A stretch of DNA of 64,000 bases, taken from contig PLCA01000003.1 in NCBI GenBank assembly GCA_003134685.1, positions 1-64,000 of the forward strand, written 5' to 3'. The DNA comes from Gemmatimonadota bacterium. Its GTDB lineage: Bacteria > Gemmatimonadota > Gemmatimonadetes > Gemmatimonadales > Gemmatimonadaceae. Positions 1 through 64,000 of this stretch are shown one piece after another. The position numbers were made by a program, and so were the translations under genes. Below the pieces are notes generated by a model, which was not told the DNA's origin, did no database searches, and was given only the letters and a program-made list of their open reading frames with translations. How positions within the stretch are numbered: position 1 is the first letter of the stretch; each line of letters begins with the position of its first letter.

Positions 1-58
1 GCATGGTGTCCCAGTCGGACTTGGAGCCCATTATCAGTCCAACGAGCGCTTCGGCCAC
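1..58 (-). CDS. purE: PurE, N5-CAIR mutase (5' fragment)
   Basis: The first 19 codons of a gene that runs off the left edge. It starts GTG at 58 and reads VAEALVGLIMGSKSDWDTM. The IMGSKSDW stretch is the N-terminal phosphate-binding signature of PurE, the class I N5-carboxyaminoimidazole ribonucleotide mutase of purine synthesis. A GAGAGGA ribosome binding site lies at 65-71. It follows rnhB by 38 nt on the same strand, so it is probably the last gene read from the ffh/rpsP cluster here. The identification rests on this short signature only, but the signature is very characteristic. Confidence 0.8.
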   Translation of the reverse strand, partial: MAEALVGLIMGSKSDWDTM

Positions 59-96
59 GGCGATTCCTCTCGGTGTTGTGATCCGGCTCGCGCCGC

Positions 97-951
97 TTAC
101 AGCTCTCGGTCCAGTTGCTGGTCCACGTCGTCGAGACCGAGTTCAGCGCCGGCTACAATTTCGTAATCGAAATCGTCCTCGTCCGGCATGCCGACATCGT
201 CCAACGCTCGGGGCTCGTGATCCTGCAACACGGTCTGATGCTCGAGCTCGAGCAGCAGATCGCTGATCCGGCAGAAGCTCCTGCGGTGGTGCGGCGTGAT
301 TCCGTGCGACGTGAGTCCGGCCACGTGCTCCCGCGTCGTGTAGCCAGCGTTGTGGTCCCAAATATACTGCGGATACCGCACGGCGAGCCGCGTCATCAGG
401 AGATCACGAGTGACCTTGGCGAGGATGGACGCGCACGCGATGCTGAAGCACCGCGCATCGCCGTGCACGACCGCCGTGTGCGGAATGGGAAGCGTGCGCA
501 TGGCGCGCCCATCGATCACTACGTAATCCGGCCTGACCTTCAGGCGCTCGAGCGCGCGCCGCATGGCAAGCACGCTTGCCTGATAGATGTTGATGCGATC
601 GATCTCGCGCACCGAGGCAGCGCCGAGCGAGAATGCGATCGCGCGCTCGCGGATCTTGACGGCGAGCCGGACGCGCTGGTCGTGCGTCAACCGCTTGGAG
701 TCGTCAACTCCGGCGATCGCGCGCGTGTCGGCGGGCATTATCACGGCGCAGGCGACGACGGGTCCCGCGATCGGGCCTCTGCCTACTTCGTCGACACCGG
801 CGAGGAGCGAGCCCTTTGCGATGCGCAGGTCTCGCTCGATGGTGGTCCAGCGCTTACGCCGCGGCGTGTGCCTGCGGCGGGCTTGTCCTTCATTGGGATT
901 TGGAGCTCCGGGGATCGACTGGGGAGGGCCCGATTCGACCTCGTCCTGCAT
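97..951 (-). CDS. rnhB: Ribonuclease HII
   Basis: RNase HII cleaves the RNA strand of RNA-DNA hybrids and nicks at single ribonucleotides in DNA. The signature GVDEVGRGPIAGP lies at about residues 52-64 and contains the first two catalytic acids. VIDGRAM and ASILAKVTRD follow with the other acidic residues. At 284 aa it is longer than the usual 200-220 aa. There is a basic, low-complexity N-terminus of about 45 residues and an acidic C-terminal tail of about 55 residues after HRRSFC, rich in Asp and Glu. It sits 31 nt after rplS, the usual place for rnhB behind the trmD-rplS genes. The ATG at 951 is the longest option, and a later start that drops the N-terminal extension is possible. Confidence 0.95.
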   Translation of the reverse strand: MQDEVESGPPQSIPGAPNPNEGQARRRHTPRRKRWTTIERDLRIAKGSLLAGVDEVGRGPIAGPVVACAVIMPADTRAIAGVDDSKRLTHDQRVRLAVKIRERAIAFSLGAASVREIDRINIYQASVLAMRRALERLKVRPDYVVIDGRAMRTLPIPHTAVVHGDARCFSIACASILAKVTRDLLMTRLAVRYPQYIWDHNAGYTTREHVAGLTSHGITPHHRRSFCRISDLLLELEHQTVLQDHEPRALDDVGMPDEDDFDYEIVAGAELGLDDVDQQLDREL

Positions 952-982
952 GCTGTTCTACGCTCGGTGAGCGAGGAGAGCG

Positions 983-1378
983 CTAGGCGTCGACCCCAGC
1001 CTCTGCCACGGTCTCCGAGCCCGGCACCGTCACCTTGGCCTTCCGCTCCCTGATGCGGGTAGCCTTGCCGGTCAGGTGGCGCAGGTAGTACAGCTTGGCG
1101 CGACGGACGCGTCCGCGGCGGACGACGATGATCTCCGCGATCATCGGGCTGTGAACCGGGAAAATGCGCTCGACGCCGATTCCGTTGGAGATCTTGCGAA
1201 CCGTGAAGGTCGCGCTGACTCCGCCGCCGCGCTTGGCGATGCAGACACCCTCGAAAGCCTGGATTCTTTCCTTGTCACCCTCGCGCACGCGCACGTTGAC
1301 GCGGAGCGTGTCACCCGCCCTGAACGGGGGGATGTTGTCGCGGAGCCACTCTTTTTGGGTTTCGATGAAGGGATGCAT
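983..1378 (-). CDS. rplS: 50S ribosomal protein L19
   Basis: Structural protein of the large ribosomal subunit at the 30S-50S interface. The chain is 131 aa when started at the ATG at 1378 ([12 protein letters not shown]), close to the family's usual 115-125 aa. The reading frame is open a further 38 codons upstream to 1492, but those residues do not resemble L19 and cross intergenic DNA. Conserved blocks seen are [53 protein letters not shown] and RRAKLYYLR. It lies between trmD and rnhB on the same strand, the standard bacterial order. The short C-terminal tail after RERKAK is not part of the conserved core. Confidence 0.97.
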
Positions 1379-1488
1379 ATTGACGCTCGGGGCTGGAGTT
1401 AACAGCCTGGTAAAGACGTGTTTATGTGATTCTCGGGTAGCCACGAAAAGTAAACCCGTAGCGGGGGCAATGCCAGTCAAGCTTAACT

Positions 1489-1514
1489 GCAACTGAACGG
1501 GCGGGAGGCGCCAG
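1489..1514. repeat. Solo terminal repeat of the palindromic element (copy C)
   Basis: A 26-bp match, identical base for base to the reverse complement of the right end of the full element at 56728-56753. 24 of its bases also match the right end of the copy at 3280-3480. It sits in the trmD-rplS gap, ending 6 nt before the trmD stop codon. Only one terminal arm is present, so it is a remnant or a half unit. Confidence 0.75.
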
Positions 1515-1520
1515 GCGCGT

Positions 1521-2198
1521 CTATGATCTCTCTCGCGGCTCCGAACGACGGCTCCGAGTCAGCCTCGCGCCCTCCTCTTCGCGCCATTTGGCAATTCGCG
1601 CGTGATCGCCCGAGAGAAGCACTTCCGGCACAGTGAGTCCGCGAAATTCCGGCGGCCGAGTATAGCTTGGCGCGCTAATTCCGCGACCAAAGAAGGAATC
1701 GCTGCGAGCGCTGTCGAGATCCGACATTGCCCCTGGAAGAAGGCGCACCGTCGCATCGATGATCGCGAGCGCAGCCGCCTCGCCCCCACTCAGGACGAAA
1801 TCGCCGAGCGAAATTTCCTCGGTCGCGAGATGGTCCGCGACGCGTTGGTCGATGTCCTTGTAGTGCCCGCACAGCAGCGTGAGCTCCTCGCCGGTTGTGA
1901 ACCGCTCGGCGTCTGCGTGGGAGAAAACGCGGCCGCGCGGGGACAACAACACGATCGGCGGCTTGGTGTTCAGCGATTCCACTGCCTCGAAGAACGGCTG
2001 TGGCTTCATCACCATCCCGGCGCCGCCGCCGTAGGGAGCGTCGTCCACTGTTCGGTGCTTGTCGTGCGTGAAATCGCGCAAGTCCACGATGTTGTACCGC
2101 ACGCTGCCCGCCGCCGCCGCCCGCGACGGGATGCTCAGGCCGAGCGGTCCGCTGAAGAACTCGGGAAAGATCGTGACGACGTTGATCCTCAGCGGCAC
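1521..2198 (-). CDS. trmD: tRNA (guanine37-N1)-methyltransferase TrmD
   Basis: TrmD methylates G37 next to the anticodon of tRNAs reading CNN codons, using S-adenosylmethionine in its trefoil-knot fold. At 225 aa it is slightly shorter than the 240-255 aa typical of the family. Visible motifs are [11 protein letters not shown] at the N-terminus, [31 protein letters not shown] and [19 protein letters not shown], which together make the SAM and tRNA site. The start is GTG at 2198, three nucleotides after the rimM stop, so the two are probably translationally coupled. The C-terminus is Arg-rich. It belongs to the rpsP-rimM-trmD-rplS operon. Confidence 0.97.
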
Positions 2199-2201
2199 GC
2201 G

Positions 2202-2774
2202 CTATTCCCCGCCCAGAGACGCGTCGATCAAGCCAAGCGTATCGTTGATCACGATCGTGCGCGCCTCGATGTCCGTCCGGACGACGAGCTCGGGACGGTA
2301 CGGGATCAGGACGCTACCGCGAGGCGTCTCGATGTCGAGCATGAGTCCCTGGGGCAGCTCATAGAACGTTGTCACCGTGCCGAGCTCCTCGCCGCTCGTG
2401 CTTACGGCCTTCATGCCGACCAGATCGTGGAGATAGACCTGGTCTTCCTGGAGAGGCGGCAGCTCACTGAACGGCGCGAGCAGGTAGCGTCCACGCCACA
2501 GCTCGGCGTTGTCACGGTCCCGGAGCTCCTCGAACCGGACGATCAGGCCCTTCTTGAACGGCCGCGACTCCGAGACAGTGAGCGTCGGGGTCTGATCCTG
2601 TCCCCCGAGGTCGCGGACGACGGCCAGATCGCCGGTGGAGGTCCCCGCAAAAACACGACTGCCGGACGCAAAGACCACGTCCGGCTTATCGGTGAGAGGC
2701 TCGACGACCACCTCTCCGCGAATTCCCTGTGCTTTGCGGATCAGCCCGACGATCGCGTATTCGGGCTCAGGCAT
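2202..2774 (-). CDS. rimM: Ribosome maturation factor RimM
   Basis: RimM binds ribosomal protein S19 and the 30S head during 16S rRNA processing. The chain is 190 aa, in the normal range. The N-terminal RimM barrel begins YAIVGLIRKAQGIRGEVVVEPLTD, and the C-terminal PRC-barrel-like part follows, including VYLHDLVGMKAV and PRGSVLIPYRPELV. It is the second gene after rpsP (16-nt gap) and lies 3 nt from trmD, matching the conserved order rpsP-rimM-trmD-rplS. Confidence 0.95.
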   Translation of the reverse strand: MPEPEYAIVGLIRKAQGIRGEVVVEPLTDKPDVVFASGSRVFAGTSTGDLAVVRDLGGQDQTPTLTVSESRPFKKGLIVRFEELRDRDNAELWRGRYLLAPFSELPPLQEDQVYLHDLVGMKAVSTSGEELGTVTTFYELPQGLMLDIETPRGSVLIPYRPELVVRTDIEARTIVINDTLGLIDASLGGE

Positions 2775-2790
2775 GCGAGACCGTGGCGCT

Positions 2791-3123
2791 CTAGGCGCCG
2801 GCGGCTGGTTCGTCCGACATCTCGGTGACCGGGACCGCGACGACCTTTCGCTCGATGCCGATTCTCTGCTCGTGACGCCGCTTGAGAACGCCGGCGCGCC
2901 GAAGGAGCGACCGTACAGTGTCGGTCGGCTGGGCGCCGAGGTTGAGCCAGTGGTTGGCCCTGGCTTCGTCGACCTGCAGCGAACCCTCGTTGTTCTGACG
3001 GGGAGCGTACTGGCCGATGATCTCTATGAACTTGCCGTCGCGCGGACTCTGCGAGTCGGCAATGAGAATGCGGTAGAACGGTGCATTTTTCCGCCCGACG
3101 CGGCGGAGACGAATCTTTACCAT
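2791..3123 (-). CDS. rpsP: 30S ribosomal protein S16
   Basis: Small-subunit ribosomal protein that stabilises the 5' domain of 16S rRNA. The 110-aa chain starts MVKIRLRRVGRKNAPFYRI, the diagnostic S16 N-terminus, and continues DSRSPRDG-like (DSQSPRDGKFIE) and IGQYAPRQ. The C-terminal 25 residues (VTEMSDEPAAGA end) are a variable tail. It heads the rpsP-rimM-trmD-rplS-rnhB-purE series. A 358-bp gap holding a palindromic repeat separates it from ffh, so it probably has its own promoter or depends on read-through past that repeat. Confidence 0.97.
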   Translation of the reverse strand: MVKIRLRRVGRKNAPFYRILIADSQSPRDGKFIEIIGQYAPRQNNEGSLQVDEARANHWLNLGAQPTDTVRSLLRRAGVLKRRHEQRIGIERKVVAVPVTEMSDEPAAGA

Positions 3124-3279
3124 TTCTGTACTGCTCCCTTGAGGGTGTTAATGAGACGCCTTTTGCGCCTCTGGTCCGGGCTCCTCGCGACGCCGGAAGA
3201 TCCGGTGCGCACCCGGTGGAACTGAGTCGTGGAATCTAACTGGTCCAGGCTTGCCGGCACATAGGGTAATCGGAACTGC

Positions 3280-3480
3280 AAACTGCAACTGAACTGGCAG
3301 GAGGCCCGAGTAGCGTAGGTGCCAGTTATTCAGTTCACGACGCCGGGACTTGCCTCTGTGGCGTAAAGGGCACTAGCACTTGCTTGTGTCACGACTCTAC
3401 CGAGATAAGTCCCAGCGTAGTGAACTAACACACTGGCATCTATGCCCTCTGGCGCCTCCCGCCCGTTCAGTTTTCAGTTT
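3280..3480. repeat. Dispersed 201-bp imperfect palindrome (copy A)
   Basis: The 358-bp gap between rpsP and ffh is largely filled by this element. Its two arms of about 75-80 nt are imperfect inverted copies. Each end carries AACTGAACNGGCGGGAGGC (3288-3305 and, inverted, about 3457-3474), followed inward by GCCAGT..., AGTTCAC.ACGC.GGGACTT. The right end abuts the ffh stop codon at 3482. A second full copy lies at 56560-56753 and a solo end at 1489-1514. I see no open reading frame. It resembles a MITE or a long REP/BIME-type unit and could fold as one large hairpin after ffh transcription. Confidence 0.75.
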
Positions 3481-3481
3481 C

Positions 3482-4816
3482 TTATCGACCGAACATCCCC
3501 GGCATTGACGGCATCCCCATCCTCCCTCTCCCTGCCATCTTCTTCATCATCTTCTGCATCTCGCGGAACTGATCGAGCAGCCGGTTCACGTCGCTGATCG
3601 GCCTGCCCGCGCCCTTGGCGATGCGCGCGCGTCTCGATCCGTTGATCACGCCGGGATTCTTCCGCTCCTCAGGCGTCATCGAGAGCACGATCGCTTCGAC
3701 GTGCTTCATCCGCTTGGGATCCGCCTTCATCTGCTTGAGCGCCTTGGTGTTGACGCCCGGCAGCATTTTCAGGATTCCCTCCAGCGGGCCCATCTTCTCG
3801 ATCTGACGCATGCTGTTGAGGAAATCGTTGAGATCCATCCCCTCCTTGCGGACCTTCTTCTCGAGCCGCCTCGCCTCGGCCTCATCGAACGTTGCTTGCG
3901 CCTTCTCCACGAGCGTGACGATGTCGCCCTGTTGCAGGATGCGGCCCGCCATTCTCTCGGGATGAAACTCCTCGAGCGCATCGGGCTTCTCTCCAACGCC
4001 TATATACTTGATTGGCTTCTTCGTCACGCCGTAGATCGAGAGCGCTGCTCCACCCCTGGCATCGCCGTCCATCTTGGTCAGCACGACGCCGGTGATGTCG
4101 AGCACCCGGTCGAATCCCTGCGCGATTTTCACGGCGTCCTGTCCTGTCATCCCGTCGGCGACCAGAAGAATCTCAGAAGGACGAAGCGCTTCCTTGAGAC
4201 GCGCTAGCTCCTGCATCATCGCGTCGTCGATCTGGAGCCGGCCGGCGGTGTCGATGATCACTACACGGTCGCGCTCGCGTAAAGCTTCCGCGACTCCCGC
4301 GCGCGCGATCTTCACTACGTCCGTTGTGGTTCGGTCCGCGTAGACCGGAATCGACAGCTCGCGACCAAGCGTCTCCAACTGGTCGATGGCCGCGGGCCTG
4401 TAGACGTCGGCCGCAACCAGACGCGTGGAACGACCTTCCGCCTTGAGCTTTCGCGCCAGCTTGGCGGCGGTGGTGGTCTTACCGGATCCCTGCAGGCCCA
4501 CCATCATCACCACCGATGGAGGCACCGTACCGAGCTTCAGTCCCTCGCGGCGCTCGCCCAGCATGGCGGTGAGCTCTTCATGTACGATCTTGACTAGCTG
4601 CTGCCCGGGAGAGACCGTAGTCAGCGCGTTGACGCCCGTCGCCTTCTTTTCGACGTGCTCCAGGAATTCGCGCGTGAGCTGAAAGTTGACGTCAGCCTCC
4701 AGCAACACCCGGCGGACTTCGCGCAGGCCCTCCCTGATGTCGGCTTCGGTGAGAACACCGCGGCCACGCAGGCGGGCGAACGTGGCTTCGAGCTTTTCGC
4801 TCAGATCCTCGAACAT
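3482..4816 (-). CDS. ffh: Signal recognition particle protein Ffh (SRP54)
   Basis: GTPase of the signal recognition particle. With SRP RNA it binds signal sequences of nascent membrane and exported proteins and docks with FtsY. The chain is 444 aa, normal length. The N domain occupies about residues 1-90. The G domain has GLQGSGKTTTAAKLA at about 109-123, DVYRPAAIDQL, DTAGRLQ, and TKMDGDARGG. The methionine-rich M domain ends MKKMAGRGRMGMPSMPGMFGR. It is transcribed toward rpsP but separated from it by a palindromic repeat. The 68-bp gap to the divergent lon1 gene must hold its promoter. Confidence 0.98.
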   Translation of the reverse strand: MFEDLSEKLEATFARLRGRGVLTEADIREGLREVRRVLLEADVNFQLTREFLEHVEKKATGVNALTTVSPGQQLVKIVHEELTAMLGERREGLKLGTVPPSVVMMVGLQGSGKTTTAAKLARKLKAEGRSTRLVAADVYRPAAIDQLETLGRELSIPVYADRTTTDVVKIARAGVAEALRERDRVVIIDTAGRLQIDDAMMQELARLKEALRPSEILLVADGMTGQDAVKIAQGFDRVLDITGVVLTKMDGDARGGAALSIYGVTKKPIKYIGVGEKPDALEEFHPERMAGRILQQGDIVTLVEKAQATFDEAEARRLEKKVRKEGMDLNDFLNSMRQIEKMGPLEGILKMLPGVNTKALKQMKADPKRMKHVEAIVLSMTPEERKNPGVINGSRRARIAKGAGRPISDVNRLLDQFREMQKMMKKMAGRGRMGMPSMPGMFGR

Positions 4817-4884
4817 AGCCTTTAAACTTAGGCGCCGTTAACTTCCGAAACAACTGAAGCATCACGCCGTTCGCGAGGGACTGG

Positions 4885-7371
4885 ATGCCGCCTGCCCAGC
4901 GTAAAGACGACATACTGCACGCAGAAATACCATCGACGCTGCCTCTCATGGCGCTTCGATCGACAATCGTCTATCCGCTCGGCACGATCGCCGTGCAAAT
5001 GGGCGCGCCGGAGAACCTCGCGTTGCTCAAGGCCAACGAGCAGGCAGGCCTGATCGTGGGACTGGTGGTGGCGAGCGGTGACCACGACGATGTCCTCGAT
5101 CCGGAGCGCTTCGTCGGACGCGTCGGCGTCGCGGCCCGAGTGCACGAACGAATCAATCTCCCAGGCGAGACCGTTCAGATCACCCTCCAGGGTCTACGTC
5201 GCCTGGTAGTAGAGGGAGTTGTTCAGACCGACCCGTTCGCGATAGTCCGCGTCAAGCCGGCGAAAGAGATCGCGCCCGACGCCAACGAAGTGGACGACCT
5301 GATCTCCCGCATCGTCGCGGGAGCGGAGACGCTGGCCGAGCTGATCGAGCGGATTCCGGACGAAGTGCCCGCAATCCTCAAGATGAACATCTCCGATCCG
5401 GGGCGCTTCGCGGATCTAGCCGCGACAAATCTCAACTTCAAGGTCTCGGACAAGGACGAAATTCTTCAGCGGCTCAACATCGGCCAGCGGCTCAAGTTCT
5501 TGCTCGGTCGGGTCGAGCGCGAAGTCGGGCGCGCACGCGTGGCCGAGGATGTGAAGCGGCAAACCGAGATCAAGATCGAGCAGCACCAGCGCGAGTTTTA
5601 TCTGCGCCAGCAGCTGCGCGCGATCCAGTCGGAGCTTGGCGAGGGCGATCCGGGCGAGAAGGAAGCCATCGAGACGCTGAAAAAGCTCGAGGAAGCGAAT
5701 CTCCCCGAGAAAGCCGCGCAAGAAGGGCGGCGCGAGATCGAGCGAATGCGGAACCTGTCCCCCGCCTCGAGCGAATATCAGGTCATTCGCACCTATCTCG
5801 ACTGGATGCTGGCTCTGCCATGGAACGTCAAATCGTCGAAAGACGAAATCATCGAGCTGAAGAAAGTCGAAGAGCTGTTGGATAGCCGGCACTACGGTCT
5901 CAAGGAAGCGAAGGAGCGGATCACCGAGTACCTCGCCGTGCGGAAGCTGCGCGGCGGCGATCCGCATGGTCCGATTCTGTGCTTCGTCGGCCCGCCGGGC
6001 ACCGGCAAGACATCCCTTGGCGAAGCCATCGCGATGTCCATCACTCGCGCCTTCTACCGCATTTCGGTCGGCGGAGTGCGCGACGAGGCCGAGGTCCGCG
6101 GACATCGCCGCACTTATGTGGGCGCGATGCCGGGCCTGATTCTGCAGGCGCTGCGACGTGTGCAGGTGCGGGACGCGGTGTTGATGATCGACGAAATTGA
6201 TAAAATGACATCCGGGGGTCCGTCCGGAGATCCTACCGCGGCAATGCTCGAGGTTCTCGATCCGTCGCAAAACTCCAACTTCGTCGACCACTACCTCAAT
6301 CTGCCGTTCGACCTCTCGAGCATTCTCTTCATCTGCACCGCCAACAACCTCTTCGACATTCCCGCGCCCCTCCGCGACCGGATGGAAGTCATCCGCGTGC
6401 TCGGCTACACGGTGGAAGAAAAAGTCGAGATTGCATGGCGCTACATGCTGCCCCGCCTGCTCGAGGAGCATGGAATCACGGATAAGGACATTCAGTTCAC
6501 GGACGAAGTCCTCGGTTACATCTCGAGCCGCTATTCGCGGGAAGCGGGACTCCGCAACTTCGAGCGGAACATCGCCGCGCTGATGCGGAAACGCGCCCGC
6601 AAGAAGGCGGACGGCGAAGAGGGCGCATGGATCGTCGACAATCCGATGGTGACCGAGATCCTTGGGAATCCCACCTACACGCTCGAGGACGCGGAGCAGG
6701 AGCCAGAGATCGGAGCGGTCACCGGCATGGCGTGGACCGCCACCGGTGGCGATCTGATGGTCATCGAAGCCCTCCGCATGCCCGGCACAGGGCGCCTCAC
6801 GGTTACCGGACAGCTCGGCGATGTGATGCGTGAGTCCGTCGATGCCGCGTATTCCTATGTTCGCTCCCGCGCGCACACGCTCGGCGTCGAGGATGTCGAG
6901 TTCAAGGAGTGCGACCTCCACGTTCACTTTCCAGCCGGCGCGATTCCAAAGGATGGACCAAGCGCGGGCGCCGCCGTGACCCTCGCGATCGCGAGCGTGC
7001 TGAGCCGCCGCCCCGTCCGCCGCGACATTGCGCTCACCGGCGAGATGACGCTCCGCGGAAAGGTGTTGGAAATCGGCGGTGTGAAAGAGAAAGTCATGGC
7101 CGCGTACCGCGCGGGGCTGCGACAGGTACTTCTGCCGAAGGCGAATGAAAAAGACCTCCGCGGTATTCCCGACGAGGTCGTGAACAGCATGACCTTCACT
7201 TTTGTCTCGACGATGGACGACATCATTCACCTCGCGCTTCTGCCCAAGCCGCCGGGAACCTTTGCTGACGCCGCCGAGCCGCACGGCGATGTGCCGGCCA
7301 AGAATGCGGTCGGCGATTCGAGCACGGCGTCGATCAACCGGTCGGAGTCGGCGGCGGCAGTCACGAAGTAG
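4885..7371 (+). CDS. lon: ATP-dependent Lon protease (copy 1)
   Basis: Cytoplasmic AAA+ serine protease that degrades damaged and regulatory proteins. The 828-aa chain has the full LonA layout. The N-terminal substrate-binding domain starts LPLMALRSTIVYPLGT, then comes a coiled-coil middle, Walker A GPPGTGKTS at about residue 365 and Walker B VLMIDEIDK. The protease domain carries the catalytic Ser in KDGPSAGAA (about 692) and the Lys in GGVKEKVMAA (about 737). The last 40 residues are a low-complexity tail. It is divergent from ffh. A second lon (51992-54400) lies 45 kb away, so this genome keeps two LonA-type paralogues. The next gene starts GTG directly after the TAG stop. Confidence 0.96.
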   Translation: MPPAQRKDDILHAEIPSTLPLMALRSTIVYPLGTIAVQMGAPENLALLKANEQAGLIVGLVVASGDHDDVLDPERFVGRVGVAARVHERINLPGETVQITLQGLRRLVVEGVVQTDPFAIVRVKPAKEIAPDANEVDDLISRIVAGAETLAELIERIPDEVPAILKMNISDPGRFADLAATNLNFKVSDKDEILQRLNIGQRLKFLLGRVEREVGRARVAEDVKRQTEIKIEQHQREFYLRQQLRAIQSELGEGDPGEKEAIETLKKLEEANLPEKAAQEGRREIERMRNLSPASSEYQVIRTYLDWMLALPWNVKSSKDEIIELKKVEELLDSRHYGLKEAKERITEYLAVRKLRGGDPHGPILCFVGPPGTGKTSLGEAIAMSITRAFYRISVGGVRDEAEVRGHRRTYVGAMPGLILQALRRVQVRDAVLMIDEIDKMTSGGPSGDPTAAMLEVLDPSQNSNFVDHYLNLPFDLSSILFICTANNLFDIPAPLRDRMEVIRVLGYTVEEKVEIAWRYMLPRLLEEHGITDKDIQFTDEVLGYISSRYSREAGLRNFERNIAALMRKRARKKADGEEGAWIVDNPMVTEILGNPTYTLEDAEQEPEIGAVTGMAWTATGGDLMVIEALRMPGTGRLTVTGQLGDVMRESVDAAYSYVRSRAHTLGVEDVEFKECDLHVHFPAGAIPKDGPSAGAAVTLAIASVLSRRPVRRDIALTGEMTLRGKVLEIGGVKEKVMAAYRAGLRQVLLPKANEKDLRGIPDEVVNSMTFTFVSTMDDIIHLALLPKPPGTFADAAEPHGDVPAKNAVGDSSTASINRSESAAAVTK

Positions 7372-8325
7372 GTGAATCTCGAGAGTAGCTGGGTCCAGTT
7401 CGGCATCCACGTCTTCGTCGGAACTCTGGCGGGAGGGCTCTCCGACACGGTGGCGGTGTGGATGCTCTTCAATCCGAAGCAAAAGCGGTTCGGATTCATG
7501 GGAGCGATCCCGAAGAACCAGGCGCGGCTGGCGAAGAGTCTCGGTCGCACGGTCGGCGAGCGACTGCTCACGCCCGGAGACCTGCAGAAGGAGCTCGCCC
7601 GCCCCGAGTTGTTGGCGGCGTTCCAATCGCGGATCGAGGACGTCATCGCGACGATCCTGACCTCGCGTGAGCCGCTCATCGACAAGGTTCCGCCCGCGGT
7701 CGTAACGGCACTGGAGGGCGCGATGACGGCCTACCTGCCTGTCGCGATGACAAAGCTGGGCGCGTTCCTGGGGCAGCCGACGACAAGACTCAAGCTGCGC
7801 ACCGCTCTGCATTCAATGTTCAACCGCTTCGTCGACGACATGCGCTTTCACGAGCGCGTGTTCGCGAAGCTGATGATGACGGAAAAAAAATTCGACACCG
7901 TCCTCGACGCGATCGAGAACGATGGCGTCGAGCAGGTCGTCGGTCTACTCGAGGAGCCTGAAATCAGGGATGAAATCTCGAAGGCGATTCACGACGCGAT
8001 TCTCACCTATCTGCAGCAGCCGATCTCCGATATCCTCGGCGACGTCGAAGCGAAGAAAGATCCGGAGGCGCCGAGGAGACTCGCGGCGCAGGCTGCACCG
8101 GTCATCTGGGAATGGGTGCACGACCAGCTCCCGGAGCTGATCAAGAAGCTCGACGTGCAGGCGATGGTCGAGCGCAAAGTGATGGCGTTCAGCGTGGACC
8201 GCGTCGAGGAGATTTTGCGCGGCGTGATTCAGAACGAGCTGAATCTGATCATCACCACCGGTTACGTGCTTGGCGGCCTGATTGGAGTTTGCACTTTCGG
8301 CCTGCAGAAGCTGCTCGGCCTCTAG
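7372..8325 (+). CDS. DUF445 family membrane protein
   Basis: A 317-aa protein of the DUF445 family, whose members are membrane-anchored and of unproven function. What can be seen is an N-terminal hydrophobic segment (about 10-35, GTLAGGLSDTVAVWMLFNP) followed by the family-like GAIPKNQARLAKSLGRTVGE. A long helical region follows, then a second hydrophobic segment at the C-terminus (about 288-315, ELNLIITTGYVLGGLIGV). This gives a hairpin with both ends in the membrane. The start is GTG, directly abutting the lon1 stop (TAG-GTG), so translation is likely coupled to lon1. Its stop directly abuts the stop of the convergent gene at 8326, leaving no room for a terminator. Confidence 0.75.
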   Translation: MNLESSWVQFGIHVFVGTLAGGLSDTVAVWMLFNPKQKRFGFMGAIPKNQARLAKSLGRTVGERLLTPGDLQKELARPELLAAFQSRIEDVIATILTSREPLIDKVPPAVVTALEGAMTAYLPVAMTKLGAFLGQPTTRLKLRTALHSMFNRFVDDMRFHERVFAKLMMTEKKFDTVLDAIENDGVEQVVGLLEEPEIRDEISKAIHDAILTYLQQPISDILGDVEAKKDPEAPRRLAAQAAPVIWEWVHDQLPELIKKLDVQAMVERKVMAFSVDRVEEILRGVIQNELNLIITTGYVLGGLIGVCTFGLQKLLGL

Positions 8326-9603
8326 CTACTCCTTGAGCGTCACCTGTGCCGTGTTGATGATGTTCGGGTTCGCTCCCGCGGGAATGTCCATGTAGATCAC
8401 AACCGGGCGACCCTGAATTTCCATGGTCGAGACCTGGACCGTTCTTCCCGCCGCTGAATACTTCTTGACGAGGTCGGTCGAGTTCTTCGCCGCCTTGGTC
8501 GAGTAACGTGCCTCGACAGCCTGCCCGGCGATGTGGAAGAACTCGCCTGCTTCCACCGGTGAGTCCCAGACGGTGAGCCACACTATCCCCTGCCCCTGCG
8601 GCGTGTTCACGACCGCGTAGCGATCGCCGTCCCATCCAGTCGCACCGCGCACCGCTTCGTTCTGATCGTTCAGCTGCTGGAACAGGAAAAGGCGAGTCTC
8701 GAATTCGCCGAGATCGTTCTCGTATACTTTCGTCGCGTTGGAGAGCGTGCCCAGCGTAACTCGCGTGGGAGCGTCGCGCGTCAGGAAAAACGCCGCGGGA
8801 TGGATTATCTGCTCGGTTGATACCGGCATGTCCTGGTAGATGATCGAGCCCGGCTTCCGTTCCTTGTAGTTGCGATAGAACTCGGCACCGCTCAGATACG
8901 GAAAGATCATCGTCTCCTGGATTGTTCGCGGAGCGGCGGCAAAAACCGGCTGCGACCCCTGAGTCTCGCGTATCATCTCCCTGATTCTGTCCCAGCCTCC
9001 GGGAAGGTTGATCGCGATGTTGGCGCCACCGAGCATGATCGAGATTTGCTCGTAGACGGCCTGCCCTTCGAAGACGGACTGTGCCGCCGACAGCCGGTCG
9101 TTGTCGCCCTTGACCTTCTGCACCGAGTCGAGACTGATGTACTGGTCCTGCAGCGCGTGCACGAGCTCGTGGGTGATCGTAATTCCCACCATGTCCTTTG
9201 GAGCGCCATCGACGACGTAGAGCACCTTCGTGTGCGGGTCGTAGTAGCCGACGATCTGCTCCTCGAGCAGGCTGGTGAGAAACGCCTGCAGCTTCAGCGA
9301 GTCGGGGATCATGCCGAACAGCTTGTACGCCGCCTCCTGGCCCGCTATGTCGTGCGCGGCCGACGAGTCGGTAAATTGCTTCGTCACGAATTCACGCACC
9401 TGCTCCTTCGAGCGCGTCTCCACCTTTGGCGGCGTCTTGTATTTGAGCCCCACTGCCTTCTCGATCATCGGAATGGCTTCAGTGACTTCCGCGGCGTAGG
9501 GGCCTTCATATTTCGGCTTCTGGCTTTCACACGCGGGCACCAACGTCAGAAGCGCGCCACAGACGAGGACGAGAACGAGACTTCGCTTAAGCTGAACGCT
9601 CAT
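8326..9603 (-). CDS. Lipoprotein zinc peptidase-like protein (HELVHALQDQ)
   Basis: A 425-aa putative exported metallopeptidase. The N-terminus is a lipoprotein signal with the lipobox LVPAC (Cys25), predicting membrane anchoring. A zinc-binding HExxH motif, HELVHALQDQ, occurs at about residue 145. A downstream Glu in FEGQAVYE (about 176) is positioned as a possible third ligand, so it looks like a gluzincin. I know similar HELxHALQDQ proteins in Gram-negative genomes annotated only as hypothetical, so the substrate is unknown. The remaining 200 residues show no familiar domain. It is monocistronic, convergent with the DUF445 gene, with its stop immediately adjacent. Confidence 0.65.
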   Translation of the reverse strand: MSVQLKRSLVLVLVCGALLTLVPACESQKPKYEGPYAAEVTEAIPMIEKAVGLKYKTPPKVETRSKEQVREFVTKQFTDSSAAHDIAGQEAAYKLFGMIPDSLKLQAFLTSLLEEQIVGYYDPHTKVLYVVDGAPKDMVGITITHELVHALQDQYISLDSVQKVKGDNDRLSAAQSVFEGQAVYEQISIMLGGANIAINLPGGWDRIREMIRETQGSQPVFAAAPRTIQETMIFPYLSGAEFYRNYKERKPGSIIYQDMPVSTEQIIHPAAFFLTRDAPTRVTLGTLSNATKVYENDLGEFETRLFLFQQLNDQNEAVRGATGWDGDRYAVVNTPQGQGIVWLTVWDSPVEAGEFFHIAGQAVEARYSTKAAKNSTDLVKKYSAAGRTVQVSTMEIQGRPVVIYMDIPAGANPNIINTAQVTLKE

Positions 9604-9645
9604 TGCACACAGATTAGAGGAGGGCTACCGGGTGTTGCTACCGCT

Positions 9646-10500
9646 TCAAAGACCGGAGACGCGCAGATACCACGCGATGATCGCATCTCCGTGAACCAGG
9701 GCGACGAGGGCAGCGGGCGCAAGAAAGACGCCGAAAGGAAGCTCGCGCTTGCGCCATCCTCCCCCCGTTTCGAGCGCGAGCTCCGTCTGCCCCTTGTCGT
9801 CGGCGAGTCCGCGCGCCGACAGCGGGTACACGATAGCCAGCAAGACTATCGGAGCGATCACGGCGGCAATGAAGATCGTGAGCAGCGACCGCGCCGGGCC
9901 CACCGCCGCGCCTACGACAGCCATGAGCGTCACGTCGCCAAAGCCCATAGCCGGACGCTTGAGCCAGACTTCGCCGAGCCATCCAACGATCGAGATCGCC
10001 CCGGCGCCTACGCACATCCCGAGTATCGCGTCCCACGGCCCGGCAAACGGCTCCGATTCTCCGAGGTACAGCGCGACAAAGGACGTCAGGAGGACGAAGA
10101 ACAGCCCGAAAACCGTGAATCCGTCGGGAATAAGGAAGTGCTTCGCGTCGGTTATCGCGATCCCGAGTAGCACCGTCGCGAAAACCGCCACCCGGAAGGC
10201 CGTGAACGTCATTCCCAGGTGGCCATAGGCGTCGAGCCAGATCAATCCTACCAGTAGCTCGACGATCGGATACTGGATCGAGATTCGCTCGCGGCAGTTG
10301 CTGCACTTGCCGCGCAGGATCAGCCAGCTCACGATCGGGATATTCTCGGATGCCTTGATCTGGTGGCCACATTTCGGGCATCGCGACCTCGGTTTCACCA
10401 CTGAGAGGCCTTCGGGCCAGCGTCCAATGCAGACGTTGAGGAACGAGCCCATCACCGCTCCAACAACGAAAACGTAGATGCCTTCGAGAATTTCAATCAT
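9646..10500 (-). CDS. pilD: Prepilin peptidase (A24 family, PilD/GspO-like)
   Basis: Bifunctional inner-membrane aspartic protease that cuts the leader from type IV prepilins and pseudopilins and N-methylates the new terminus. The 284-aa chain starts with GAVMGSFLNVCIGRWP and has the cytoplasmic tetracysteine zinc site CPKCG...CSNC. The catalytic aspartates lie in AITDAKHFLIPD and GFGDV, and several membrane helices are present. The likely substrate in this window is the pilin at 46447-46812. Its start overlaps the stop of the upstream rRNA methyltransferase by 4 nt (ATGA), so the two are co-translated although functionally unrelated. Confidence 0.93.
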   Translation of the reverse strand: MIEILEGIYVFVVGAVMGSFLNVCIGRWPEGLSVVKPRSRCPKCGHQIKASENIPIVSWLILRGKCSNCRERISIQYPIVELLVGLIWLDAYGHLGMTFTAFRVAVFATVLLGIAITDAKHFLIPDGFTVFGLFFVLLTSFVALYLGESEPFAGPWDAILGMCVGAGAISIVGWLGEVWLKRPAMGFGDVTLMAVVGAAVGPARSLLTIFIAAVIAPIVLLAIVYPLSARGLADDKGQTELALETGGGWRKRELPFGVFLAPAALVALVHGDAIIAWYLRVSGL

Positions 10501-11255
10501 GATCGAAGCTGGTAGAGTATGATTCCGGTTGCAACCGCGACGTTGAGGGACTCGACGTTGCGGGCGATGGGAAGCGAAACAATGCGTTGCGCCTTCGCGC
10601 GGATCGCGGGAGACAATCCGGAGCCTTCGTTACCGACGGCGATCGCGAGTCGCACTGGAGCGCGGCCGTTTTCCAACGGGCTTCCGCCAGCGTCGGCCGC
10701 CCACAGGTCGATTTTTTTTGCCGCGAGAAAGCTCAATAGATCGTCAATCCCCGCGTGAAAGGCCTGGTGCTGAAACTGTGCGCCCATCGAGCTCCTGATC
10801 ACCTTGGGGTTCCAAAGATCGACCGTCCCGGGAAGCGCGATCGTCGCCGTGGCACCGAGTGCCGCCGCCGTACGGACAATGGTGCCCGCGTTGCCGGGGT
10901 CCTGCACCCCATCAAGGACGATCAAGCGGCACACTCCGGCGACATCAAGTGTATCAAGTGAGCGCTCGGGAACTTCTCCGATCGCGATGACACCCTGCGG
11001 CGACTCGGTTTCGGCGGCGGACCGGAAGTCTTTTTCTGAGACTTCGGTCACCTCGATGCCGGACTCGTCGAGAGTCTTTCGCAAGGCCTGGCCTCGGGGC
11101 GCGTCGGCGAGTTGGGGAGCCACGAGCGCGCCGCGAACGGCGAGGTCCGAGCGAAGCAGCTCCTCGACCGAGCGTACGCCCTCGGCCACGAAGAGCGAGT
11201 GCTTTTCGCGCGCCTTTCTGCGGCTCAGATCGCGCGCCAGTGTCAGGAGTTTCAC
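10497..11255 (-). CDS. TrmH/SpoU-family RNA methyltransferase
   Basis: SAM-dependent 2'-O-ribose methyltransferase of the SPOUT superfamily. The 252-aa chain has an N-terminal substrate-binding domain (KLLTLARDLSRRKAREKHSLFVAEGVRS-type start) and the three SpoU motifs LDGVQDPGNAGTIVRTA, AVGNEGSGLSP and LPIARNVESLNVAVATGIIL. These resemble 23S rRNA methylases such as RlmB and the TsnR group, but the exact nucleotide cannot be told from sequence. It overlaps the prepilin peptidase gene by 4 nt and is divergent from the M48 gene across a 76-bp gap. Confidence 0.9.
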   Translation of the reverse strand: MKLLTLARDLSRRKAREKHSLFVAEGVRSVEELLRSDLAVRGALVAPQLADAPRGQALRKTLDESGIEVTEVSEKDFRSAAETESPQGVIAIGEVPERSLDTLDVAGVCRLIVLDGVQDPGNAGTIVRTAAALGATATIALPGTVDLWNPKVIRSSMGAQFQHQAFHAGIDDLLSFLAAKKIDLWAADAGGSPLENGRAPVRLAIAVGNEGSGLSPAIRAKAQRIVSLPIARNVESLNVAVATGIILYQLRS

Positions 11256-11331
11256 GTCTTGGTTTTGCAGAGCTCAGCTGGAATAGGACTTGCCTCCGCG
11301 TCTCATTTGAAATCCCATTGCTGGAGTAACA

Positions 11332-12138
11332 ATGAAGCGAATTGTCGTAGGTATCGCGATTACTTGCTCCCTTACTGCGTGCGCCATTTCGCAGCAGCAG
11401 GAAGTGCAGATGGGACAGGAATATGCGCAACAGATCAACGCGCAACTACCGATCGTCCAGGATCCGGAGATCAATCGCTATATCAACGTCCTGGGAGACT
11501 CGATTGCCAGGCTAACGGCCCGCCGTGATCTCGACTGGCAATTCTTCATCGTCGACTCCAAGGAAGTAAACGCTTTCGCGGTGCCCGGCGGCTTCGTCTA
11601 CGTGAATCGCGGCCTCATCGAGCGCGCCGACCAGATGGACGAGCTCGCGGGCGTGCTGGGTCACGAAATCGGACACGTGGTGCGGCGTCACACGGTGAAG
11701 CAGATGGAGAAGGCGCAGGGAGCAAACATCGGCGTGACCCTGGCGTGCGTTCTCACGGGCGTCTGCAACAATCAGGCTGCCGGCGCGGCGATCAATGTCC
11801 TCGGCGGCGCCGTGTTCGCGCGCTTCAGCCGGCAGGACGAGGCCGAAGCGGATCAGGAAGGGTTCAAGAACACCGTGCGGGCCGGCATCAGCCCGGTCGG
11901 AATGGTGACCATGTTCCGAAAGCTGCTCGAGGAGCGGAAAAGCCATCCGGGCGCCGTCGCATCGATGTTTCTGACGCACCCGCTCGAAGAGGATCGCATT
12001 CAGGCGGTTCAGGCGCAAATCAACCAGCTGCCACCCGCCACCCTCGCATCACTCGGCGCCGATACGCGCAACTTCCACTCGTTCAAGGCGAGAATTCTGT
12101 CGTTGCCGCCGTCGCCACCGCCGCGCCAGGTCCAGTAG
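11332..12138 (+). CDS. M48-family metalloprotease lipoprotein
   Basis: A 268-aa exported zinc protease related to the BepA/LoiP group that acts on outer-membrane proteins. The signal peptide ends in the lipobox LTAC (Cys17). The catalytic HEIGH lies at about residues 111-115, preceded by VNRGLIERADQMDELAGVLG as is usual in M48. The distal Glu lies in DEAEADQEG at about residue 170. The C-terminus is Pro-rich. It is a single gene, divergent from the RNA methyltransferase. A 9-bp-stem hairpin at 12162-12189 follows 24 nt after its stop. Confidence 0.9.
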   Translation: MKRIVVGIAITCSLTACAISQQQEVQMGQEYAQQINAQLPIVQDPEINRYINVLGDSIARLTARRDLDWQFFIVDSKEVNAFAVPGGFVYVNRGLIERADQMDELAGVLGHEIGHVVRRHTVKQMEKAQGANIGVTLACVLTGVCNNQAAGAAINVLGGAVFARFSRQDEAEADQEGFKNTVRAGISPVGMVTMFRKLLEERKSHPGAVASMFLTHPLEEDRIQAVQAQINQLPPATLASLGADTRNFHSFKARILSLPPSPPPRQVQ

Positions 12139-12161
12139 CCGGCGTCGGTTTCCCGCTCGAT

Positions 12162-12189
12162 GATGCGCCGTGATCTTTCGCGGCGCATC
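12162..12189 (+). terminator. Hairpin between the M48 gene and thiD
   Basis: GATGCGCCG (12162-12170) pairs perfectly with CGGCGCATC (12181-12189), followed by TTTCGTCT. It ends 8 nt before the thiD ATG. It may terminate the M48 transcript weakly or mask the thiD start region. No Shine-Dalgarno sequence is visible before thiD. Confidence 0.4.
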
Positions 12190-12197
12190 TTTCGTCT

Positions 12198-12986
12198 ATG
12201 AGGATTGCGCTCACAATCGCGGGCTCCGACTCGGGCGGCGGCGCCGGGATCCAGGCCGATCTGAAGACATTTCAGAGATTCGGCGTGTTCGGAACGTCGG
12301 CGATCACCGCCATCACAGCGCAGAACACCCGGGGTGTCAGCGGTTGGGACGCAGTATCGCCCGCGATGGTTCGCGCGCAGATCGATTCCGTCGCCGAGGA
12401 TCTCTTCCCGGGTGCGTTCAAGACCGGGATGCTCGCCAATGCGGCAGTCGCGTCGATCGTCGCCGCGGCGATCCGCGACCACGACCTCCGCAACTACGTC
12501 CTCGATCCGGTGATGGTTGCGACGTCGGGCGATGTGCTGTTCGAGCCTGACACAATCGAGGTCATCCGGCGCGAGCTCGTTCCGCTGGCAGCACTCGTTA
12601 CGCCCAACATCCACGAGGCGGCGATTCTCATCGGCGAGGAGATCGACGATGAAGATTCCATGGAGCATGCCGCCGAGGTGCTGGTGAACGAGATGGGAGC
12701 GCAAGCTGCCCTCATCAAGGGCGGTCACCTCGATTCGGGCAACAGAGTCGTGGACATGCTTTACGACGGAGACATCCGCACTTTTCGCGCACAGCGCCTC
12801 GACACGACGAGCACTCACGGGACCGGCTGCACTCTGTCGGCGGCGATTACGGCGCAGCTGGCCAAGGGGGAATCGCTGCACGCGGCAGTGCGCAGCGCGA
12901 TCGACTACGTTCACAACGCGATCGCCACAGCGCCCGGGCTTGGATCTGGACACGGGCCCCTCAACCACCTCGCCGCCGACACCTGA
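12198..12986 (+). CDS. thiD: Hydroxymethylpyrimidine/phosphomethylpyrimidine kinase ThiD
   Basis: Ribokinase-fold enzyme that phosphorylates HMP and HMP-P in thiamine pyrophosphate synthesis. The 262-aa chain begins MRIALTIAGSDSGGGAGIQADLK, the ThiD signature. It continues TSAITAITAQNT, YVLDPVMVATSGD and the anion-hole motif TTSTHGTGCTLSAAI with the catalytic Asp-equivalent region GTGC. No other thi gene and no TPP riboswitch is seen nearby. The ATG at 12198 lacks a clear ribosome binding site and is preceded by a hairpin. It is convergent with the purine nucleoside phosphorylase gene, 26 bp apart. Confidence 0.95.
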   Translation: MRIALTIAGSDSGGGAGIQADLKTFQRFGVFGTSAITAITAQNTRGVSGWDAVSPAMVRAQIDSVAEDLFPGAFKTGMLANAAVASIVAAAIRDHDLRNYVLDPVMVATSGDVLFEPDTIEVIRRELVPLAALVTPNIHEAAILIGEEIDDEDSMEHAAEVLVNEMGAQAALIKGGHLDSGNRVVDMLYDGDIRTFRAQRLDTTSTHGTGCTLSAAITAQLAKGESLHAAVRSAIDYVHNAIATAPGLGSGHGPLNHLAADT

Positions 12987-13012
12987 CAACCTCGACCGCA
13001 GCCGCCGACAGC

Positions 13013-13867
13013 CTATTTGATCGCGGACAATTGAGGCGCGGCGGAGCGCGCGACAAACTCTATCACCAGCGACTCGAAGGCGGCGCTGACGCGCTTGGTT
13101 GTCTCCAGTACTTCGGCGTGACTGAGCGCTGAGCCAGTGACCCCGGCCGCGGCGTTCGTGATGCAGCTCACACCCGCGACTCGCATACCCAGCGCTCTGG
13201 CCACGATGACTTCAGGAACGGTCGACATTCCCACCGCGTCAGCGCCGAGCAGCCGCAACATCTTCACTTCGCTCGGAGTCTCATAGGACGGACCCAGCAG
13301 GCCGGCGTACACGCCTTCACGAAGCGTGATGCCAAGCTTTTCCGCCGACGTGCGCAGGAGCCACCGAAGACGGGGATTGTATGCGTCGGTCATGTCGGGA
13401 AAGCGAATCTCCCCTTTGCGCGCCTCTCCGACGAGAGGATTTGTTCCCATCAGATTGAGATGATCCGAGATCATCATCAGGTCTCCTACCGCCAGTTTGG
13501 GTGAGATTCCACCGGCGGCATTCGAGACGAAGAGATCCTGCGCGCCAAGGGCGTGAAATACGCGGACAGGAAACGCCGCGAGCGCGGCGGGATGTCCCTC
13601 ATACATGTGGAATCGGCCGCTCAACGCCACGACATCACGCCCGCCCAGTGACCCGACGATGACGGCGCCTTCGTGTCCCTCGACCGTTGCCTCGGGAAAA
13701 CCGGGAATGTCGCGGAACGGAATGCGGGCGGCATCGCCGATGGATTTCGCCAGCCCGCCCAGCCCCGAGCCGAATATGATTCCGATCTTTGGCTGTTGAG
13801 ATTCGGCGCGCTTGCGAATCGCGGCGGCGGCTGTGATCACCGCCTCTGTCGAGTATTCGCCCTTCAT
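13013..13867 (-). CDS. Purine nucleoside phosphorylase (trimeric class)
   Basis: Cleaves purine nucleosides with phosphate to free base and ribose-1-phosphate. The 284-aa chain has the class I trimeric PNP motifs GIIFGSGLGGLA, LSGRFHMYEGH, FVSNAAGGI, MSTVPEVIVAR and SCITNAAAG. It is the last gene of a four-gene operon read from 18373: nucleotidase, 82-aa protein, adenosine deaminase, PNP. It overlaps add by 4 nt. The set would convert extracellular nucleotides to nucleosides, deaminate adenosine, and release hypoxanthine and ribose phosphate. Confidence 0.93.
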   Translation of the reverse strand: MKGEYSTEAVITAAAAIRKRAESQQPKIGIIFGSGLGGLAKSIGDAARIPFRDIPGFPEATVEGHEGAVIVGSLGGRDVVALSGRFHMYEGHPAALAAFPVRVFHALGAQDLFVSNAAGGISPKLAVGDLMMISDHLNLMGTNPLVGEARKGEIRFPDMTDAYNPRLRWLLRTSAEKLGITLREGVYAGLLGPSYETPSEVKMLRLLGADAVGMSTVPEVIVARALGMRVAGVSCITNAAAGVTGSALSHAEVLETTKRVSAAFESLVIEFVARSAAPQLSAIK

Positions 13868-14910
13868 TCGTCCGGCCCGATCAGCTGTTCGATCTTGTCC
13901 GACACTTCCTCGATCAGCATGAGGCGCTCCTCCCAGGGAAGAAATGCGCTTTCGAAGCCGTTGAGCGCAATGCCGGCCAGCTCTTCGACTGTGAGGTCAA
14001 GGTGCTCCGCCGCAAAGACGTATTCGTCCGTAAGCGTAGTCGCGCTCATCAAGCGGTTGTCGGTGTTGAGCGTCACGTTGAGGCCGCGGTCGAAGTATTC
14101 GCGGAACGGATGGGTTGCGTATGAATCGGCGACACGCGTCTGCACGTTGCTGGTGAGACAGACCTCGAGCGCGATCCGTCGATCGTTGACGTACTCAGTG
14201 AGATCAGCATCCTCTATGAGCCGCGTTCCGTGGCCGATGCGATTTGCCCCACACACGTGCACGGCCTCCCGCACCGATTCGGCTCCATCACCTTCACCAG
14301 CGTGAACCGTGACCGCGAGATTGTGCTCGCGCGCGTACCTGAACGCCTCGACGTGGCGCGCCGCTGGATTCCCCCTCTCCCCTCCGGCCAGGTCGAACCC
14401 CACCACGCCGTCGCTCCTGAACTCGACGGCGAGCCTGGCCATCTCGAGCGAGCTCTCGGGCGGCAATTGGCGCAACGCGCAGATGATGAACCGCGCCGTG
14501 ATGTCGAAGTCTTTTTCGGCGCGACGAAGGCCGCGCAGGGGCGCCTCGACCGCTTGCACGAGCGTAAGTCCCTGAACGACGTTCAGGAGCGGAGCATTTC
14601 GCACCTCGATGTAGCGCACACCGTCTTCGACTGCGTCCTCGGCCAGCTCGTAGGCGATGCGCTCGAGGGCATCCTCGCTTTGCATGACGGAGATCGTCAC
14701 ATCGAAGCGCCGCAGGTAATCGTCGAGGTTCAGGGCGTCATCCACCCTCATGAATTCCGCCAGCTCCTCCGGAGTGTGCCTCGGCAGCTGGACCCGATGC
14801 TCCCGCGCCAGCTCCAGAAGCGTTGACGGCCGAAGTGAGCCGTCCAGATGGCAATGCAGCTCCGCCTTTGGAAGCTGGCGGAGCTTGTTAGAAAAAATTG
14901 AAAGTGGCAT
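13864..14910 (-). CDS. add: Adenosine deaminase
   Basis: Zinc amidohydrolase converting adenosine to inosine. The 348-aa chain has the metal-binding motif LPKAELHCHLDGSLRP near residues 14-29, VTVHAGEGDG, RIGHGTRL and the NTDNRLMS segment with the metal-binding Asp. Its ATG overlaps the upstream 82-aa gene by one base (TAATG), and its stop overlaps the PNP gene by 4 nt, so the three are translationally coupled. The context supports salvage of adenosine released by the exported nucleotidase. Confidence 0.94.
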   Translation of the reverse strand: MPLSIFSNKLRQLPKAELHCHLDGSLRPSTLLELAREHRVQLPRHTPEELAEFMRVDDALNLDDYLRRFDVTISVMQSEDALERIAYELAEDAVEDGVRYIEVRNAPLLNVVQGLTLVQAVEAPLRGLRRAEKDFDITARFIICALRQLPPESSLEMARLAVEFRSDGVVGFDLAGGERGNPAARHVEAFRYAREHNLAVTVHAGEGDGAESVREAVHVCGANRIGHGTRLIEDADLTEYVNDRRIALEVCLTSNVQTRVADSYATHPFREYFDRGLNVTLNTDNRLMSATTLTDEYVFAAEHLDLTVEELAGIALNGFESAFLPWEERLMLIEEVSDKIEQLIGPDE

Positions 14911-15158
14911 TACAATGGGTTGAAGTCCTGGTCGTCGCCGGCGGCCTGCCGAGCGCGAACGATGCGAAAAATCGCGCCGTTGTGCACGGGGGTGTTGTTG
15001 GCCGTCACAATCCCGCGGCTGTCGGTGATCATCCGATCGCCGCTGCGAACCGCCACGGCCTGCATCTCATCCCAGGATTCGACCGCCTCGAGGGCCGTCG
15101 CCGCGGCGTCGACATCGACCGGGCGGCCATTGATGTAGATGCGGACGGTCTCGCTCAC
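14910..15158 (-). CDS. 82-aa beta-grasp-like protein of unknown function
   Basis: A small soluble protein with no signal peptide or membrane segment. It reads RIYINGRPVDVDAAATALEAV near the N-terminus and ends VTANNTPVHNGAIFRIVRA plus an acidic tail. The pattern of a strand, NG turn, strand, helix, then a late TPVHNGAIFRIV strand resembles ThiS/MoaD-like beta-grasp proteins. However, the C-terminal GG needed for sulfur transfer is absent. It overlaps the nucleotidase by 4 nt and add by 1 nt, so it is a fixed part of this operon. No function is assigned. Confidence 0.7.
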   Translation of the reverse strand: MSETVRIYINGRPVDVDAAATALEAVESWDEMQAVAVRSGDRMITDSRGIVTANNTPVHNGAIFRIVRARQAAGDDQDFNPL

Positions 15159-18100
15159 GGCGAGATGGGAGCGATGCGTACTTCCGCCGGCGCCGTAATC
15201 GGCTCCGGGAGCGATTTCAGATAGTCGATGAGCGCATCGAGGTCTACGATGTTGAGCGGCTTCGATACAGAGGCGCGCCCGCCCGCGTTGTACCCTTCTC
15301 CGCCGGTCGCGAGGAAATCGTTGACGATTACATCGTACGTCTTAGTATCGGAGAGAGGGGAGTTGTCGACCATCGTCACCGAGACGATGCGCGCGCCCTT
15401 GGGCCGCGTGGGATCGTACTTGATGGTGAGGCCGCTGACGTGATCGTCCACCGAATTCCTGGCGAGCATGGCTTCCAGCAGTCCCCGCAGCTGGGAACCG
15501 GTCATGGTGAGAGCGTACAGCGTGTTTCCGAAGGGTTGGATCTCGAACAGCGATCCGTACGTTGCGTCGCCCGCACGGAGCTCGGTGCGGATTCCCCCGT
15601 TGTTCATGATCGCGACATCGCCCTTCCCCGCCCAGCGCTGCGCATCGGCGATGAGATTGCCGAGTGGATATTGGGGCCCCTGGCGCGGGAGAGTCGTCGG
15701 GATGGTCGCGACGTGACGATCAACGAGTGATGAAACGCGCGCGACCGCGCGGCGAACTATCGAATCGATCGCGGGGACAGGCTGAATTGTGTCCGCGGCC
15801 AGCTCGCGCACCTGGTGCCGCACCGGGAGGCCGGCGCTGCTGCCGATCGGCAGATCGAGGACGTCGATTGCGCGCCCGCTCGAACGAGCCTGCACAACTG
15901 GAATTCCCTTTACCTCGGTGTTGACGAGTGTGTGGGTGTGTCCGCTCACGATGGCGTCGACCTTGGTCGTGAGCTTCCGCGCGAAATCGATGATCTCTCC
16001 GCCACAGTCGGTAGCTCCGTCCCTGCCGCAGCTCGCTCCGGCGTGAGCGATCACCACCACGAAATTCGCGCCACGCTTTCTGAGCGCGGTGCCAATGCTG
16101 TCCACGATCGGCGCCGGATCGTCGAAACGCAGTCCGACGACATTGCCGGCGCGAGTCGACGTCGGAGTGGAGACTGTGGATACGCCGATGATTCCTATGC
16201 GCGTGGCACCCCGCTTCACGATCGTGTCGTTGCGGATCCATTTGACGTCGCGCCCGTCCGTGTATCGAACGTTGGCGCCGAAGATTCCGTACTTCGCCTG
16301 CCGCATGCGCGCACGAAGAGAGTCGGTTCCCCAATCGAACTCGTGGTTGCCGAGGGCAGCCGCGGCGTAGCCCATCCTATTGTAGTACTCGACCACTGGC
16401 CGGCCATACGCGAGGTTTGAGGCAGGCGTGCCCTGGAACATGTCACCGGCATCGAGCAAGAGAGTCTCGCACCGCGGAGCGCATTCATGGCGGGCACGGT
16501 CGATCGCAGCGGCGACGTACGCAGCGCCACCGCGGCGGACACCGCTCGCATCCGGCCGGGGCTCGAGCGCACCGTGGAAGTCGTTGGTTGCGATGATGCG
16601 AAGGAAGCGGGTTCCGGTTGGGAACGGAGGCCGCGACGCATTCACGCTTGCTGGTGCCAGCGGTGCAACAGCGGTAGGCTCGAGGATGACATCGAGAATA
16701 CGCCCGGATAATGCGGTTTGACCCCCGATCGGTACGTTCCCGTTGACCAACCTCCAATTCAGCTTGAAATAATCCGCTTGCCTGACCACTCCTCGCGTCT
16801 TCACCTCATCGATCAGGAGCTGCCGGATTTCCTGCTGCTTGTCATAGACCACAGGCGCACTGCTCAGCATCGCGTAGCCACCACCCCCGGTTTGGCGGTA
16901 ATTGTTAAGCGCCATCGTGAACGAGTCGTTATCGCGGACAGCCGCACCCTTGTAGTCGAGTCGAGTGATCCTCGATCCGACCGGCCGCGACACATCGATC
17001 ACGTATTCGACGCCGGACACGATGTCGAAGTTGTAGCCCGGGACGTGCGGATCCGTCTCGAGTGGAGCAGTCGGTGAAGCGGGTGTCCGATAATATCTGC
17101 TACTGAACTCCAGATAATCACGGAGCTGCTTCCCCCTGACCCTGACCGCGCGCAGCGTGTTGTCGTAAGGATAGAGCTGCGCCACCTGCGCGATCGTAAT
17201 TGGACCTGGTCCCATCACGACATCGGTCGAAAACGCCGCTGTCGATGCGAGATCACTTCCCGCCGCCTTTCTCTCCGTCTCGAGAATGAAGTCGATGAGT
17301 GGCATGTCCCTGAGTCGCGCCGAGTCCGCGCGCCAGCGCTCGGGTGTGGATCCGATCGGTGTCGTCACGTAGGCCACGGTCTCGCGGTGAATTGCGTCCG
17401 TCGCGGCAAGGACCGCCGCGTTCTCGGCGTGTCCGGCCGACTGGACGATGTCGCTCCTCTTCTCGCTAACGATCCACCGGCCGCCCGATCGCGACACAAC
17501 CAGATGCGCGACGCCGACGCTCGTCGCCCAGTTCTTTGGTTGAATGAGAACCGTCTGGCCAATCGTGCTGCCACGATTCTCCTTGTGCGAGTGCCCGTAG
17601 AGCACGAGGTCGATTCCCGGAACTTCGCTGGCGACCCGCGCCGCGACATTTTCGCTCGGCACGCCCGTGGTCAGCGTGTCATAGCTCGAGGGCTCGTTGA
17701 GGCCCGAGTGCACGGTTACGAGCACGATGTCCGCGCCAGCCGCGCGAGTCTCCTGAACGGCTTGTCTCACCGCGGCCACTATGTCGCCAAAGCGCAGGCG
17801 CCCTTTGATATTCTCGGCATCCCACAGCGTCACCCCGGGCGTCGTCGCGCCCACGATCCCAATTTTCAGACCCGCACGCTCGATGATCGTCCACGGACGA
17901 TATGCGTGTACCGCTTCGGGATCGAGCCGGTAGGTATTGGCGGAAAGAAATGGGAATTCTGCCTGCCGCACAGCTGAGTCGAGGTAGGGAACGCCGTAGT
18001 TGTACTCATGGTTTCCGATTGCCGAGGCGTCGTACTGCATCGCATTCATCGCGGCGATGATCGGGTTCGTGCGATCGCGGGAGACCCGGGCCGCGACGTA

Positions 18101-18373
18101 TGCCAGCGGATTCCCCTGCAGCAGGTCTCCAGCGTCGAGCAGAATCACGCGCCCCGGATTGGCGGCGCGAACCGAGTCCACGATCGTGGCCGCCCGGGAC
18201 AGGCCGCGCACGGCATCCACCTTATTGGCGTAGTAGTCCCAGGCCCTGAGCCGCCCGTGAACGTCGGTTGTGGTGGCGATGACGAGATCGACGGGCTCCG
18301 TCGAACGCGGCAGCTGCGCTGGGGCGCAGGCCACGGTCAGCAACAGAATGAAGTTAAGCGCTCTCAAAGTCAT
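15155..18373 (-). CDS. Double 5'-nucleotidase/cyclic-nucleotide phosphodiesterase lipoprotein
   Basis: A 1072-aa exported protein made of two tandem copies of the metallophosphoesterase plus 5'-nucleotidase C-terminal unit, where most family members have one. The lipobox TVAC (Cys16) predicts lipid anchoring. Unit 1 (about 26-545) has TTTDVHG, GDLLQG, GNHEYNYG, GHSHKE and the substrate-stacking NNYRQTGGGGY, which looks CpdB-like (2',3'-cyclic phosphodiesterase/3'-nucleotidase). Unit 2 (about 590-1065) has TNDFHGALEP, GDMFQG, GNHEFDWG, GHTHTL and NDFLATGGEGY, which looks UshA-like. Both halves retain metal ligands, so both are probably active. It heads the operon with the 82-aa gene, add and PNP, and is divergent from phoB across a Pho-box-like site. 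Confidence 0.92.
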   Translation of the reverse strand: MTLRALNFILLLTVACAPAQLPRSTEPVDLVIATTTDVHGRLRAWDYYANKVDAVRGLSRAATIVDSVRAANPGRVILLDAGDLLQGNPLAYVAARVSRDRTNPIIAAMNAMQYDASAIGNHEYNYGVPYLDSAVRQAEFPFLSANTYRLDPEAVHAYRPWTIIERAGLKIGIVGATTPGVTLWDAENIKGRLRFGDIVAAVRQAVQETRAAGADIVLVTVHSGLNEPSSYDTLTTGVPSENVAARVASEVPGIDLVLYGHSHKENRGSTIGQTVLIQPKNWATSVGVAHLVVSRSGGRWIVSEKRSDIVQSAGHAENAAVLAATDAIHRETVAYVTTPIGSTPERWRADSARLRDMPLIDFILETERKAAGSDLASTAAFSTDVVMGPGPITIAQVAQLYPYDNTLRAVRVRGKQLRDYLEFSSRYYRTPASPTAPLETDPHVPGYNFDIVSGVEYVIDVSRPVGSRITRLDYKGAAVRDNDSFTMALNNYRQTGGGGYAMLSSAPVVYDKQQEIRQLLIDEVKTRGVVRQADYFKLNWRLVNGNVPIGGQTALSGRILDVILEPTAVAPLAPASVNASRPPFPTGTRFLRIIATNDFHGALEPRPDASGVRRGGAAYVAAAIDRARHECAPRCETLLLDAGDMFQGTPASNLAYGRPVVEYYNRMGYAAAALGNHEFDWGTDSLRARMRQAKYGIFGANVRYTDGRDVKWIRNDTIVKRGATRIGIIGVSTVSTPTSTRAGNVVGLRFDDPAPIVDSIGTALRKRGANFVVVIAHAGASCGRDGATDCGGEIIDFARKLTTKVDAIVSGHTHTLVNTEVKGIPVVQARSSGRAIDVLDLPIGSSAGLPVRHQVRELAADTIQPVPAIDSIVRRAVARVSSLVDRHVATIPTTLPRQGPQYPLGNLIADAQRWAGKGDVAIMNNGGIRTELRAGDATYGSLFEIQPFGNTLYALTMTGSQLRGLLEAMLARNSVDDHVSGLTIKYDPTRPKGARIVSVTMVDNSPLSDTKTYDVIVNDFLATGGEGYNAGGRASVSKPLNIVDLDALIDYLKSLPEPITAPAEVRIAPISP

Positions 18374-18438
18374 CTCTTCTGAAAGTCATTTCACCGGGTG
18401 AATTGCAAAGCTAGCGGCGCGGTGCCGGGCGAGGGAGT

Positions 18439-18471
18439 GCAACGTTATCGTAACGTGTTCGTGACAGTCGG
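18439..18471. promoter_or_regulatory. Candidate Pho box (three 11-bp repeats)
   Basis: Three consecutive 11-bp units, GCAACGTTATC, GTAACGTGTTC and GTGACAGTCGG (18439-18471), share GnnAC at fixed spacing, the periodicity expected for PhoB dimers. The site lies between phoB (+) and the divergent nucleotidase operon (-), so it could control both. Similar sites precede pstS1 and pstS2. Confidence 0.6.
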
Positions 18472-18511
18472 CGAGTTGACGCCGCGTCGGGAGTTCAGAC
18501 AACTTCCACAC

Positions 18512-19224
<713 letters not shown>

Positions 19225-19228
<4 letters not shown>

Positions 19229-20946
19229 AGCTCGCGCACCGACTGCTTCTCCAGTCGCTCGCGATCATAGCGGTAATGGTGATCTCGGTCGTCGTCATAA
19301 TCGACATTCAGCTGCACTCGAGCATCATTGAGCAAACCACACATGACCTGGCGGGAGAGGCAAGACTCCTGGCGACCCAGTGGAGGTCGGGCGTTGATCC
19401 CGACTCGCTGGCGGATGAAGCGGGTGTCGCCACCGGGCACAGGATCACCCTGATCGATTCCACCGGACACGTTGTTGGTGATTCGGAGTTCGACGGGCCA
19501 GCCCTTCAGGGCCTGGAGAATCACAGCAATCGCCCGGAAGTAGTCGACGCGCGGAAGAACGGGGTCGGGTCGGTTCGGCGCATGAGCCCATCCACCGGCG
19601 AAGAGCAGCTCTACGTCGCCGTCAAGGCGCCACGGGGCGTCGCTCGCGTCTCCGTGACGACGGTAGCAGTCGAGGAAGTCTTCGCGAGAGCCCGCAACGG
19701 CGTTCTCGTGGCCGGGCTCATCTCCTTCCTGCTGGCCGCCATTCTCGCCGTGCTTTTCTCCCGTGCAGTCTCGAAACCGATTGTCGACCTGAGCAACGTC
19801 GCGCGCTCGCTTGCCGCGGGCGAAAGAAATCGGCACCCCGCGCTTTCCGCGCCAGGCGAGGTTGGAGATCTCGCTGACGCCGTCCACCGACTGGCGGAAC
19901 AGCTCGAAGCGCGGATCTCAGCACTGGCGGCGGAGCAATCAATACTCTCTGCGCTCGTCGAAACCCTGAACGAAGGCGTGATCGCGATTTCTCCATCGCG
20001 CGAAGTCGTGCGTATCAACGACACGGGACGCCGCCTTCTTTCAATCGCGCGTCCCATTCCATTCGGGATCGACTTCCTGCCACGTGAGGCGACGTTGCGA
20101 AGCGCGATATCGCTCGCCCTGAGCGGAACGGAGACCGAGCCGGAAGAGATAGTCATCGGTGACACGACGCTCTCTCTGACCGCGCGTCCCCTCGTGAATG
20201 GCGGCGCCGTCGTCGCGCTCTTCGACCTCACGCCCATCCGGAAACTTGAGGCCGTCAGAAGAGACTTCGTTGCCAACGTCTCCCACGAGCTTCGCACTCC
20301 CCTCACCATCATCGGCGGTTTCGCGGAGACGCTTCAGGATCGTGACGTTCCGCCGGGGATGCGGGCCGAGTTTGCAAGAACGATCCTTGCCAACACTCAG
20401 CGTATGCAGCGGATCGTCGACGAGCTGCTGGACCTCTCCCGGATCGAGACCGGACACTGGAAGCCACGGCCGGAGGCGATACACATCGCGGACCTGGCGG
20501 CGGAGGTTTTCGGACGAGTTGCGGCCAGCGCGAAGGCGAAGGGCGTTACGCTCGACACCGCATTCGATGCGGGCGCGCTAACGATTTACGCGGATCGGAC
20601 AGCGCTCGAGCAGATCCTTCTCAATCTCGTGGAGAACGCAATCAGGCACACCGGCGAAGGAGGGCGGATCACGACCCGAACTGTGCGTGAAGGCGACGGA
20701 GTCTCTCTGTCAGTCGGCGACACGGGGAGCGGCATTGCGCCCGAGCACCTGCCGAGAATCTTCGAGCGCTTCTACCGTGCCGACAGCGGCCGCTCGCGCG
20801 AGGCCGGCGGCACCGGACTCGGGCTCGCAATTGTGAGGCATCTCGTTCAGGCGCATGGAGGTAGTGTCCGAGCGGAGAGCGTCGTGGGCGCCGGCACCAC
20901 CATTCGAATTTTCTTCCCCGACGGAGCAACCGCCGCTCAATCGTGA
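19225..20946 (+). CDS. phoR: PhoR-type sensor histidine kinase
   Basis: Membrane histidine kinase partner of PhoB. The 573-aa chain starts GTG, overlapping phoB by 4 nt. The layout is a membrane helix at about 9-28, a periplasmic region of about 120 residues, a second helix (about 158-180, VLVAGLISFLLAAILAVLF), a HAMP linker and a PAS-like domain. HisKA follows with NVSHELRTPLTII (His near 353), then HATPase with N-box NLVENAIRHT (about 467), G1 DTGSGIAPEHL and G2 GTGLGLAIV. The periplasmic domain is larger than in E. coli PhoR, which lacks one. Its stop codon lies inside the next Pho-box-like site at 20943-20986. Confidence 0.92.
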
Positions 20947-20986
20947 CAAATCCTTTACCTGCGGTGTGACTGTCCGTGACGTGCCT
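20943..20986 (+). promoter_or_regulatory. Candidate Pho box upstream of pstS1
   Basis: Four 11-bp units, GTGACAAATCC, TTTACCTGCGG, TGTGACTGTCC and GTGACGTGCCT. The first two closely match the site before pstS2 (GTGACAA, then 12 nt from its start, TTACCTG). It overlaps the phoR stop codon and lies 44 nt upstream of the pstS1 GTG. Confidence 0.6.
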
Positions 20987-21029
20987 GAGAGAGTTTGTAG
21001 CGCGACAACTTCCTCTCACGGAGTCACAA

Positions 21030-22088
21030 GTGATCAAAACGGTTCGCAGCATTGCTGTCGCCCTCTCGGCGGCAGCGCTTCTCTCAGGTGGTGTTGCCTC
21101 AGCACAATCAGTGGATCTGACCGGAGCAGGCGCGACGTTCCCGTATCCCATTTATTCGAAGTGGTTCTCGGATTACGCACAGAGCACCGGCGTCAAGATC
21201 AACTACCAGTCGATCGGCTCAGGCGGCGGCATCAGACAGTTGTCTGAACAGACCGTCGACTTTGGCGCTTCTGATGGACCGATGAGCGACCAGGAGCTTG
21301 CCGGCGCCAAAGGCGGACCGGTGCTCCATTTCCCGACCGTGATGGGCGCGGTCGTCATCACATACAACGTTCCGGGTCTCAACCGCCCGCTCAATCTGAC
21401 CGGCGATGTGATCGCGGATATCTTTGCCGGGAAGATCACCAAGTGGAATGATGCGCAGATTGTCGCACAGAACCGCGGGGTGGCTCTTCCCAACTCTGAC
21501 ATTCTCGTCGTCCACCGCTCGGACGGCAGCGGGACTACATACATCTTCAGTGACTATCTCACGGCAGTCAGCCCGTCCTGGTCGAGCTCGCTCGGCAAGG
21601 GCAAAGAGATCAAGTGGCCGGTCGGTCTTGGTGGAAAGGGCAATGAAGGCGTCGCCGGACAGGTGAAGCAGACGCCCGGTTCAATTGGGTACGTCGAGCT
21701 GGCCTATGCAAAGCAGAACAGTCTCCCCTACGCCAACATCCGGAACGCCGCTGGACGCTACATCACGCCTTCGATCGCGTCCGTAACCGCCGCGGCCGCC
21801 AGCATGAAGCTGCCGAAGAACACCGACTACCGCATTTCGATCGCGAACGCCCCAGGCAAGGACTCGTATCCTATCTCCTCGATGACCTGGATTCTCGTTT
21901 ACCAGAACCAGCCCGATCGAGTGAAGGGCACCAAGCTCGTGAGCTTCCTGCGCTGGGCTTACAAGGACGGAGAGAAAACCGCAGCAGCGCTAGATTACGC
22001 ACCGCTCCCCCCTTCAATGGTTGCGCAGCTCCAGAACAGATTGAAGACCATACGTATCGCTGACACGCGCGTGGGAGACGCTCGATGA
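21030..22088 (+). CDS. pstS: Phosphate ABC transporter substrate-binding protein PstS (copy 1)
   Basis: Exported phosphate-binding protein. With the GTG at 21030, preceded by GGAG at 21020-21023, it is 352 aa with a cleavable signal ending about ASAQS. The upstream frame to 20976 crosses the Pho box and is unlikely to be coding. Motifs are VDLTGAGATFPYPIYSKW, NYQSIGSGGGIRQL, DFGASDGPMSD, VVHRSDGSGTTYIFSDYL and LDYAPLPPSM, all typical of PstS phosphate contacts. It lacks a lipobox, unlike copy 2, so it is probably a free periplasmic form. It overlaps the porin gene by 4 nt. Confidence 0.95.
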   Translation: MIKTVRSIAVALSAAALLSGGVASAQSVDLTGAGATFPYPIYSKWFSDYAQSTGVKINYQSIGSGGGIRQLSEQTVDFGASDGPMSDQELAGAKGGPVLHFPTVMGAVVITYNVPGLNRPLNLTGDVIADIFAGKITKWNDAQIVAQNRGVALPNSDILVVHRSDGSGTTYIFSDYLTAVSPSWSSSLGKGKEIKWPVGLGGKGNEGVAGQVKQTPGSIGYVELAYAKQNSLPYANIRNAAGRYITPSIASVTAAAASMKLPKNTDYRISIANAPGKDSYPISSMTWILVYQNQPDRVKGTKLVSFLRWAYKDGEKTAAALDYAPLPPSMVAQLQNRLKTIRIADTRVGDAR

Positions 22089-23260
22089 ACAAAATCACTA
22101 TCGTTGCGCTCGGACTGCTGGCTCTGCCGCTGGCGATTTCTGCCCAGCAGCCTGCTGACACCACCAGGCCGGCTCCGCCGCCGACACCTCCGCCGGCAGC
22201 CGTCTCGATTCCGGTCGATTTCTCGGGAGTACTGTACGCGAATTTTCAGTACCGGGGCGATAAGGGCCCGGCCAAGTCGACGAACAAGTTCGACCTCGAG
22301 CGAGCGTACCTGACGTTCAGGATGCCGGCCGGCGACCGCGCCAGCATCCGCATCACAGCTGACGTGTTTCAGCAAACCGCGAATGGGCCCGACGCGTACT
22401 ACAAAGGCTGGGTAATCCGCGCGAAGTATGCGTATCTGCAATACGACTATCTGAAGAGCGCCACCGGCTTCAACGGCGTAGTCCGCGGCGGACTGCTGCA
22501 CAACGTGGTGATCGATCACGACGAGCAGTTTTGGCCGCGGTGGATCTCGCAGACGCCAGTCGAGCGGGCAGGGTTCTTCGCATCGTCCGATGCTGGAGTC
22601 GCGACGCTCCTCACTTTCCCGAACAAGTTCGGGGAGATCTACGCGACCATCGTGAACGGACCCGGCTACACGTCGCGCGAGACGGATCGCTTCAAGGACT
22701 ACGCGGCGAGGGTGACTGTGACCCCGTTCGCCACCTCGGACAACAAACTCATCAGGAACTTTGACCTTACCGGCTGGACTTACGTCGGCGCGGTGGGCAG
22801 CGCGTTCGCGGCAGGGGGTGCTGGCCAGATCGGACCGGTCGGCGTTTCGATGCCGAGAACGAGATCGGGCTTTTTCGTGGGTGTTCGAGACCCGCGTCTT
22901 ATCCTTGGCGGAGAGTGGGATACACGGAAGGATGCCATCGAGACAGGCGCCAACACCGTGGCGCTGCCGCGAGCGGAAGTTGACAGCACCGGGCGGCTTC
23001 TCGCCGGGTTCGCGGTGATCAAGCCGTTCCAGCTGATGAACGATCAGTCGACCTTCCCACTTGGCCTCGTCGCCCGCTGGGATCGCTTCAAGCCAAACAC
23101 CAACACCGACGCCTACCTCAACACTGTCATCGGTGGCCTGACCTGGGACCTCAACAAGAAGACAGCACTTTCCCTCGACTATCAGGAAGTCACTCCGCAT
23201 TCAGGAGCGATTGCGGCGGCAACCAAGACCTACTTCCTGCACCTGGTAGCGAACTTCTAG
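22085..23260 (+). CDS. Outer-membrane porin, probably phosphate uptake
   Basis: A 391-aa exported beta-barrel protein. It has a signal peptide (about 1-20, ending ISAQQ), a Pro-rich linker (PPPTPPPAA), then alternating amphipathic strands. The final strand, KTYFLHLVANF, ends in the C-terminal Phe recognised by the BAM complex. FSGVLYANFQYR and FDLERAYLTFRMPAGDRASIR are like the starts of OprO/OprP-type phosphate-selective porins, but the family call is by eye. It is translationally coupled to pstS1 (ATGA overlap), and its place inside the pst locus supports a role as the outer-membrane gate for phosphate. Confidence 0.75.
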   Translation: MNKITIVALGLLALPLAISAQQPADTTRPAPPPTPPPAAVSIPVDFSGVLYANFQYRGDKGPAKSTNKFDLERAYLTFRMPAGDRASIRITADVFQQTANGPDAYYKGWVIRAKYAYLQYDYLKSATGFNGVVRGGLLHNVVIDHDEQFWPRWISQTPVERAGFFASSDAGVATLLTFPNKFGEIYATIVNGPGYTSRETDRFKDYAARVTVTPFATSDNKLIRNFDLTGWTYVGAVGSAFAAGGAGQIGPVGVSMPRTRSGFFVGVRDPRLILGGEWDTRKDAIETGANTVALPRAEVDSTGRLLAGFAVIKPFQLMNDQSTFPLGLVARWDRFKPNTNTDAYLNTVIGGLTWDLNKKTALSLDYQEVTPHSGAIAAATKTYFLHLVANF

Positions 23261-23299
23261 GCGCAGCTCGGCTGGATACGGGGCGCCCTCGGGGCGGTT

Positions 23300-23332
23300 G
23301 TGACAATGTCGTTACCTGACGTATGTCGTGAC
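23300..23332 (+). promoter_or_regulatory. Candidate Pho box upstream of pstS2
   Basis: GTGACAATGTC (23300-23310) and GTTACCTGACG (23311-23321) are 11-bp units, with a further GTGAC at 23328-23332. GTGACAA and TTACCTG have exactly the spacing seen at 20943. It lies about 70 nt before the pstS2 start. Confidence 0.6.
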
Positions 23333-23400
23333 CTTTCGGGGGCGCTTCTATTTTTCAGGCACCAGGCAATCCCCAAAAAACGAAAAACAGGAGCCGTTCA

Positions 23401-24486
23401 GTGAGAGCCTTGAAACTTGCCGCCCTCATGTTGTTGGCCGTCGCGTGCGCCAAGGAAGGCGCAAATAACTCCGGAACGGCCTCCTCCACCGCCGCGTCCG
23501 CCTCATCCGGCGGATCTGTTGACCTGACCGGAGCTGGCGCGACTTTCCCGTATCCCCTGTACTCGAAATGGTTCTCGGTGTACGCCAGCAAGACCGGGGT
23601 GAAGATCAACTATCAGTCGATCGGATCCGGCGGCGGAATCAGACAGCTTTCGGAGGGCACGGTCGACTTCGGGGCGTCAGACAGTCCGATGAGCGACGAA
23701 GAGATGTCGAAGGCGAAGGGCGGCCCGATCCTTCACATCCCCACCGTGCTGGGCGCCGTGGTGATCACGTACAACGTCCCGGGACTGACCGTTCCGCTCA
23801 ATCTGACGGGAAAAGCGATCGCCGACATTTTCTCGGGACGCATCACCAAGTGGAGCGATACGCGTGTCACATCTCTCAATCCTGGCGTGAAGCTCCCGGC
23901 CACCGATATCCTGGTCGTCCACCGCTCCGACGGTAGCGGAACGAGCTATATCTTTACCGACTACCTGACCAATGCGGTTCCCGCGTGGGCCACCAGCGTC
24001 GGAAAGGGTAAAGAGGTCAAGTGGCCGGTTGGCCTTGGCGCGAAGGGCAACGAAGGCGTTGCCGGCCAGGTGCAGCAAACGCCGGGCGCTATCGGGTACG
24101 TCGAGCTTGCATACGCAAAGCAAAACAACCTGCCGAGCGCAGCCGTCGAAAACAAGGCGGGCAAGAGGGTGCTCCCCTCGGTTGCTTCCGCGACCGCTGC
24201 CGCTGCCGGAGCAGCGCAGGCACTTCCCGCGAACACGGACTACCGAATTTCGATCGTGAACGCGCCCGGCGCGGATTCATACCCGATCTCGTCCTTCACC
24301 TGGATCCTGGTCTACCGGCATCAGACCGATGCGGCGAAGGGCAAGAAGCTGATCGACTTCCTGAATTGGGCCCTGACCGAGGGTGAGGCCGAGGCGTCAT
24401 CGCTCGATTACGCCCCGCTGCCGTCGTCGATGGCCTCCAGCGTCAAAGCAAGGCTCACCACAATCGATCTATCCGGCGCGAAGTGA
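23401..24486 (+). CDS. pstS: Phosphate-binding lipoprotein PstS (copy 2)
   Basis: A 361-aa paralogue of the pstS1 product, with the same motifs (GAGATFPYPLYSKWF, QSIGSGGGIRQL, FGASDSPMSDEE, VHRSDGSGTSYIF, LDYAPLPSSM). It differs in carrying a lipobox, LLAVAC (about Cys16), followed by a Ser/Ala-rich linker, so it is membrane-tethered. It starts GTG. It directly heads pstC-pstA-pstB1-pstB2-phoU with 4-nt overlaps throughout, so it is the main partner of this ABC importer. The preceding gap holds a Pho-box-like site. Confidence 0.95.
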   Translation: MRALKLAALMLLAVACAKEGANNSGTASSTAASASSGGSVDLTGAGATFPYPLYSKWFSVYASKTGVKINYQSIGSGGGIRQLSEGTVDFGASDSPMSDEEMSKAKGGPILHIPTVLGAVVITYNVPGLTVPLNLTGKAIADIFSGRITKWSDTRVTSLNPGVKLPATDILVVHRSDGSGTSYIFTDYLTNAVPAWATSVGKGKEVKWPVGLGAKGNEGVAGQVQQTPGAIGYVELAYAKQNNLPSAAVENKAGKRVLPSVASATAAAAGAAQALPANTDYRISIVNAPGADSYPISSFTWILVYRHQTDAAKGKKLIDFLNWALTEGEAEASSLDYAPLPSSMASSVKARLTTIDLSGAK

Positions 24487-25457
24487 CCTCTCTTCCGGTC
24501 GACTGGCTGGAGAAGGATCGCCGCAAGCTGCGCGTCGACGCGTCAGCGTTCAGCGACAAAGTTTACGAGGCTCTCACCGCCGCGTGCGCGCTCGTCGTTC
24601 CGGCACTCGTCATTGCGATTGCGCTGTCCATTTTCGCCGCTGCGTGGCCGGCTTTCGCAAAACTCGGGCTATCGATAATCACGACGAGCAACTGGGATGT
24701 CTCTGGAGGCCACTTCGGCGCCGCGCCGGCGCTATTCGGGACTCTGGTCTCCTCAACCGTAGCCCTCATCATTGCAACGCCGCTGGCAATTGGCGTGGCG
24801 ATATTCCTCTCTGAATTCTCGCCTTCGTGGCTTCGGCAGCCCGTTGGATTCCTTGTCGATCTTCTCGCGGCGATTCCGAGCGTGGTATACGGGCTGTGGG
24901 GCATTTTCGTCCTCATCCCACTGCTTCGCCAGCATGTCATGCCGTTTCTTCGTGACACCCTGCACCTAGGCGCGACACCGTTCTTTTCGGGGCCTGCCTA
25001 CGGACCGAGCATGTTGGCGGCGGGAGTCATACTCGCGATCATGGCCCTCCCATATATCTCTGCCGTGTCGCGCGAAGTGTTGATGGCTGTTCCGCGTTCC
25101 CAGCGGGAAGCCGCTCTCGCGCTCGGTGCAACGCGCTGGGAGATGATTCGTGATGCCGTCATTCCCTATGCGCGCTCCGGTATCATTGGTGGCATCATGC
25201 TTGGCCTCGGGCGCGCCCTTGGAGAGACGATGGCCGTCACCATGGTGATCGGGAACAGACTCGAGATCTCGGCGTCGCTCCTGTCGCCGGGGTACACAAT
25301 GGCATCGCTGATCGCCAACGAATTCAGCGAAGCCACGAATGATTTGCACCTCTCGGCCCTGATGGCTGTCGGAGCAATTCTGTTCATCATCACTCTGATC
25401 GTGAATGCCGTGGCGCGCTGGCTCGTGTGGAGCGTGGCTCGGAGGCGGGCCCAATGA
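24483..25457 (+). CDS. pstC: Phosphate ABC transporter permease PstC
   Basis: Inner-membrane permease of the high-affinity phosphate importer. The 324-aa chain starts GTG inside the pstS2 stop (GTGA). It has an extended cytoplasmic N-terminus and about six membrane helices. The permease-ATPase contact loop reads EVLMAVPRSQREAALALGATRWEMIRDAVIPYARSG-like, containing the EAA motif, and PSVVYGLWGIFVLIP is a typical PstC segment. It overlaps pstA by 4 nt when that gene starts at 25454. Confidence 0.96.
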   Translation: MTSLPVDWLEKDRRKLRVDASAFSDKVYEALTAACALVVPALVIAIALSIFAAAWPAFAKLGLSIITTSNWDVSGGHFGAAPALFGTLVSSTVALIIATPLAIGVAIFLSEFSPSWLRQPVGFLVDLLAAIPSVVYGLWGIFVLIPLLRQHVMPFLRDTLHLGATPFFSGPAYGPSMLAAGVILAIMALPYISAVSREVLMAVPRSQREAALALGATRWEMIRDAVIPYARSGIIGGIMLGLGRALGETMAVTMVIGNRLEISASLLSPGYTMASLIANEFSEATNDLHLSALMAVGAILFIITLIVNAVARWLVWSVARRRAQ

Positions 25458-26302
25458 GAACCGCGCGCAGCCGCCACCTCGTCAGCGGGGCGATGATAGG
25501 CCTCACGTATCTGGCCGCCGTTCTGGCCACCCTTCCCCTGCTGCTCATTCTCGTTCACCTGCTCACCAAGGGCGCATCGTCTCTTTCGCTGGCGTTCTTC
25601 ACGCATATGCCGAGACCGGTGGGCGAACCCGGCGGGGGGATGGCGAACGCGATCGTGGGAACGTTGGTGCTCATCGGGATAGCCACCGTTATCGGGCTCC
25701 CAATCGGAATCGGCGCCGGACTCTACCTCGCGGAAAAAAAGAGCTCGCCCCTTGCATCCACCGTGCGTTTTCTGTCCGACGTGTTGAACGGACTTCCGTC
25801 GATCGTCATGGGGATTTTCGCCTGGGAGATTCTCGTCAGGCCCATCGGACACTTTTCGGCGCTGGCGGGGGGAGTGGCGCTCGGCTCGATGATGATTCCA
25901 CTCGTCACCCGCACGACCGAAGAGATGCTTCTCGTCGTTCCCACGTCCCTGCGCGAGGCCGCGCTGGCACTGGGCTATCCAAGGTGGCGGACGTCGATAT
26001 CTGTCGTTCTCCGTACCGCGCTCGCCGGTATCGTGACGGGGGCGCTGGTTGCGGTGGCAAGAATCGCCGGTGAGACGGCGCCGCTTCTCTTCACGGCAAT
26101 CGGCAATGCGTTTTGGTCGACATCATTGAGTCAGCCGATCGCGGCGCTCCCTCTCCAGATCTTCGCTTACGCGAACAGCCCGTACGACGAGTGGCACCAG
26201 CAGGCGTGGGCCGGCGCGCTCGTGTTGATCGCGATCGTTCTGATCATCAGTCTCGCCGCACGCTTCGCAACGAGGTCCCGGTTCGGTGCTCCAGTCGACT
26301 GA
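25454..26302 (+). CDS. pstA: Phosphate ABC transporter permease PstA
   Basis: Second permease subunit, 282 aa from the ATG at 25454, which overlaps the pstC stop (ATGA). The frame is open nine codons earlier but the overlap start fits the operon's pattern. Visible features are about six membrane helices, LPIGIGAGLYLAEKKS, NGLPSIVMGIFAW and the EAA loop LLVVPTSLREAALALGYPRWRT. The SQPIAALPLQIF segment near the end is typical of PstA. Its 3' end overlaps or abuts the first pstB gene. Confidence 0.96.
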   Translation: MRTARSRHLVSGAMIGLTYLAAVLATLPLLLILVHLLTKGASSLSLAFFTHMPRPVGEPGGGMANAIVGTLVLIGIATVIGLPIGIGAGLYLAEKKSSPLASTVRFLSDVLNGLPSIVMGIFAWEILVRPIGHFSALAGGVALGSMMIPLVTRTTEEMLLVVPTSLREAALALGYPRWRTSISVVLRTALAGIVTGALVAVARIAGETAPLLFTAIGNAFWSTSLSQPIAALPLQIFAYANSPYDEWHQQAWAGALVLIAIVLIISLAARFATRSRFGAPVD

Positions 26303-27149
26303 AGTGCTTCGTGAGAAGCCAATGCGCATAGTCACGCCGACGGTTCAGGTGCGGGCACGCGAACCAAGCGTGTCTCAGGAAGAGGCGCCGCCGTGCATCG
26401 TCGCGAGCCATCTCTCGGCGTTCTTCGGCGACGCCGCCGCCGTCAAAGATGTTTCCATCTCGATTCCTCAGAACGCCGTGACTGCGATCATCGGCCCGTC
26501 TGGCTGCGGAAAATCGACGTTGCTCCGCTGCTTCAACCGAATGCACGAGACAGTCCCGGGCACACGCGTGGAGGGCTCGGTGGAAATCCTCGGCAGCTCG
26601 ATTTACGGAGATGGCACAAGCCCTATCGCCGTTCGCCGTCACGTTGGGATGGTGTTCCAGCGGCCGACACCCTTCCCCACCATGTCGATCCGCGCGAACG
26701 TCGCGGCGGGCCTGCGAGTGGATTCGAAGAGCCACGCGACGCGAGGCGCAACCAGCGAGATCGTTGAGGAAGCCCTCCAGCGCGCGGGACTCTGGGCCGA
26801 GGTAAAGGACCAGCTCGACGAAAGCGCGATGGCGCTCTCCGGCGGCCAGCAGCAGCGGCTCTGCATTGCGCGCGCGCTCGCAACGAGGCCGCGAGTGATC
26901 CTGCTCGACGAGCCCACGGCGTCGCTGGATCCACTCAGCACTCAGAAGGTCGAGGAGCTCGTCTACGATTTGCGGCAGACCGTCACCGTCGTCATAGTCA
27001 CCCACAACATGCAGCAGGCCGCGCGCGTTTCGGACGGAACGGCATTTCTCCTCATGGGCGAGCTGGTCGAGTTTGCCTCCACGCGAGAGCTCTTCACGGC
27101 CCCCAAAGATCCGCGTACCGAGTCCTACATCACAGGACGGTTCGGATGA
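26286..27149 (+). CDS. pstB: Phosphate ABC transporter ATPase PstB (copy 1)
   Basis: ATP-binding subunit of the phosphate importer, up to 287 aa. Motifs are Walker [15 protein letters not shown]-loop VFQRPTPFP, signature [15 protein letters not shown], Walker [14 protein letters not shown] and H-loop [10 protein letters not shown]. The start is uncertain. GTG at 26286 overlaps pstA by 17 nt and has GAGGT upstream, while ATG at 26322 gives a 275-aa form closer to the family. The N-terminus is longer than usual either way. A second pstB follows with a 4-nt overlap. The two differ enough (PTPFPTMS here, WNPFPKSI in copy 2) to be old paralogues. Confidence 0.95.
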
Positions 27150-27952
27150 CCGCGGTTGCCCCCGTCGCGCGCCCAGCCCCCGCTGCCGCCGCGAATACCA
27201 TTGGCACCATCGAAGCGCGCGACTTCTCCTTCTGGTACGGGAAAAAGCAGGCGCTCAAGGGAATCTCGATGAAGGTGCCCCCACGATCCGTGACAGCTCT
27301 CATCGGGCCGTCGGGCTGTGGCAAATCGACATTTCTGAGGTCGATCAACAGGCTCAACGATCTCATCCCCGCGGTGCGGCACGAAGGTGATCTCTGCCTC
27401 GACGAGAACAGCGTCTACAATCCTTCGCTCGACGTCGTTGCTCTCAGGCAGCGAGTCGGAATGGTGTTCCAGCGCTGGAATCCATTTCCAAAATCCATCT
27501 ACGAGAACGTAGCTTACGGTCCGCGCATCAATGGGATCGCTGATGAAACATCTCTCGACGAAATCGTGGAGCGGTCGCTTCGACGCACCGCGATCTGGGA
27601 CGAGGTTAAGGACAGGCTCCGGACGTCAGCGCTCGGCCTCTCCGGTGGGCAGCAGCAGCGCGTGTGCATCGCTCGCGCGCTGGCCAACCAGCCCGAGGTG
27701 CTCCTCCTCGACGAGCCGGCGAGCGCGCTCGACCCGAGCTCCACTCAGCGCATTGAGGAGCTCGTGTACGAGCTGAAACGGGAGTTGACGATCATCATCG
27801 TGACGCACAATCTGCAACAGGCGGCAAGAGCGTCTGAATACACCGCGTTCTTCTTTACAGGCGAGCTCGTCGAGTTCGGCCCTACGGAGCAGATCTTCAC
27901 GAGCCCGCGAGAGGAACGCACCGAAGCATACATCACTGGGAGATTTGGATGA
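27146..27952 (+). CDS. pstB: Phosphate ABC transporter ATPase PstB (copy 2)
   Basis: A second PstB ATPase, 268 aa, starting ATG in a 4-nt overlap with copy 1. It has all nucleotide-binding motifs: [65 protein letters not shown] and [15 protein letters not shown]. The QRWNPFP Q-loop region and the NRLNDLIP stretch are the more canonical PstB sequence, so this copy may be the standard subunit. Two pstB genes could give a heterodimer or alternative ATPases. It overlaps phoU by 4 nt. Confidence 0.95.
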
Positions 27953-28677
27953 CACCTGACTCGAACGCCGCAGGATTCAGGCATTTTCACGATCAACTTT
28001 CTTCGCTCAAGGAAACGCTGCTCGGCATGTCGTCGAAAGCCGAGGAGCGTACCGACATCGCCGTCGAAGCGTTGATGAACCGCGATCGGGAAAAAGCTAG
28101 GCTCGTGATCGACGGTGATCCCGAGTTGAACCGGCTGGAGATAGAAGTGGAACAGGCGGCAGTGGAGCTACTGGCTCTACAGCAGCCGATGGCGCGTGAC
28201 CTTCGCTTCATCATCGGCGCGATCAAGGTATCGAATGACCTCGAGCGCGTCGGAGATCACGCCGTCAACATCGCTGAATCCGCACTGCGCCTTGCCGACA
28301 TGCCCAAAGTGAATATTCGGATTCCCGAGATCGAGGTCATGGCGAGAAGAGCGCGCAAGATGCTGGGCGAGTCACTCGACGCATTCATCCGCGCCGACGG
28401 CGCCTTGGGGCGAAAGGTTTGCAAGGACGACGATGTGGTCGACTCGCTGCACGATTCCGTTTTCCGCGTCCTCCTCACTCACATGATGGCCGACGCGAAG
28501 ACCATCACGCCCTGCCTCGAGCTTCTACTGGTGGGACGGAACCTGGAGAGAATCGCCGACCTCGCCACGAACATCGGCGAGGACGCGGTTTACCTCGCCG
28601 AGGGGAAGCAGATCAAGCACCACCACGAGGAAGACCACTTCAACGAAGGCCGGCTGCAGCCAGCGCCCAATAACTGA
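27949..28677 (+). CDS. phoU: Phosphate signalling regulator PhoU
   Basis: Helical-bundle protein that links the Pst importer to PhoR and limits phosphate uptake. The 242-aa chain has the two PhoU repeats with [25 protein letters not shown] in the first and [25 protein letters not shown] in the second, containing the family's E/DXXXD metal-binding pattern. The N-terminus is [15 protein letters not shown]. It ends the pst operon. Its last 38 nt overlap the 3' end of the convergent PiT gene, so the two mRNAs are complementary at their ends. Confidence 0.96.
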
Positions 28678-29674
28678 GCGCGGCAACAGCAGCGGACGCG
28701 GGGATCGTGATGACCCAGGCCCAGACGATTCTTCGCGCAATGCCCCACCGCACCGCGGAGAACCGATAGGTCGCGCCGGCGCCCATGATCGCTCCCGCGA
28801 TCGTGTGCGTCGTGCTCACGGGAATTCCGTAGTGCGTGGCGATGCTGATCGCAAGCGCGCCTCCGGTCTCCGCCGCGAACCCGCTCATGGGGCGTAACCG
28901 CGTGATGCGCGAGCCCATCGTGTGCACGATTCTCCAGCCGCCGAAGAAAGTGCCGAGCGAGATCGCTGAGTACGCGCCCATCTTGACCCAGAGTGGGATT
29001 CCGTCCCCAGTCACGTAGAGATGGTGAAAAATTCCCGTCTCAGTAGCCGTCAGAGGCTTCACCGAAACGAGCAGGCCGACGATGATGCCCATTGTCTTCT
29101 GAGCGTCATTCGCACCATGCGCGTGCGATAGCAGCGCCGAGCTCGCGAGCTGCGCCCCGCGGAAGAACCGATCCACTCGGGCCGGCCCCATGTTACGGAA
29201 GCCCCAATACACGGCGACCATTAGGATGAACCCGGCGAGACCCCCAACGAGCGGCGAGATGACGATGAAGGACAGCGTCTGCACCCATTTCGTCCCCCAG
29301 GTGATAGCGCTCCATCCCGCCTTCGCCACTCCTGCCCCGGCGTAACCGCCGATGAGAGCATGCGAGGAGCTCGACGGAATCCCATAAAACCACGTGATGA
29401 GATTCCACGCGATGGCGCCCAGCAGCCCGGCCAGAATCACGTTGGGCGTGACGATGTCCGTCCGGATGATCCCGGTCTGGATCGCTTTGGCTACGAGCTC
29501 GCCGGCGGTGAACGCAGCCGTGAAATTGAAGAACGCGGCCCAGATCACCGCTGCACCCGGGCTCAGAACGCGCGTCCCCACGATCGTCGCAATCGAGTTC
29601 GCCGAGTCGTGGAAGCCGTTTATGAAGTCGAACACAAAGGCGATCAGAACGATCGCGACAACGTAATAGAGCAC
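28640..29674 (-). CDS. PiT-family low-affinity phosphate transporter
   Basis: Inorganic phosphate permease driven by a cation gradient. The 344-aa chain begins AIVLIAFVFDFINGFHDSANSIAT, the first PiT signature. A second copy of the fold follows, with SHAHGANDAQKTMGII as the matching signature. About ten membrane helices are evident. It starts GTG at 29674, sharing one base with the upstream DUF47 stop (TAGTG), so the pair is coupled. It is convergent with phoU, with a 38-nt antisense overlap of the coding ends. Confidence 0.93.
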   Translation of the reverse strand: MLYYVVAIVLIAFVFDFINGFHDSANSIATIVGTRVLSPGAAVIWAAFFNFTAAFTAGELVAKAIQTGIIRTDIVTPNVILAGLLGAIAWNLITWFYGIPSSSSHALIGGYAGAGVAKAGWSAITWGTKWVQTLSFIVISPLVGGLAGFILMVAVYWGFRNMGPARVDRFFRGAQLASSALLSHAHGANDAQKTMGIIVGLLVSVKPLTATETGIFHHLYVTGDGIPLWVKMGAYSAISLGTFFGGWRIVHTMGSRITRLRPMSGFAAETGGALAISIATHYGIPVSTTHTIAGAIMGAGATYRFSAVRWGIARRIVWAWVITIPASAAVAALSYWALAAAGLR

Positions 29675-30309
29675 TACGCGTTCTTCAGCGCGATGCTCTG
29701 CAGCACGTTCCCTACATCCTCACATTGGTCGAGCGCGTCTTCGAGTTTGTCGTAGAGGTCTTTCCACTTGATGACCTCGAGCGCGTCTCCCCCCTCAGCG
29801 AAGAGCTTCCCCATCGCTTCGTGGTAGACGGCGTCACCCTCCTCTTCGAGCACTTTGAGCTTCTCGCTGATGGCAAAGATCTGCTTCGCATTCTTCATTT
29901 CGCGCACCCCTTCTTCGACGGCGCAACTGGCGCGCGCCAGCACCTCGGCCAGAACTACCGCCGCGGGCCGGGCACGCTGGACCCGGAAGATCTGGGCCCG
30001 ACGCGCCGTGCCATCGATTAGATCGATCACGTCGTCCAGCTCCGACGCGAGGGCGTGGATGTCCTCGCGGTCGAACGGGGTGACGAAGGTCCGATCGATG
30101 CGATCGATGATATCGTGGGTCAGGTTGTCGGCCTCATGCTCCAGCCCCTTGATCGCCGTGACTTTCGCGTCGAGGTGGGTCGGATCCTGAAACATCTCCT
30201 GAAGAATGGTCGCCGAGGCGGTCAGCCTTTTCGCCAGCTCGGTGAACAGGTCGTAGAACTTTTCGTCGCGAGGAAGAATCCGCAAAGCGCCATCTCCATG
30301 AAAGTCCAA
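29674..30309 (-). CDS. DUF47/PhoU-like protein partnered with PiT
   Basis: A 211-aa helical protein of the DUF47 family, distantly related to PhoU. It is commonly encoded next to PiT transporters and thought to modulate them. Visible family features are LPRDEKFYDLFTELAKRL near the start, IKGLEHEADNLTHDIIDRID, FVTPFDREDIHALASELDDVIDLID and the C-terminal LEDALDQCEDVGNVLQSI. The start ATG at 30309 lies 67 bp from the rhomboid gene end upstream. It is translationally coupled to the PiT gene. Confidence 0.9.
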   Translation of the reverse strand: MDFHGDGALRILPRDEKFYDLFTELAKRLTASATILQEMFQDPTHLDAKVTAIKGLEHEADNLTHDIIDRIDRTFVTPFDREDIHALASELDDVIDLIDGTARRAQIFRVQRARPAAVVLAEVLARASCAVEEGVREMKNAKQIFAISEKLKVLEEEGDAVYHEAMGKLFAEGGDALEVIKWKDLYDKLEDALDQCEDVGNVLQSIALKNA

Positions 30310-30376
30310 AACTCGAAGCGTCCATTCGAACCGGGTCGGCGGGAATCTATCCAGCCCCCGACTTTCGAGCTACCGA

Positions 30377-31132
30377 TCAGCCCGACGGGCGCGGCGCAGT
30401 GCGCCGGACTACCAATCTGCGGTTCTCGAAGACCTTCACCAGCAGAACTCCGGTTACGAATCCGCCGACGTGGGCCCAGACGGCCACTCCACCGCTGAGG
30501 TCGGCACCATTCGTCAACTCCGGCAGCGCTGCGACGATCTGCCAGAAGAACCACCAGATCAGAACCATCCAGGCGGGAATGGGAATCACTTTGAAGAAGA
30601 TGATGAAGAAGAACAGCATCTTGACGCGGACCTTGGGGTAGAGCACCAGGTACGCGCCCAGAATTCCGGAGATGGCTCCCGATGCCCCGACAGTTGGAAG
30701 GGGAGAAGCCGGCTGGGCAAGGACGTGCGCAATCGCCGCCGCCAGGCCGCACACGAGGTAGAACACAAGGAAGCGAAAGTGACCCAGGCTGTCTTCGATG
30801 TTGTTGCCGAAGACCCAGAAGAAAAGGGCATTGCCCAGAATGTGTCCCCAGCCGCCGTGCAGAAACATCGATATGAACGGCGTGAGGATGTTGATCGGAT
30901 CGTTGTCGACAACACAGGCGACTCCCCGCCCGAGAGGAACCGCCTCTCCCAATGGGGCCATGTGCGTGAGCTCGCCCGGAACCATCCCGAGGTTGCACAC
31001 GCTGGAAGCGAGCGCCTGCGGATCGAACCCGGCTCCCTGCACGAATATCCAGGTCAGGAACATGGCAGCCAGGATGGCATATGTCATCCATGGCGTGCGG
31101 ACAGTCGGAAGCTCGTCGCTGAGTGGAATCAC
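30377..31132 (-). CDS. Rhomboid family intramembrane serine protease
   Basis: A 251-aa membrane protein starting GTG (31132). It has six or seven membrane helices. The catalytic serine lies in the GASGAISG motif and the histidine in VWAHVGGFVTGVLL. HGGWGHILGNALFFWVFG is the conserved helix 2 block with the WR/GH region seen across bacterial rhomboids. The substrate is unknown. It lies upstream of the DUF47-PiT pair on the same strand and is divergent from dnaK. Nothing ties it functionally to phosphate transport beyond position. Confidence 0.9.
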   Translation of the reverse strand: MIPLSDELPTVRTPWMTYAILAAMFLTWIFVQGAGFDPQALASSVCNLGMVPGELTHMAPLGEAVPLGRGVACVVDNDPINILTPFISMFLHGGWGHILGNALFFWVFGNNIEDSLGHFRFLVFYLVCGLAAAIAHVLAQPASPLPTVGASGAISGILGAYLVLYPKVRVKMLFFFIIFFKVIPIPAWMVLIWWFFWQIVAALPELTNGADLSGGVAVWAHVGGFVTGVLLVKVFENRRLVVRRTAPRPSG

Positions 31133-31173
31133 TGGGCTGGAAAGTTACTCGGGATTCCGCATCGTCGGGCATG

Positions 31174-31193
31174 TTGACCGTCCTCGGCCCCGC
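31174..31193 (+). promoter_or_regulatory. Motif shared by dnaK and clpX upstream regions
   Basis: TTGACCGTCCTCGGCCCCGC, 18/20 identical to 50517-50536 before clpX. It may be the -35 side of a heat-shock promoter or a repressor site. It lies 147 nt before the dnaK ATG. No CIRCE element is present in this gap. Confidence 0.4.
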
Positions 31194-31339
31194 CTCACTG
31201 TTCAGAAACTCCGCCGTAATGGCAGAAATAAACGGCCCCTCGCTTGCCTAAGACCAGTGCGGCGCGGAAAGAGCGTGCTCAGCGAAATTCAGCAAAATGA
31301 CAGGCGCGGTAGCGGCTAAAAGGCCAGGAGAATTCAGAG

Positions 31340-33277
31340 ATGGCAGATAAAGTAATTGGGATCGACCTCGGGACCACCAACTCGGTCGTCGCGGTGATGG
31401 AGGGCGGAGACCCCGTCGTCATCCCCAACGCGGAAGGTGGACGGACCACGCCCTCGGTCGTCGGCTTCACCAAGGACGGCGAGCGGCTCGTTGGTCAGAT
31501 CGCGAAGAGACAGGCTGTAACCAATCCCCAGAACACCGTCTTCTCGATCAAGCGCTTCATGGGGCGCAAGATGTCGGAAGTCACCGAAGAGATTAAGCGC
31601 GTTCCGTATAAGGTCGTTGCCGGACCCAACGATGTCGCGATGGTGGAGGTGCAGGGCAAGCGCTACTCTCCGCCTGAGATCTCGGCGATGATTCTCCAGA
31701 AGATGAAGCAGACCGCTGAAGACTACCTCGGCTATAAGGTCGAAAAGGCGGTCATCACAGTTCCAGCGTACTTCAACGACTCGCAGCGCCAGGCGACCAA
31801 GGACGCCGGTAAGATCGCGGGCCTCGATGTGTTACGCATCATCAACGAGCCGACGGCCGCCGCGCTCGCCTACGGTCTCGACAAGAAGAAAGACGAGAAA
31901 GTCGCCGTGTTCGATCTCGGCGGTGGCACTTACGACATCTCCGTCCTCGAGCTGTACGACGTCGAAGGATCGCGCCAGTTCGAAGTGAAGTCGACCAATG
32001 GTGACACACACCTTGGCGGCGACGACTTCGACCAGCGTGTCATCGATTGGCTCGTAACCGAATTCAAGCGCGACCAGGCGATCGATCTCTCCAAGGATCC
32101 GATGGCGCTCCAGCGCCTAAAGGAAGCGGGCGAGAAGGCGAAGATGGAACTGAGCACCACTCAGACCACTGACATCAATCTCCCCTTCATCACCGCCGAT
32201 CAGAGCGGACCCAAGCATCTCAACTATTCTCTCACCAGAGCGAAGTTCGAGCAGCTCGTGGACGACCTGATTCAGCGCACGATTCCCCCGATGGAACAGG
32301 CGCTCAAGGACGCCGGAATCAAGCCGAACGAGATCGACGAAGTGCTTCTCGTCGGTGGCTCGACCCGCATTCCGAAAATCCAGGAGATCGTCAAGAAGTT
32401 CTTCGGCAAGGATCCGAACAAGGGCGTGAACCCGGACGAAGTCGTGGCGATCGGCGCCGCGGTCCAGGGCGCTGTCCTCACCGGCGAGCAGAAGGATGTT
32501 CTTCTGCTCGACGTAACGCCGCTCTCACTCGGTATCGAGACGCTGGGCGGAGTCACCACGGTGCTCATCCCGCGCAACACCACGATCCCGACCAAGAAGA
32601 GCGAGACCTTCTCTACGGCTGACGACAATCAGACGACGGTGGAGATCCACGTTCTACAGGGCGAACGCGAGCTGGCGACGTACAACAAGACCATCGGCAA
32701 GTTCCAACTCACCGGAATTCCACCCGCACCACGCGGGATGCCGCAAGTCGAGGTGACGTTCGACATCGACGCCAACGGAATCCTCCACGTGACCGCGAAG
32801 GACAAAGCCACCGGCAAGGAGCAGAAGATCCGCATCGAAGCCTCGAGCGGACTCTCCGACGGCGAGATCGACCGCATGGTCAAGGACGCGGAGAAGAACG
32901 CCGCCGAGGACAAGAAGGCACGGGAAGCGATTGATGCGCGAAACCGGCTTGATTCGATGACCTACGAAGTCGAGAAGAATGTGAAGGAGTGGGGCGACAA
33001 GGTCACTGCGGATACGAAAGCCAAGGTCGATGCGGCCGTCGAGAGGGCCCGCAAAGCGCTGAAGGGCGACGACATGGCCGAGATCCGCGCGGCGCAGGAA
33101 GAGCTGACGAAGGTATTCAGCGAGGCTGGGCAGGCGTTCTATCAGCAGCAGGGTCAGGCCGGTGCGCAGCCGGAGGCTGGTCAGCCAGCGGGCGCGACCG
33201 CTGGCGCGGAGCCGGGCGGCAAGCCGGCTGATGACGTTGTCGAGGCTGACTACGAGATCGTCGACGACAAGAAGTAA
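31340..33277 (+). CDS. dnaK: Chaperone DnaK (Hsp70)
   Basis: Cytoplasmic ATP-dependent chaperone. The 645-aa chain is of standard length. The nucleotide-binding domain starts [20 protein letters not shown] and includes [15 protein letters not shown] and [14 protein letters not shown]. The linker [14 protein letters not shown] leads into the substrate-binding domain, and the Gln/Gly/Ala-rich tail ends [15 protein letters not shown], the usual acidic C-terminus. A GGAG ribosome binding site (CCAGGAGAATTCAG) precedes the ATG. No grpE or dnaJ is adjacent. It is monocistronic, closed by a strong hairpin terminator at 33295-33328. Confidence 0.98.
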
Positions 33278-33294
33278 GACCGCTGTCATTAGAG

Positions 33295-33328
33295 AGGGCC
33301 CGACTGGATTTCAGTCGGGCCCTTTTTT
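33295..33328 (+). terminator. Rho-independent terminator of dnaK
   Basis: AGGGCCCGACTG (33295-33306) pairs with CAGTCGGGCCCT (33312-33323) around a 5-nt loop, followed by a run of T to 33328. This is a textbook intrinsic terminator 18 nt after the dnaK stop. Confidence 0.95.
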
Positions 33329-33357
33329 ACCCAGTATGAAGGCGGGTAACTCTAATC

Positions 33358-33394
33358 AAATGGCCCCTCCGGAGGAATCCGCGAGGGGCCATTT
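33358..33394. terminator. Second hairpin, probably terminating the minus-strand operon
   Basis: AAATGGCCCCTC (33358-33369) pairs perfectly with GAGGGGCCATTT (33383-33394). It lies between dnaK and the 3' end of the binding-protein gene at 33426. The A/T ends of the stem give a short T-tract in either direction, so it can serve the minus-strand cluster. Confidence 0.65.
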
Positions 33395-33425
33395 GCCCGC
33401 TATGGCAACAAGCTCCAGTCGGGAT

Positions 33426-35051
33426 TCACTTAAGGTTCGGCCTCGCTTGGACGCTCCAGTCGGCAAGGTCTGCCCACCACGCGTCCGGACGGATTCCCAC
33501 TGGGTGAATCCGCTTCGACACCCCGTGCACGTTGCGTAGCTCGTAGATCCACATAGCGGGCGCGTCGTCGGTAAGAATTCGGTAGGCGCGCCTATACAGC
33601 TCGACGCTCCGCGAAGGGTTCATCTCGTTGATCGCGCTGTCGACCACCGCGTCGAAACCTGGATTCCGGTACGACGTCGCGTTGTAGCCGCCCTTCTTGA
33701 TCTCGGAGCTCGCCCACTCCTCGCGCACCGATGAAGGCGTAGGGTCGATGTGCCAGGCGTTCAGAAGCGCGTCGAACTTCCGTTCTTCCATCCGGCCGCC
33801 GAACGTGTTTAGCTCCAGCTGATCGATGCGGACATTCGCGCCCGCCTTTCTCCATTGCTCCTGCAGCAGGACGGCGATCCTGGTTCGGATCGCGCTGGAG
33901 CTCGGGACCATGAGCGCGAACGCGAGCGGGGTTTTTCCGCGGGAGCGCAGACCGTCGGCCCCGCGCTTCCAGCCCAGCGAGTCGAGCGTGCGCGCCGCTT
34001 GGTCGGGATCGTATCGAATGCCGATCGTCGTGTCGGTAGTCGGCATGATTCGGGTGGCGGGCCCGTGAGCAACGAGGCCCAGAGTATCGAACACGTTGCG
34101 CACGATCGCGGATCGATCGACGGCCATCACGAGCGCCCGGCGGGTTTCGCGATCCCCAAAAATGGGATGCGGGCCCGTGTTCTTCGCGTTGCGCAGGTTG
34201 AACGCAGCGTACCCGTAGTCGAGACTTCCCGGTGACACGATGATGTCGGCACCCTTTGCCCTCGCCAGCGGGATCACGTCCGGCTTTACGACATCGAGGA
34301 AATCGGCCGTCCCGCCAAGGAATCGCACCGAGGCCGTCTGATAGTCCGGCGCCACAAGCCAGATCGCCTGATCGGCAATCGGTCTGCCTCGGTAATTTCC
34401 GCTGTCTGCGCGGAGGACAATGCGCGCCCCGCGATCCCACGCCGCGAACCGGAATCGTCCGCTACCCACGGGGGCGCGCGCGAAGCCGCTCTCGTGGAGG
34501 GCGGCCGGTGCCGTTTGGCGAAGCAGGTGGGCAGGCAGAATCACCACCGGACTCGCGACTTTGAAGAACGCGTCCGGAGTACGTCGGTGAAACCACACCA
34601 CTGCGGTCAGCGAATCGCGCACCGATACCGAATCGACGTTGTCGAGATTCGAGCCGAGCGGCGAAGCGAGCGAAGTGTCCTTCACCAGCTGAAACGTATA
34701 TCGCACATCCTCGGCGCTCACCGGAACGCCGTCGTGCCAACGAGCCCGCGGATTCAGGTGGAAAGCAACCGACTGTGAATCCGCCGACCACTGCCAGCGA
34801 TCCGCCAGTCTCGGCGTGAATCCGGCGTCGCCTACGGTGTTGAGCGATGGACCGATGTCGGCCAGGTTGTCGAACACCTGATCTGAGACCTGCTTCCCCA
34901 TGAGCGTCAGGGTGAGCGGGGGAAAAAGAATGTCAGCGTCGGCCGCCGAAGAAAGTACGATCGTGCCACCTACGTGCTTATCGCCCGAACACGCGCTGAG
35001 AAGAAAGAACGCCGAGAGGGTGATCGAGGCACCGCGTCGTCCATGCATCAT
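33426..35051 (-). CDS. ABC transporter substrate-binding lipoprotein (SBP family 5)
   Basis: A 541-aa exported solute-binding protein of the oligopeptide/dipeptide/nickel type (OppA/DppA fold). It has a signal peptide with lipobox LLSAC (Cys21). The body has DRWQWSADSQSVAFHLNPRARWHDG, VPVSAEDVRYTFQLV and TRRALVMAVDRSAIV, all family hallmarks. No permease or ATPase genes are nearby, so it either works with a transporter elsewhere or acts as a sensor. It overlaps the HD-GYP gene by 4 nt and so belongs to the operon activator - HD-GYP - binding protein. That placement suggests a role in sensing a peptide-like ligand, which is inference. Confidence 0.88.
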   Translation of the reverse strand: MMHGRRGASITLSAFFLLSACSGDKHVGGTIVLSSAADADILFPPLTLTLMGKQVSDQVFDNLADIGPSLNTVGDAGFTPRLADRWQWSADSQSVAFHLNPRARWHDGVPVSAEDVRYTFQLVKDTSLASPLGSNLDNVDSVSVRDSLTAVVWFHRRTPDAFFKVASPVVILPAHLLRQTAPAALHESGFARAPVGSGRFRFAAWDRGARIVLRADSGNYRGRPIADQAIWLVAPDYQTASVRFLGGTADFLDVVKPDVIPLARAKGADIIVSPGSLDYGYAAFNLRNAKNTGPHPIFGDRETRRALVMAVDRSAIVRNVFDTLGLVAHGPATRIMPTTDTTIGIRYDPDQAARTLDSLGWKRGADGLRSRGKTPLAFALMVPSSSAIRTRIAVLLQEQWRKAGANVRIDQLELNTFGGRMEERKFDALLNAWHIDPTPSSVREEWASSEIKKGGYNATSYRNPGFDAVVDSAINEMNPSRSVELYRRAYRILTDDAPAMWIYELRNVHGVSKRIHPVGIRPDAWWADLADWSVQARPNLK

Positions 35052-36727
35052 GCCGTGCTTCTCATAAAAGGCGTGCTTCCCAGGGTGGCCGTGCTTCCGT
35101 TTGAGTTGCTTGCGGCGCGATGGGGAATCGAATGCACAGTTGCGTTTGCGTCGGCCCAGTCGAGAAAAGTCTCGAGGAGATGTGGATCGAACTGTCCTTT
35201 CTGGGCACGCATCTCTTCGGCGGCGCGCGTGTGCGACAGGCAGTCTCGATACGCTCGCGCGGTGGTCAGCGCATCATAAACGTCGGCGACGCAGAGAATC
35301 CTTGCGGCGAAGGGAATCTCCTCGCCGGCGAGACGGTCGGGATATCCGTTGCCGTCCCACCGCTCGTGGTGGTTCCGGATGATCGCACGTACATCTCCCG
35401 GGAAATCAATGTCCGAGACGAGTTCCAGCCCCGCCTCCGGGTGGCGCTTCATGATCGCCCATTCCTCATCGGTGAGTCCGCCCGCCTTGTTCAGCACCTC
35501 GGTGGGGACGATGATCTTCCCGATGTCGTGGAGCAGCGCGCCGAGCCGGAACCAGAAGAGCGAGCGCGAATCCATTCCGGCGCTGTCGGCGAGCACACAG
35601 GCAAAGAAAGCCACGCGTTGGCAGTGGCCCTGGGTGTAGTGGTCCTTGCTTTCGATCGAGTCGCCCCATTGGTGCGCCATCTCCAGGAATCGCGCCTCCA
35701 GCGCGGCGTTTCGCCGCTCCACCTGCGCGACGCGGTGTTGTGCCTTCAATCGCGAGTAAAGAGCGTGCGACTGATTGAGGTTGGCAAGCATCTCGCGATG
35801 GCGCTTCTGGGTCCAGTAAAGCTCGGCGAGCTGCTCGGTCACGTCGGCCTTGAGCAGCAGGTCCTCTCCTTCGTCCGCACACTCGCACGCCCGCCCGAGA
35901 TACTCGGCCGCCTTGACGTAGTCGCCTCGCTCGCGCGCGATCACTCCGACGTGCCTGAACACCTCGCCCCGCCACGACGGGGCAATTTCTCCTGTCAGCG
36001 CAAGCAGGGGCTCGACGCGATCCATCGCTTCGTCGAACCGTCCCGTCGCGATGCAGAGCTGCACCTGGTTGAGTGCGACGTTGAGCTGATTGGGGTGATC
36101 GTGCTCCTCGCCGAAGGCGTGCTCGGCTTCGGTGTACGCAGCTTCCGCGCGCTCGAGCTCGCCAAGATCGGTGTAGGCCAGCCCGATGTTGTTGAGAACC
36201 TGCGCGGCTTGGTCGCGCATGCCGAGCGCGCGATAGCCGTCGAGGCTCAGATGGAACGCCTCGAGAGCCCGAGGCATGTCTCCGCGAATGCTGGCCACGG
36301 TTCCAAGATTCTGGTCGATCATCGCAAGCGCCTCGGCGTCACGGATGGACGCCGCCGTAAGTCTCGCCTCGGAGTACATCGATTCAGCGCGATCCAGATC
36401 TCCCCCGGTCTGGTGGACTATCGCGACGACGTTGAGCGCCTGGGCAATTGCGGATTGAGAGCCTGCCTGAGTCGCGGCGGCAACCGCCGCTTCGAGAACA
36501 TCTATCGCCGCGCCGCGATTGCCCTGCTCAAGGTAGGCTCTTCCCAGCCACCGTAGAGCCGAGAGTCTGGTGTGATCATTTGCGAGCGGGTTCCGTATCA
36601 GCGCTTCGTAACGAACCGACGCTTCGCTCCAGCGGCCCTCGCGCTCCGCCAGTTTTGCCTCCTTAATCAGGGCTCGTATCTCGAGTGGCTCTCCTTCTTC
36701 GGTCCGAGAAGTGGAACGCAGGCTCAT
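35048..36727 (-). CDS. TPR/HD-GYP protein, probable c-di-GMP phosphodiesterase (copy 1)
   Basis: A 559-aa cytoplasmic protein with no receiver domain. Residues about 15-320 are tetratricopeptide repeats (for example ALRWLGRAYLEQGNRGAA, QVLNNIGLAYTDLGELERAE). A short coiled-coil linker follows (RLKAQHRVAQVERRNAALEA). The HD-GYP domain has HDIGKIIVP at about residue 400 and HHERWDGNGYP at about 455-465, so metal-binding and GYP residues are intact and activity on cyclic di-GMP is expected. The TPR part presumably senses a protein or peptide and controls the enzyme. It is coupled by 4-nt overlaps to the sigma-54 activator upstream and the binding lipoprotein downstream. A close paralogue is at 39872-41521. 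Confidence 0.88.
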   Translation of the reverse strand: MSLRSTSRTEEGEPLEIRALIKEAKLAEREGRWSEASVRYEALIRNPLANDHTRLSALRWLGRAYLEQGNRGAAIDVLEAAVAAATQAGSQSAIAQALNVVAIVHQTGGDLDRAESMYSEARLTAASIRDAEALAMIDQNLGTVASIRGDMPRALEAFHLSLDGYRALGMRDQAAQVLNNIGLAYTDLGELERAEAAYTEAEHAFGEEHDHPNQLNVALNQVQLCIATGRFDEAMDRVEPLLALTGEIAPSWRGEVFRHVGVIARERGDYVKAAEYLGRACECADEGEDLLLKADVTEQLAELYWTQKRHREMLANLNQSHALYSRLKAQHRVAQVERRNAALEARFLEMAHQWGDSIESKDHYTQGHCQRVAFFACVLADSAGMDSRSLFWFRLGALLHDIGKIIVPTEVLNKAGGLTDEEWAIMKRHPEAGLELVSDIDFPGDVRAIIRNHHERWDGNGYPDRLAGEEIPFAARILCVADVYDALTTARAYRDCLSHTRAAEEMRAQKGQFDPHLLETFLDWADANATVHSIPHRAASNSNGSTATLGSTPFMRSTA

Positions 36728-37722
36728 GACGAGGCGAGGATTGTGCGACGCGCGGAGCCCTCGTCGCGGAGCTTTCTGGTCAGCGTCGGCCGCGAGATTC
36801 CGAGGATGCGTGCGGCCGCGCTCAGATTTCCGCCGGTGAGGCCAATCGTGGTGTGGATCGCCTCGTCGACGATCGCCTGAAGTGACTTGCCTTCTGCGGG
36901 TATTCGAATCACGCCGCCGGCGGGAGTTTCGACCAAAGGAATGAACGACCGTCGCTGCAGCGACAGATGGTGGGGCTGAATCACGTCGCCTGTGCAGACA
37001 ACCACGGCGCGCTCGATGACGTTCTTCAGCTCGCGAATATTGCCCGGCCAGCGGTGTCTTTCCAGCGCGCTGACGGAATCCTGGCCTAGGCGCAGGTTCG
37101 CGCGGCCTTCTATTTCCGCGTGCCGCTTGACGAAGTAGTGGGCGAGAATCGGAATGTCCCCGTCTCGCTCACGGAGCGCCGGAAGCTCGAGTCGCGCGAC
37201 GTTCAGCCGATAGAAGAGATCGGCTCGAAATCGATTGTCGGCAACGGCCGACTCGAGGGACGAGTTGGTGCCCGCGATGATGCGGGCCGCCAGTGCACGC
37301 TCTTCGGAGCCTCCGAGCCGGCGAAAGCGCCGGTCTTCGACCACGCGCAGCAGCTTCGCCTGAAGCTTGAGCGGGAGTTCCGCGACCTCGTCGAGAAAAA
37401 CGGTGCCCGAGCCCGCGACTTCGAACAGCCCACGCTTGAGGATGCGCGCATCGGTGAAGGCGCCGGGCTCGTGCCCGAACAGCTCGCTTTCCAGCAGCGT
37501 CTCAGGGATGGCCGCGCAATTGATCGCGACGAACGGCTCCGCCGCGCGCGAGCTCGCCGCGTGGAGGCCGCGGGCGAAAAGCTCCTTGCCAGTCCCCGTT
37601 TCTCCGACGAGCAAAACTGTCATGCTGCGACTCGTCGCTACCTGGGTCGCCAGTGCTATGACTTCGCGGATGGCCGCGCTCTCACCGATTACGTGGGAGT
37701 CCCAACGATCCGCCGATGCCAA
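36724..37722 (-). CDS. Sigma-54-dependent activator without sensor domain
   Basis: A 332-aa AAA+ enhancer-binding protein. Walker A GETGTGKE lies at about residues 40-47, the sigma-54 contact loop reads GAFTDA (87-92, where GAFTGA is commonest), and Walker B is GTVFLDEV (about 106-113). The C-terminal Fis-type helix-turn-helix includes GGNLSAAARILGISRPTLTRKL. No receiver, GAF or PAS domain precedes the AAA+ core, so control must come from another protein or from expression level. The start is TTG at 37722; I found no better upstream ATG or GTG. It is first in the operon with HD-GYP copy 1. Possible targets are the -24/-12-like sites before the lipoprotein genes at 39692 and 44147. Confidence 0.9.
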   Translation of the reverse strand: MASADRWDSHVIGESAAIREVIALATQVATSRSMTVLLVGETGTGKELFARGLHAASSRAAEPFVAINCAAIPETLLESELFGHEPGAFTDARILKRGLFEVAGSGTVFLDEVAELPLKLQAKLLRVVEDRRFRRLGGSEERALAARIIAGTNSSLESAVADNRFRADLFYRLNVARLELPALRERDGDIPILAHYFVKRHAEIEGRANLRLGQDSVSALERHRWPGNIRELKNVIERAVVVCTGDVIQPHHLSLQRRSFIPLVETPAGGVIRIPAEGKSLQAIVDEAIHTTIGLTGGNLSAAARILGISRPTLTRKLRDEGSARRTILASS

Positions 37723-37931
37723 CTGCGATCGGGCTGTGATAGTTACACCGTTCCTTTTTCGCGCAGACGATCGAGCGATCCGCGCGCGGAATTGAGTTGA
37801 CAGATTCGAATTGGCTCCGAAACGCGCTGGAGCTATGTAAAGAGACGAGGAAATGGGGGGTCAAGTCACCCGTTTTTCAGGACTTACGGCCTCGCGGGAC
37901 CCCGAGCGGCGGCGGGCGCCCTCAGGAGGGG

Positions 37932-38954
37932 CTAGCTGGGAAGCGAGGCAAGCAGAGTGTTGATCTCGGCGGCCTCGTGCTGGGCGCCCACATCCTCGAA
38001 AGACTCGGCCGCTTCCCGCCACGCCAGACGGGCATCCGCGGAGTTCCCCAACGCCCTCGAAGTCTGCCCGAACTCGCGGAGCATCTCGGCCTGAAGCAGC
38101 CGGTCCTCGAGACCCTCCGCTTCGAAGATTCCGATCCGGAGTGTCGCAATGCTCTCGTGGAACGCCCCTCTTTCGCGCTCGATTCTCGCCCGGCACTTGA
38201 GCGCTTCAGCGATCGTGAGATGGTCTCCCCGGGTTTGCGCTCCCGCGAGGGAGGACGCGCATGCTTTCTCGGCATCGTCGAGCTTTCCGACCGCCACCCA
38301 AGCCTGGGCCAGGTTGAGGACAAGTATGCTCTCGACGAGCGAATCATGGCGCGATTTCGCGATCGTCAGTCCCCTCTCGAACGTCTCGATGGCGCGCGAA
38401 TAGTGACCGAGCTTGGTGTAGAGCATGCCGATGTTGTTGAGCACCCACGAGACGGCCTCGTCGTCATTCGCACTCTCGAAGGCGCCGAGGCTGTTCGAGT
38501 AGCGAGCCTCGGCGGCGACGAAGTTGCCACGCATGTTGAAGAGGACGCCGCGGTTCTGCTCGATCATCCCGAGCAGGCGGACATCGCCCGCCTTCCCCGC
38601 ATACTCCGCGGCTTGCATGTAGAGCTTCTCGCTCTCGACGAGATTGCCGCGGCGCTGCGCCACGATGGCAAGGCAATTGAACCCGTGCGCCTTGCAGCTG
38701 ATTGAGCCGCACTTTTCGGCGTGAATCAGGCTCTGCGTGTAGCAGCGATAGGCGGTCTCGGTTTCACCCTGCTCGCGGTGAAGCGTCCCCTTCCACCGGA
38801 GAGCGTCGGCGAGACTAGCCAAGTCGTGCTCGCGGTCGAGAGCCTCGATCGCGTCGTCGTAAAGTCCGAGTGATCTCGCAGTGTCGCCAGCCCTCTCGGC
38901 CTCGCGTGCCTGCTCGACGAGTCGACGCGCGCCTCCCGAATCAGGCTGCGTCAC
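37932..38954 (-). CDS. TPR repeat protein (copy 1)
   Basis: A 340-aa soluble protein composed almost entirely of tetratricopeptide repeats. Typical units are ADALRWKGTLHREQGETETAYRCYTQSL, CLAIVAQRRGNLVESEKLY and WVLNNIGMLYTKLGHYSRAIETFERGL. There is no signal peptide, membrane helix, DNA-binding or enzymatic domain. TPR solenoids bind peptides or protein partners, so it may be an adaptor. It follows the lipoprotein gene by 75 nt and precedes the activator operon by 209 nt. Its paralogue at 41665-42690 has the same neighbours, which makes it a fixed part of the duplicated cassette. The N-terminal repeats also resemble those of the HD-GYP proteins. Confidence 0.85.
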   Translation of the reverse strand: MTQPDSGGARRLVEQAREAERAGDTARSLGLYDDAIEALDREHDLASLADALRWKGTLHREQGETETAYRCYTQSLIHAEKCGSISCKAHGFNCLAIVAQRRGNLVESEKLYMQAAEYAGKAGDVRLLGMIEQNRGVLFNMRGNFVAAEARYSNSLGAFESANDDEAVSWVLNNIGMLYTKLGHYSRAIETFERGLTIAKSRHDSLVESILVLNLAQAWVAVGKLDDAEKACASSLAGAQTRGDHLTIAEALKCRARIERERGAFHESIATLRIGIFEAEGLEDRLLQAEMLREFGQTSRALGNSADARLAWREAAESFEDVGAQHEAAEINTLLASLPS

Positions 38955-39029
38955 GGTACCGCCAGAGTGTCGAAGTTTTCATGCGTTGTACCTCGCTGAT
39001 GGCAATCGTAAGCGAACGACGCGGTCGGC

Positions 39030-39692
39030 CTACTTGCCGGCACCACCGGTACTACAGCCTTCGACGCACACCCAGACGCCCGAGATGAGGATGTAGCGGG
39101 AAAAGTGGTTGAGTATCCAGACTTGGCTCTCGGCGACCGGCTGCGCGCCGTAGTAGAAGGTCGTGGCAGCCTCAAGTTCGGCGGGCAATGCAGAACCGTC
39201 GAAACCGATCTGCTCGCTTCCGTCCGAAAGGTATGCTGATCTTACGCCGTTGCCGACCGACGTCCCATAGGTCATGGTCGTACGGAGACCCTGAACCGCG
39301 GTTACTGGAAGCGCGAACCGCAGGCCATGGGGAAGCATGTCGTAGACGACGAACGAACCGGCCCTCGCGACGATCGTCATCGCAGTGGGAGCGCTCAAGG
39401 CGCCGGCCGGTATCGTCATCGAGAAGTCTGCGCCGGGCAGGGATAGCGTAGCCCCCTCGGGTCCGACCACGGCAGAGACGCTCTGGTCGACCTTCGAATG
39501 GCTCGGGCCCCACATCACTGCTTTGGCGATCGAGCCACCCGCCACTAGCGCAAAGGATGCTCGGAGAGTAAGTGTCGGGGGGAGATGCTTGGATTGGATT
39601 GGACTGGTTGAGCCGGTGTAATCGCCGCAAGAGACAACGGCTACGGCGCTCACAGCCAGCGCGAGGTTTCGAATCATGCGGTGACTTAACAT
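39030..39692 (-). CDS. ZU5-like lipoprotein with HFSRY motif (LP1)
   Basis: A 220-aa exported lipoprotein: signal peptide with Cys22 in VVSCGDY. Residues about 73-200 resemble a ZU5-type beta domain (VGPEGATLSLPG, then FSMTIPAGALSAPTAMTI, YDMLPHGLRFALPV). The strand WILNHFSRYILIS begins at about residue 192, and a 20-residue tail with two Cys follows, which its two paralogues lack. HFS is the tripeptide where metazoan ZU5/FIIND domains self-cleave; whether this happens here is unknown. The ATG at 39692 has GAGGTGG upstream. A sigma-54-like -24/-12 site lies 49 nt before the start. No named function is known to me. Confidence 0.8.
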   Translation of the reverse strand: MLSHRMIRNLALAVSAVAVVSCGDYTGSTSPIQSKHLPPTLTLRASFALVAGGSIAKAVMWGPSHSKVDQSVSAVVGPEGATLSLPGADFSMTIPAGALSAPTAMTIVARAGSFVVYDMLPHGLRFALPVTAVQGLRTTMTYGTSVGNGVRSAYLSDGSEQIGFDGSALPAELEAATTFYYGAQPVAESQVWILNHFSRYILISGVWVCVEGCSTGGAGK

Positions 39693-39740
39693 CGTACACC
39701 ACCTCGGTGAGGGACTTTATGTTTTCCAAGCTCAACCTTG

Positions 39741-39755
39741 GCATAGCGCGTGCCT
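39741..39755 (-). promoter_or_regulatory. Sigma-54-like -24/-12 site before LP1
   Basis: On the minus strand AGGCACGCGCTATGC matches TGGCACG-N4-TTGC at GGCACG and TGC, with the required GG-N10-GC spacing. The -12 GC lies 49 nt before the LP1 ATG. A possible activator site (AACGTT...TTGCAA) lies at 39822-39836. Confidence 0.55.
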
Positions 39756-39821
39756 CAACCTAACCTCCTTACTCACAAGGGTTTACGATTCCGGGACCAC
39801 GCGCCTGATCTGTTTTGGTCT

Positions 39822-39836
39822 AACGTTCCGTTGCAA
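39822..39836 (-). promoter_or_regulatory. Possible upstream activator site for LP1
   Basis: AACGTTCCGTTGCAA, 81-95 nt upstream of the -12 element of LP1. It shares AACGTT and TTGCAA with the palindrome at 44269-44282, which sits at a similar distance from the LP3 promoter. Confidence 0.35.
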
Positions 39837-39871
39837 AAAGAAACATTCCTTTATCGGTGTTTCTACGGGAT

Positions 39872-41521
39872 TCAATCGGCAGCGCCTGACGCAAAAATTG
39901 CCATCCGCTGGGGTGTTGGCCTGCCCGGAATATCAGCTGTTTCCGCCCAGGTGAGGAATATCCCCAAGAGCTCAGGGTCGAATTGGCCGGTTGAAGCCCG
40001 CATAATCTCGGCTGCGCGGGCATGGGTCAGTCCCGGCCGATATGACCGGGTTGTAGTTAGCGCGTCGTAGACGTCGGCGACGCAAAGGATTCGGGCGGCA
40101 AACGGAATATCCTCGCCGCTCAGTCCATCGGGGTAGCCGCAGCCATCCCACCGCTCGTGATGGTTGCGTATGATCGCGCCGATGTCTCCCGGAAAGTCGA
40201 TCTCGGCCACGAGCTCGAGCCCGGCCTCGGGGTGGCGTTTCATGATCGCCCATTCCTCGTCGGTGAGCTTGCCCGGCTTGTTCAGAACCTCCGTGGGGAC
40301 GATGATCTTCCCGATATCGTGCAGCAGCGCGCCGATCCGGAACCAGAAGAGCGATCGCGAATTGAATCCGGCGCTGTCGGCGAGCACGCAAGCGAAGAAG
40401 GCGACGCGCTCGCAGTGGCCCTGGGTGTAGCGATCCTTGCCTTCGATCGAATCACCCCACTGTTTTGCCATCTCCAGAAAACGCGACTCAAGCGCCCCAT
40501 TCCTCTTCTCCACCTGCGCGAGGCGATGCTGCGCCTTGAGCTGTGTGTAGAGCGAGTGGGCGTCGTTGAGCCGATGAAGCATGTCGCGATGCCGCTCCTG
40601 CGCCCAATAGACTTCCGCGAGCTGCTCCGACACGTCCGCTCGGAGGAGGAGATCGCCGCTCTCCAGCGCGTGCTGTTCCGCCTTGAGCAGCTGGTCGGCG
40701 GCTTGCGCGAAATCGCCGCGCTCCCGCGCGATGACGCCGACGTGCCGCAAGACTTCCCCGCGCCACGGGGCGGCGGTGTCCGTCGCCACGGCCAGCAGCT
40801 GGCGGCATTGTGCCAGCGCCTCGTCGTAGCGCCGCCCGGCGATGTAGAGCTGCACCTTGTTGACGGCGAGATCGAGCTGGCGCGCGTGATCGCCGTCCTC
40901 CTCGAACGCGCGAGCGGCCTCGTCGTACGCCTTCTCAGCATCGGACAGCTCGCCGAGCTCCATGTAGGCAAGCGCGATGTTGTTTAGCACCTGCGCTTCG
41001 TGGTTGCGCATCCCCAGCGTCTGGTATCCCAGATGACTCAGGCGAAACGCCTCGAGAGCGCCGCGGAGGTCTCCGCGGATCATCGCGACGGTGCCGAGGT
41101 TCTGATCGATCATGGCAATGAGCGCGGCGTCGCCCGCAAGCTCCGCCTTGTCCCGCGCGGCCGCGTAAATCGTCGCTGCCTGATCCAGATCGCCCGCGAC
41201 CTGATAGACAATCCCGACGACGTTGAGAGCCTGGGCCACCGCCGGCGGAGAACCGATGACATCTGCCGACGCTACGGCCGCTTCGAGGACATCGAGCGCG
41301 GCGCCGCGGTTGCCTTGCTCAAGGTAGGCGCGGCCGAGCCATCTGAGCGCGGCGAGACGAGTCGTGGCCATGGTATCGGGATCCCGCACGAGACTCTCGT
41401 ATATCGCGCACGCGTCGGCCCAGCGTCCATCGCGCTCGGCCTGCTTCGCGCGATCGATGCTTTCTCTGACGGCGGAGGATTCCACCGCCTTCAATTCGAC
41501 TGTGTGTCTTTGGTTGCTCAT
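39872..41521 (-). CDS. TPR/HD-GYP protein, probable c-di-GMP phosphodiesterase (copy 2)
   Basis: A 549-aa paralogue of the gene at 35048, alignable along its whole length. TPR repeats fill about residues 20-320 (ALRWLGRAYLEQGNRGAALDVLEAAV is nearly the same in both). The same coiled-coil linker follows, then HD-GYP with HDIGKIIVP at about residue 401 and HHERWDGCGYPDGLSGEDIPF near 455-475. The active-site residues are intact. It lies 143 nt after the TPR gene copy 2 and 179 nt before LP1. A weak sigma-54-like site (GG-N10-GC at 41632-41645) is present upstream. The C-terminus differs from copy 1 and has no low-complexity tail. Confidence 0.88.
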   Translation of the reverse strand: MSNQRHTVELKAVESSAVRESIDRAKQAERDGRWADACAIYESLVRDPDTMATTRLAALRWLGRAYLEQGNRGAALDVLEAAVASADVIGSPPAVAQALNVVGIVYQVAGDLDQAATIYAAARDKAELAGDAALIAMIDQNLGTVAMIRGDLRGALEAFRLSHLGYQTLGMRNHEAQVLNNIALAYMELGELSDAEKAYDEAARAFEEDGDHARQLDLAVNKVQLYIAGRRYDEALAQCRQLLAVATDTAAPWRGEVLRHVGVIARERGDFAQAADQLLKAEQHALESGDLLLRADVSEQLAEVYWAQERHRDMLHRLNDAHSLYTQLKAQHRLAQVEKRNGALESRFLEMAKQWGDSIEGKDRYTQGHCERVAFFACVLADSAGFNSRSLFWFRIGALLHDIGKIIVPTEVLNKPGKLTDEEWAIMKRHPEAGLELVAEIDFPGDIGAIIRNHHERWDGCGYPDGLSGEDIPFAARILCVADVYDALTTTRSYRPGLTHARAAEIMRASTGQFDPELLGIFLTWAETADIPGRPTPQRMAIFASGAAD

Positions 41522-41664
41522 TACGCCGCGACAACGGTCCCGAAGAGCGCTATGTCGCGCGACTTCCCGAATCAGGAATCTCCGGCCTGCGCTAGGGAGA
41601 CGAGGAAGCGCTTACCGAGTCACCCCACCGCGCATACCACGCGCCGGGCGGGGACCGACTATCG

Positions 41665-42690
41665 TCAGCCGGGCAGTTGGTCCAGCTGGGCCTCGACCTC
41701 GGCTATCTCCTGGCTGGCGCCGATTGCCTCGTAGGAATCGACGGCCTCGCGCCATGCTGAACGCGCGGCTCCAGCGTTCCCCACGGCGCGCGAGATCTCG
41801 CCCAACTCACGTAGCATCTCAGCATGCAGGAGGCGATCTTCCGCGCCCTCCGCCTCGAAGATCGCGATGCGAAGAGTGGCGATGCTCTTGTCCAGCGCGC
41901 CGCGCTTGCGCTCGATGGCCGCGCGAATCTTGAGCGCGCCGGCGGCGCTCAGATGGTCGCTGCGCCGCTGCGCCTGCTCGAGCGCCATCGCGCAGAACTT
42001 GTCCGCGGTATCCAGCCGTCCGAGCCCCATCCAGACCTCGGCGAGGTTGAGCGTAGTCACGTTCTCGACGACGGCGTCCCCTCGATTCACCGCAATGGCG
42101 CGTCCTCGCTCGAGGTGACCGCGCGCTTCGTCAAAGTTTCTGATCTTGGTGTGCAGGATTCCCAGGTTGTTGAGGACCCATGACATGGGCTCCGCATCAC
42201 CCGCGACTTCGAAGGCGCCGAGGCTGTTGGAGTAGTACGCGGCGGCCTGGCCGAAGTCGCCGCGCATGCTCGCCAGCACACCACGATTCTGCTCGATCAT
42301 TCCGAGAAGTCTCGAGTCCCGGGCTCTCTGGGCGAACTCTGCCGCCTGGGAGTAGAGCCGCTCGGTCTCCTTTTGATCGCCGCGGCGCTGGGCGATCGTG
42401 CCAAGGCAGTTGAGTGCGTGTGCCACCGCCGACTCGGAGCCGATGAGCGTCGCCTTCTCCAAGCTCTTCGTGTAGCATCGGAAAGCCGACTCTGTTTCGC
42501 CTTTCTCTCTCAGCAGTGTTCCTTTCCATCGCAGCACGTCCGGCAGAAACGGATCGAGGCTGTCTTCCGCGAACTGTGCCAAAGCGTCGTCATAGAGACT
42601 CTGAGCCTTGGCAGTCTTCTGATGCTGCTCGGCTACCCGCGCCAGCTCGACGAGCAGCCGGGCGCGCTCTACGTCATCAGATTTCTGCAT
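41665..42690 (-). CDS. TPR repeat protein (copy 2)
   Basis: A 341-aa tetratricopeptide protein, full-length paralogue of the gene at 37932 (shared blocks include DVLRWKGTLLREKGETESAFRCYTKSLE, LLGMIEQNRGVLASMRGDF and WVLNNLGILHTKIRNFDEAR). It is cytoplasmic by absence of a signal peptide, and no catalytic or DNA-binding domain is seen. It lies 62 nt after LP2 and 143 nt before HD-GYP copy 2, so the order lipoprotein, TPR, HD-GYP is the same as in the other copy. A role as peptide or protein receptor is inference from the fold. Confidence 0.85.
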   Translation of the reverse strand: MQKSDDVERARLLVELARVAEQHQKTAKAQSLYDDALAQFAEDSLDPFLPDVLRWKGTLLREKGETESAFRCYTKSLEKATLIGSESAVAHALNCLGTIAQRRGDQKETERLYSQAAEFAQRARDSRLLGMIEQNRGVLASMRGDFGQAAAYYSNSLGAFEVAGDAEPMSWVLNNLGILHTKIRNFDEARGHLERGRAIAVNRGDAVVENVTTLNLAEVWMGLGRLDTADKFCAMALEQAQRRSDHLSAAGALKIRAAIERKRGALDKSIATLRIAIFEAEGAEDRLLHAEMLRELGEISRAVGNAGAARSAWREAVDSYEAIGASQEIAEVEAQLDQLPG

Positions 42691-42752
42691 GCGCAGTGAC
42701 CTTGTTCAGGGAATCCTCAAGAGCGAAAAATGAGATTCTGACCAGCTTTCGG

Positions 42753-43415
42753 TCAACCTGAAGCTAGCATGTAGCGGGAAAAGTGGTTGAGCTGCCAGGT
42801 CTCGACCTCGGGTTGCTGCTGGTTCCCGTTCGGAGCGGAGAAGATCGTCGTGGTCTCGATTTCTAGAGCCTTGAGAATTCCGCTGAGATCCAACAGGTCA
42901 TGCGAGAAGTAGGCACAGAACGAATTCAGGGCAAGCGGAGTTCCATAGACCGCCGTATTCCTCAGACGCTGCGTGACGACTACTGGTTTCGCGAATCGAA
43001 GGCCATGCGGTTTCATGTCATAGGACACGTAACCCGTCTCGTCCGACGTGATCGTGATTGCGGTCGAGTTGGACAGTGCGCCCCGCGGGAAGGTGATCGT
43101 GAAGTCCGAGCCGGGTATCGCCAGCGTGCCGCCATTGTAGCCAATCGCGGCCGAAACGGTGCGAACCTCATTGACGTGCGTCGGAGCCCACTTGACTCCG
43201 TGGACGTCAATGCCGTTCGGATCTGTAGCGAATCCGATGACCCGGATGACCGAGCCAAGGAGCCCGGTCACCGCGCCGAGAAGATCCGAAATCAGCCCAT
43301 CCTGGGCTTTTGTCGGTGCAGCCGCAGGAGCGGTCGGTGAATAGTCCGCGCAGGAGAGCGCTACGAAAGTCGTAAGGACGAGTACGAAAGAGCGGACAAA
43401 TCTGGAGCGGATCAT
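42753..43415 (-). CDS. ZU5-like lipoprotein ending in HFSRYMLASG (LP2)
   Basis: A 220-aa exported lipoprotein (signal peptide, Cys22 in ALSCADY). After a linker with a hydrophobic LLGAVTGLLGSVIRVIG segment comes the ZU5-like domain: VSAAIGYNGGTLAIPGSDF, TITFPRGALSNSTAITI, YDMKPHGLRFAKPVVV. The protein stops exactly at HFSRYMLASG, so cleavage between Phe212 and Ser213 would free an octapeptide. It is a paralogue of LP1 and LP3. Downstream on the same strand are TPR copy 2 and HD-GYP copy 2. I do not recognise a sigma-54 site in the 105-bp gap upstream, so it may be co-transcribed with LP3. Confidence 0.8.
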   Translation of the reverse strand: MIRSRFVRSFVLVLTTFVALSCADYSPTAPAAAPTKAQDGLISDLLGAVTGLLGSVIRVIGFATDPNGIDVHGVKWAPTHVNEVRTVSAAIGYNGGTLAIPGSDFTITFPRGALSNSTAITITSDETGYVSYDMKPHGLRFAKPVVVTQRLRNTAVYGTPLALNSFCAYFSHDLLDLSGILKALEIETTTIFSAPNGNQQQPEVETWQLNHFSRYMLASG

Positions 43416-43520
43416 CGGAAAACCCAGGGGTTGGTGTTGTCTTATGAAGCGGTCAGCGGAAGACTTCCTGGAGCGATCAGGGCGCGGTACTCGGGTCGAA
43501 GCTTGGTACTGGTCGTGTGA

Positions 43521-44147
43521 TCAACCGGAAGCGAGCATGTAGCGCGAGAAGTGTCTTATCGTCCAAACCTGCGCCTGTGGAAGGTGCGGGGAGAGCGGGG
43601 AGAAAATCGTCGTCGACGGCTCGATCTCCAGGACCGGGACTTTTCCACTGAGCTTGACGTTGTCATCCGCGATGTACGCCGCGTAGAGTTGATTGCGTAG
43701 CGGCTCCCCGAAGATCGACGTGGTGTTCAGGACCTGCGTAGCGGTGACGTCCTTGAGGAACCTGGTCCCGGTCGGTTCCATCTTGTAAGCGACGTATTGG
43801 TCGTCAGAGGTGATGGTGACCCTGATCGGACCGGTGACCGCGCCAGCCGGGAAGGAAACCGTAAGACCCGTCTCGGGAATCGAAATCGTGCCGCCCGACT
43901 GGTCGATGGTCCTGGAGACTCTTACGACGTCCTTGTGCTGCTTCTTCCACCAGATGGCCTTGAGGTCCAGCTTGCCGACATCGGAAACAGCGCCCGGGAG
44001 GCGCTGCGCGGCAGATTGGAAGCTTGCCGGTGCGGCAATCGTTGTGGCGGGCGCGGATGGGGCTGATATCCCGGCCTCGGAGCACGACGCGATGACGAAG
44101 GCGCCGAGGACAACGGCGAGGGAACGAACGAGACCGAATCGGGACAT
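43521..44147 (-). CDS. ZU5-like lipoprotein ending in HFSRYMLASG (LP3)
   Basis: A 208-aa exported lipoprotein (Cys22 in IASCSEAG). The domain has SRTIDQSGGTISIPETGL, TVSFPAGAVTGPIRVTI and YKMEPTGTRFLKDVTATQ, matching LP1 and LP2 strand for strand. The chain terminates HFSRYMLASG, identical in the last ten residues to LP2 although the rest has diverged, so this tail is under strong constraint. It is the first gene of the minus-strand cluster. A sigma-54-like promoter lies 48 nt upstream, with a perfect 14-bp palindrome further up at 44269-44282. Confidence 0.8.
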   Translation of the reverse strand: MSRFGLVRSLAVVLGAFVIASCSEAGISAPSAPATTIAAPASFQSAAQRLPGAVSDVGKLDLKAIWWKKQHKDVVRVSRTIDQSGGTISIPETGLTVSFPAGAVTGPIRVTITSDDQYVAYKMEPTGTRFLKDVTATQVLNTTSIFGEPLRNQLYAAYIADDNVKLSGKVPVLEIEPSTTIFSPLSPHLPQAQVWTIRHFSRYMLASG

Positions 44148-44194
44148 CTAACCGTCTTTGGCTGAGGGTGGGAATTCCGGACGATCACCCTTAG

Positions 44195-44208
44195 GCAACG
44201 GTTATGCC
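44195..44208 (-). promoter_or_regulatory. Sigma-54-like -24/-12 site before LP3
   Basis: On the minus strand GGCATAACCGTTGC gives GGCA at -24 and TTGC at -12 with GG-N10-GC spacing. The -12 C is 48 nt from the LP3 ATG, almost the same distance as at LP1 (49 nt). Confidence 0.55.
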
Positions 44209-44268
44209 CTTGACGAAGTCATTGGTAACCAAAGACTTACAATATTCGGTCTTAGCAAGCTCATCAAT

Positions 44269-44282
44269 AACGTTGCAACGTT
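44269..44282. promoter_or_regulatory. Perfect 14-bp palindrome, candidate activator site
   Basis: AACGTTGCAACGTT is its own reverse complement. It lies 74-87 nt upstream of the LP3 -12 element, a usual place for enhancer-binding protein sites, and could equally serve htrA. Confidence 0.45.
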
Positions 44283-44536
44283 TTGTTACACCCGGATCGT
44301 TTCGTTACAGGGTGCATTCGGGGGCAGTGAACCTCCACCTAATGGTGACTTGTTCGATCGGACCCGAACTAAAAAGAACAAATGTGGAGCAAGTCCGCGT
44401 TTCAAGCGTATTAATGTGATCTCGGAGTAACTTCTTTCATTGAGCAGTTCTTGGCGGCGAGGTCCCGCAAGACTGGCGTGAAACCTGTAGCTCCTACACT
44501 GTGTCTCATAGTTACACCCTTTAGCCACCTAGTCGC

Positions 44537-46105
44537 ATGTCAATTGGAACTCAGAGAGCGCGGCTCTTCGTAGCCGTTATCACCGCCTTTGCAGGCGGAC
44601 TAATCGTCGCATCCGGTCTCAACTGGACCAAGCTCGGATTTGCGCAATCTCGTCCAGCATCGGCAATCGTCCAGCCAATTGCCGATGCAAGCAACGCATT
44701 CGTTGCGATCGCGAATAACGTCACGCCCGCGGTCGTCTCGATTGAAGTAATCAGCAACCCCAAGACCGGCACGAGTTCGCAACGCGGACGCGCACAGCAG
44801 CTTCCGCAGGGAGTTCCGCCGGGCATGGAGGATTTCTTTCGGCAGTTCGACATCCCGCAGCAACAGCGCCCGATGCGCGGTCAGGGCTCCGGCTTCATCG
44901 TGACGTCGAGCGGTTACATCCTTACCAACAACCACGTCATCACCAACTCCGATCGTGAGACGATTGCCGACAAGGTGACAGTGAAAATGCTCGACCACCG
45001 CGTCTTCACAGCGAAGGTGGTTGGGCACGATCGCACGACCGACGTCGCCGTGATCAAGATCGACGGCAACAATTTCCCCACTGTTTCGCTCGGCAACGAC
45101 GTAACTTCGCGAATCGGCGAGTGGGTGCTCGCGATCGGCAATCCGTTGGGTCTCGAGAATACAGTGACGGCTGGAATCATCAGCGCCAAGGGCCGCAGCC
45201 TCGCCGAGCTGATGAATCCGAACGGCACGAATCAGTACGCCATCAGCGATCTGATTCAGACCGACGCCGCCATCAATCCGGGCAACTCGGGTGGACCCCT
45301 GGTCAACTCGCGTGGCGAAGTGATCGGAATCAACAGCGCCATCGCGAGCCCAACGGGCTACAACGCCGGCTACGGTTTCGCGATTCCAGTCACACTTGCG
45401 AAGCGCGTGATGGACCAGCTGATCGCCAATGGCCGGGTGCGTGTTCCGGCGCTGGGCATTGGCATTGATGATGTGAGCCCGGAAGATGCCGCGGTAGCGG
45501 GCGTGAAGGACATTCGTGGCGTGCTGGTTCGCAACTTCCCAACCGAAAACACCCCGGCGCAGAAAGCCGGCCTGCAGCCCGGTGATGTCATCATCACCGC
45601 GGATGGCCAGCCGGTCGACCGCGTCAGCACGCTCCAGAGAATCGTTCGCAATCACAATCCTGGTGAAACGATCGAGATCGAGGCAATGCGTTACGGACAG
45701 CGCAAGACGTTCCGGGTAACTCTAATGGAGGCACCCGACCAACAGGTTGCGCAGGCTGACGCGCCGGCCCCGGCGTCTTCCGGCGGAATTCTGCACCCTG
45801 CGCTCGGGATTTCCGTCGCGCCGGTGAGTCCGGAGATTGCGGCGCAGGCGAGATTGACTCCGCCGGTGCGCGGTGTCCTCGTTTCTGACGTGACTCCGGG
45901 TGGGCCGGCGGATCAGAAGCTCGCGCCGCACGACGTGATTACCGAGGTGCTGTTTCCGTTGCCGCGTCGTGCGATCAACACGCCTGCCGAATTTCAGCAG
46001 GTGCTGAGCCGGCTCAAGGACGGCGATTACGTCAGCCTAAGCGTCTACTCCCTGGATACCCGGGATCACGCGCCTAGAATCGTGAATCTGCAGATAGGCA
46101 AGTAA
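44537..46105 (+). CDS. HtrA/DegP-type periplasmic serine protease
   Basis: Envelope protease and chaperone acting on misfolded exported proteins. The 522-aa chain has an N-terminal membrane anchor or signal (about 10-30). The trypsin-like domain carries the triad His133 (TNNHVI), Asp169 (TTDVAVIK) and Ser251 (PGNSGGPL). Two PDZ domains follow, with VLVRNFPTENTPAQKAGLQPGDVI in the first and GVLVSDVTPGGPADQKL in the second. Length and two-PDZ layout match DegP/DegQ. It is monocistronic with a strong terminator, and divergent from the LP3 cluster. Confidence 0.95.
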   Translation: MSIGTQRARLFVAVITAFAGGLIVASGLNWTKLGFAQSRPASAIVQPIADASNAFVAIANNVTPAVVSIEVISNPKTGTSSQRGRAQQLPQGVPPGMEDFFRQFDIPQQQRPMRGQGSGFIVTSSGYILTNNHVITNSDRETIADKVTVKMLDHRVFTAKVVGHDRTTDVAVIKIDGNNFPTVSLGNDVTSRIGEWVLAIGNPLGLENTVTAGIISAKGRSLAELMNPNGTNQYAISDLIQTDAAINPGNSGGPLVNSRGEVIGINSAIASPTGYNAGYGFAIPVTLAKRVMDQLIANGRVRVPALGIGIDDVSPEDAAVAGVKDIRGVLVRNFPTENTPAQKAGLQPGDVIITADGQPVDRVSTLQRIVRNHNPGETIEIEAMRYGQRKTFRVTLMEAPDQQVAQADAPAPASSGGILHPALGISVAPVSPEIAAQARLTPPVRGVLVSDVTPGGPADQKLAPHDVITEVLFPLPRRAINTPAEFQQVLSRLKDGDYVSLSVYSLDTRDHAPRIVNLQIGK

Positions 46106-46126
46106 CGCAGCATTTTGCTGAGTGAA

Positions 46127-46166
46127 GAAGCCCCCGCGGATTTCCGCGGGGGCTTCTTCTTTTTTG
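46127..46166 (+). terminator. Rho-independent terminator of htrA
   Basis: GAAGCCCCCGCGGA (46127-46140) pairs with TCCGCGGGGGCTTC (about 46143-46156), followed by TTCTTTTTT. It lies 21 nt after the stop codon. Confidence 0.93.
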
Positions 46167-46275
46167 GCGGTAGACGAATCGAGCTGGCGGCAGTGCCGAA
46201 GGCAAGCATTCACTGTGCGAGGGCAGAAGAAGCTTTCACGCGATCCGGAGGTGCTGCTATCTTTTGATCGCGAGC

Positions 46276-46358
46276 GCGGAAGTGGCGGAATTTGGTAGAC
46301 GCGCTGGACTTAGGATCCAGTGGAGCAATCCGTGGGGGTTCGAGTCCCCCCTTTCGCA
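46276..46358 (+). tRNA. tRNA-Leu (anticodon UAG)
   Basis: An 83-nt class II tRNA. The acceptor GCGGAAG (46276-46282) pairs with CTTTCGC (46351-46357), with A46358 as discriminator. The anticodon stem CTGGA/TCCAG encloses CTTAGGA, giving TAG at 46311-46313, which reads CUA and related Leu codons. The variable arm TGGAGCAATCCGT is short for Leu. The T arm GGGGGTTCGAGTCCCCC is intact. CCA is not encoded. Confidence 0.95.
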
Positions 46359-46395
46359 TGATGCTGGTGTCGCCGAGACGGGTGGCTACATAAAA

Positions 46396-46433
46396 AAAAA
46401 CGGGGACGGCTTTGAGGCCGTCCCCGCTTTTTT
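46396..46433. terminator. Bidirectional terminator between tRNA-Leu and the pilin
   Basis: CGGGGACGGC (46401-46410) pairs with GCCGTCCCCG (46417-46426), loop TTTGAG. It is flanked by an A run on the left and a T run on the right, so it can end transcripts from both the tRNA (+) and the pilin gene (-). Confidence 0.93.
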
Positions 46434-46446
46434 CATGCGATTGAAC

Positions 46447-46812
46447 TTAGACGCAGGTGATCACGCCGTTGGTCATGTCGCAAACCTTCGCTGACTGCGA
46501 GTGCGTTGCAGTTCCGCTCCATGAAGGCGGCGGGCCGGGGAGGTTCGTGATGACGACCGTGACATTCTGCGACGGGCTGAAGCCCTGCAGAGGAGCCAGG
46601 CTGGTGGCAGTTCCACCGAAGTACGCGCCGTTGTTGTCCGCGGCGTACTGCTCTTCGTAGGTCGCCATGTTGCGCAGGTCAGACTTCATCGCTGCCACAT
46701 ACGCCTTGTCCTTCGTGTTCGCGAACTTAGGAATCGCAATCGCGGCAAGAATGCCGATGATGACGACCACGATCAAAAGCTCAATAAGGGTAAAACCCTT
46801 TTTATTGCTCAT
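46447..46812 (-). CDS. Type IV pilin / type II pseudopilin
   Basis: A 121-aa prepilin from the ATG at 46812 (AGGGAG ribosome site upstream). The frame is open 16 codons earlier, but that segment is not leader-like. The class III leader MSNKKG is followed by the hydrophobic helix FTLIELLIVVVIIGILAAIA, with cleavage expected between Gly6 and Phe7 and Glu5 of the mature chain present. The globular part has MKSDLRNMATYEEQYAADN and ends with a disulfide-candidate pair of Cys (VCDMTNGVITCV). It should be processed by the prepilin peptidase at 9646. No other pilus genes are adjacent; the ATPase at 58 kb may belong to the same machine. A TATACT -10-like box lies at 46885-46890 on the minus strand. 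Confidence 0.93.
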   Translation of the reverse strand: MSNKKGFTLIELLIVVVIIGILAAIAIPKFANTKDKAYVAAMKSDLRNMATYEEQYAADNNGAYFGGTATSLAPLQGFSPSQNVTVVITNLPGPPPSWSGTATHSQSAKVCDMTNGVITCV

Positions 46813-47661
46813 TTGTGTCTCCCTGAAGCGTTGAATAAATTGGGTGGAATGCACTTGCATTCACCTGTGGTAAGTACGCCTCAGTATAGAGAGGCAAGGC
46901 ACAGTAAGGCACTCTCGGGACCGCAAATCGGCGCTGGCCGTAACTCGTGTATTAGCAATGACTTATACGGTTGAGCACGATCAATGTAGGAGCCGGAATC
47001 CGCGTAGACTGCAAAACCCGCCGCGATTTGCCTGCCCTGATTCGAGGGCACGGGATCGAATTGCGTCGGCGCCGACTTAACTTCTCGAGGGCCGAGTAAA
47101 ACGTCCCAGGAAGTCGCTCCAACCCTTCGCGCTCGTCATCCATGACTGTTGGTTGGCAGCGCGAAGTCTCGCCTCTGTCAGGCCAACGGTGCGACGTGCA
47201 CGTGGCTTGGCGCCTGGATCAGGCTCGTTGATCTTGGCAAGCGTTTTTTCCTTCTTCAGCTCGGTTGCACCCGCATCTCTAACATTCCGCGAGCCGAATA
47301 GCCTTTCTCTCAGATTTTTTTTCATCAGTCTGTTTGGTGGTTGATTGTCATGCAGATGTCGTCGTCCCTCTGGGGAGACGATTCATCGAGCAACCCGGCA
47401 ATTGCACTTGAGCTGCGTTCCCGAAGCCCCTTCGCGAAAGAGAGGCGTCGCCAGTAGCGCCGGATGCTGCCTCGAAGTCGAGGCGAATCGGGTGGGCGGG
47501 CTGGTGGAAAGTCCCGCGGGTCAGATACCCGATGATTCAAGCTCACCGGTTCCTCGCGCAATAGCAATGCCGCCGGACACCAGCCCACTCTTGGTGTGCT
47601 TGTATCCGTTTGCTTACTTTTCGCGGAAGCAAAACGCGATCTTCCTGAACGGAGACCAACT
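46813..47661. other. 848-bp region of low coding density
   Basis: Between the pilin and the 56-aa ORF. Apart from the pilin promoter region and the doubtful 82-aa ORF at 47077-47325, none of the frames shows recognisable protein. Overlapping frames at 47325-47738 (-) and 47345-47665 (+) look like chance openings. Confidence 0.5.
47077..47325 (-). CDS. Doubtful small basic protein (82 aa)
   Basis: A reading frame with ATG at 47325 giving MKKNLRERLFGSRN and a Lys/Arg-rich, mostly disordered chain (KKEKTLAKINEPDPGAKPRARR). A plausible helix follows (GLTEARLRAANQQSWMTSAKGWSDFLGRF). No clear ribosome site and no known family. The composition would suit a nucleic-acid-binding or surface-associated small protein, but it may be a chance frame. 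It is divergent from the 56-aa ORF. Confidence 0.3.
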   Translation of the reverse strand: MKKNLRERLFGSRNVRDAGATELKKEKTLAKINEPDPGAKPRARRTVGLTEARLRAANQQSWMTSAKGWSDFLGRFTRPSRS

Positions 47662-47832
47662 ATGAAGAGAAAAAACGAGATCCCCGACTTCTCGAAGAAA
47701 AAGAAAGGGCCGCAACCCAACTCGATACCGGACCCCACGAAGCTTCAGCCGCCGGCAGCCCCTCCAGCGCCGCCCGTGAGAGCCGGAAAGCCCCCCGCCA
47801 CGTCGATGAAATCGGGACGCCGAGGATCGTAG
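47662..47832 (+). CDS. Small Lys/Pro-rich protein (56 aa)
   Basis: ATG at 47662 with GGAG seven bases upstream. The sequence starts MKRKNEIPDFSKKKKGPQ and is rich in Pro and Lys, with a repeated PPAAPPAPP stretch; it is predicted to be disordered. It has no membrane segment or known domain. The ribosome site and the non-random composition favour a real gene over a chance frame. Function unknown. Confidence 0.45.
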   Translation: MKRKNEIPDFSKKKKGPQPNSIPDPTKLQPPAAPPAPPVRAGKPPATSMKSGRRGS

Positions 47833-47896
47833 TCGAGCCTCCCTCATAAGTCCTCCCGTCGCGAACATGCGAATGGGGCAGTCGAATCCGCACGGG

Positions 47897-48385
47897 CTAC
47901 TCTGCTTCGAGATTTATCCTCGCTTCGGCTAGGTCGGTGAGCAGATGGTCTGTCTCGCCTTCCTCGTCGAGGGTTCGCTGGAGCAGCTCCGCCTGCGATT
48001 CGTAGCCAAGCTGCCTCGCGTATGTTCGAACGGTTCCGTAACCGGCCATCTCGTAGTGCTCGACGTGCTGCGCAGCGGAAATCAGCCCCGCGTCCAGAAC
48101 GTCGTCGTCCGGCTGCTCCTCGATCAGATCGCTCACTTCCTTGATCAGGCCCTCCATTCCAACGCATTTCTTCCCGCGCGGAGTCGCTCCCAGCTCCTCG
48201 CAGATCTGCTCGACGCGCTTTGCATGCTCCGCGGTCTGCTGTAGGTGGGTCTTGAAGGCGGCTTTCAGCTCCGGATGCTTCGTCGCCTTGATCATCTTGG
48301 GAAGCGCCTTCACGATCTGCTTCTCGGCGCTGTAAAGGTCCTTTAGCTCAGCGATGTAAAGGTCCTTTAGGGTATCTAGCTGCAT
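47897..48385 (-). CDS. YciF/DUF892 ferritin-like protein
   Basis: A 162-aa four-helix protein of the DUF892 (YciF) family, ferritin-like and commonly stress-induced; its biochemical role is not settled. The N-terminus LKDLYIAELKDLYSAEKQIVKALPKMIKA is typical, and Glu/His residues in the helices (LQQTAEHAKRVEQI, AAQHVEHYEMAGYG) form the expected metal site. The first helix is encoded by two copies of a 15-nt repeat, GTAAAGGTCCTTTAG (about 48329 and 48356), giving KDLY twice. It is monocistronic. Confidence 0.88.
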   Translation of the reverse strand: MQLDTLKDLYIAELKDLYSAEKQIVKALPKMIKATKHPELKAAFKTHLQQTAEHAKRVEQICEELGATPRGKKCVGMEGLIKEVSDLIEEQPDDDVLDAGLISAAQHVEHYEMAGYGTVRTYARQLGYESQAELLQRTLDEEGETDHLLTDLAEARINLEAE

Positions 48386-48560
48386 TATCCGTCTCCGTAC
48401 GAAGTTTGGCGGTGTGCATCCCGGTTCCGGTTCTTTTCGGAAAAAGCAATAGCGGTGCCGCGCGCAGAGCTGCCTTGCCCTTGGAGCGGGCCTGATTTAC
48501 GCTCTGAATCATGCGTGAATTGGCGGATCGGGGCCCTTGCAACTCTGTTATATTGGGGTC

Positions 48561-49799
48561 ATGAAGATCGAGTTCACACCCCGCGCGTCCGAGGGCGTCG
48601 AGCGACACATTCAGGTGTCGGTGCCTCCGGAGGCGGTGAAGGATGCAGAAGACAAGGCCGCCAAGCGGTATGCGTCGACCGTCCGGCTTCCCGGATTCAG
48701 ACCCGGAAAGGCCCCTGCAACCGTAGTTCGCAAGAAGTTTGGTGACGCAATCAGGCAGGAGGCGCTGGAATCGATCGTTCGCGAAGCCTACGAGGAGTTC
48801 ATCGAGAAGGAGAGCATCAAGGTCGCGGCACAGCCCCACGTGCACGATCTCAAGTTCGAGGAGGGAAAGCCACTGACCTTCGAGCTGCACCTCGAAGTCA
48901 GGCCGACGATCGAGCTCGCGCGGACGAATGGCTTCCGGATTCAGCGTCCCGCGGCGACTGTCACCGATGAACAACTCGCTGAGCAGCTGGAGCAGATCCG
49001 GGACGAAAAGGCGACCTGGACACCAGTCGTCGAAAAGCCGCAGCCAGGCGACATGGTGAACGTGCAGATAGCGACGGGCGCGGAAGCGGGTGAGGGAAAG
49101 AGCTATCCGCTCGTTCTCGGAGCCGGCCAGGCAATTCCCGGAATCGAAGAGCTGGTCATGGAAGCCGCGCCCGGCGAAACGGTGGAGCGGCCGGTCAAAT
49201 GGCCCGACGATTTTCCGGACGAGGCCCAGCGTGGACAGACGAAGACCGTCCGCATCACGGTCAATGAAGTCAAGCGGAAGTCGGCGCCTCCGATCGACGA
49301 CGCGCTCGCGCGCGAGGCCGGTGATTTCGAGTCGCTCGACGCTCTCAAGAAGGCCGTGCGGAGCGACATGGAGCGCCACGCGGAGCACGAGGTCGAGGCC
49401 GGCGTGAGGCAGCAGCTGATCGATCAGATCATTGCCGCCAATGCGTTCGACGTCCCCAAGAGCTGGGTCCAGCAGTTCGTGCAGAATTATGCTGAAGCCT
49501 ACAAGGTTCCGACGGACCAGCGCGAACAGTTCTCCGGAGAATTCCGCGCGATGGCAGAACGGCAAATCAGGCGCGACCTCGTAATCGAGACCATCGCGGA
49601 GAAGGAAGGATTGATCGCGACGGAGAGGGATCTGGACGACCGCATTGCCGAGCAAGCTGAAAAGAGGGGGGCGAACCCCGGCCAGATTTACGCCCAGCTG
49701 GAAAAGAGCGGCCGGTTGAAGGAGATGGAGCGCAGCATCACCGAAGACAAGGTGTTCAAGTGGCTGCTGGACAGAAACGATGTATCGACTAATGCCTAA
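48561..49799 (+). CDS. tig: Trigger factor
   Basis: Ribosome-associated chaperone and peptidyl-prolyl isomerase. With the ATG at 48561 it is 412 aa (the frame opens at 48537, but [24 protein letters not shown] is the natural start). The N-terminal ribosome-binding domain includes [19 protein letters not shown], which holds the L23-contact GFRxGKxP loop. The PPIase domain (about 150-235) has [10 protein letters not shown] and [15 protein letters not shown]. The helical C-terminal domain follows. It is followed directly by clpP and clpX, the common tig-clpP-clpX order. A TATATT -10-like box lies just before the start. Confidence 0.96.
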
Positions 49800-49818
49800 A
49801 CGGGAAGACGAAGAGCCA

Positions 49819-50457
49819 ATGCCGACGATCTACACGCCGTACGTCATCGAACGCTCGAGCCGCGGCGAGCGCACTTACGATGTTTTCTCCCGGCTTCTTA
49901 TGGACCGGATCATTTTTCTTGGCACGCCGATCAACGACGACGTCGCCAACATTGTGATCGCGCAGCTCCTCTTCCTCGAGTCGGATAATCCCGAGAGGGA
50001 CATCCACATCTACATCAACTCACCGGGCGGCAGCGTTTCTGCCGGCCTCGCGATCTACGACACGATGCAGTTCCTCAAATCGCCGGTGAACACCAACTGC
50101 ATGGGGCTCGCGGCGAGCATGGGCGCATTCCTGCTCGCGGCAGGGCGCAAGGGCAAGAGATCCGCCCTTCCTCACGCCCGCATCATGATCCACCAGCCGT
50201 CGCAGGGCGGCGGTGGCGGGACGGCGTCCGACATCGAGATCCAGGCAAGGGAGATTCTCCACCTGAGGTCGCAGATGAACACGCTGATGGCCAAGCACAC
50301 GGGCCAGCCAGTCGAGCGAATCGAGCGCGACACGGACAGGGACCGTTTCATGTCGGCAGAGGAAGCAAAGGAGTACGGTTTGATCGACAACGTGATTTCG
50401 TACCGTGGCGAGATAGAGGAAGCCCTCAAACAGGGTGATGCGCTCCAAAAGGCCTGA
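49819..50457 (+). CDS. clpP: ATP-dependent Clp protease proteolytic subunit ClpP
   Basis: Serine peptidase that forms the tetradecameric degradation chamber for ClpX. With the ATG at 49819 ([18 protein letters not shown]) it is 212 aa. ATG 49792 and 49780 in the same frame would overlap tig and are less family-like. The catalytic triad is Ser100 (GLAASMGAF), His125 (MIHQPSQG) and Asp175 (TDRDRFMS). [19 protein letters not shown] is the conserved oxyanion-side block. The poly-Gly GGGGG after PSQ is slightly longer than usual. Confidence 0.96.
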
Positions 50458-50460
50458 TTT

Positions 50461-50506
50461 TGGGGGCAACTGTTACTTGTGAAAATCTTCACGAGTCCTG
50501 CCCCCA
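50461..50506 (+). other. Structured clpP-clpX intergenic hairpin
   Basis: TGGGGGCA (50461-50468) pairs with TGCCCCCA (50499-50506), with an inner stem GTGAA/TTCAC (50479-50483 / 50488-50492). No T run follows, so it is more likely an mRNA stability or processing element than a terminator. Confidence 0.45.
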
Positions 50507-50516
50507 GAGGCTTTGC

Positions 50517-50536
50517 TTGACCGTCCTCGCGCCCGC
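50517..50536 (+). promoter_or_regulatory. Motif shared by clpX and dnaK upstream regions
   Basis: TTGACCGTCCTCGCGCCCGC, 18/20 identical to 31174-31193 before dnaK. It ends 71 nt before the clpX ATG and may be a promoter or operator for heat-shock genes. Confidence 0.4.
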
Positions 50537-50607
50537 TGTTAGGTATCTTTAGTCAGGCCTCGATGTCCGGATTCGCTGGGCAAGCATTCCTCGTTCCCCG
50601 TTGATCT

Positions 50608-51852
50608 ATGTCCCAAGAGAAACATCTTCGCTGCTCGTTCTGCGGAAAGTCGAAGGACTCTGTCCGGAAGTTCATTTCCGGACCGTCTGTTTACATCTGC
50701 AACGAGTGCATTGCTCTCTGCAACGAGATTCTGGCGGAGGATGAGGAGCGCGAGGTAGCTGAGGCGATAACCCAGGTCCCCTCGCCGCAAGAGATCAAGG
50801 ATGTCCTCGACCAGTACGTGATCGGTCAGGAGCAGGCCAAGAAGGCGCTGGCTGTATCGGTTTACAATCATTACAAGCGCATCAACTCCACGACGCTCAA
50901 GGACGACGACGTCGAGCTCGACAAATCCAACATTCTGCTGATCGGACCCACCGGCGTCGGTAAGACGCTGCTGGCGCGCACGCTGGCCCGCATTCTGGAC
51001 GTTCCTTTCACGATCGCGGACGCGACGACCCTCACAGAAGCGGGATATGTCGGTGAGGACGTGGAGAACATCCTCGTTCGACTGCTCCAGGCGGGCGATT
51101 TCAACGTCGCCGAATGCGAGCGCGGCATCGTATACATCGACGAGATCGACAAGATCGCCCGCAAGTCGGAGAACCCGAGCATCACCCGCGACGTATCGGG
51201 CGAAGGCGTCCAACAGGCGCTGCTCAAGATCATCGAGGGAACTGTCGCTTCGGTTCCGCCCCAGGGTGGCCGCAAGCACCCGCAGCAGGAGTACATCCAG
51301 CTGAATACGAAGGATATCCTCTTCGTCTGCGGCGGCGCCTTTGATGGGCTCGAGAAGATCATCGAGGCTCGTACGGGACGCCGTCAGATCGGGTTCAACG
51401 GCGCCGCGGCGCGGGACAAGAAGCTCGCGCAGACCAAGATGTTCAGCGAAGTCGAGCCGGACGATCTGCTCCGGTATGGCCTGATTCCCGAGCTGGTGGG
51501 CCGCCTGCCGGTCACGGTCGCGCTCGAGGGACTCGACGAAGAGGCGCTGGTGCGGATTCTCAAGGAACCCAAGAACGCGCTCACGAAGCAGTACGCCAAG
51601 CTGTTCGGACTCGAGGACGTGAAGATCACGTTTGACGAAGGGGCGCTGGTGGCGATCGCGGGCAAGGCGCTCAAGCGTGGCACCGGTGCGCGAGGCCTCC
51701 GGGCCATCCTCGAAGAGGTTCTCATGGAAGTGATGTTCGACCTTCCGAGCAGAGAGGATGTGGTCGAGGTTAAGGTGACCGAGTCGTGCATCGCGAATGG
51801 CACACAGCCGCTGCTCGAGATCTCTCCGATGCGGAGAAAGAAGGAAGCGTAA
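50608..51852 (+). CDS. clpX: ATP-dependent Clp protease ATPase subunit ClpX
   Basis: AAA+ unfoldase that feeds ClpP. The 414-aa chain has the N-terminal zinc domain ([10 protein letters not shown]...[10 protein letters not shown]). Walker A GPTGVGKT is at about residue 112, the pore region [17 protein letters not shown] follows, then Walker [12 protein letters not shown] and the sensor block [12 protein letters not shown]. The IGF-type loop for ClpP docking appears as RQIGFNG. Full length, conserved order after clpP, with a separate shared motif upstream that may allow independent heat-shock control. Confidence 0.97.
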
Positions 51853-51991
51853 ACGCTTCCGCGTAGATAAGTGGTCTGCGCCCGTCGAGGGGTGTGGGTT
51901 AAGTAGCCTTCTTCCCGCCCGGTTAGCGTCGGGGGGGGTTGGCAGATTGCCTCTTACTGCCCGTATAGCGTCGAACTAGCACCTAATCATT

Positions 51992-54400
<2,409 letters not shown>

Positions 54401-55036
54401 ATGGAGAAGGATCCGGTTGGCGACAAGCTGGTCATCCGGAACGTGGAGTTCATCGGTGGAATGGCCGAGCGTCATGGCTGGCGTCCCGAGTCATCGCTCC
54501 CCGAGGTCGCGTTCGCGGGACGCTCGAACGTCGGGAAATCCTCCCTTCTCAACACTCTGGTCCGCCGCAAGTCGTTCGCACGCGTGAGCCGAACCCCGGG
54601 CCGCACCCGCGAGATCAACTTCTTCCGCATCAATGACGGCTTCGTGCTCGTAGACCTTCCAGGATACGGCTACGCCCGCGTTTCCAAGGACAAGAAGGCC
54701 GAGTGGAGACCGATGATCGAGAGTTACCTGAGGCGGACGACTCAGCTTCGGGGTATAGTCCTGCTGCTGGACATCAGGCGCGAGCCGAGCGATGATGATC
54801 GCGCGATGCTGGACTTTCTGGCGGAGACGGAGGTCCCTACGATTGTCGCGTTGACGAAGAAGGACAAGCTGAGCAAGACGGCAGCTCTGGAGCAGGCCGC
54901 AATGATCTCGCGCGCGTTGGCGCTCCCGAGCGAGCAGGTGATTCCGTTCAGCTCGCAGACGGGCGAGGGGCGGACCGAGCTCCTGGAGGCAATCACGGAG
55001 CTCGTGGAAGCCGTTCCGGACGCGGACGCGCAGTGA
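54401..55036 (+). CDS. engB: Ribosome biogenesis GTPase EngB (YsxC/YihA)
   Basis: Essential small GTPase needed for 50S subunit assembly. The 211-aa chain has G1 GRSNVGKSSLLN at about residue 46, G3 DLPGYGYARV, G4 LTKKDKLSK and the G5 region FSSQTGEGRTEL, all in the right order. The N-terminal VEFIGGMAERHGWRPESSLPEVAFAG is typical. It starts ATG immediately after the lon2 stop, a common lon-engB pairing, and overlaps the next gene by 4 nt. Confidence 0.95.
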   Translation: MEKDPVGDKLVIRNVEFIGGMAERHGWRPESSLPEVAFAGRSNVGKSSLLNTLVRRKSFARVSRTPGRTREINFFRINDGFVLVDLPGYGYARVSKDKKAEWRPMIESYLRRTTQLRGIVLLLDIRREPSDDDRAMLDFLAETEVPTIVALTKKDKLSKTAALEQAAMISRALALPSEQVIPFSSQTGEGRTELLEAITELVEAVPDADAQ

Positions 55037-55689
55037 GCGCGCGAGGGGCGCCTGGAGTTGTCTTCGTAGCGGCCATTCTCACCGCGTGCGCCAGCGGAAC
55101 GCCCACAGCCTCCGGGCAATCGGGGACGCTCGCGCCAATCACGGATGACACGGTTGGCCGCGCCAGTGTCCCGGTCGGCTTCGGCACGCTGCGCCAGGAC
55201 GATATAGCGATCAGGCTGGAGCTGCAGGGTCTGATCGTTCGCGCCATACCGCTCGACGAGAACCTCATCCGGCTCCTCACCCCCGATTCGTATCGCGCGC
55301 TGCGCGAGCTGCAGGAGAGTAACAAGGCCGCGATCGCCGCGGTGACTCGACGCACCGGGGGCCGATCTCCGGATTTGTGGTACGTGTCGTTCTACGGCGT
55401 CCAGCCGGACGTGCATTTCAGCCCGATGGAGCTCGTGATCACGAGCAGCGGGCGCGATTTTCGGGCGCTCGAGGTGCTGCCGCTCAGCTCCGGGTTCGGC
55501 GAGCAGAGGCTGAAGCAGCGCGAGACACAAAGCGCGATTTACCTGTTCGACGAGGCGATCGATCTCGATCAGCCGCTGACCGTGACGTTCCAGGACGTGC
55601 GTGACGACAGCTGGGACCAGGTCCTCACGCGCGTGGAGCGGGAAAGGGCGCTCGTGCGCGCCAGAGCATCGCGGCCACCTTCGCAGTAG
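55033..55689 (+). CDS. Hypothetical lipoprotein (218 aa)
   Basis: Unrecognised exported protein. It starts GTG, overlapping engB by 4 nt. The signal peptide ends in lipobox LTAC (about Cys19). The mature part mixes short strands (WYVSFYGVQPDVHFSPMELVIT, FRALEVLPLSSGFG) and an amphipathic C-terminal helix (WDQVLTRVERERALVRARA). No domain or catalytic motif is recognised. Its coupling to engB is probably organisational and not functional. Confidence 0.7.
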   Translation: MSARGAPGVVFVAAILTACASGTPTASGQSGTLAPITDDTVGRASVPVGFGTLRQDDIAIRLELQGLIVRAIPLDENLIRLLTPDSYRALRELQESNKAAIAAVTRRTGGRSPDLWYVSFYGVQPDVHFSPMELVITSSGRDFRALEVLPLSSGFGEQRLKQRETQSAIYLFDEAIDLDQPLTVTFQDVRDDSWDQVLTRVERERALVRARASRPPSQ

Positions 55690-55726
55690 CTGGTTTTTCC
55701 CCGGGGCGCACATCAACTTTCCAAAC

Positions 55727-56554
55727 ATGCCCATCTATCCGTTGCGCAAGCTTCCCGCCCTTCCGATCGCCGGAATCGAATCACAGTGGCTCGAGAAGAT
55801 CGCTTCGGAGCTGAAATCCGGTTCCGACCGGTCACTGCTCTGCCGGCGGACGCTGTGCGAAATCGCCTATCCGCAGTTTGCTTCGAACTGGGAAACGGCG
55901 GTGGAAGACGCCAAGCTTCCGCTGGCGACACGGCTGGCGCTCTCGGCGCTCGATCCCCGCAACGTGACGCTCGAGCCCGAGTATTACGCCGAGTGCGATG
56001 ATGCGCGTTTCCAGAAGGTGAAGCCACTTCTCTGGCTCTGGTACTCCTTCGATCGCACGGTGCTGGGAGGGCAGAACGTGGAGCTGGGAGTTCAGCTGAG
56101 GCGTGTATTGGCGCCGCACATCTTCAAGAAATGCGGTGAGAACTTCAAAGCCTTCCAGTACGTCGAGTTTTCGTTCGGCTACAACATGGAGGTTGGCGAC
56201 AACTGCGTCGTCCACCGGTACGTCCTGCTCGACGATCGCGGCGGGATATCACTCGGCAACAACGTGTCGATCAGCGACTTCGCGAACATCTACAGCCACA
56301 CGCACAGCATCGTCGATCAACGAGATGTCACCGACGCGCCGACAAGACTCGAGGATGGCGTTCGCATCACGTACCACGCGACGGTGCTTGCGGGAGTGCA
56401 CGTCGGGGAACAGGCGATGGTTGGGGCGATGGCGGTCGCGACCAAGGATGTTCGGCCGTACCACGTGTACGTGGGAATTCCGGCTAAGAGCGTGAGAGTG
56501 AAGCCCAACGCGCCCGTGGATCAAGGGAATCTCACTACTGTCAAGAACCGGTAG
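55727..56554 (+). CDS. LbH-family acyltransferase (MAT-like)
   Basis: A 275-aa probable O-acetyltransferase with a left-handed parallel beta-helix of hexapeptide repeats. The ATG at 55727 (MPIYPLRKLPALPIAGIE) is preferred; the frame is open a further 42 codons, but that stretch is not family-like. The helix region runs from about residue 150: NMEVGDNCVVHRYVLLDDRGGISLGNNVSISDFANIYSHTHSI, then ITYHATVLAGVHVGEQAMVGAMAVATKDV and VYVGIPAKSVRVKP, the typical maltose/galactoside acetyltransferase finish. The His in SHTHSI is the likely catalytic base. Acceptor unknown; a surface polysaccharide is plausible. Confidence 0.85.
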   Translation: MPIYPLRKLPALPIAGIESQWLEKIASELKSGSDRSLLCRRTLCEIAYPQFASNWETAVEDAKLPLATRLALSALDPRNVTLEPEYYAECDDARFQKVKPLLWLWYSFDRTVLGGQNVELGVQLRRVLAPHIFKKCGENFKAFQYVEFSFGYNMEVGDNCVVHRYVLLDDRGGISLGNNVSISDFANIYSHTHSIVDQRDVTDAPTRLEDGVRITYHATVLAGVHVGEQAMVGAMAVATKDVRPYHVYVGIPAKSVRVKPNAPVDQGNLTTVKNR

Positions 56555-56559
56555 ATAAG

Positions 56560-56753
56560 GCAACTGAACTGGCGGGAGGCGTCAGAGGAATAGATGCCAG
56601 TTTGCGAGTTCACTACGCCCGGACTTGCCTCTTTGGCGTGAGAGTGCGTGCGCTCGCGTGTGCTCGTATCCGGAATTGTTCGCGTACTGTCTGGGCGTCG
56701 TGAACTGGGAAACTCCCGACTGTGCTTCTGGCGCCTCCCGCCCGTTCAGTTGC
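56560..56753. repeat. Dispersed 194-bp imperfect palindrome (copy B)
   Basis: Second full copy of the element at 3280-3480, filling the 201-bp gap between two convergent genes. Left end GCAACTGAACTGGCGGGAGG (56560-56579) is inverted at the right end (56734-56753), and both arms continue inward with GCCAGTTT..AGTTCACNACGCCC. The right terminal 26 bp are identical to copy C. It ends 3 nt before the stop codon of the ATPase-Nudix gene. Confidence 0.75.
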
Positions 56754-56755
56754 TC

Positions 56756-58987
56756 TTAGAGAACCCGCAGCGCATCCTCGACCGGTCCGGCGTTTCCACG
56801 CGCGAGGAGGTGACGCACATCCCTCAGCCCGCGCGCGGCCCGGGGCCAGGTGAAGCGAGCGCACGCCTCATCGACGGTGAGCCACTCGAACCGTTGATGC
56901 TCGTCGCTTAGAGCGACTTCTGAATCCTCGCCGACAAACGAAGCGAAGACGATCGACATCTGTATTGTTTGAGTCGCGTGCAGATAAAAGCTGTTCACCG
57001 TTACGTTGTACAACGCCTTGACTTCGAGTCCCGTCTCCTCGCGCAGCTCCCGAACGGCCGCTCGCTCGGGGCGCTCCCCCGCGTCGATCTTGCCGTAGAC
57101 GAGCTCCCACGAGCCGGGCCTGCTCGCATCCGGCGAACGCTGGAGCGCGAGCACCCGCCAGTCGCCGGCGTTGTGGCGAATGACATAGACTTCGACGACT
57201 CCTGGAACTATCTGCGTCATTGGACTCTGCGCTCGTCTCTCGTAGATGATGGGCTTCGGTAGATCATAGCCTGTGCCGGGCTCGCGCGTGCCGGCGCGAG
57301 CGCCTTCGGGCTCGAGGACGCGCACCAGCTCCTGAGCGCTGGTATTTCCCGCGAGAAGCTGGGCGCAGCCACAACCCCAAAGCGAGCGTGTGCCGGAAGA
57401 TCGGGCGGCGGCGAGCAGGCGCCCCGGTGGATCGCCGGCGGCAATGGATCGCTCTATCTCGGGAGTCGTGACGAGCACTTCCGTCACCGCGACGCGTCCG
57501 GAATAGCCGGTCATCGAGCATTCCTTGCAGCCCCTAGACAGGTAGATCATCGAGTCTTCCGGAATGGCACCCACGAGGCGGCGCGGAACACCGGCGTTCG
57601 CGACGAGCTTGCACTCGGGACAGAGCCGCCGAATGAGTCGCTGCGCCACCACTCCCTTGAGAGCGCCGGAGAGCTTCACCGGATCGACGCCGAGGTCGGT
57701 GAGGCGAACGATCGAGCTGCAGGCGTCGTTGGTGTGCAGGGTGGCGAACACGAGATGGCCGGTGAGCGACGCCTGGATGGCAATTGCCGCGGTTTCCCGG
57801 TCGCGAATCTCGCCGATCAGAACGACGTCCGGATCCTGCCGGAGCACCGATCTGAGCGCCGACGCGAACGTGAGCCCGGCCTTCTCGTGAATCTGCACCT
57901 GTACGATTCCCGGGATTCGATATTCGACCGGATCTTCGACCGTGATGATGTTGACGCCGCGGTGCTGCAGCAGGCGGAGCGCAGCGTATAGCGTGGTCGT
58001 TTTGCCCGAACCAGTTGGGCCGGTGACGAGGATCAACCCTTCCCGCACCTCCAGCAGCTTTTGCATCCGCGGGCCGTCGACAGGATCGAGACCAAGCGAC
58101 TCGACCGAGCGGAGCGCAGCGCGGGAATCGAGGATCCGGATCACGACTTTCTCGCCGTGAGACGCGGGCAGCGTGGAGACACGCAAATCCACGCGAGCGC
58201 CGTTAATTGCTACGCGAGCTCTCCCGCCCTGCGGACGCAAACGGTCCGCAATGTCCATTTGCGACATGATCTTGATGCGCGACACGAGCGGGACACCAAC
58301 GGCTTTCGGGAGGACCATCACTTCCTTCAGCATTCCATCGATGCGATAGCGGACGGCGATTCCGCTCTCCCCTGCCTCGAGATGAATGTCGCTCGCGCCC
58401 GTGGCGATTCCCTCGGCCACGATGTGATCGACGAGCTTGATCACCGGGCGCTCGGCCTGCTTCTCATCCAGCTGAGTTTCGGTGTCGTCGGCTTTCTCGA
58501 TCACGTGTTGGGTCGATGACTTGCCCACAGCATCGAGCAGCCTGCTGACACGGCCGACAGGGGCATAGACTTCCTCGATCCTCTCCTGGATCCGATCCGG
58601 TGACGCGAGGCACATGCGCACCGTGCGGGCGGCGGCGAACGCAAGCGTCTTCTCGCAGTCCAGGTCGTAGGGATTTGAGGTCGCGATGTCGAGCGTGGAT
58701 TCGGAAATGGCGAGCGGCAGGATTCCGAATCTGCGAGCGAGCCATTCCGGCACCTTGTCGCGCGCCTGGGTGCTGACGAGGAGATCAGCGGCGATTCTGA
58801 ATCGGGTACGCGTCGAAAGAGCTTCGAGTACCTCTTCGTTTGACAGCAGGCCCTTATCGACGGCGGCACGCCAATAGCTTACCCCGATCGCGCACTCGAG
58901 CGCGTCGAGCGAGCTCTTGGGCAAGATGTCCATGAGGATCGGAACGAGCCACTTGTCAGCCGCGACCGAATCGCCGACGGAAGTCAT
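56756..58987 (-). CDS. GspE/PilB secretion ATPase fused to a Nudix hydrolase
   Basis: A 743-aa fusion. Residues 1-about 560 are a type II secretion/type IV pilus assembly ATPase: N-terminal GspE_N domain, Walker A GPTGSGKTTTLY, Asp box ITVEDPVEYRIPGI, Walker B DPDVVLIGEIRDRETA, His box GHLVFATLHTND and the CPEC/CKEC zinc site. After a linker (REPGTGYDLPKPIIYERRAQ) a complete Nudix domain follows from Met590 (MTQIVPGVVEVYVIR). It has a perfect GX5EX7REUXEEXGU box at about 632-654, like dihydroneopterin-triphosphate or dNTP pyrophosphatases. No stop or frameshift separates them. ATG 57220 could also start the Nudix part alone (154 aa). A fusion of this type is not one I know. Confidence 0.88.
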   Translation of the reverse strand: MTSVGDSVAADKWLVPILMDILPKSSLDALECAIGVSYWRAAVDKGLLSNEEVLEALSTRTRFRIAADLLVSTQARDKVPEWLARRFGILPLAISESTLDIATSNPYDLDCEKTLAFAAARTVRMCLASPDRIQERIEEVYAPVGRVSRLLDAVGKSSTQHVIEKADDTETQLDEKQAERPVIKLVDHIVAEGIATGASDIHLEAGESGIAVRYRIDGMLKEVMVLPKAVGVPLVSRIKIMSQMDIADRLRPQGGRARVAINGARVDLRVSTLPASHGEKVVIRILDSRAALRSVESLGLDPVDGPRMQKLLEVREGLILVTGPTGSGKTTTLYAALRLLQHRGVNIITVEDPVEYRIPGIVQVQIHEKAGLTFASALRSVLRQDPDVVLIGEIRDRETAAIAIQASLTGHLVFATLHTNDACSSIVRLTDLGVDPVKLSGALKGVVAQRLIRRLCPECKLVANAGVPRRLVGAIPEDSMIYLSRGCKECSMTGYSGRVAVTEVLVTTPEIERSIAAGDPPGRLLAAARSSGTRSLWGCGCAQLLAGNTSAQELVRVLEPEGARAGTREPGTGYDLPKPIIYERRAQSPMTQIVPGVVEVYVIRHNAGDWRVLALQRSPDASRPGSWELVYGKIDAGERPERAAVRELREETGLEVKALYNVTVNSFYLHATQTIQMSIVFASFVGEDSEVALSDEHQRFEWLTVDEACARFTWPRAARGLRDVRHLLARGNAGPVEDALRVL

Positions 58988-59047
58988 GCCTCAAGCTATG
59001 TTGCGTCATCCCGCACCCAATGGCCAAATCAATTCTCGCGGAATCAA

Positions 59048-59071
59048 GGTGACACGGTGACACGGTGACAC
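59048..59071 (+). repeat. Three tandem copies of GGTGACAC
   Basis: GGTGACAC repeated at 59048, 59056 and 59064, in the gap between the ATPase-Nudix gene and the small TPR gene. It may be a slippage product or a direct-repeat protein site. Confidence 0.7.
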
Positions 59072-59097
59072 CCGCTCCAGCCCTTCGTCCGAGAGGT

Positions 59098-59427
59098 ATG
59101 CGTCCCCCTCTCATCCGGTTTCTCGACCTGCCCCTGCGTGAATGGACACGCCTCTTTTTCTTTGGCATCTCGATATTTCTCGGTGCGGCAGCAGCTGCTC
59201 CCGCCCTAGCTCAGACGACCTGCCCAGCGCTCCCGGATGCGAGACAAGCGATTGAACGAGGCTGGGCAGCATACAGAACGAACGACATTGCCACGGCCGC
59301 GAGCGAGTTCAAACGAGCACTCGCGCTTTGTCCGAGCGAACCAGGTGCGCTCACCGGTGCGGGCTACGCGGCCATGCGGGGGGGATCGCTGCCAGAAGCC
59401 CGGCGCGCGGCGGAAATCGAGTATTGA
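59098..59427 (+). CDS. Small exported TPR-fragment protein (109 aa)
   Basis: ATG at 59098 with GAGAGG just upstream; the frame is open 11 codons earlier, within the tandem repeat. The N-terminus is a signal peptide (RLFFFGISIFLGAAAAAPALAQTT region, cleavage near Ala-Gln). Then one and a half tetratricopeptide repeats (AIERGWAAYRTNDIATAASEFKRAL, GALTGAGYAAMRGGSLPEARRAAE). TPR proteins normally have three or more repeats, and the chain stops abruptly, so this looks like the front end of a larger periplasmic TPR protein that has been truncated. It could also be a genuine small protein. Confidence 0.5.
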   Translation: MRPPLIRFLDLPLREWTRLFFFGISIFLGAAAAAPALAQTTCPALPDARQAIERGWAAYRTNDIATAASEFKRALALCPSEPGALTGAGYAAMRGGSLPEARRAAEIEY

Positions 59428-59562
59428 GTCCGTGAATACCTGGGTCCTGATGGTGGTTCGTCAGGGTGTCGAAACTCCGGCAGCACCAGGTATTCCGTCC
59501 CCCATGAGAGGACGACGAAACGGTCGTTCGATAACAGGATGATGGCTTCCCGAATCGCCGGA
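59428..59562. other. Short gap, possible gene remnant
   Basis: Between the truncated TPR gene and the 3' end of the barrel protein gene. On the minus strand one frame reads AIILLSNDRFVVLSWGTEYL, which looks more protein-like than chance, but it has no convincing start or family. Confidence 0.3.
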
Positions 59563-61632
59563 CTACAGCACGCTCCAGAAATCGCGTCCAATGTCGACCG
59601 AGAAGGTCCAACGTCCGTCGCGGAGGCCCCGCGCGATGTCCAGCCGCAGCACGTCGAAGACGGTAAGAGCACCGAGTCCGACTGATGGATACCAGCCTTG
59701 GCGTGACGGCTTGAAATCAGCAGAGCGGTCTATCCACACGGCTGTCGCGAAGGGTGCCAGGGTGATTGTCCCCGGCGCGTGCCCGAATCTGCCCAGCGGG
59801 ATCCCGAAGAACGGCGCGAGGAAGCGATACTCGATCCGCTGACTCACGCCACCGCGTCCGATGAATTCGTGAAATTCGTATCCCGGACCGCTCGTCGGAC
59901 CACCGAGGTAGACGAGGTGTTGCGCCGGCAGGGTGTCGCCGGTGAAAACTCCGGTGGCGAGTGTGTGCAAGAGAAGCCGACTCGAGCCGAACGGCTTCTG
60001 GAGATCGAGCATCAGCGACGGTCTCAGGAAATCGCCAGGTTGTGAATTGGCGGGGCTCGCCCTGCGGATCGCGCTCACGGCCAGGTGCGCCCCCAGCTCA
60101 TAGCCGCCGAGCGTCAGGCCCGTGGGCCTGTCCAGCGCGAGTGTCAGGCGATTCTCGTGCAGCGGGAGCGTCGGGATCGTAGGCTCAAAGCTGCCGTTCG
60201 CCGGTCGAGCGTGAACACCCAGCGGTTCGTGTCGCTCGTAGGCGAGCTCGAACGATGGCCGCCAACCAAGCCGCGCCAGAGATCCGGAGAGAGAAATTTC
60301 TCGCGCGTCGTAAGTGTCGGTGTAGTCGCTGCCGAACTCCTGAGCCGCGATGGTGTTGCGCACCAGTGATGTTTCCTGCTCATCGCTCACATCGCGGTAC
60401 TGCCGTTGCGCGACGAGTGTGAGTGACGATCCTGCACCGGTGTGGTACTCCAGCGCCCCGCGCCCCTTGAATTGGTCATCGCTGAACCCGTAGCGGCCAG
60501 ATGCCGCGACGGCAAAACCCGCCCCGACTCGCTGAAGGAATCCGCTCCCAAGGGCCAGACCCTCGACCCGGTTGAATCGTGCGACGTCCGAGACATGCCG
60601 CGCCGAGAAGGCGAAGTTCCGGCTCCGCGCCAGCGCCTGCGTGCGGACCAGCGCACGCGCCTCCTCCTGGACCTTCTGTACATCCTCGTCCGTGACCGCT
60701 CTCACATCCGGTGGCAGCGAGTCGAGAATGTGGCCGACGAACGGAAAGGGGTGAAGTGTTCTCTCCGCCGGCGGCGCCATCACGATCTCCGGCCCCGTGA
60801 AGTAGCTGGCTGGAATTCCCTTGTTCACTTCGTAGCAGCAGATCTCCCACCGGCCCCGGATGATTCCGCGCGCGGGGTAGTCGAGCCACGAGCCGGTGCG
60901 GCGAATCTCGATCTCCTGACGTCGGGGGAGCCAGAAGCGGCCTTCGATGAGCGCGTTCTCGAGGACGACCGACACATCCTCGAGATCCTTGTCGATGAGC
61001 GCGGCCCGCGTGAAGCTGAACGCCATGCGTACGACTTCTCCCGTCTCGCGGTCGATGTAAACGGCACCCACGGCGCGCGGCTGGCGGTCGTCCTTCGGAC
61101 GCACTTTGACCTCATAGACGTCGAGCACGCGGGGCCCGAGGCGGATCTGCAGCGAGTCGTGAATGGCGAAATCGTAGACCTCGAGGCCGGTTGCCGAGAG
61201 CGGATGCGGGACGTCCTGGACCTCATCGCCCTCTCCGATCCTGATGATGTTCCTGAAGTTGTTCTGGACGATGCCGAGGTGATCGCGGTGGTAGTTGATG
61301 TCGGTCGGCAGGAGCAGAGTGTCGCGGCGCCCCATGATGCGCTGCTTGCTCAGATCGGGAGCGCGCCAGTAGACTTCCAACCCCAGCTCGTCCGCCTTCA
61401 CGATTTTTGGCGGCTCGGGGAATCCCTCTCCAAATTGTGCGAGGAATGTCACATAGCCGTGCGCCGTCGCCTTGTAGTCGGCGAGGGCGGTGTCGGCGAT
61501 CTGACTGGCCCTGCGCTCGGTGGCGCGCTCGACGAGCTCGCGCGTGCGTGGGTCGTTCCACGTCTGCTGCGCGCCGAGTGTGTCGGCGGAAATGATCGTC
61601 GAGACGATGAAGAGGGTCGCCTGAAGCTTCAT
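59563..61632 (-). CDS. Exported outer-membrane barrel protein, Omp85-like C-terminus
   Basis: A 689-aa protein with a signal peptide (about 1-21, ADTLGAQQ). The N-terminal half (about 25-300) has a LolA-like or sorting-type pattern of long strands (VLDVYEVKVRPKD, GAVYIDRETGEVVRMAFSF). The second half (about 370-689) is a run of amphipathic strands. It includes HLVYLGGPTSGPGYEFHEF and GGVSQRIEYRFLAPF, reminiscent of the Omp85/BamA barrel, where a conserved R-G-F/Y loop precedes the last strands. It ends DIGRDFWSVL. Similar two-part proteins are known in other phyla, but the exact role is not clear. It is divergent from trpE across 68 bp. Confidence 0.65.
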   Translation of the reverse strand: MKLQATLFIVSTIISADTLGAQQTWNDPRTRELVERATERRASQIADTALADYKATAHGYVTFLAQFGEGFPEPPKIVKADELGLEVYWRAPDLSKQRIMGRRDTLLLPTDINYHRDHLGIVQNNFRNIIRIGEGDEVQDVPHPLSATGLEVYDFAIHDSLQIRLGPRVLDVYEVKVRPKDDRQPRAVGAVYIDRETGEVVRMAFSFTRAALIDKDLEDVSVVLENALIEGRFWLPRRQEIEIRRTGSWLDYPARGIIRGRWEICCYEVNKGIPASYFTGPEIVMAPPAERTLHPFPFVGHILDSLPPDVRAVTDEDVQKVQEEARALVRTQALARSRNFAFSARHVSDVARFNRVEGLALGSGFLQRVGAGFAVAASGRYGFSDDQFKGRGALEYHTGAGSSLTLVAQRQYRDVSDEQETSLVRNTIAAQEFGSDYTDTYDAREISLSGSLARLGWRPSFELAYERHEPLGVHARPANGSFEPTIPTLPLHENRLTLALDRPTGLTLGGYELGAHLAVSAIRRASPANSQPGDFLRPSLMLDLQKPFGSSRLLLHTLATGVFTGDTLPAQHLVYLGGPTSGPGYEFHEFIGRGGVSQRIEYRFLAPFFGIPLGRFGHAPGTITLAPFATAVWIDRSADFKPSRQGWYPSVGLGALTVFDVLRLDIARGLRDGRWTFSVDIGRDFWSVL

Positions 61633-61700
61633 GGAAGAAAATTAGTTGCTGGTCGAGCGGGAGGGAGAACAATTGCGGCTGCAAACACTACGGTGAGGCC

Positions 61701-63200
61701 ATGAGCTTCGAGGATTTCAAACGAAGGGCGGCTGGGGCGACACTCGTGCCCGTGTGGGAGGATTGTCTTCTCGACACCGACACACCGGTCTCGGCATTCG
61801 CGAAGCTCAGGCGCGGCCCGTTCGCGTTTCTTCTGGAGTCGGCACCCGCGGGCGGCGAGACGTGGTCCCGTTACACGTATCTGGGGACGGAGCCTCGCTC
61901 CGCGTGGCGGCTCGCGAACGGCGCTGTGGAAGACTGGACCCGAGAGCGCGGATGGCACAATGCGCGGACGCCCGCCGATCCGCTCGCTGATCTGGGAGTC
62001 CTCATCGAGGGAGCCCAGCCGGCGGACGTTCCAGAGCTCGGCCAATTCTGGGGCGGAATCGTCGGATATTTCAGTTACGACATTGTGCGTCTCATCGAGA
62101 ATCTCCCCAACCGACCCGAAAACGGTCTCGGAGCTCCCGATGCCGTCTTCGTATTCACTCGCTCGCTCGTGATACTCGACAACCTTTATGGGCGCGCTCG
62201 CGTGGTGGTGTCGGTTCCCGTTAACAAAGGCGCGCGCGAAGACGAGCTGCGGTCGCTGTACGAGAGCGCCGCCGCCGAGCTGAACGAGGTTCTCGCGCGC
62301 CTGCGGAAACCCGCGCGCCTGGAGGCGATGTCGCCGGACTCGAATGCCAATGCTGTCGAGGGCCACTCCAGCTACGACCGCGCCGACTTCATGAAGCACG
62401 TCGAGCGCATCAAGGAGTACATCCGGGCCGGCGACTGCTTTCAGGCGCTGTTGTCACGCCGAATCGATGTCCCGCTCGACTTCGATCCCGCCGACCTGTA
62501 TCGCGCGCTCCGGGCAATCAATCCGTCGCCCTACATGTACCATCTCGTGCTCGATGGAGTCGAGATCGTGGGCAGCTCTCCGGAGCTGCTGGTACGAGTA
62601 TCGGACAATCACATCACTCTTCGTCCAATCGCGGGCACGCGGCCGCGCGGCAAGACACCGGAGGAGGACAAGCAGCTCTCAGCCGAGCTTCTCGCCGACG
62701 AAAAAGAGCGGGCCGAGCACGTGATGCTTGTTGATCTCGGGCGAAACGACGTCGGCCGCGTGGCGAGGTACGGGACGGTGAAAGTCACCGAGCTGATGAA
62801 GATCGAGAAGTACTCACACGTGCTGCACATCGTGAGTCAGGTGGAGGGCGAGCTGAAGGATGGACTCTCTGCCCTCGACGTGTTTCGCGCCACTTTCCCC
62901 GCCGGTACGATGACGGGCGCGCCGAAGGTTCGGGCGATGCAAATCATCGACGAGCTGGAGCCGGTGTCGCGCGGACCGTACGCGGGGGCGATCGGCTACA
63001 TTGGCGCCGGCGGCAAGCGAATGGATCTGGCGATCACGATCCGTACGTGCGTCATCGCGAACGGCGCGGCATCGGTCCAGGCTGGCGCTGGCATCGTTGC
63101 CGATTCTGTTCCCGAGCGCGAATGGGACGAGACACGGAGCAAGGCCCAGGCACTCCTGAATGCCATTGCATCGGTGCGACGACAACAGAAGACGCAATGA
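61701..63200 (+). CDS. trpE: Anthranilate synthase component I
   Basis: Converts chorismate plus ammonia or glutamine to anthranilate, the first step of tryptophan synthesis. The 499-aa chain is of standard length. The N-terminal part has FAFLLESAPAGGETWSRYTYLG, the tryptophan-feedback LLES region. The chorismate-binding domain has INPSPYMYHL, GSSPELLVRV, RPIAGTRPRGKTPEEDK, ERAEHVMLVDLGRNDVGRV and FPAGTMTGAPKVRAMQIIDE. No trpG follows; instead the stop overlaps the next gene by 4 nt. A GGTGAGG ribosome site precedes the ATG. Confidence 0.95.
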   Translation: MSFEDFKRRAAGATLVPVWEDCLLDTDTPVSAFAKLRRGPFAFLLESAPAGGETWSRYTYLGTEPRSAWRLANGAVEDWTRERGWHNARTPADPLADLGVLIEGAQPADVPELGQFWGGIVGYFSYDIVRLIENLPNRPENGLGAPDAVFVFTRSLVILDNLYGRARVVVSVPVNKGAREDELRSLYESAAAELNEVLARLRKPARLEAMSPDSNANAVEGHSSYDRADFMKHVERIKEYIRAGDCFQALLSRRIDVPLDFDPADLYRALRAINPSPYMYHLVLDGVEIVGSSPELLVRVSDNHITLRPIAGTRPRGKTPEEDKQLSAELLADEKERAEHVMLVDLGRNDVGRVARYGTVKVTELMKIEKYSHVLHIVSQVEGELKDGLSALDVFRATFPAGTMTGAPKVRAMQIIDELEPVSRGPYAGAIGYIGAGGKRMDLAITIRTCVIANGAASVQAGAGIVADSVPEREWDETRSKAQALLNAIASVRRQQKTQ

Positions 63201-63955
63201 TCGTCGGCCTGACTATCCCCTCGTACGAGCGCTTCCAGGTTGGCGGCGCGCGCGTCGTCGCGGCGCAAGCCTGCGCGCCGAGCATCCGCGGAGTGCTGGA
63301 GAAGGAAAGGCTTTACGAGTTCGCCTCGCGTCAGCCAGACACCATTCCACTCGTCGGACGCGCGCCCGTCTTCGCGGTGAATCTTCCTGGTGGCTGCGGC
63401 AGGGTGGTGGTGCGCCACAACATGCGCGGCGGCTGGATGGCCAAGTTCAACAACGACCTCTTCGTCCTGCCAACGCGGGGGTACCGAGAGCTGCTCGCGT
63501 CGCTGCGTCTGCGAGCGAGCGGGGTGAGCACGCCCGAGGTGCTCGCCTACGTGACGTATCCGAAGAATCTCCTGCTGCGCCGCTCCGATGTCGCGACGCG
63601 TGAGATCCCCAACGGCCACGATCTTTCCGTCGCTCTGGCCAAGATCACAGATCACGACCACAGGGTCATGGTACTGGATGCCATAGTAAAGCTGCTGCGA
63701 TCCCTGACCCATGCCGGGGCGCACCACCGGGATCTCAATCTGAAGAACGTGTTGCTCACCGCCGGCGAAGGTCCGGGACTCGACGCGCATGTGCTCGATG
63801 TCGATCGCGTTCGGTTCAGCTCACCGGGATCGCCGCTCGTGGCGAAAGCAAATCTCGACCGGCTCATTCGCTCGCTACGCAAATGGCGCGATCTTCACTC
63901 CCTTCCCTATTCGGCAGAAGACGAAGAGTACCTGCGTTTGAAGAGCGTGGAGTGA
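63197..63955 (+). CDS. Kdo-kinase/InaA-like LPS core kinase
   Basis: A 252-aa protein with a eukaryotic-kinase-like fold of the KdkA/WaaP/InaA group that phosphorylates sugars of the LPS inner core. The start is ATG 63197, overlapping the trpE stop; the longer frame from 63047 lies inside trpE. Motifs are VVVRHNMRGGWMAKFNNDLF, which corresponds to the KdkA RHxxRGGxxA block with the ATP-binding Lys region, and the catalytic loop HAGAHHRDLNLKNVLL, followed by the metal-binding LDVDRV. It overlaps a downstream gene by 4 nt, so it may start an LPS-core gene cluster. Confidence 0.8.
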   Translation: MIVGLTIPSYERFQVGGARVVAAQACAPSIRGVLEKERLYEFASRQPDTIPLVGRAPVFAVNLPGGCGRVVVRHNMRGGWMAKFNNDLFVLPTRGYRELLASLRLRASGVSTPEVLAYVTYPKNLLLRRSDVATREIPNGHDLSVALAKITDHDHRVMVLDAIVKLLRSLTHAGAHHRDLNLKNVLLTAGEGPGLDAHVLDVDRVRFSSPGSPLVAKANLDRLIRSLRKWRDLHSLPYSAEDEEYLRLKSVE

Positions 63956-64000
63956 GCGCTGCAATCGTGCCCGGAGTACCGGACAAGGTCTGCATTGTGA
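63952..64000 (+). CDS. Start of a probable glycosyltransferase (5' fragment)
   Basis: Only 16 codons are in the window. GTG at 63952 overlaps the previous stop (GTGA) and reads VSAAIVPGVPDKVCIV. The PDKVCIV strand resembles the KILIVRLSALGD start of heptosyltransferases (glycosyltransferase family 9), which would suit the LPS kinase next to it. The call is by context and a few residues, so it is tentative. Confidence 0.4.
   Translation, partial: MSAAIVPGVPDKVCIV

Follow-up and report, generated by a model that had tools for sequence, protein, structure and literature searches.

The gene cluster described here raises the question of how a lipoprotein of the cell envelope could convey information to soluble, cytoplasmic regulators in a cluster that encodes no transmembrane protein. 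The cluster is located in the window, i.e., the complete stretch of 64,000 nucleotides of a Gemmatimonadota bacterium that was analysed, and contains three paralogous lipoprotein genes, designated LP1, LP2, and LP3. The first-pass annotation of this DNA had proposed that these proteins carry a ZU5 domain that cuts itself in a His-Phe-Ser (HFS) motif, thereby releasing the octapeptide SRYMLASG, which would be read by the TPR proteins encoded next door, as in RRNPP systems; a conserved last beta strand was its plain alternative.

An ancient autoproteolytic domain common to GAIN, ZU5, and Nup98 was reportedly described by Liao et al. in 2014. Zhang et al. (2012, PMC3482391) have also proposed that ZU5 domains cleave themselves in bacterial toxins and in large proteins of the bacterial surface, and as a general idea self-cleavage is therefore not new. 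In the literature as far as searched, demonstrated self-processing of ZU5/GAIN domains in bacteria was not found, the process being predicted from sequence, nor was a prior description of the lipoprotein/TPR/HD-GYP/sigma-54 cluster.

This paper describes the LP1-LP3 lipoproteins, their predicted fold, and the genomic context of their homologues. The data revealed that lipoproteins ending shortly after an HFS motif are a real and conserved class. Comparison of the modelled domain with known self-cleaving domains makes cleavage at HF|S likely; a role of the tail as a pheromone is a possibility. In two bacterial phyla the genes of such lipoproteins adjoin regulators of a peptide-binding type, and the lipoproteins may thus be part of a hitherto undescribed signalling system that relies on self-cleavage.

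Results

Gene cluster and lipoprotein tails

The genes are encoded on the minus strand and, in the direction of transcription, are ordered LP3, LP2, TPR2, TPR-HD-GYP, LP1, TPR1, sigma-54 activator, second TPR-HD-GYP, and OppA/DppA-like protein (Table 1), the last three with successive 4-base overlaps. The regulatory proteins of the window's cluster contain no transmembrane helices, and chaperone, usher, or anchor genes were not recognised within it. The sigma-54 activator has neither a receiver nor a sensor domain, as if it were controlled by a partner. Genes for OppC-type permeases are present elsewhere in the same genome.

Table 1. Positions of the cluster genes, putative cleavage sites, and flanking genes in the window.
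Feature	Position	Strand	Remarks
OppA/DppA-like solute-binding lipoprotein	33426..35051	-	541 aa; SBP_bac_5 E 1.7e-66
Second TPR-HD-GYP protein	35048..36727	-	559 aa; 4-base overlap with each flanking gene
Sigma-54-dependent AAA+ activator, Fis-type HTH, without receiver domain	36724..37722	-	
TPR1, soluble TPR protein, immediately 3' of LP1	37932..38954	-	340 aa
LP1, third paralogue	39030..39692	-	220 aa; 15 residues beyond last strand
LP1 HFSRYILISG	39078..39107	-	putative scissile bond F197|S198
TPR-HD-GYP protein, c-di-GMP phosphodiesterase type by family	39872..41521	-	549 aa; HD_5 E 1.5e-38
TPR2, soluble 8-TPR protein, immediately 3' of LP2	41665..42690	-	341 aa; pLDDT 94.8
LP2, lipoprotein with C-terminal ZU5/GAIN-type domain	42753..43415	-	220 aa; Pfam ZU5 19.7 bits
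LP2 final ten codons, HFSRYMLASG	42756..42785	-	putative scissile bond F212|S213
LP3, lipoprotein with C-terminal ZU5/GAIN-type domain	43521..44147	-	208 aa; Pfam ZU5 20.4 bits
LP3 final ten codons, HFSRYMLASG	43524..43553	-	putative scissile bond F200|S201
DegP/HtrA-type periplasmic protease	44537..46105	+	
Type IV pilin-like protein	46447..46860	-	

LP1, LP2, and LP3 all carry a lipobox-containing signal peptide (VALSC, VIASC, and VVSC), and a lipobox was found in 83 of 102 terminal homologues. As the first-pass annotation had noticed, LP2 and LP3 have exactly the same last ten residues, HFSRYMLASG, and both stop there, with approximately 40% identity over the ZU5 domain; its reading of LP1 as keeping HFSRY with a longer tail was likewise borne out (HFSRYILISG, followed by 15 more residues). 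The ten tail codons of LP2 and LP3 display 4 synonymous and 0 non-synonymous differences, and because all 4 are silent, the tails are kept identical by selection at the protein level. Recent gene conversion as the origin of identical tails was ruled out for LP2/LP3 and for a lipoprotein pair in the relative G092, by 4-5 silent tail-codon differences.

Predicted fold and register with known cleavage sites

As single sequences, LP1-LP3 scored 19.1-20.4 bits against Pfam ZU5 (PF00791; cut-off 21), covering only its first 36 positions, and a profile of the family detected the ZU5 domains of ankyrin-3 (E 7.9e-5) and ZO-1 (1.9e-4) in the PDB. An AlphaFold2 model based on 33 homologues (pLDDT 90.9) ends in two strands, residues 144-156 and 159-164 in model numbering, and in this predicted structure the chain breaks between the strands at F157-S158, which correspond to the Phe and Ser of HFS. 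The fold prediction that had been suggested earlier as a check thus locates His-Phe-Ser at an inter-strand break. The model matched 4d8o in Foldseek (8.7e-6), and with VIA-align its top match was ankyrin-B ZU5 (Z 10.9, rmsd 3.6, 123 residues), with UNC5b at Z 8.3 and the GAIN domains of CD97, BAI3, BAI2, CELSR1, latrophilin-1, and GPR56 at Z 7.5-5.5; values below 8 are weak when taken alone, and the weight rests on a register that is common to several entries. By profile and by modelled fold the domain is of the ZU5 type, in agreement with the first-pass assignment.

The register was read from alignment ranges rather than from residue-level superposition. When latrophilin-1, GPR56, and rat NLRP1 were aligned with the model as cleaved chains (4dlq, 5kvm, and 7crv), each VIA-align alignment stopped at F157 of the model. 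The last residue of the cleaved chain is 837 in latrophilin-1 and 382 in GPR56, the latter being cut at 382|383. For latrophilin-1, the general base has been placed at H836 in the literature, and hence the cut at 837|838. The UNC5b alignment ends with residue 685 paired to model residue 165, which places F157 at approximately L677 if the last nine residues are ungapped, and UNC5b L677 has been equated with F296 of the F296|S297 cut of CARD8 (D'Osualdo 2011). Judged by these ranges, HFS of the predicted model lines up with the bonds that are cut in known self-cleaving domains. Moreover, a conserved Tyr is found 27-45 residues N-terminal to the His in 94 of 101 domains; in GAIN domains an aromatic residue orients the His base, full activity of latrophilin-1 requires such a residue 33 positions before its His, and the Tyr is a possible partner of the His in the LP family.

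Conservation of HFS in terminal and internal domains

Ascertainment by the motif itself was controlled for with profile A3, a version of the family profile trimmed of its final 15 residues and hence without HFS. Among 92 homologues detected in this way whose C-terminus lies no more than 60 residues past the domain end, 91 had HFS, which exceeds chance, whereas the internal domains of long proteins displayed HFS in 15, HFT in 4, and neither in 16 out of 35; about nine of these 16 read xFS, e.g., SFS. Fisher's exact test of terminal versus internal domains, with HFS and HFT pooled, gave 7e-10, which is an indication and not a probability, as the sequences are related. Internal homologues keep the remaining ZU5 signature, and because many of them have lost HFS, the ZU5 fold does not need the motif. 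HFS therefore points to a function, since the fold can lose it and the terminal class almost never does, which weakens the earlier alternative of a merely conserved last beta strand.

In a set of domains made non-redundant at a 70% identity threshold (median pairwise identity approximately 29%), all 85 domains with aligned motif columns had the H, the F, and the S, with a further 16, mostly internal, domains gapped at these columns and falling outside the 85. The residue following the Ser varied in the same set (G, R, D, E, T, S, V, N, and others), and the distance from the His to the C-terminal end ranged from 9 to 32 residues among terminal homologues. Endings of the HFSxY type are widespread among related lipoproteins. 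The clearest evidence against a strict requirement for HFS is a ZU5 lipoprotein without the motif that is encoded in such a cluster (L253 in relative G285; the same gene in L124), with ELRGFAVASG as its tail.

Distribution of the cluster

TPR or TPR-HD-GYP genes were found within 5 kb of 64 of the 67 loci encoding terminal-HFS lipoproteins, as compared to 2 of 24 loci at which all ZU5 proteins were of other kinds. Sigma-54 activators were near 20 of the 67 (1 of the 24), and OppA-like genes near 11 (none of the 24). One of the two control loci with TPR genes is L253, which is otherwise a normal TPR/sigma-54 cluster. Tandem lipoprotein paralogues, two to five in number, occur in several clusters, and single lipoproteins in many others.

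Outside this phylum, 12 of 198 genomes from the Bacteroidota, to which Hymenobacter belongs, gave matches with the motif-free profile, as did 1 of 249 from the phylum of Bradyrhizobium. A DNA pattern encoding SHFST[YF]A mostly gave unrelated matches in other phyla and served only to centre the genome searches. In the Bacteroidota, lipoproteins of the stand-alone type have endings such as HFSRYGWAK and HFSRFGFVR; most of their genes adjoin TPR genes and some adjoin sigma-54 activators, while the internal ZU5 domains lack such neighbours, a single TPR gene in the opposite orientation excepted. What had been noted in the window as TPR genes lying next door is thus a conserved association that recurs in a second phylum.

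Tail sequences and TPR partners

Lipoproteins that precede one and the same TPR gene often have common tails despite diverged bodies (LP2/LP3, G092, L200, and L213). For example, the tails of the two lipoproteins of G092 are both altered to SRYMLASD, a parallel G-to-D change, and three tandem lipoproteins in relative G320 (L213:4948-7069) have common tails of approximately 24 residues (GGYISSSGNRVP) that extend well past the last strand, with bodies approximately 46% identical in two of three comparisons. A fourth L213 lipoprotein, which has its own TPR genes, carries a different tail. In the wider set of clusters, some lipoproteins with separate TPR partners also have common tails, and with matching for family and body identity the within-genome tail excess was 4.42 versus 2.88 of 6 in family f1, and 4.24 versus 3.97 in family f2. 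These comparisons are no more than suggestive of tails that track the TPR partner; the pattern looked strong in the first clusters and became weaker with more clusters and matching.

The eight-TPR model of TPR2 matched LGN (Z 32), RapI (25.6), and NprR (23.7). Peptide binding by TPR2 is possible on the basis of this predicted fold, and as LGN ranks above Rap and NprR, the search does not discriminate.

The RRNPP systems have been characterised by a propeptide of 10-100 aa, Sec export, a receptor of 250-500 aa, TPRs, and adjacency of the two genes (PMC10075063). The earlier comparison with these systems stands for export (lipobox), for TPR proteins in the receptor size range (340 and 341 aa), and for adjacency (LP2-TPR2 and LP1-TPR1), and fails for propeptide size, the LPs being 208-220 aa. 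Membership of the RRNPP family as defined was rejected on this size, and the LP system could still work alike.

Discussion

Relation to known systems

Like the bacterial ZU5 autopeptidases of Zhang et al., the LPs are bacterial and surface-exposed with a predicted self-cleavage; the ZU5 domains of polymorphic toxins are mostly N-terminal in large RHS proteins, whereas those of the LPs are C-terminal in small lipoproteins of a regulatory cluster. The fold is shared with PIDD, NLRP1/CARD8 (FIIND), UNC5, and ankyrin ZU5, as are the position of the (H/S)F|S site before the last strand and a hydrophobic residue preceding the Ser. Unlike FIIND (ZU5-UPA), the LPs have no UPA domain, and LP2 and LP3 end 8 residues past the Phe; moreover, the former are cytosolic or receptor proteins, and the LPs are secreted lipoproteins that end after the last strand. 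The GAIN domains of adhesion GPCRs resemble the LPs in H-X-S/T before the last strand, in the register of the bond, in their extracytoplasmic location, and in the way in which the residues beyond the cut, a putative one in the LPs, contribute a strand to the same sheet. Differences are the Leu of the GPS (HL|S/T) where the LPs have Phe before Ser, the modest fold likeness (Z 5.5-7.5), and the absence from the LPs of a visible helical GAIN-A subdomain and of a 7TM receptor for the strand. The RRNPP systems (Rap-Phr, PlcR-PapR, and NprR-NprX) share with the LPs an exported precursor encoded beside a TPR-superhelix protein of 250-500 aa; unlike these, the putative LP precursor is a folded lipoprotein of approximately 200 aa, the putative outputs are HD-GYP and a sigma-54 activator, and the host does not belong to the Firmicutes.

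Proposed mechanism and alternatives

The explanation that we favour, with somewhat better than even confidence, is that the LPs form the envelope part of a TPR/c-di-GMP/sigma-54 signalling cluster and most likely cleave themselves at HF|S. LP1-LP3 would be its extracytoplasmic component, partnered by a TPR protein, a sigma-54 activator, a TPR-HD-GYP protein, and sometimes an OppA-like protein. The ZU5/GAIN-type domain, with its intact HF|S site ahead of the last strand, would cut itself between Phe and Ser via an N-O acyl shift, a step that we consider probable. The 7-8 residues beyond the cut (SRYMLASG at the end of LP2 and LP3) would stay in place as a non-covalently held strand, like the Stachel of adhesion GPCRs, and ligand, force, or proteolysis could free this strand. 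That it is released and then read by proteins of the cluster itself is a much more tentative proposal. Self-cleavage has to be weighed against the shortness of the remainder, 7-8 residues after the site, which makes its benefit questionable, against the L253 lipoprotein without HFS, and against the modest Z-scores with GAIN domains. In addition, BAI2 carries HLS and yet is cleaved inefficiently, so the HXS motif by itself is no guarantee of cleavage.

An alternative is a structural role of HFS: the domain would remain uncut, with the three residues forming a bulge ahead of the last strand, and the whole lipoprotein would sense a ligand or serve in a matrix, governed by the regulators encoded beside it. 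In the model the motif lies at such an inter-strand bulge, the best fold matches are with UNC5b and ankyrin, whose ZU5 domains function uncut, the cluster lipoprotein of L253 manages without the motif, and BAI2 illustrates that HXS/T can remain intact. We nevertheless regard this role as doubtful, as internal homologues retain the ZU5 signature without HFS, H, F, and S are fixed while the residue after the Ser is freely variable, and the register coincides with that of several self-cleaving domains. Further-reaching is the proposal of peptide signalling outside the Firmicutes, in which a self-cleaving ZU5/GAIN lipoprotein would hold its short C-terminal strand as a captive pheromone that, once freed, would be imported and recognised by the TPR proteins encoded next door, which in turn would control c-di-GMP and sigma-54 output; we consider this unlikely. 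Its RRNPP-like elaboration, with import of the self-cleaved strand by the OppA-like protein and an Opp permease and binding by the adjacent TPR proteins that set the HD-GYP and sigma-54 output, is favoured by TPR genes adjoining nearly all loci, by OppA-like genes, one of them in the cluster of the window, near 11 of the 67 loci as against none of the 24 controls, by OppC-type permeases in the genome, and by a cluster without a transmembrane protein. It is also consistent with the likeness of TPR2 to Rap and NprR (Z 24-26) besides LGN (Z 32), and with common tails on approximately 40% identical bodies before the same TPR gene, including the parallel G-to-D change in G092. Against these stand TPR folds that bind many partners, with LGN ranking above, tail sharing that, once matched for family and body identity, stands out in f1 but is weak in f2, tails of 9 to 32 residues from the His, and the absence of an OppA-like gene from most clusters. 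Moreover, the two fragments of CARD8 and of GAIN proteins remain associated after cleavage; since the fragments of these relatives stay together, release of the octapeptide needs a second step. On balance, the RRNPP-like scheme is improbable. Exchange of the cleaved terminal strand between copies, by which tandem paralogues would build a regulator-controlled surface polymer, appears highly improbable: two to five tandem paralogues occur in several clusters and cleavage would in principle make the strand exchangeable, but many clusters have a single lipoprotein, and in that of the window a search for domains recognised no gene of the chaperone, usher, or anchor kind.

If the domain does cleave itself, the LPs would provide a small bacterial experimental model of ZU5/GAIN autoproteolysis, and if the pheromone reading were true, the GAIN/Stachel principle would be joined with RRNPP logic. 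Whether or not cleavage occurs, the lipoprotein/TPR/HD-GYP/sigma-54 cluster is a conserved and widespread signalling unit, within which the decayed motif of L253 is a natural test case for the necessity of HFS.

Additional genomic observations

The genome contains a fourth ZU5-type domain (L004 / L101, contig C15, approximately 72260-72625), which is internal to a longer protein and reads HFSTY; TPR neighbours were absent from the stretch examined. Adjoining LP3 and divergent from it lies a gene for a DegP/HtrA-type periplasmic protease, followed by a type IV pilin-like gene (Table 1), and the same layout is found in relative G092. In several relatives, the TPR-HD-GYP protein of the cluster is part of a fusion protein of approximately 1600 aa, in which TPR and HD-GYP are followed by GGDEF, by an ATPase of the AAA_16/STAND-like type, and by further TPRs that make up a second such region (L158:7066-11862 and L173:7346-12184), and long homologues are also present in L163, L164, L166, and L167.
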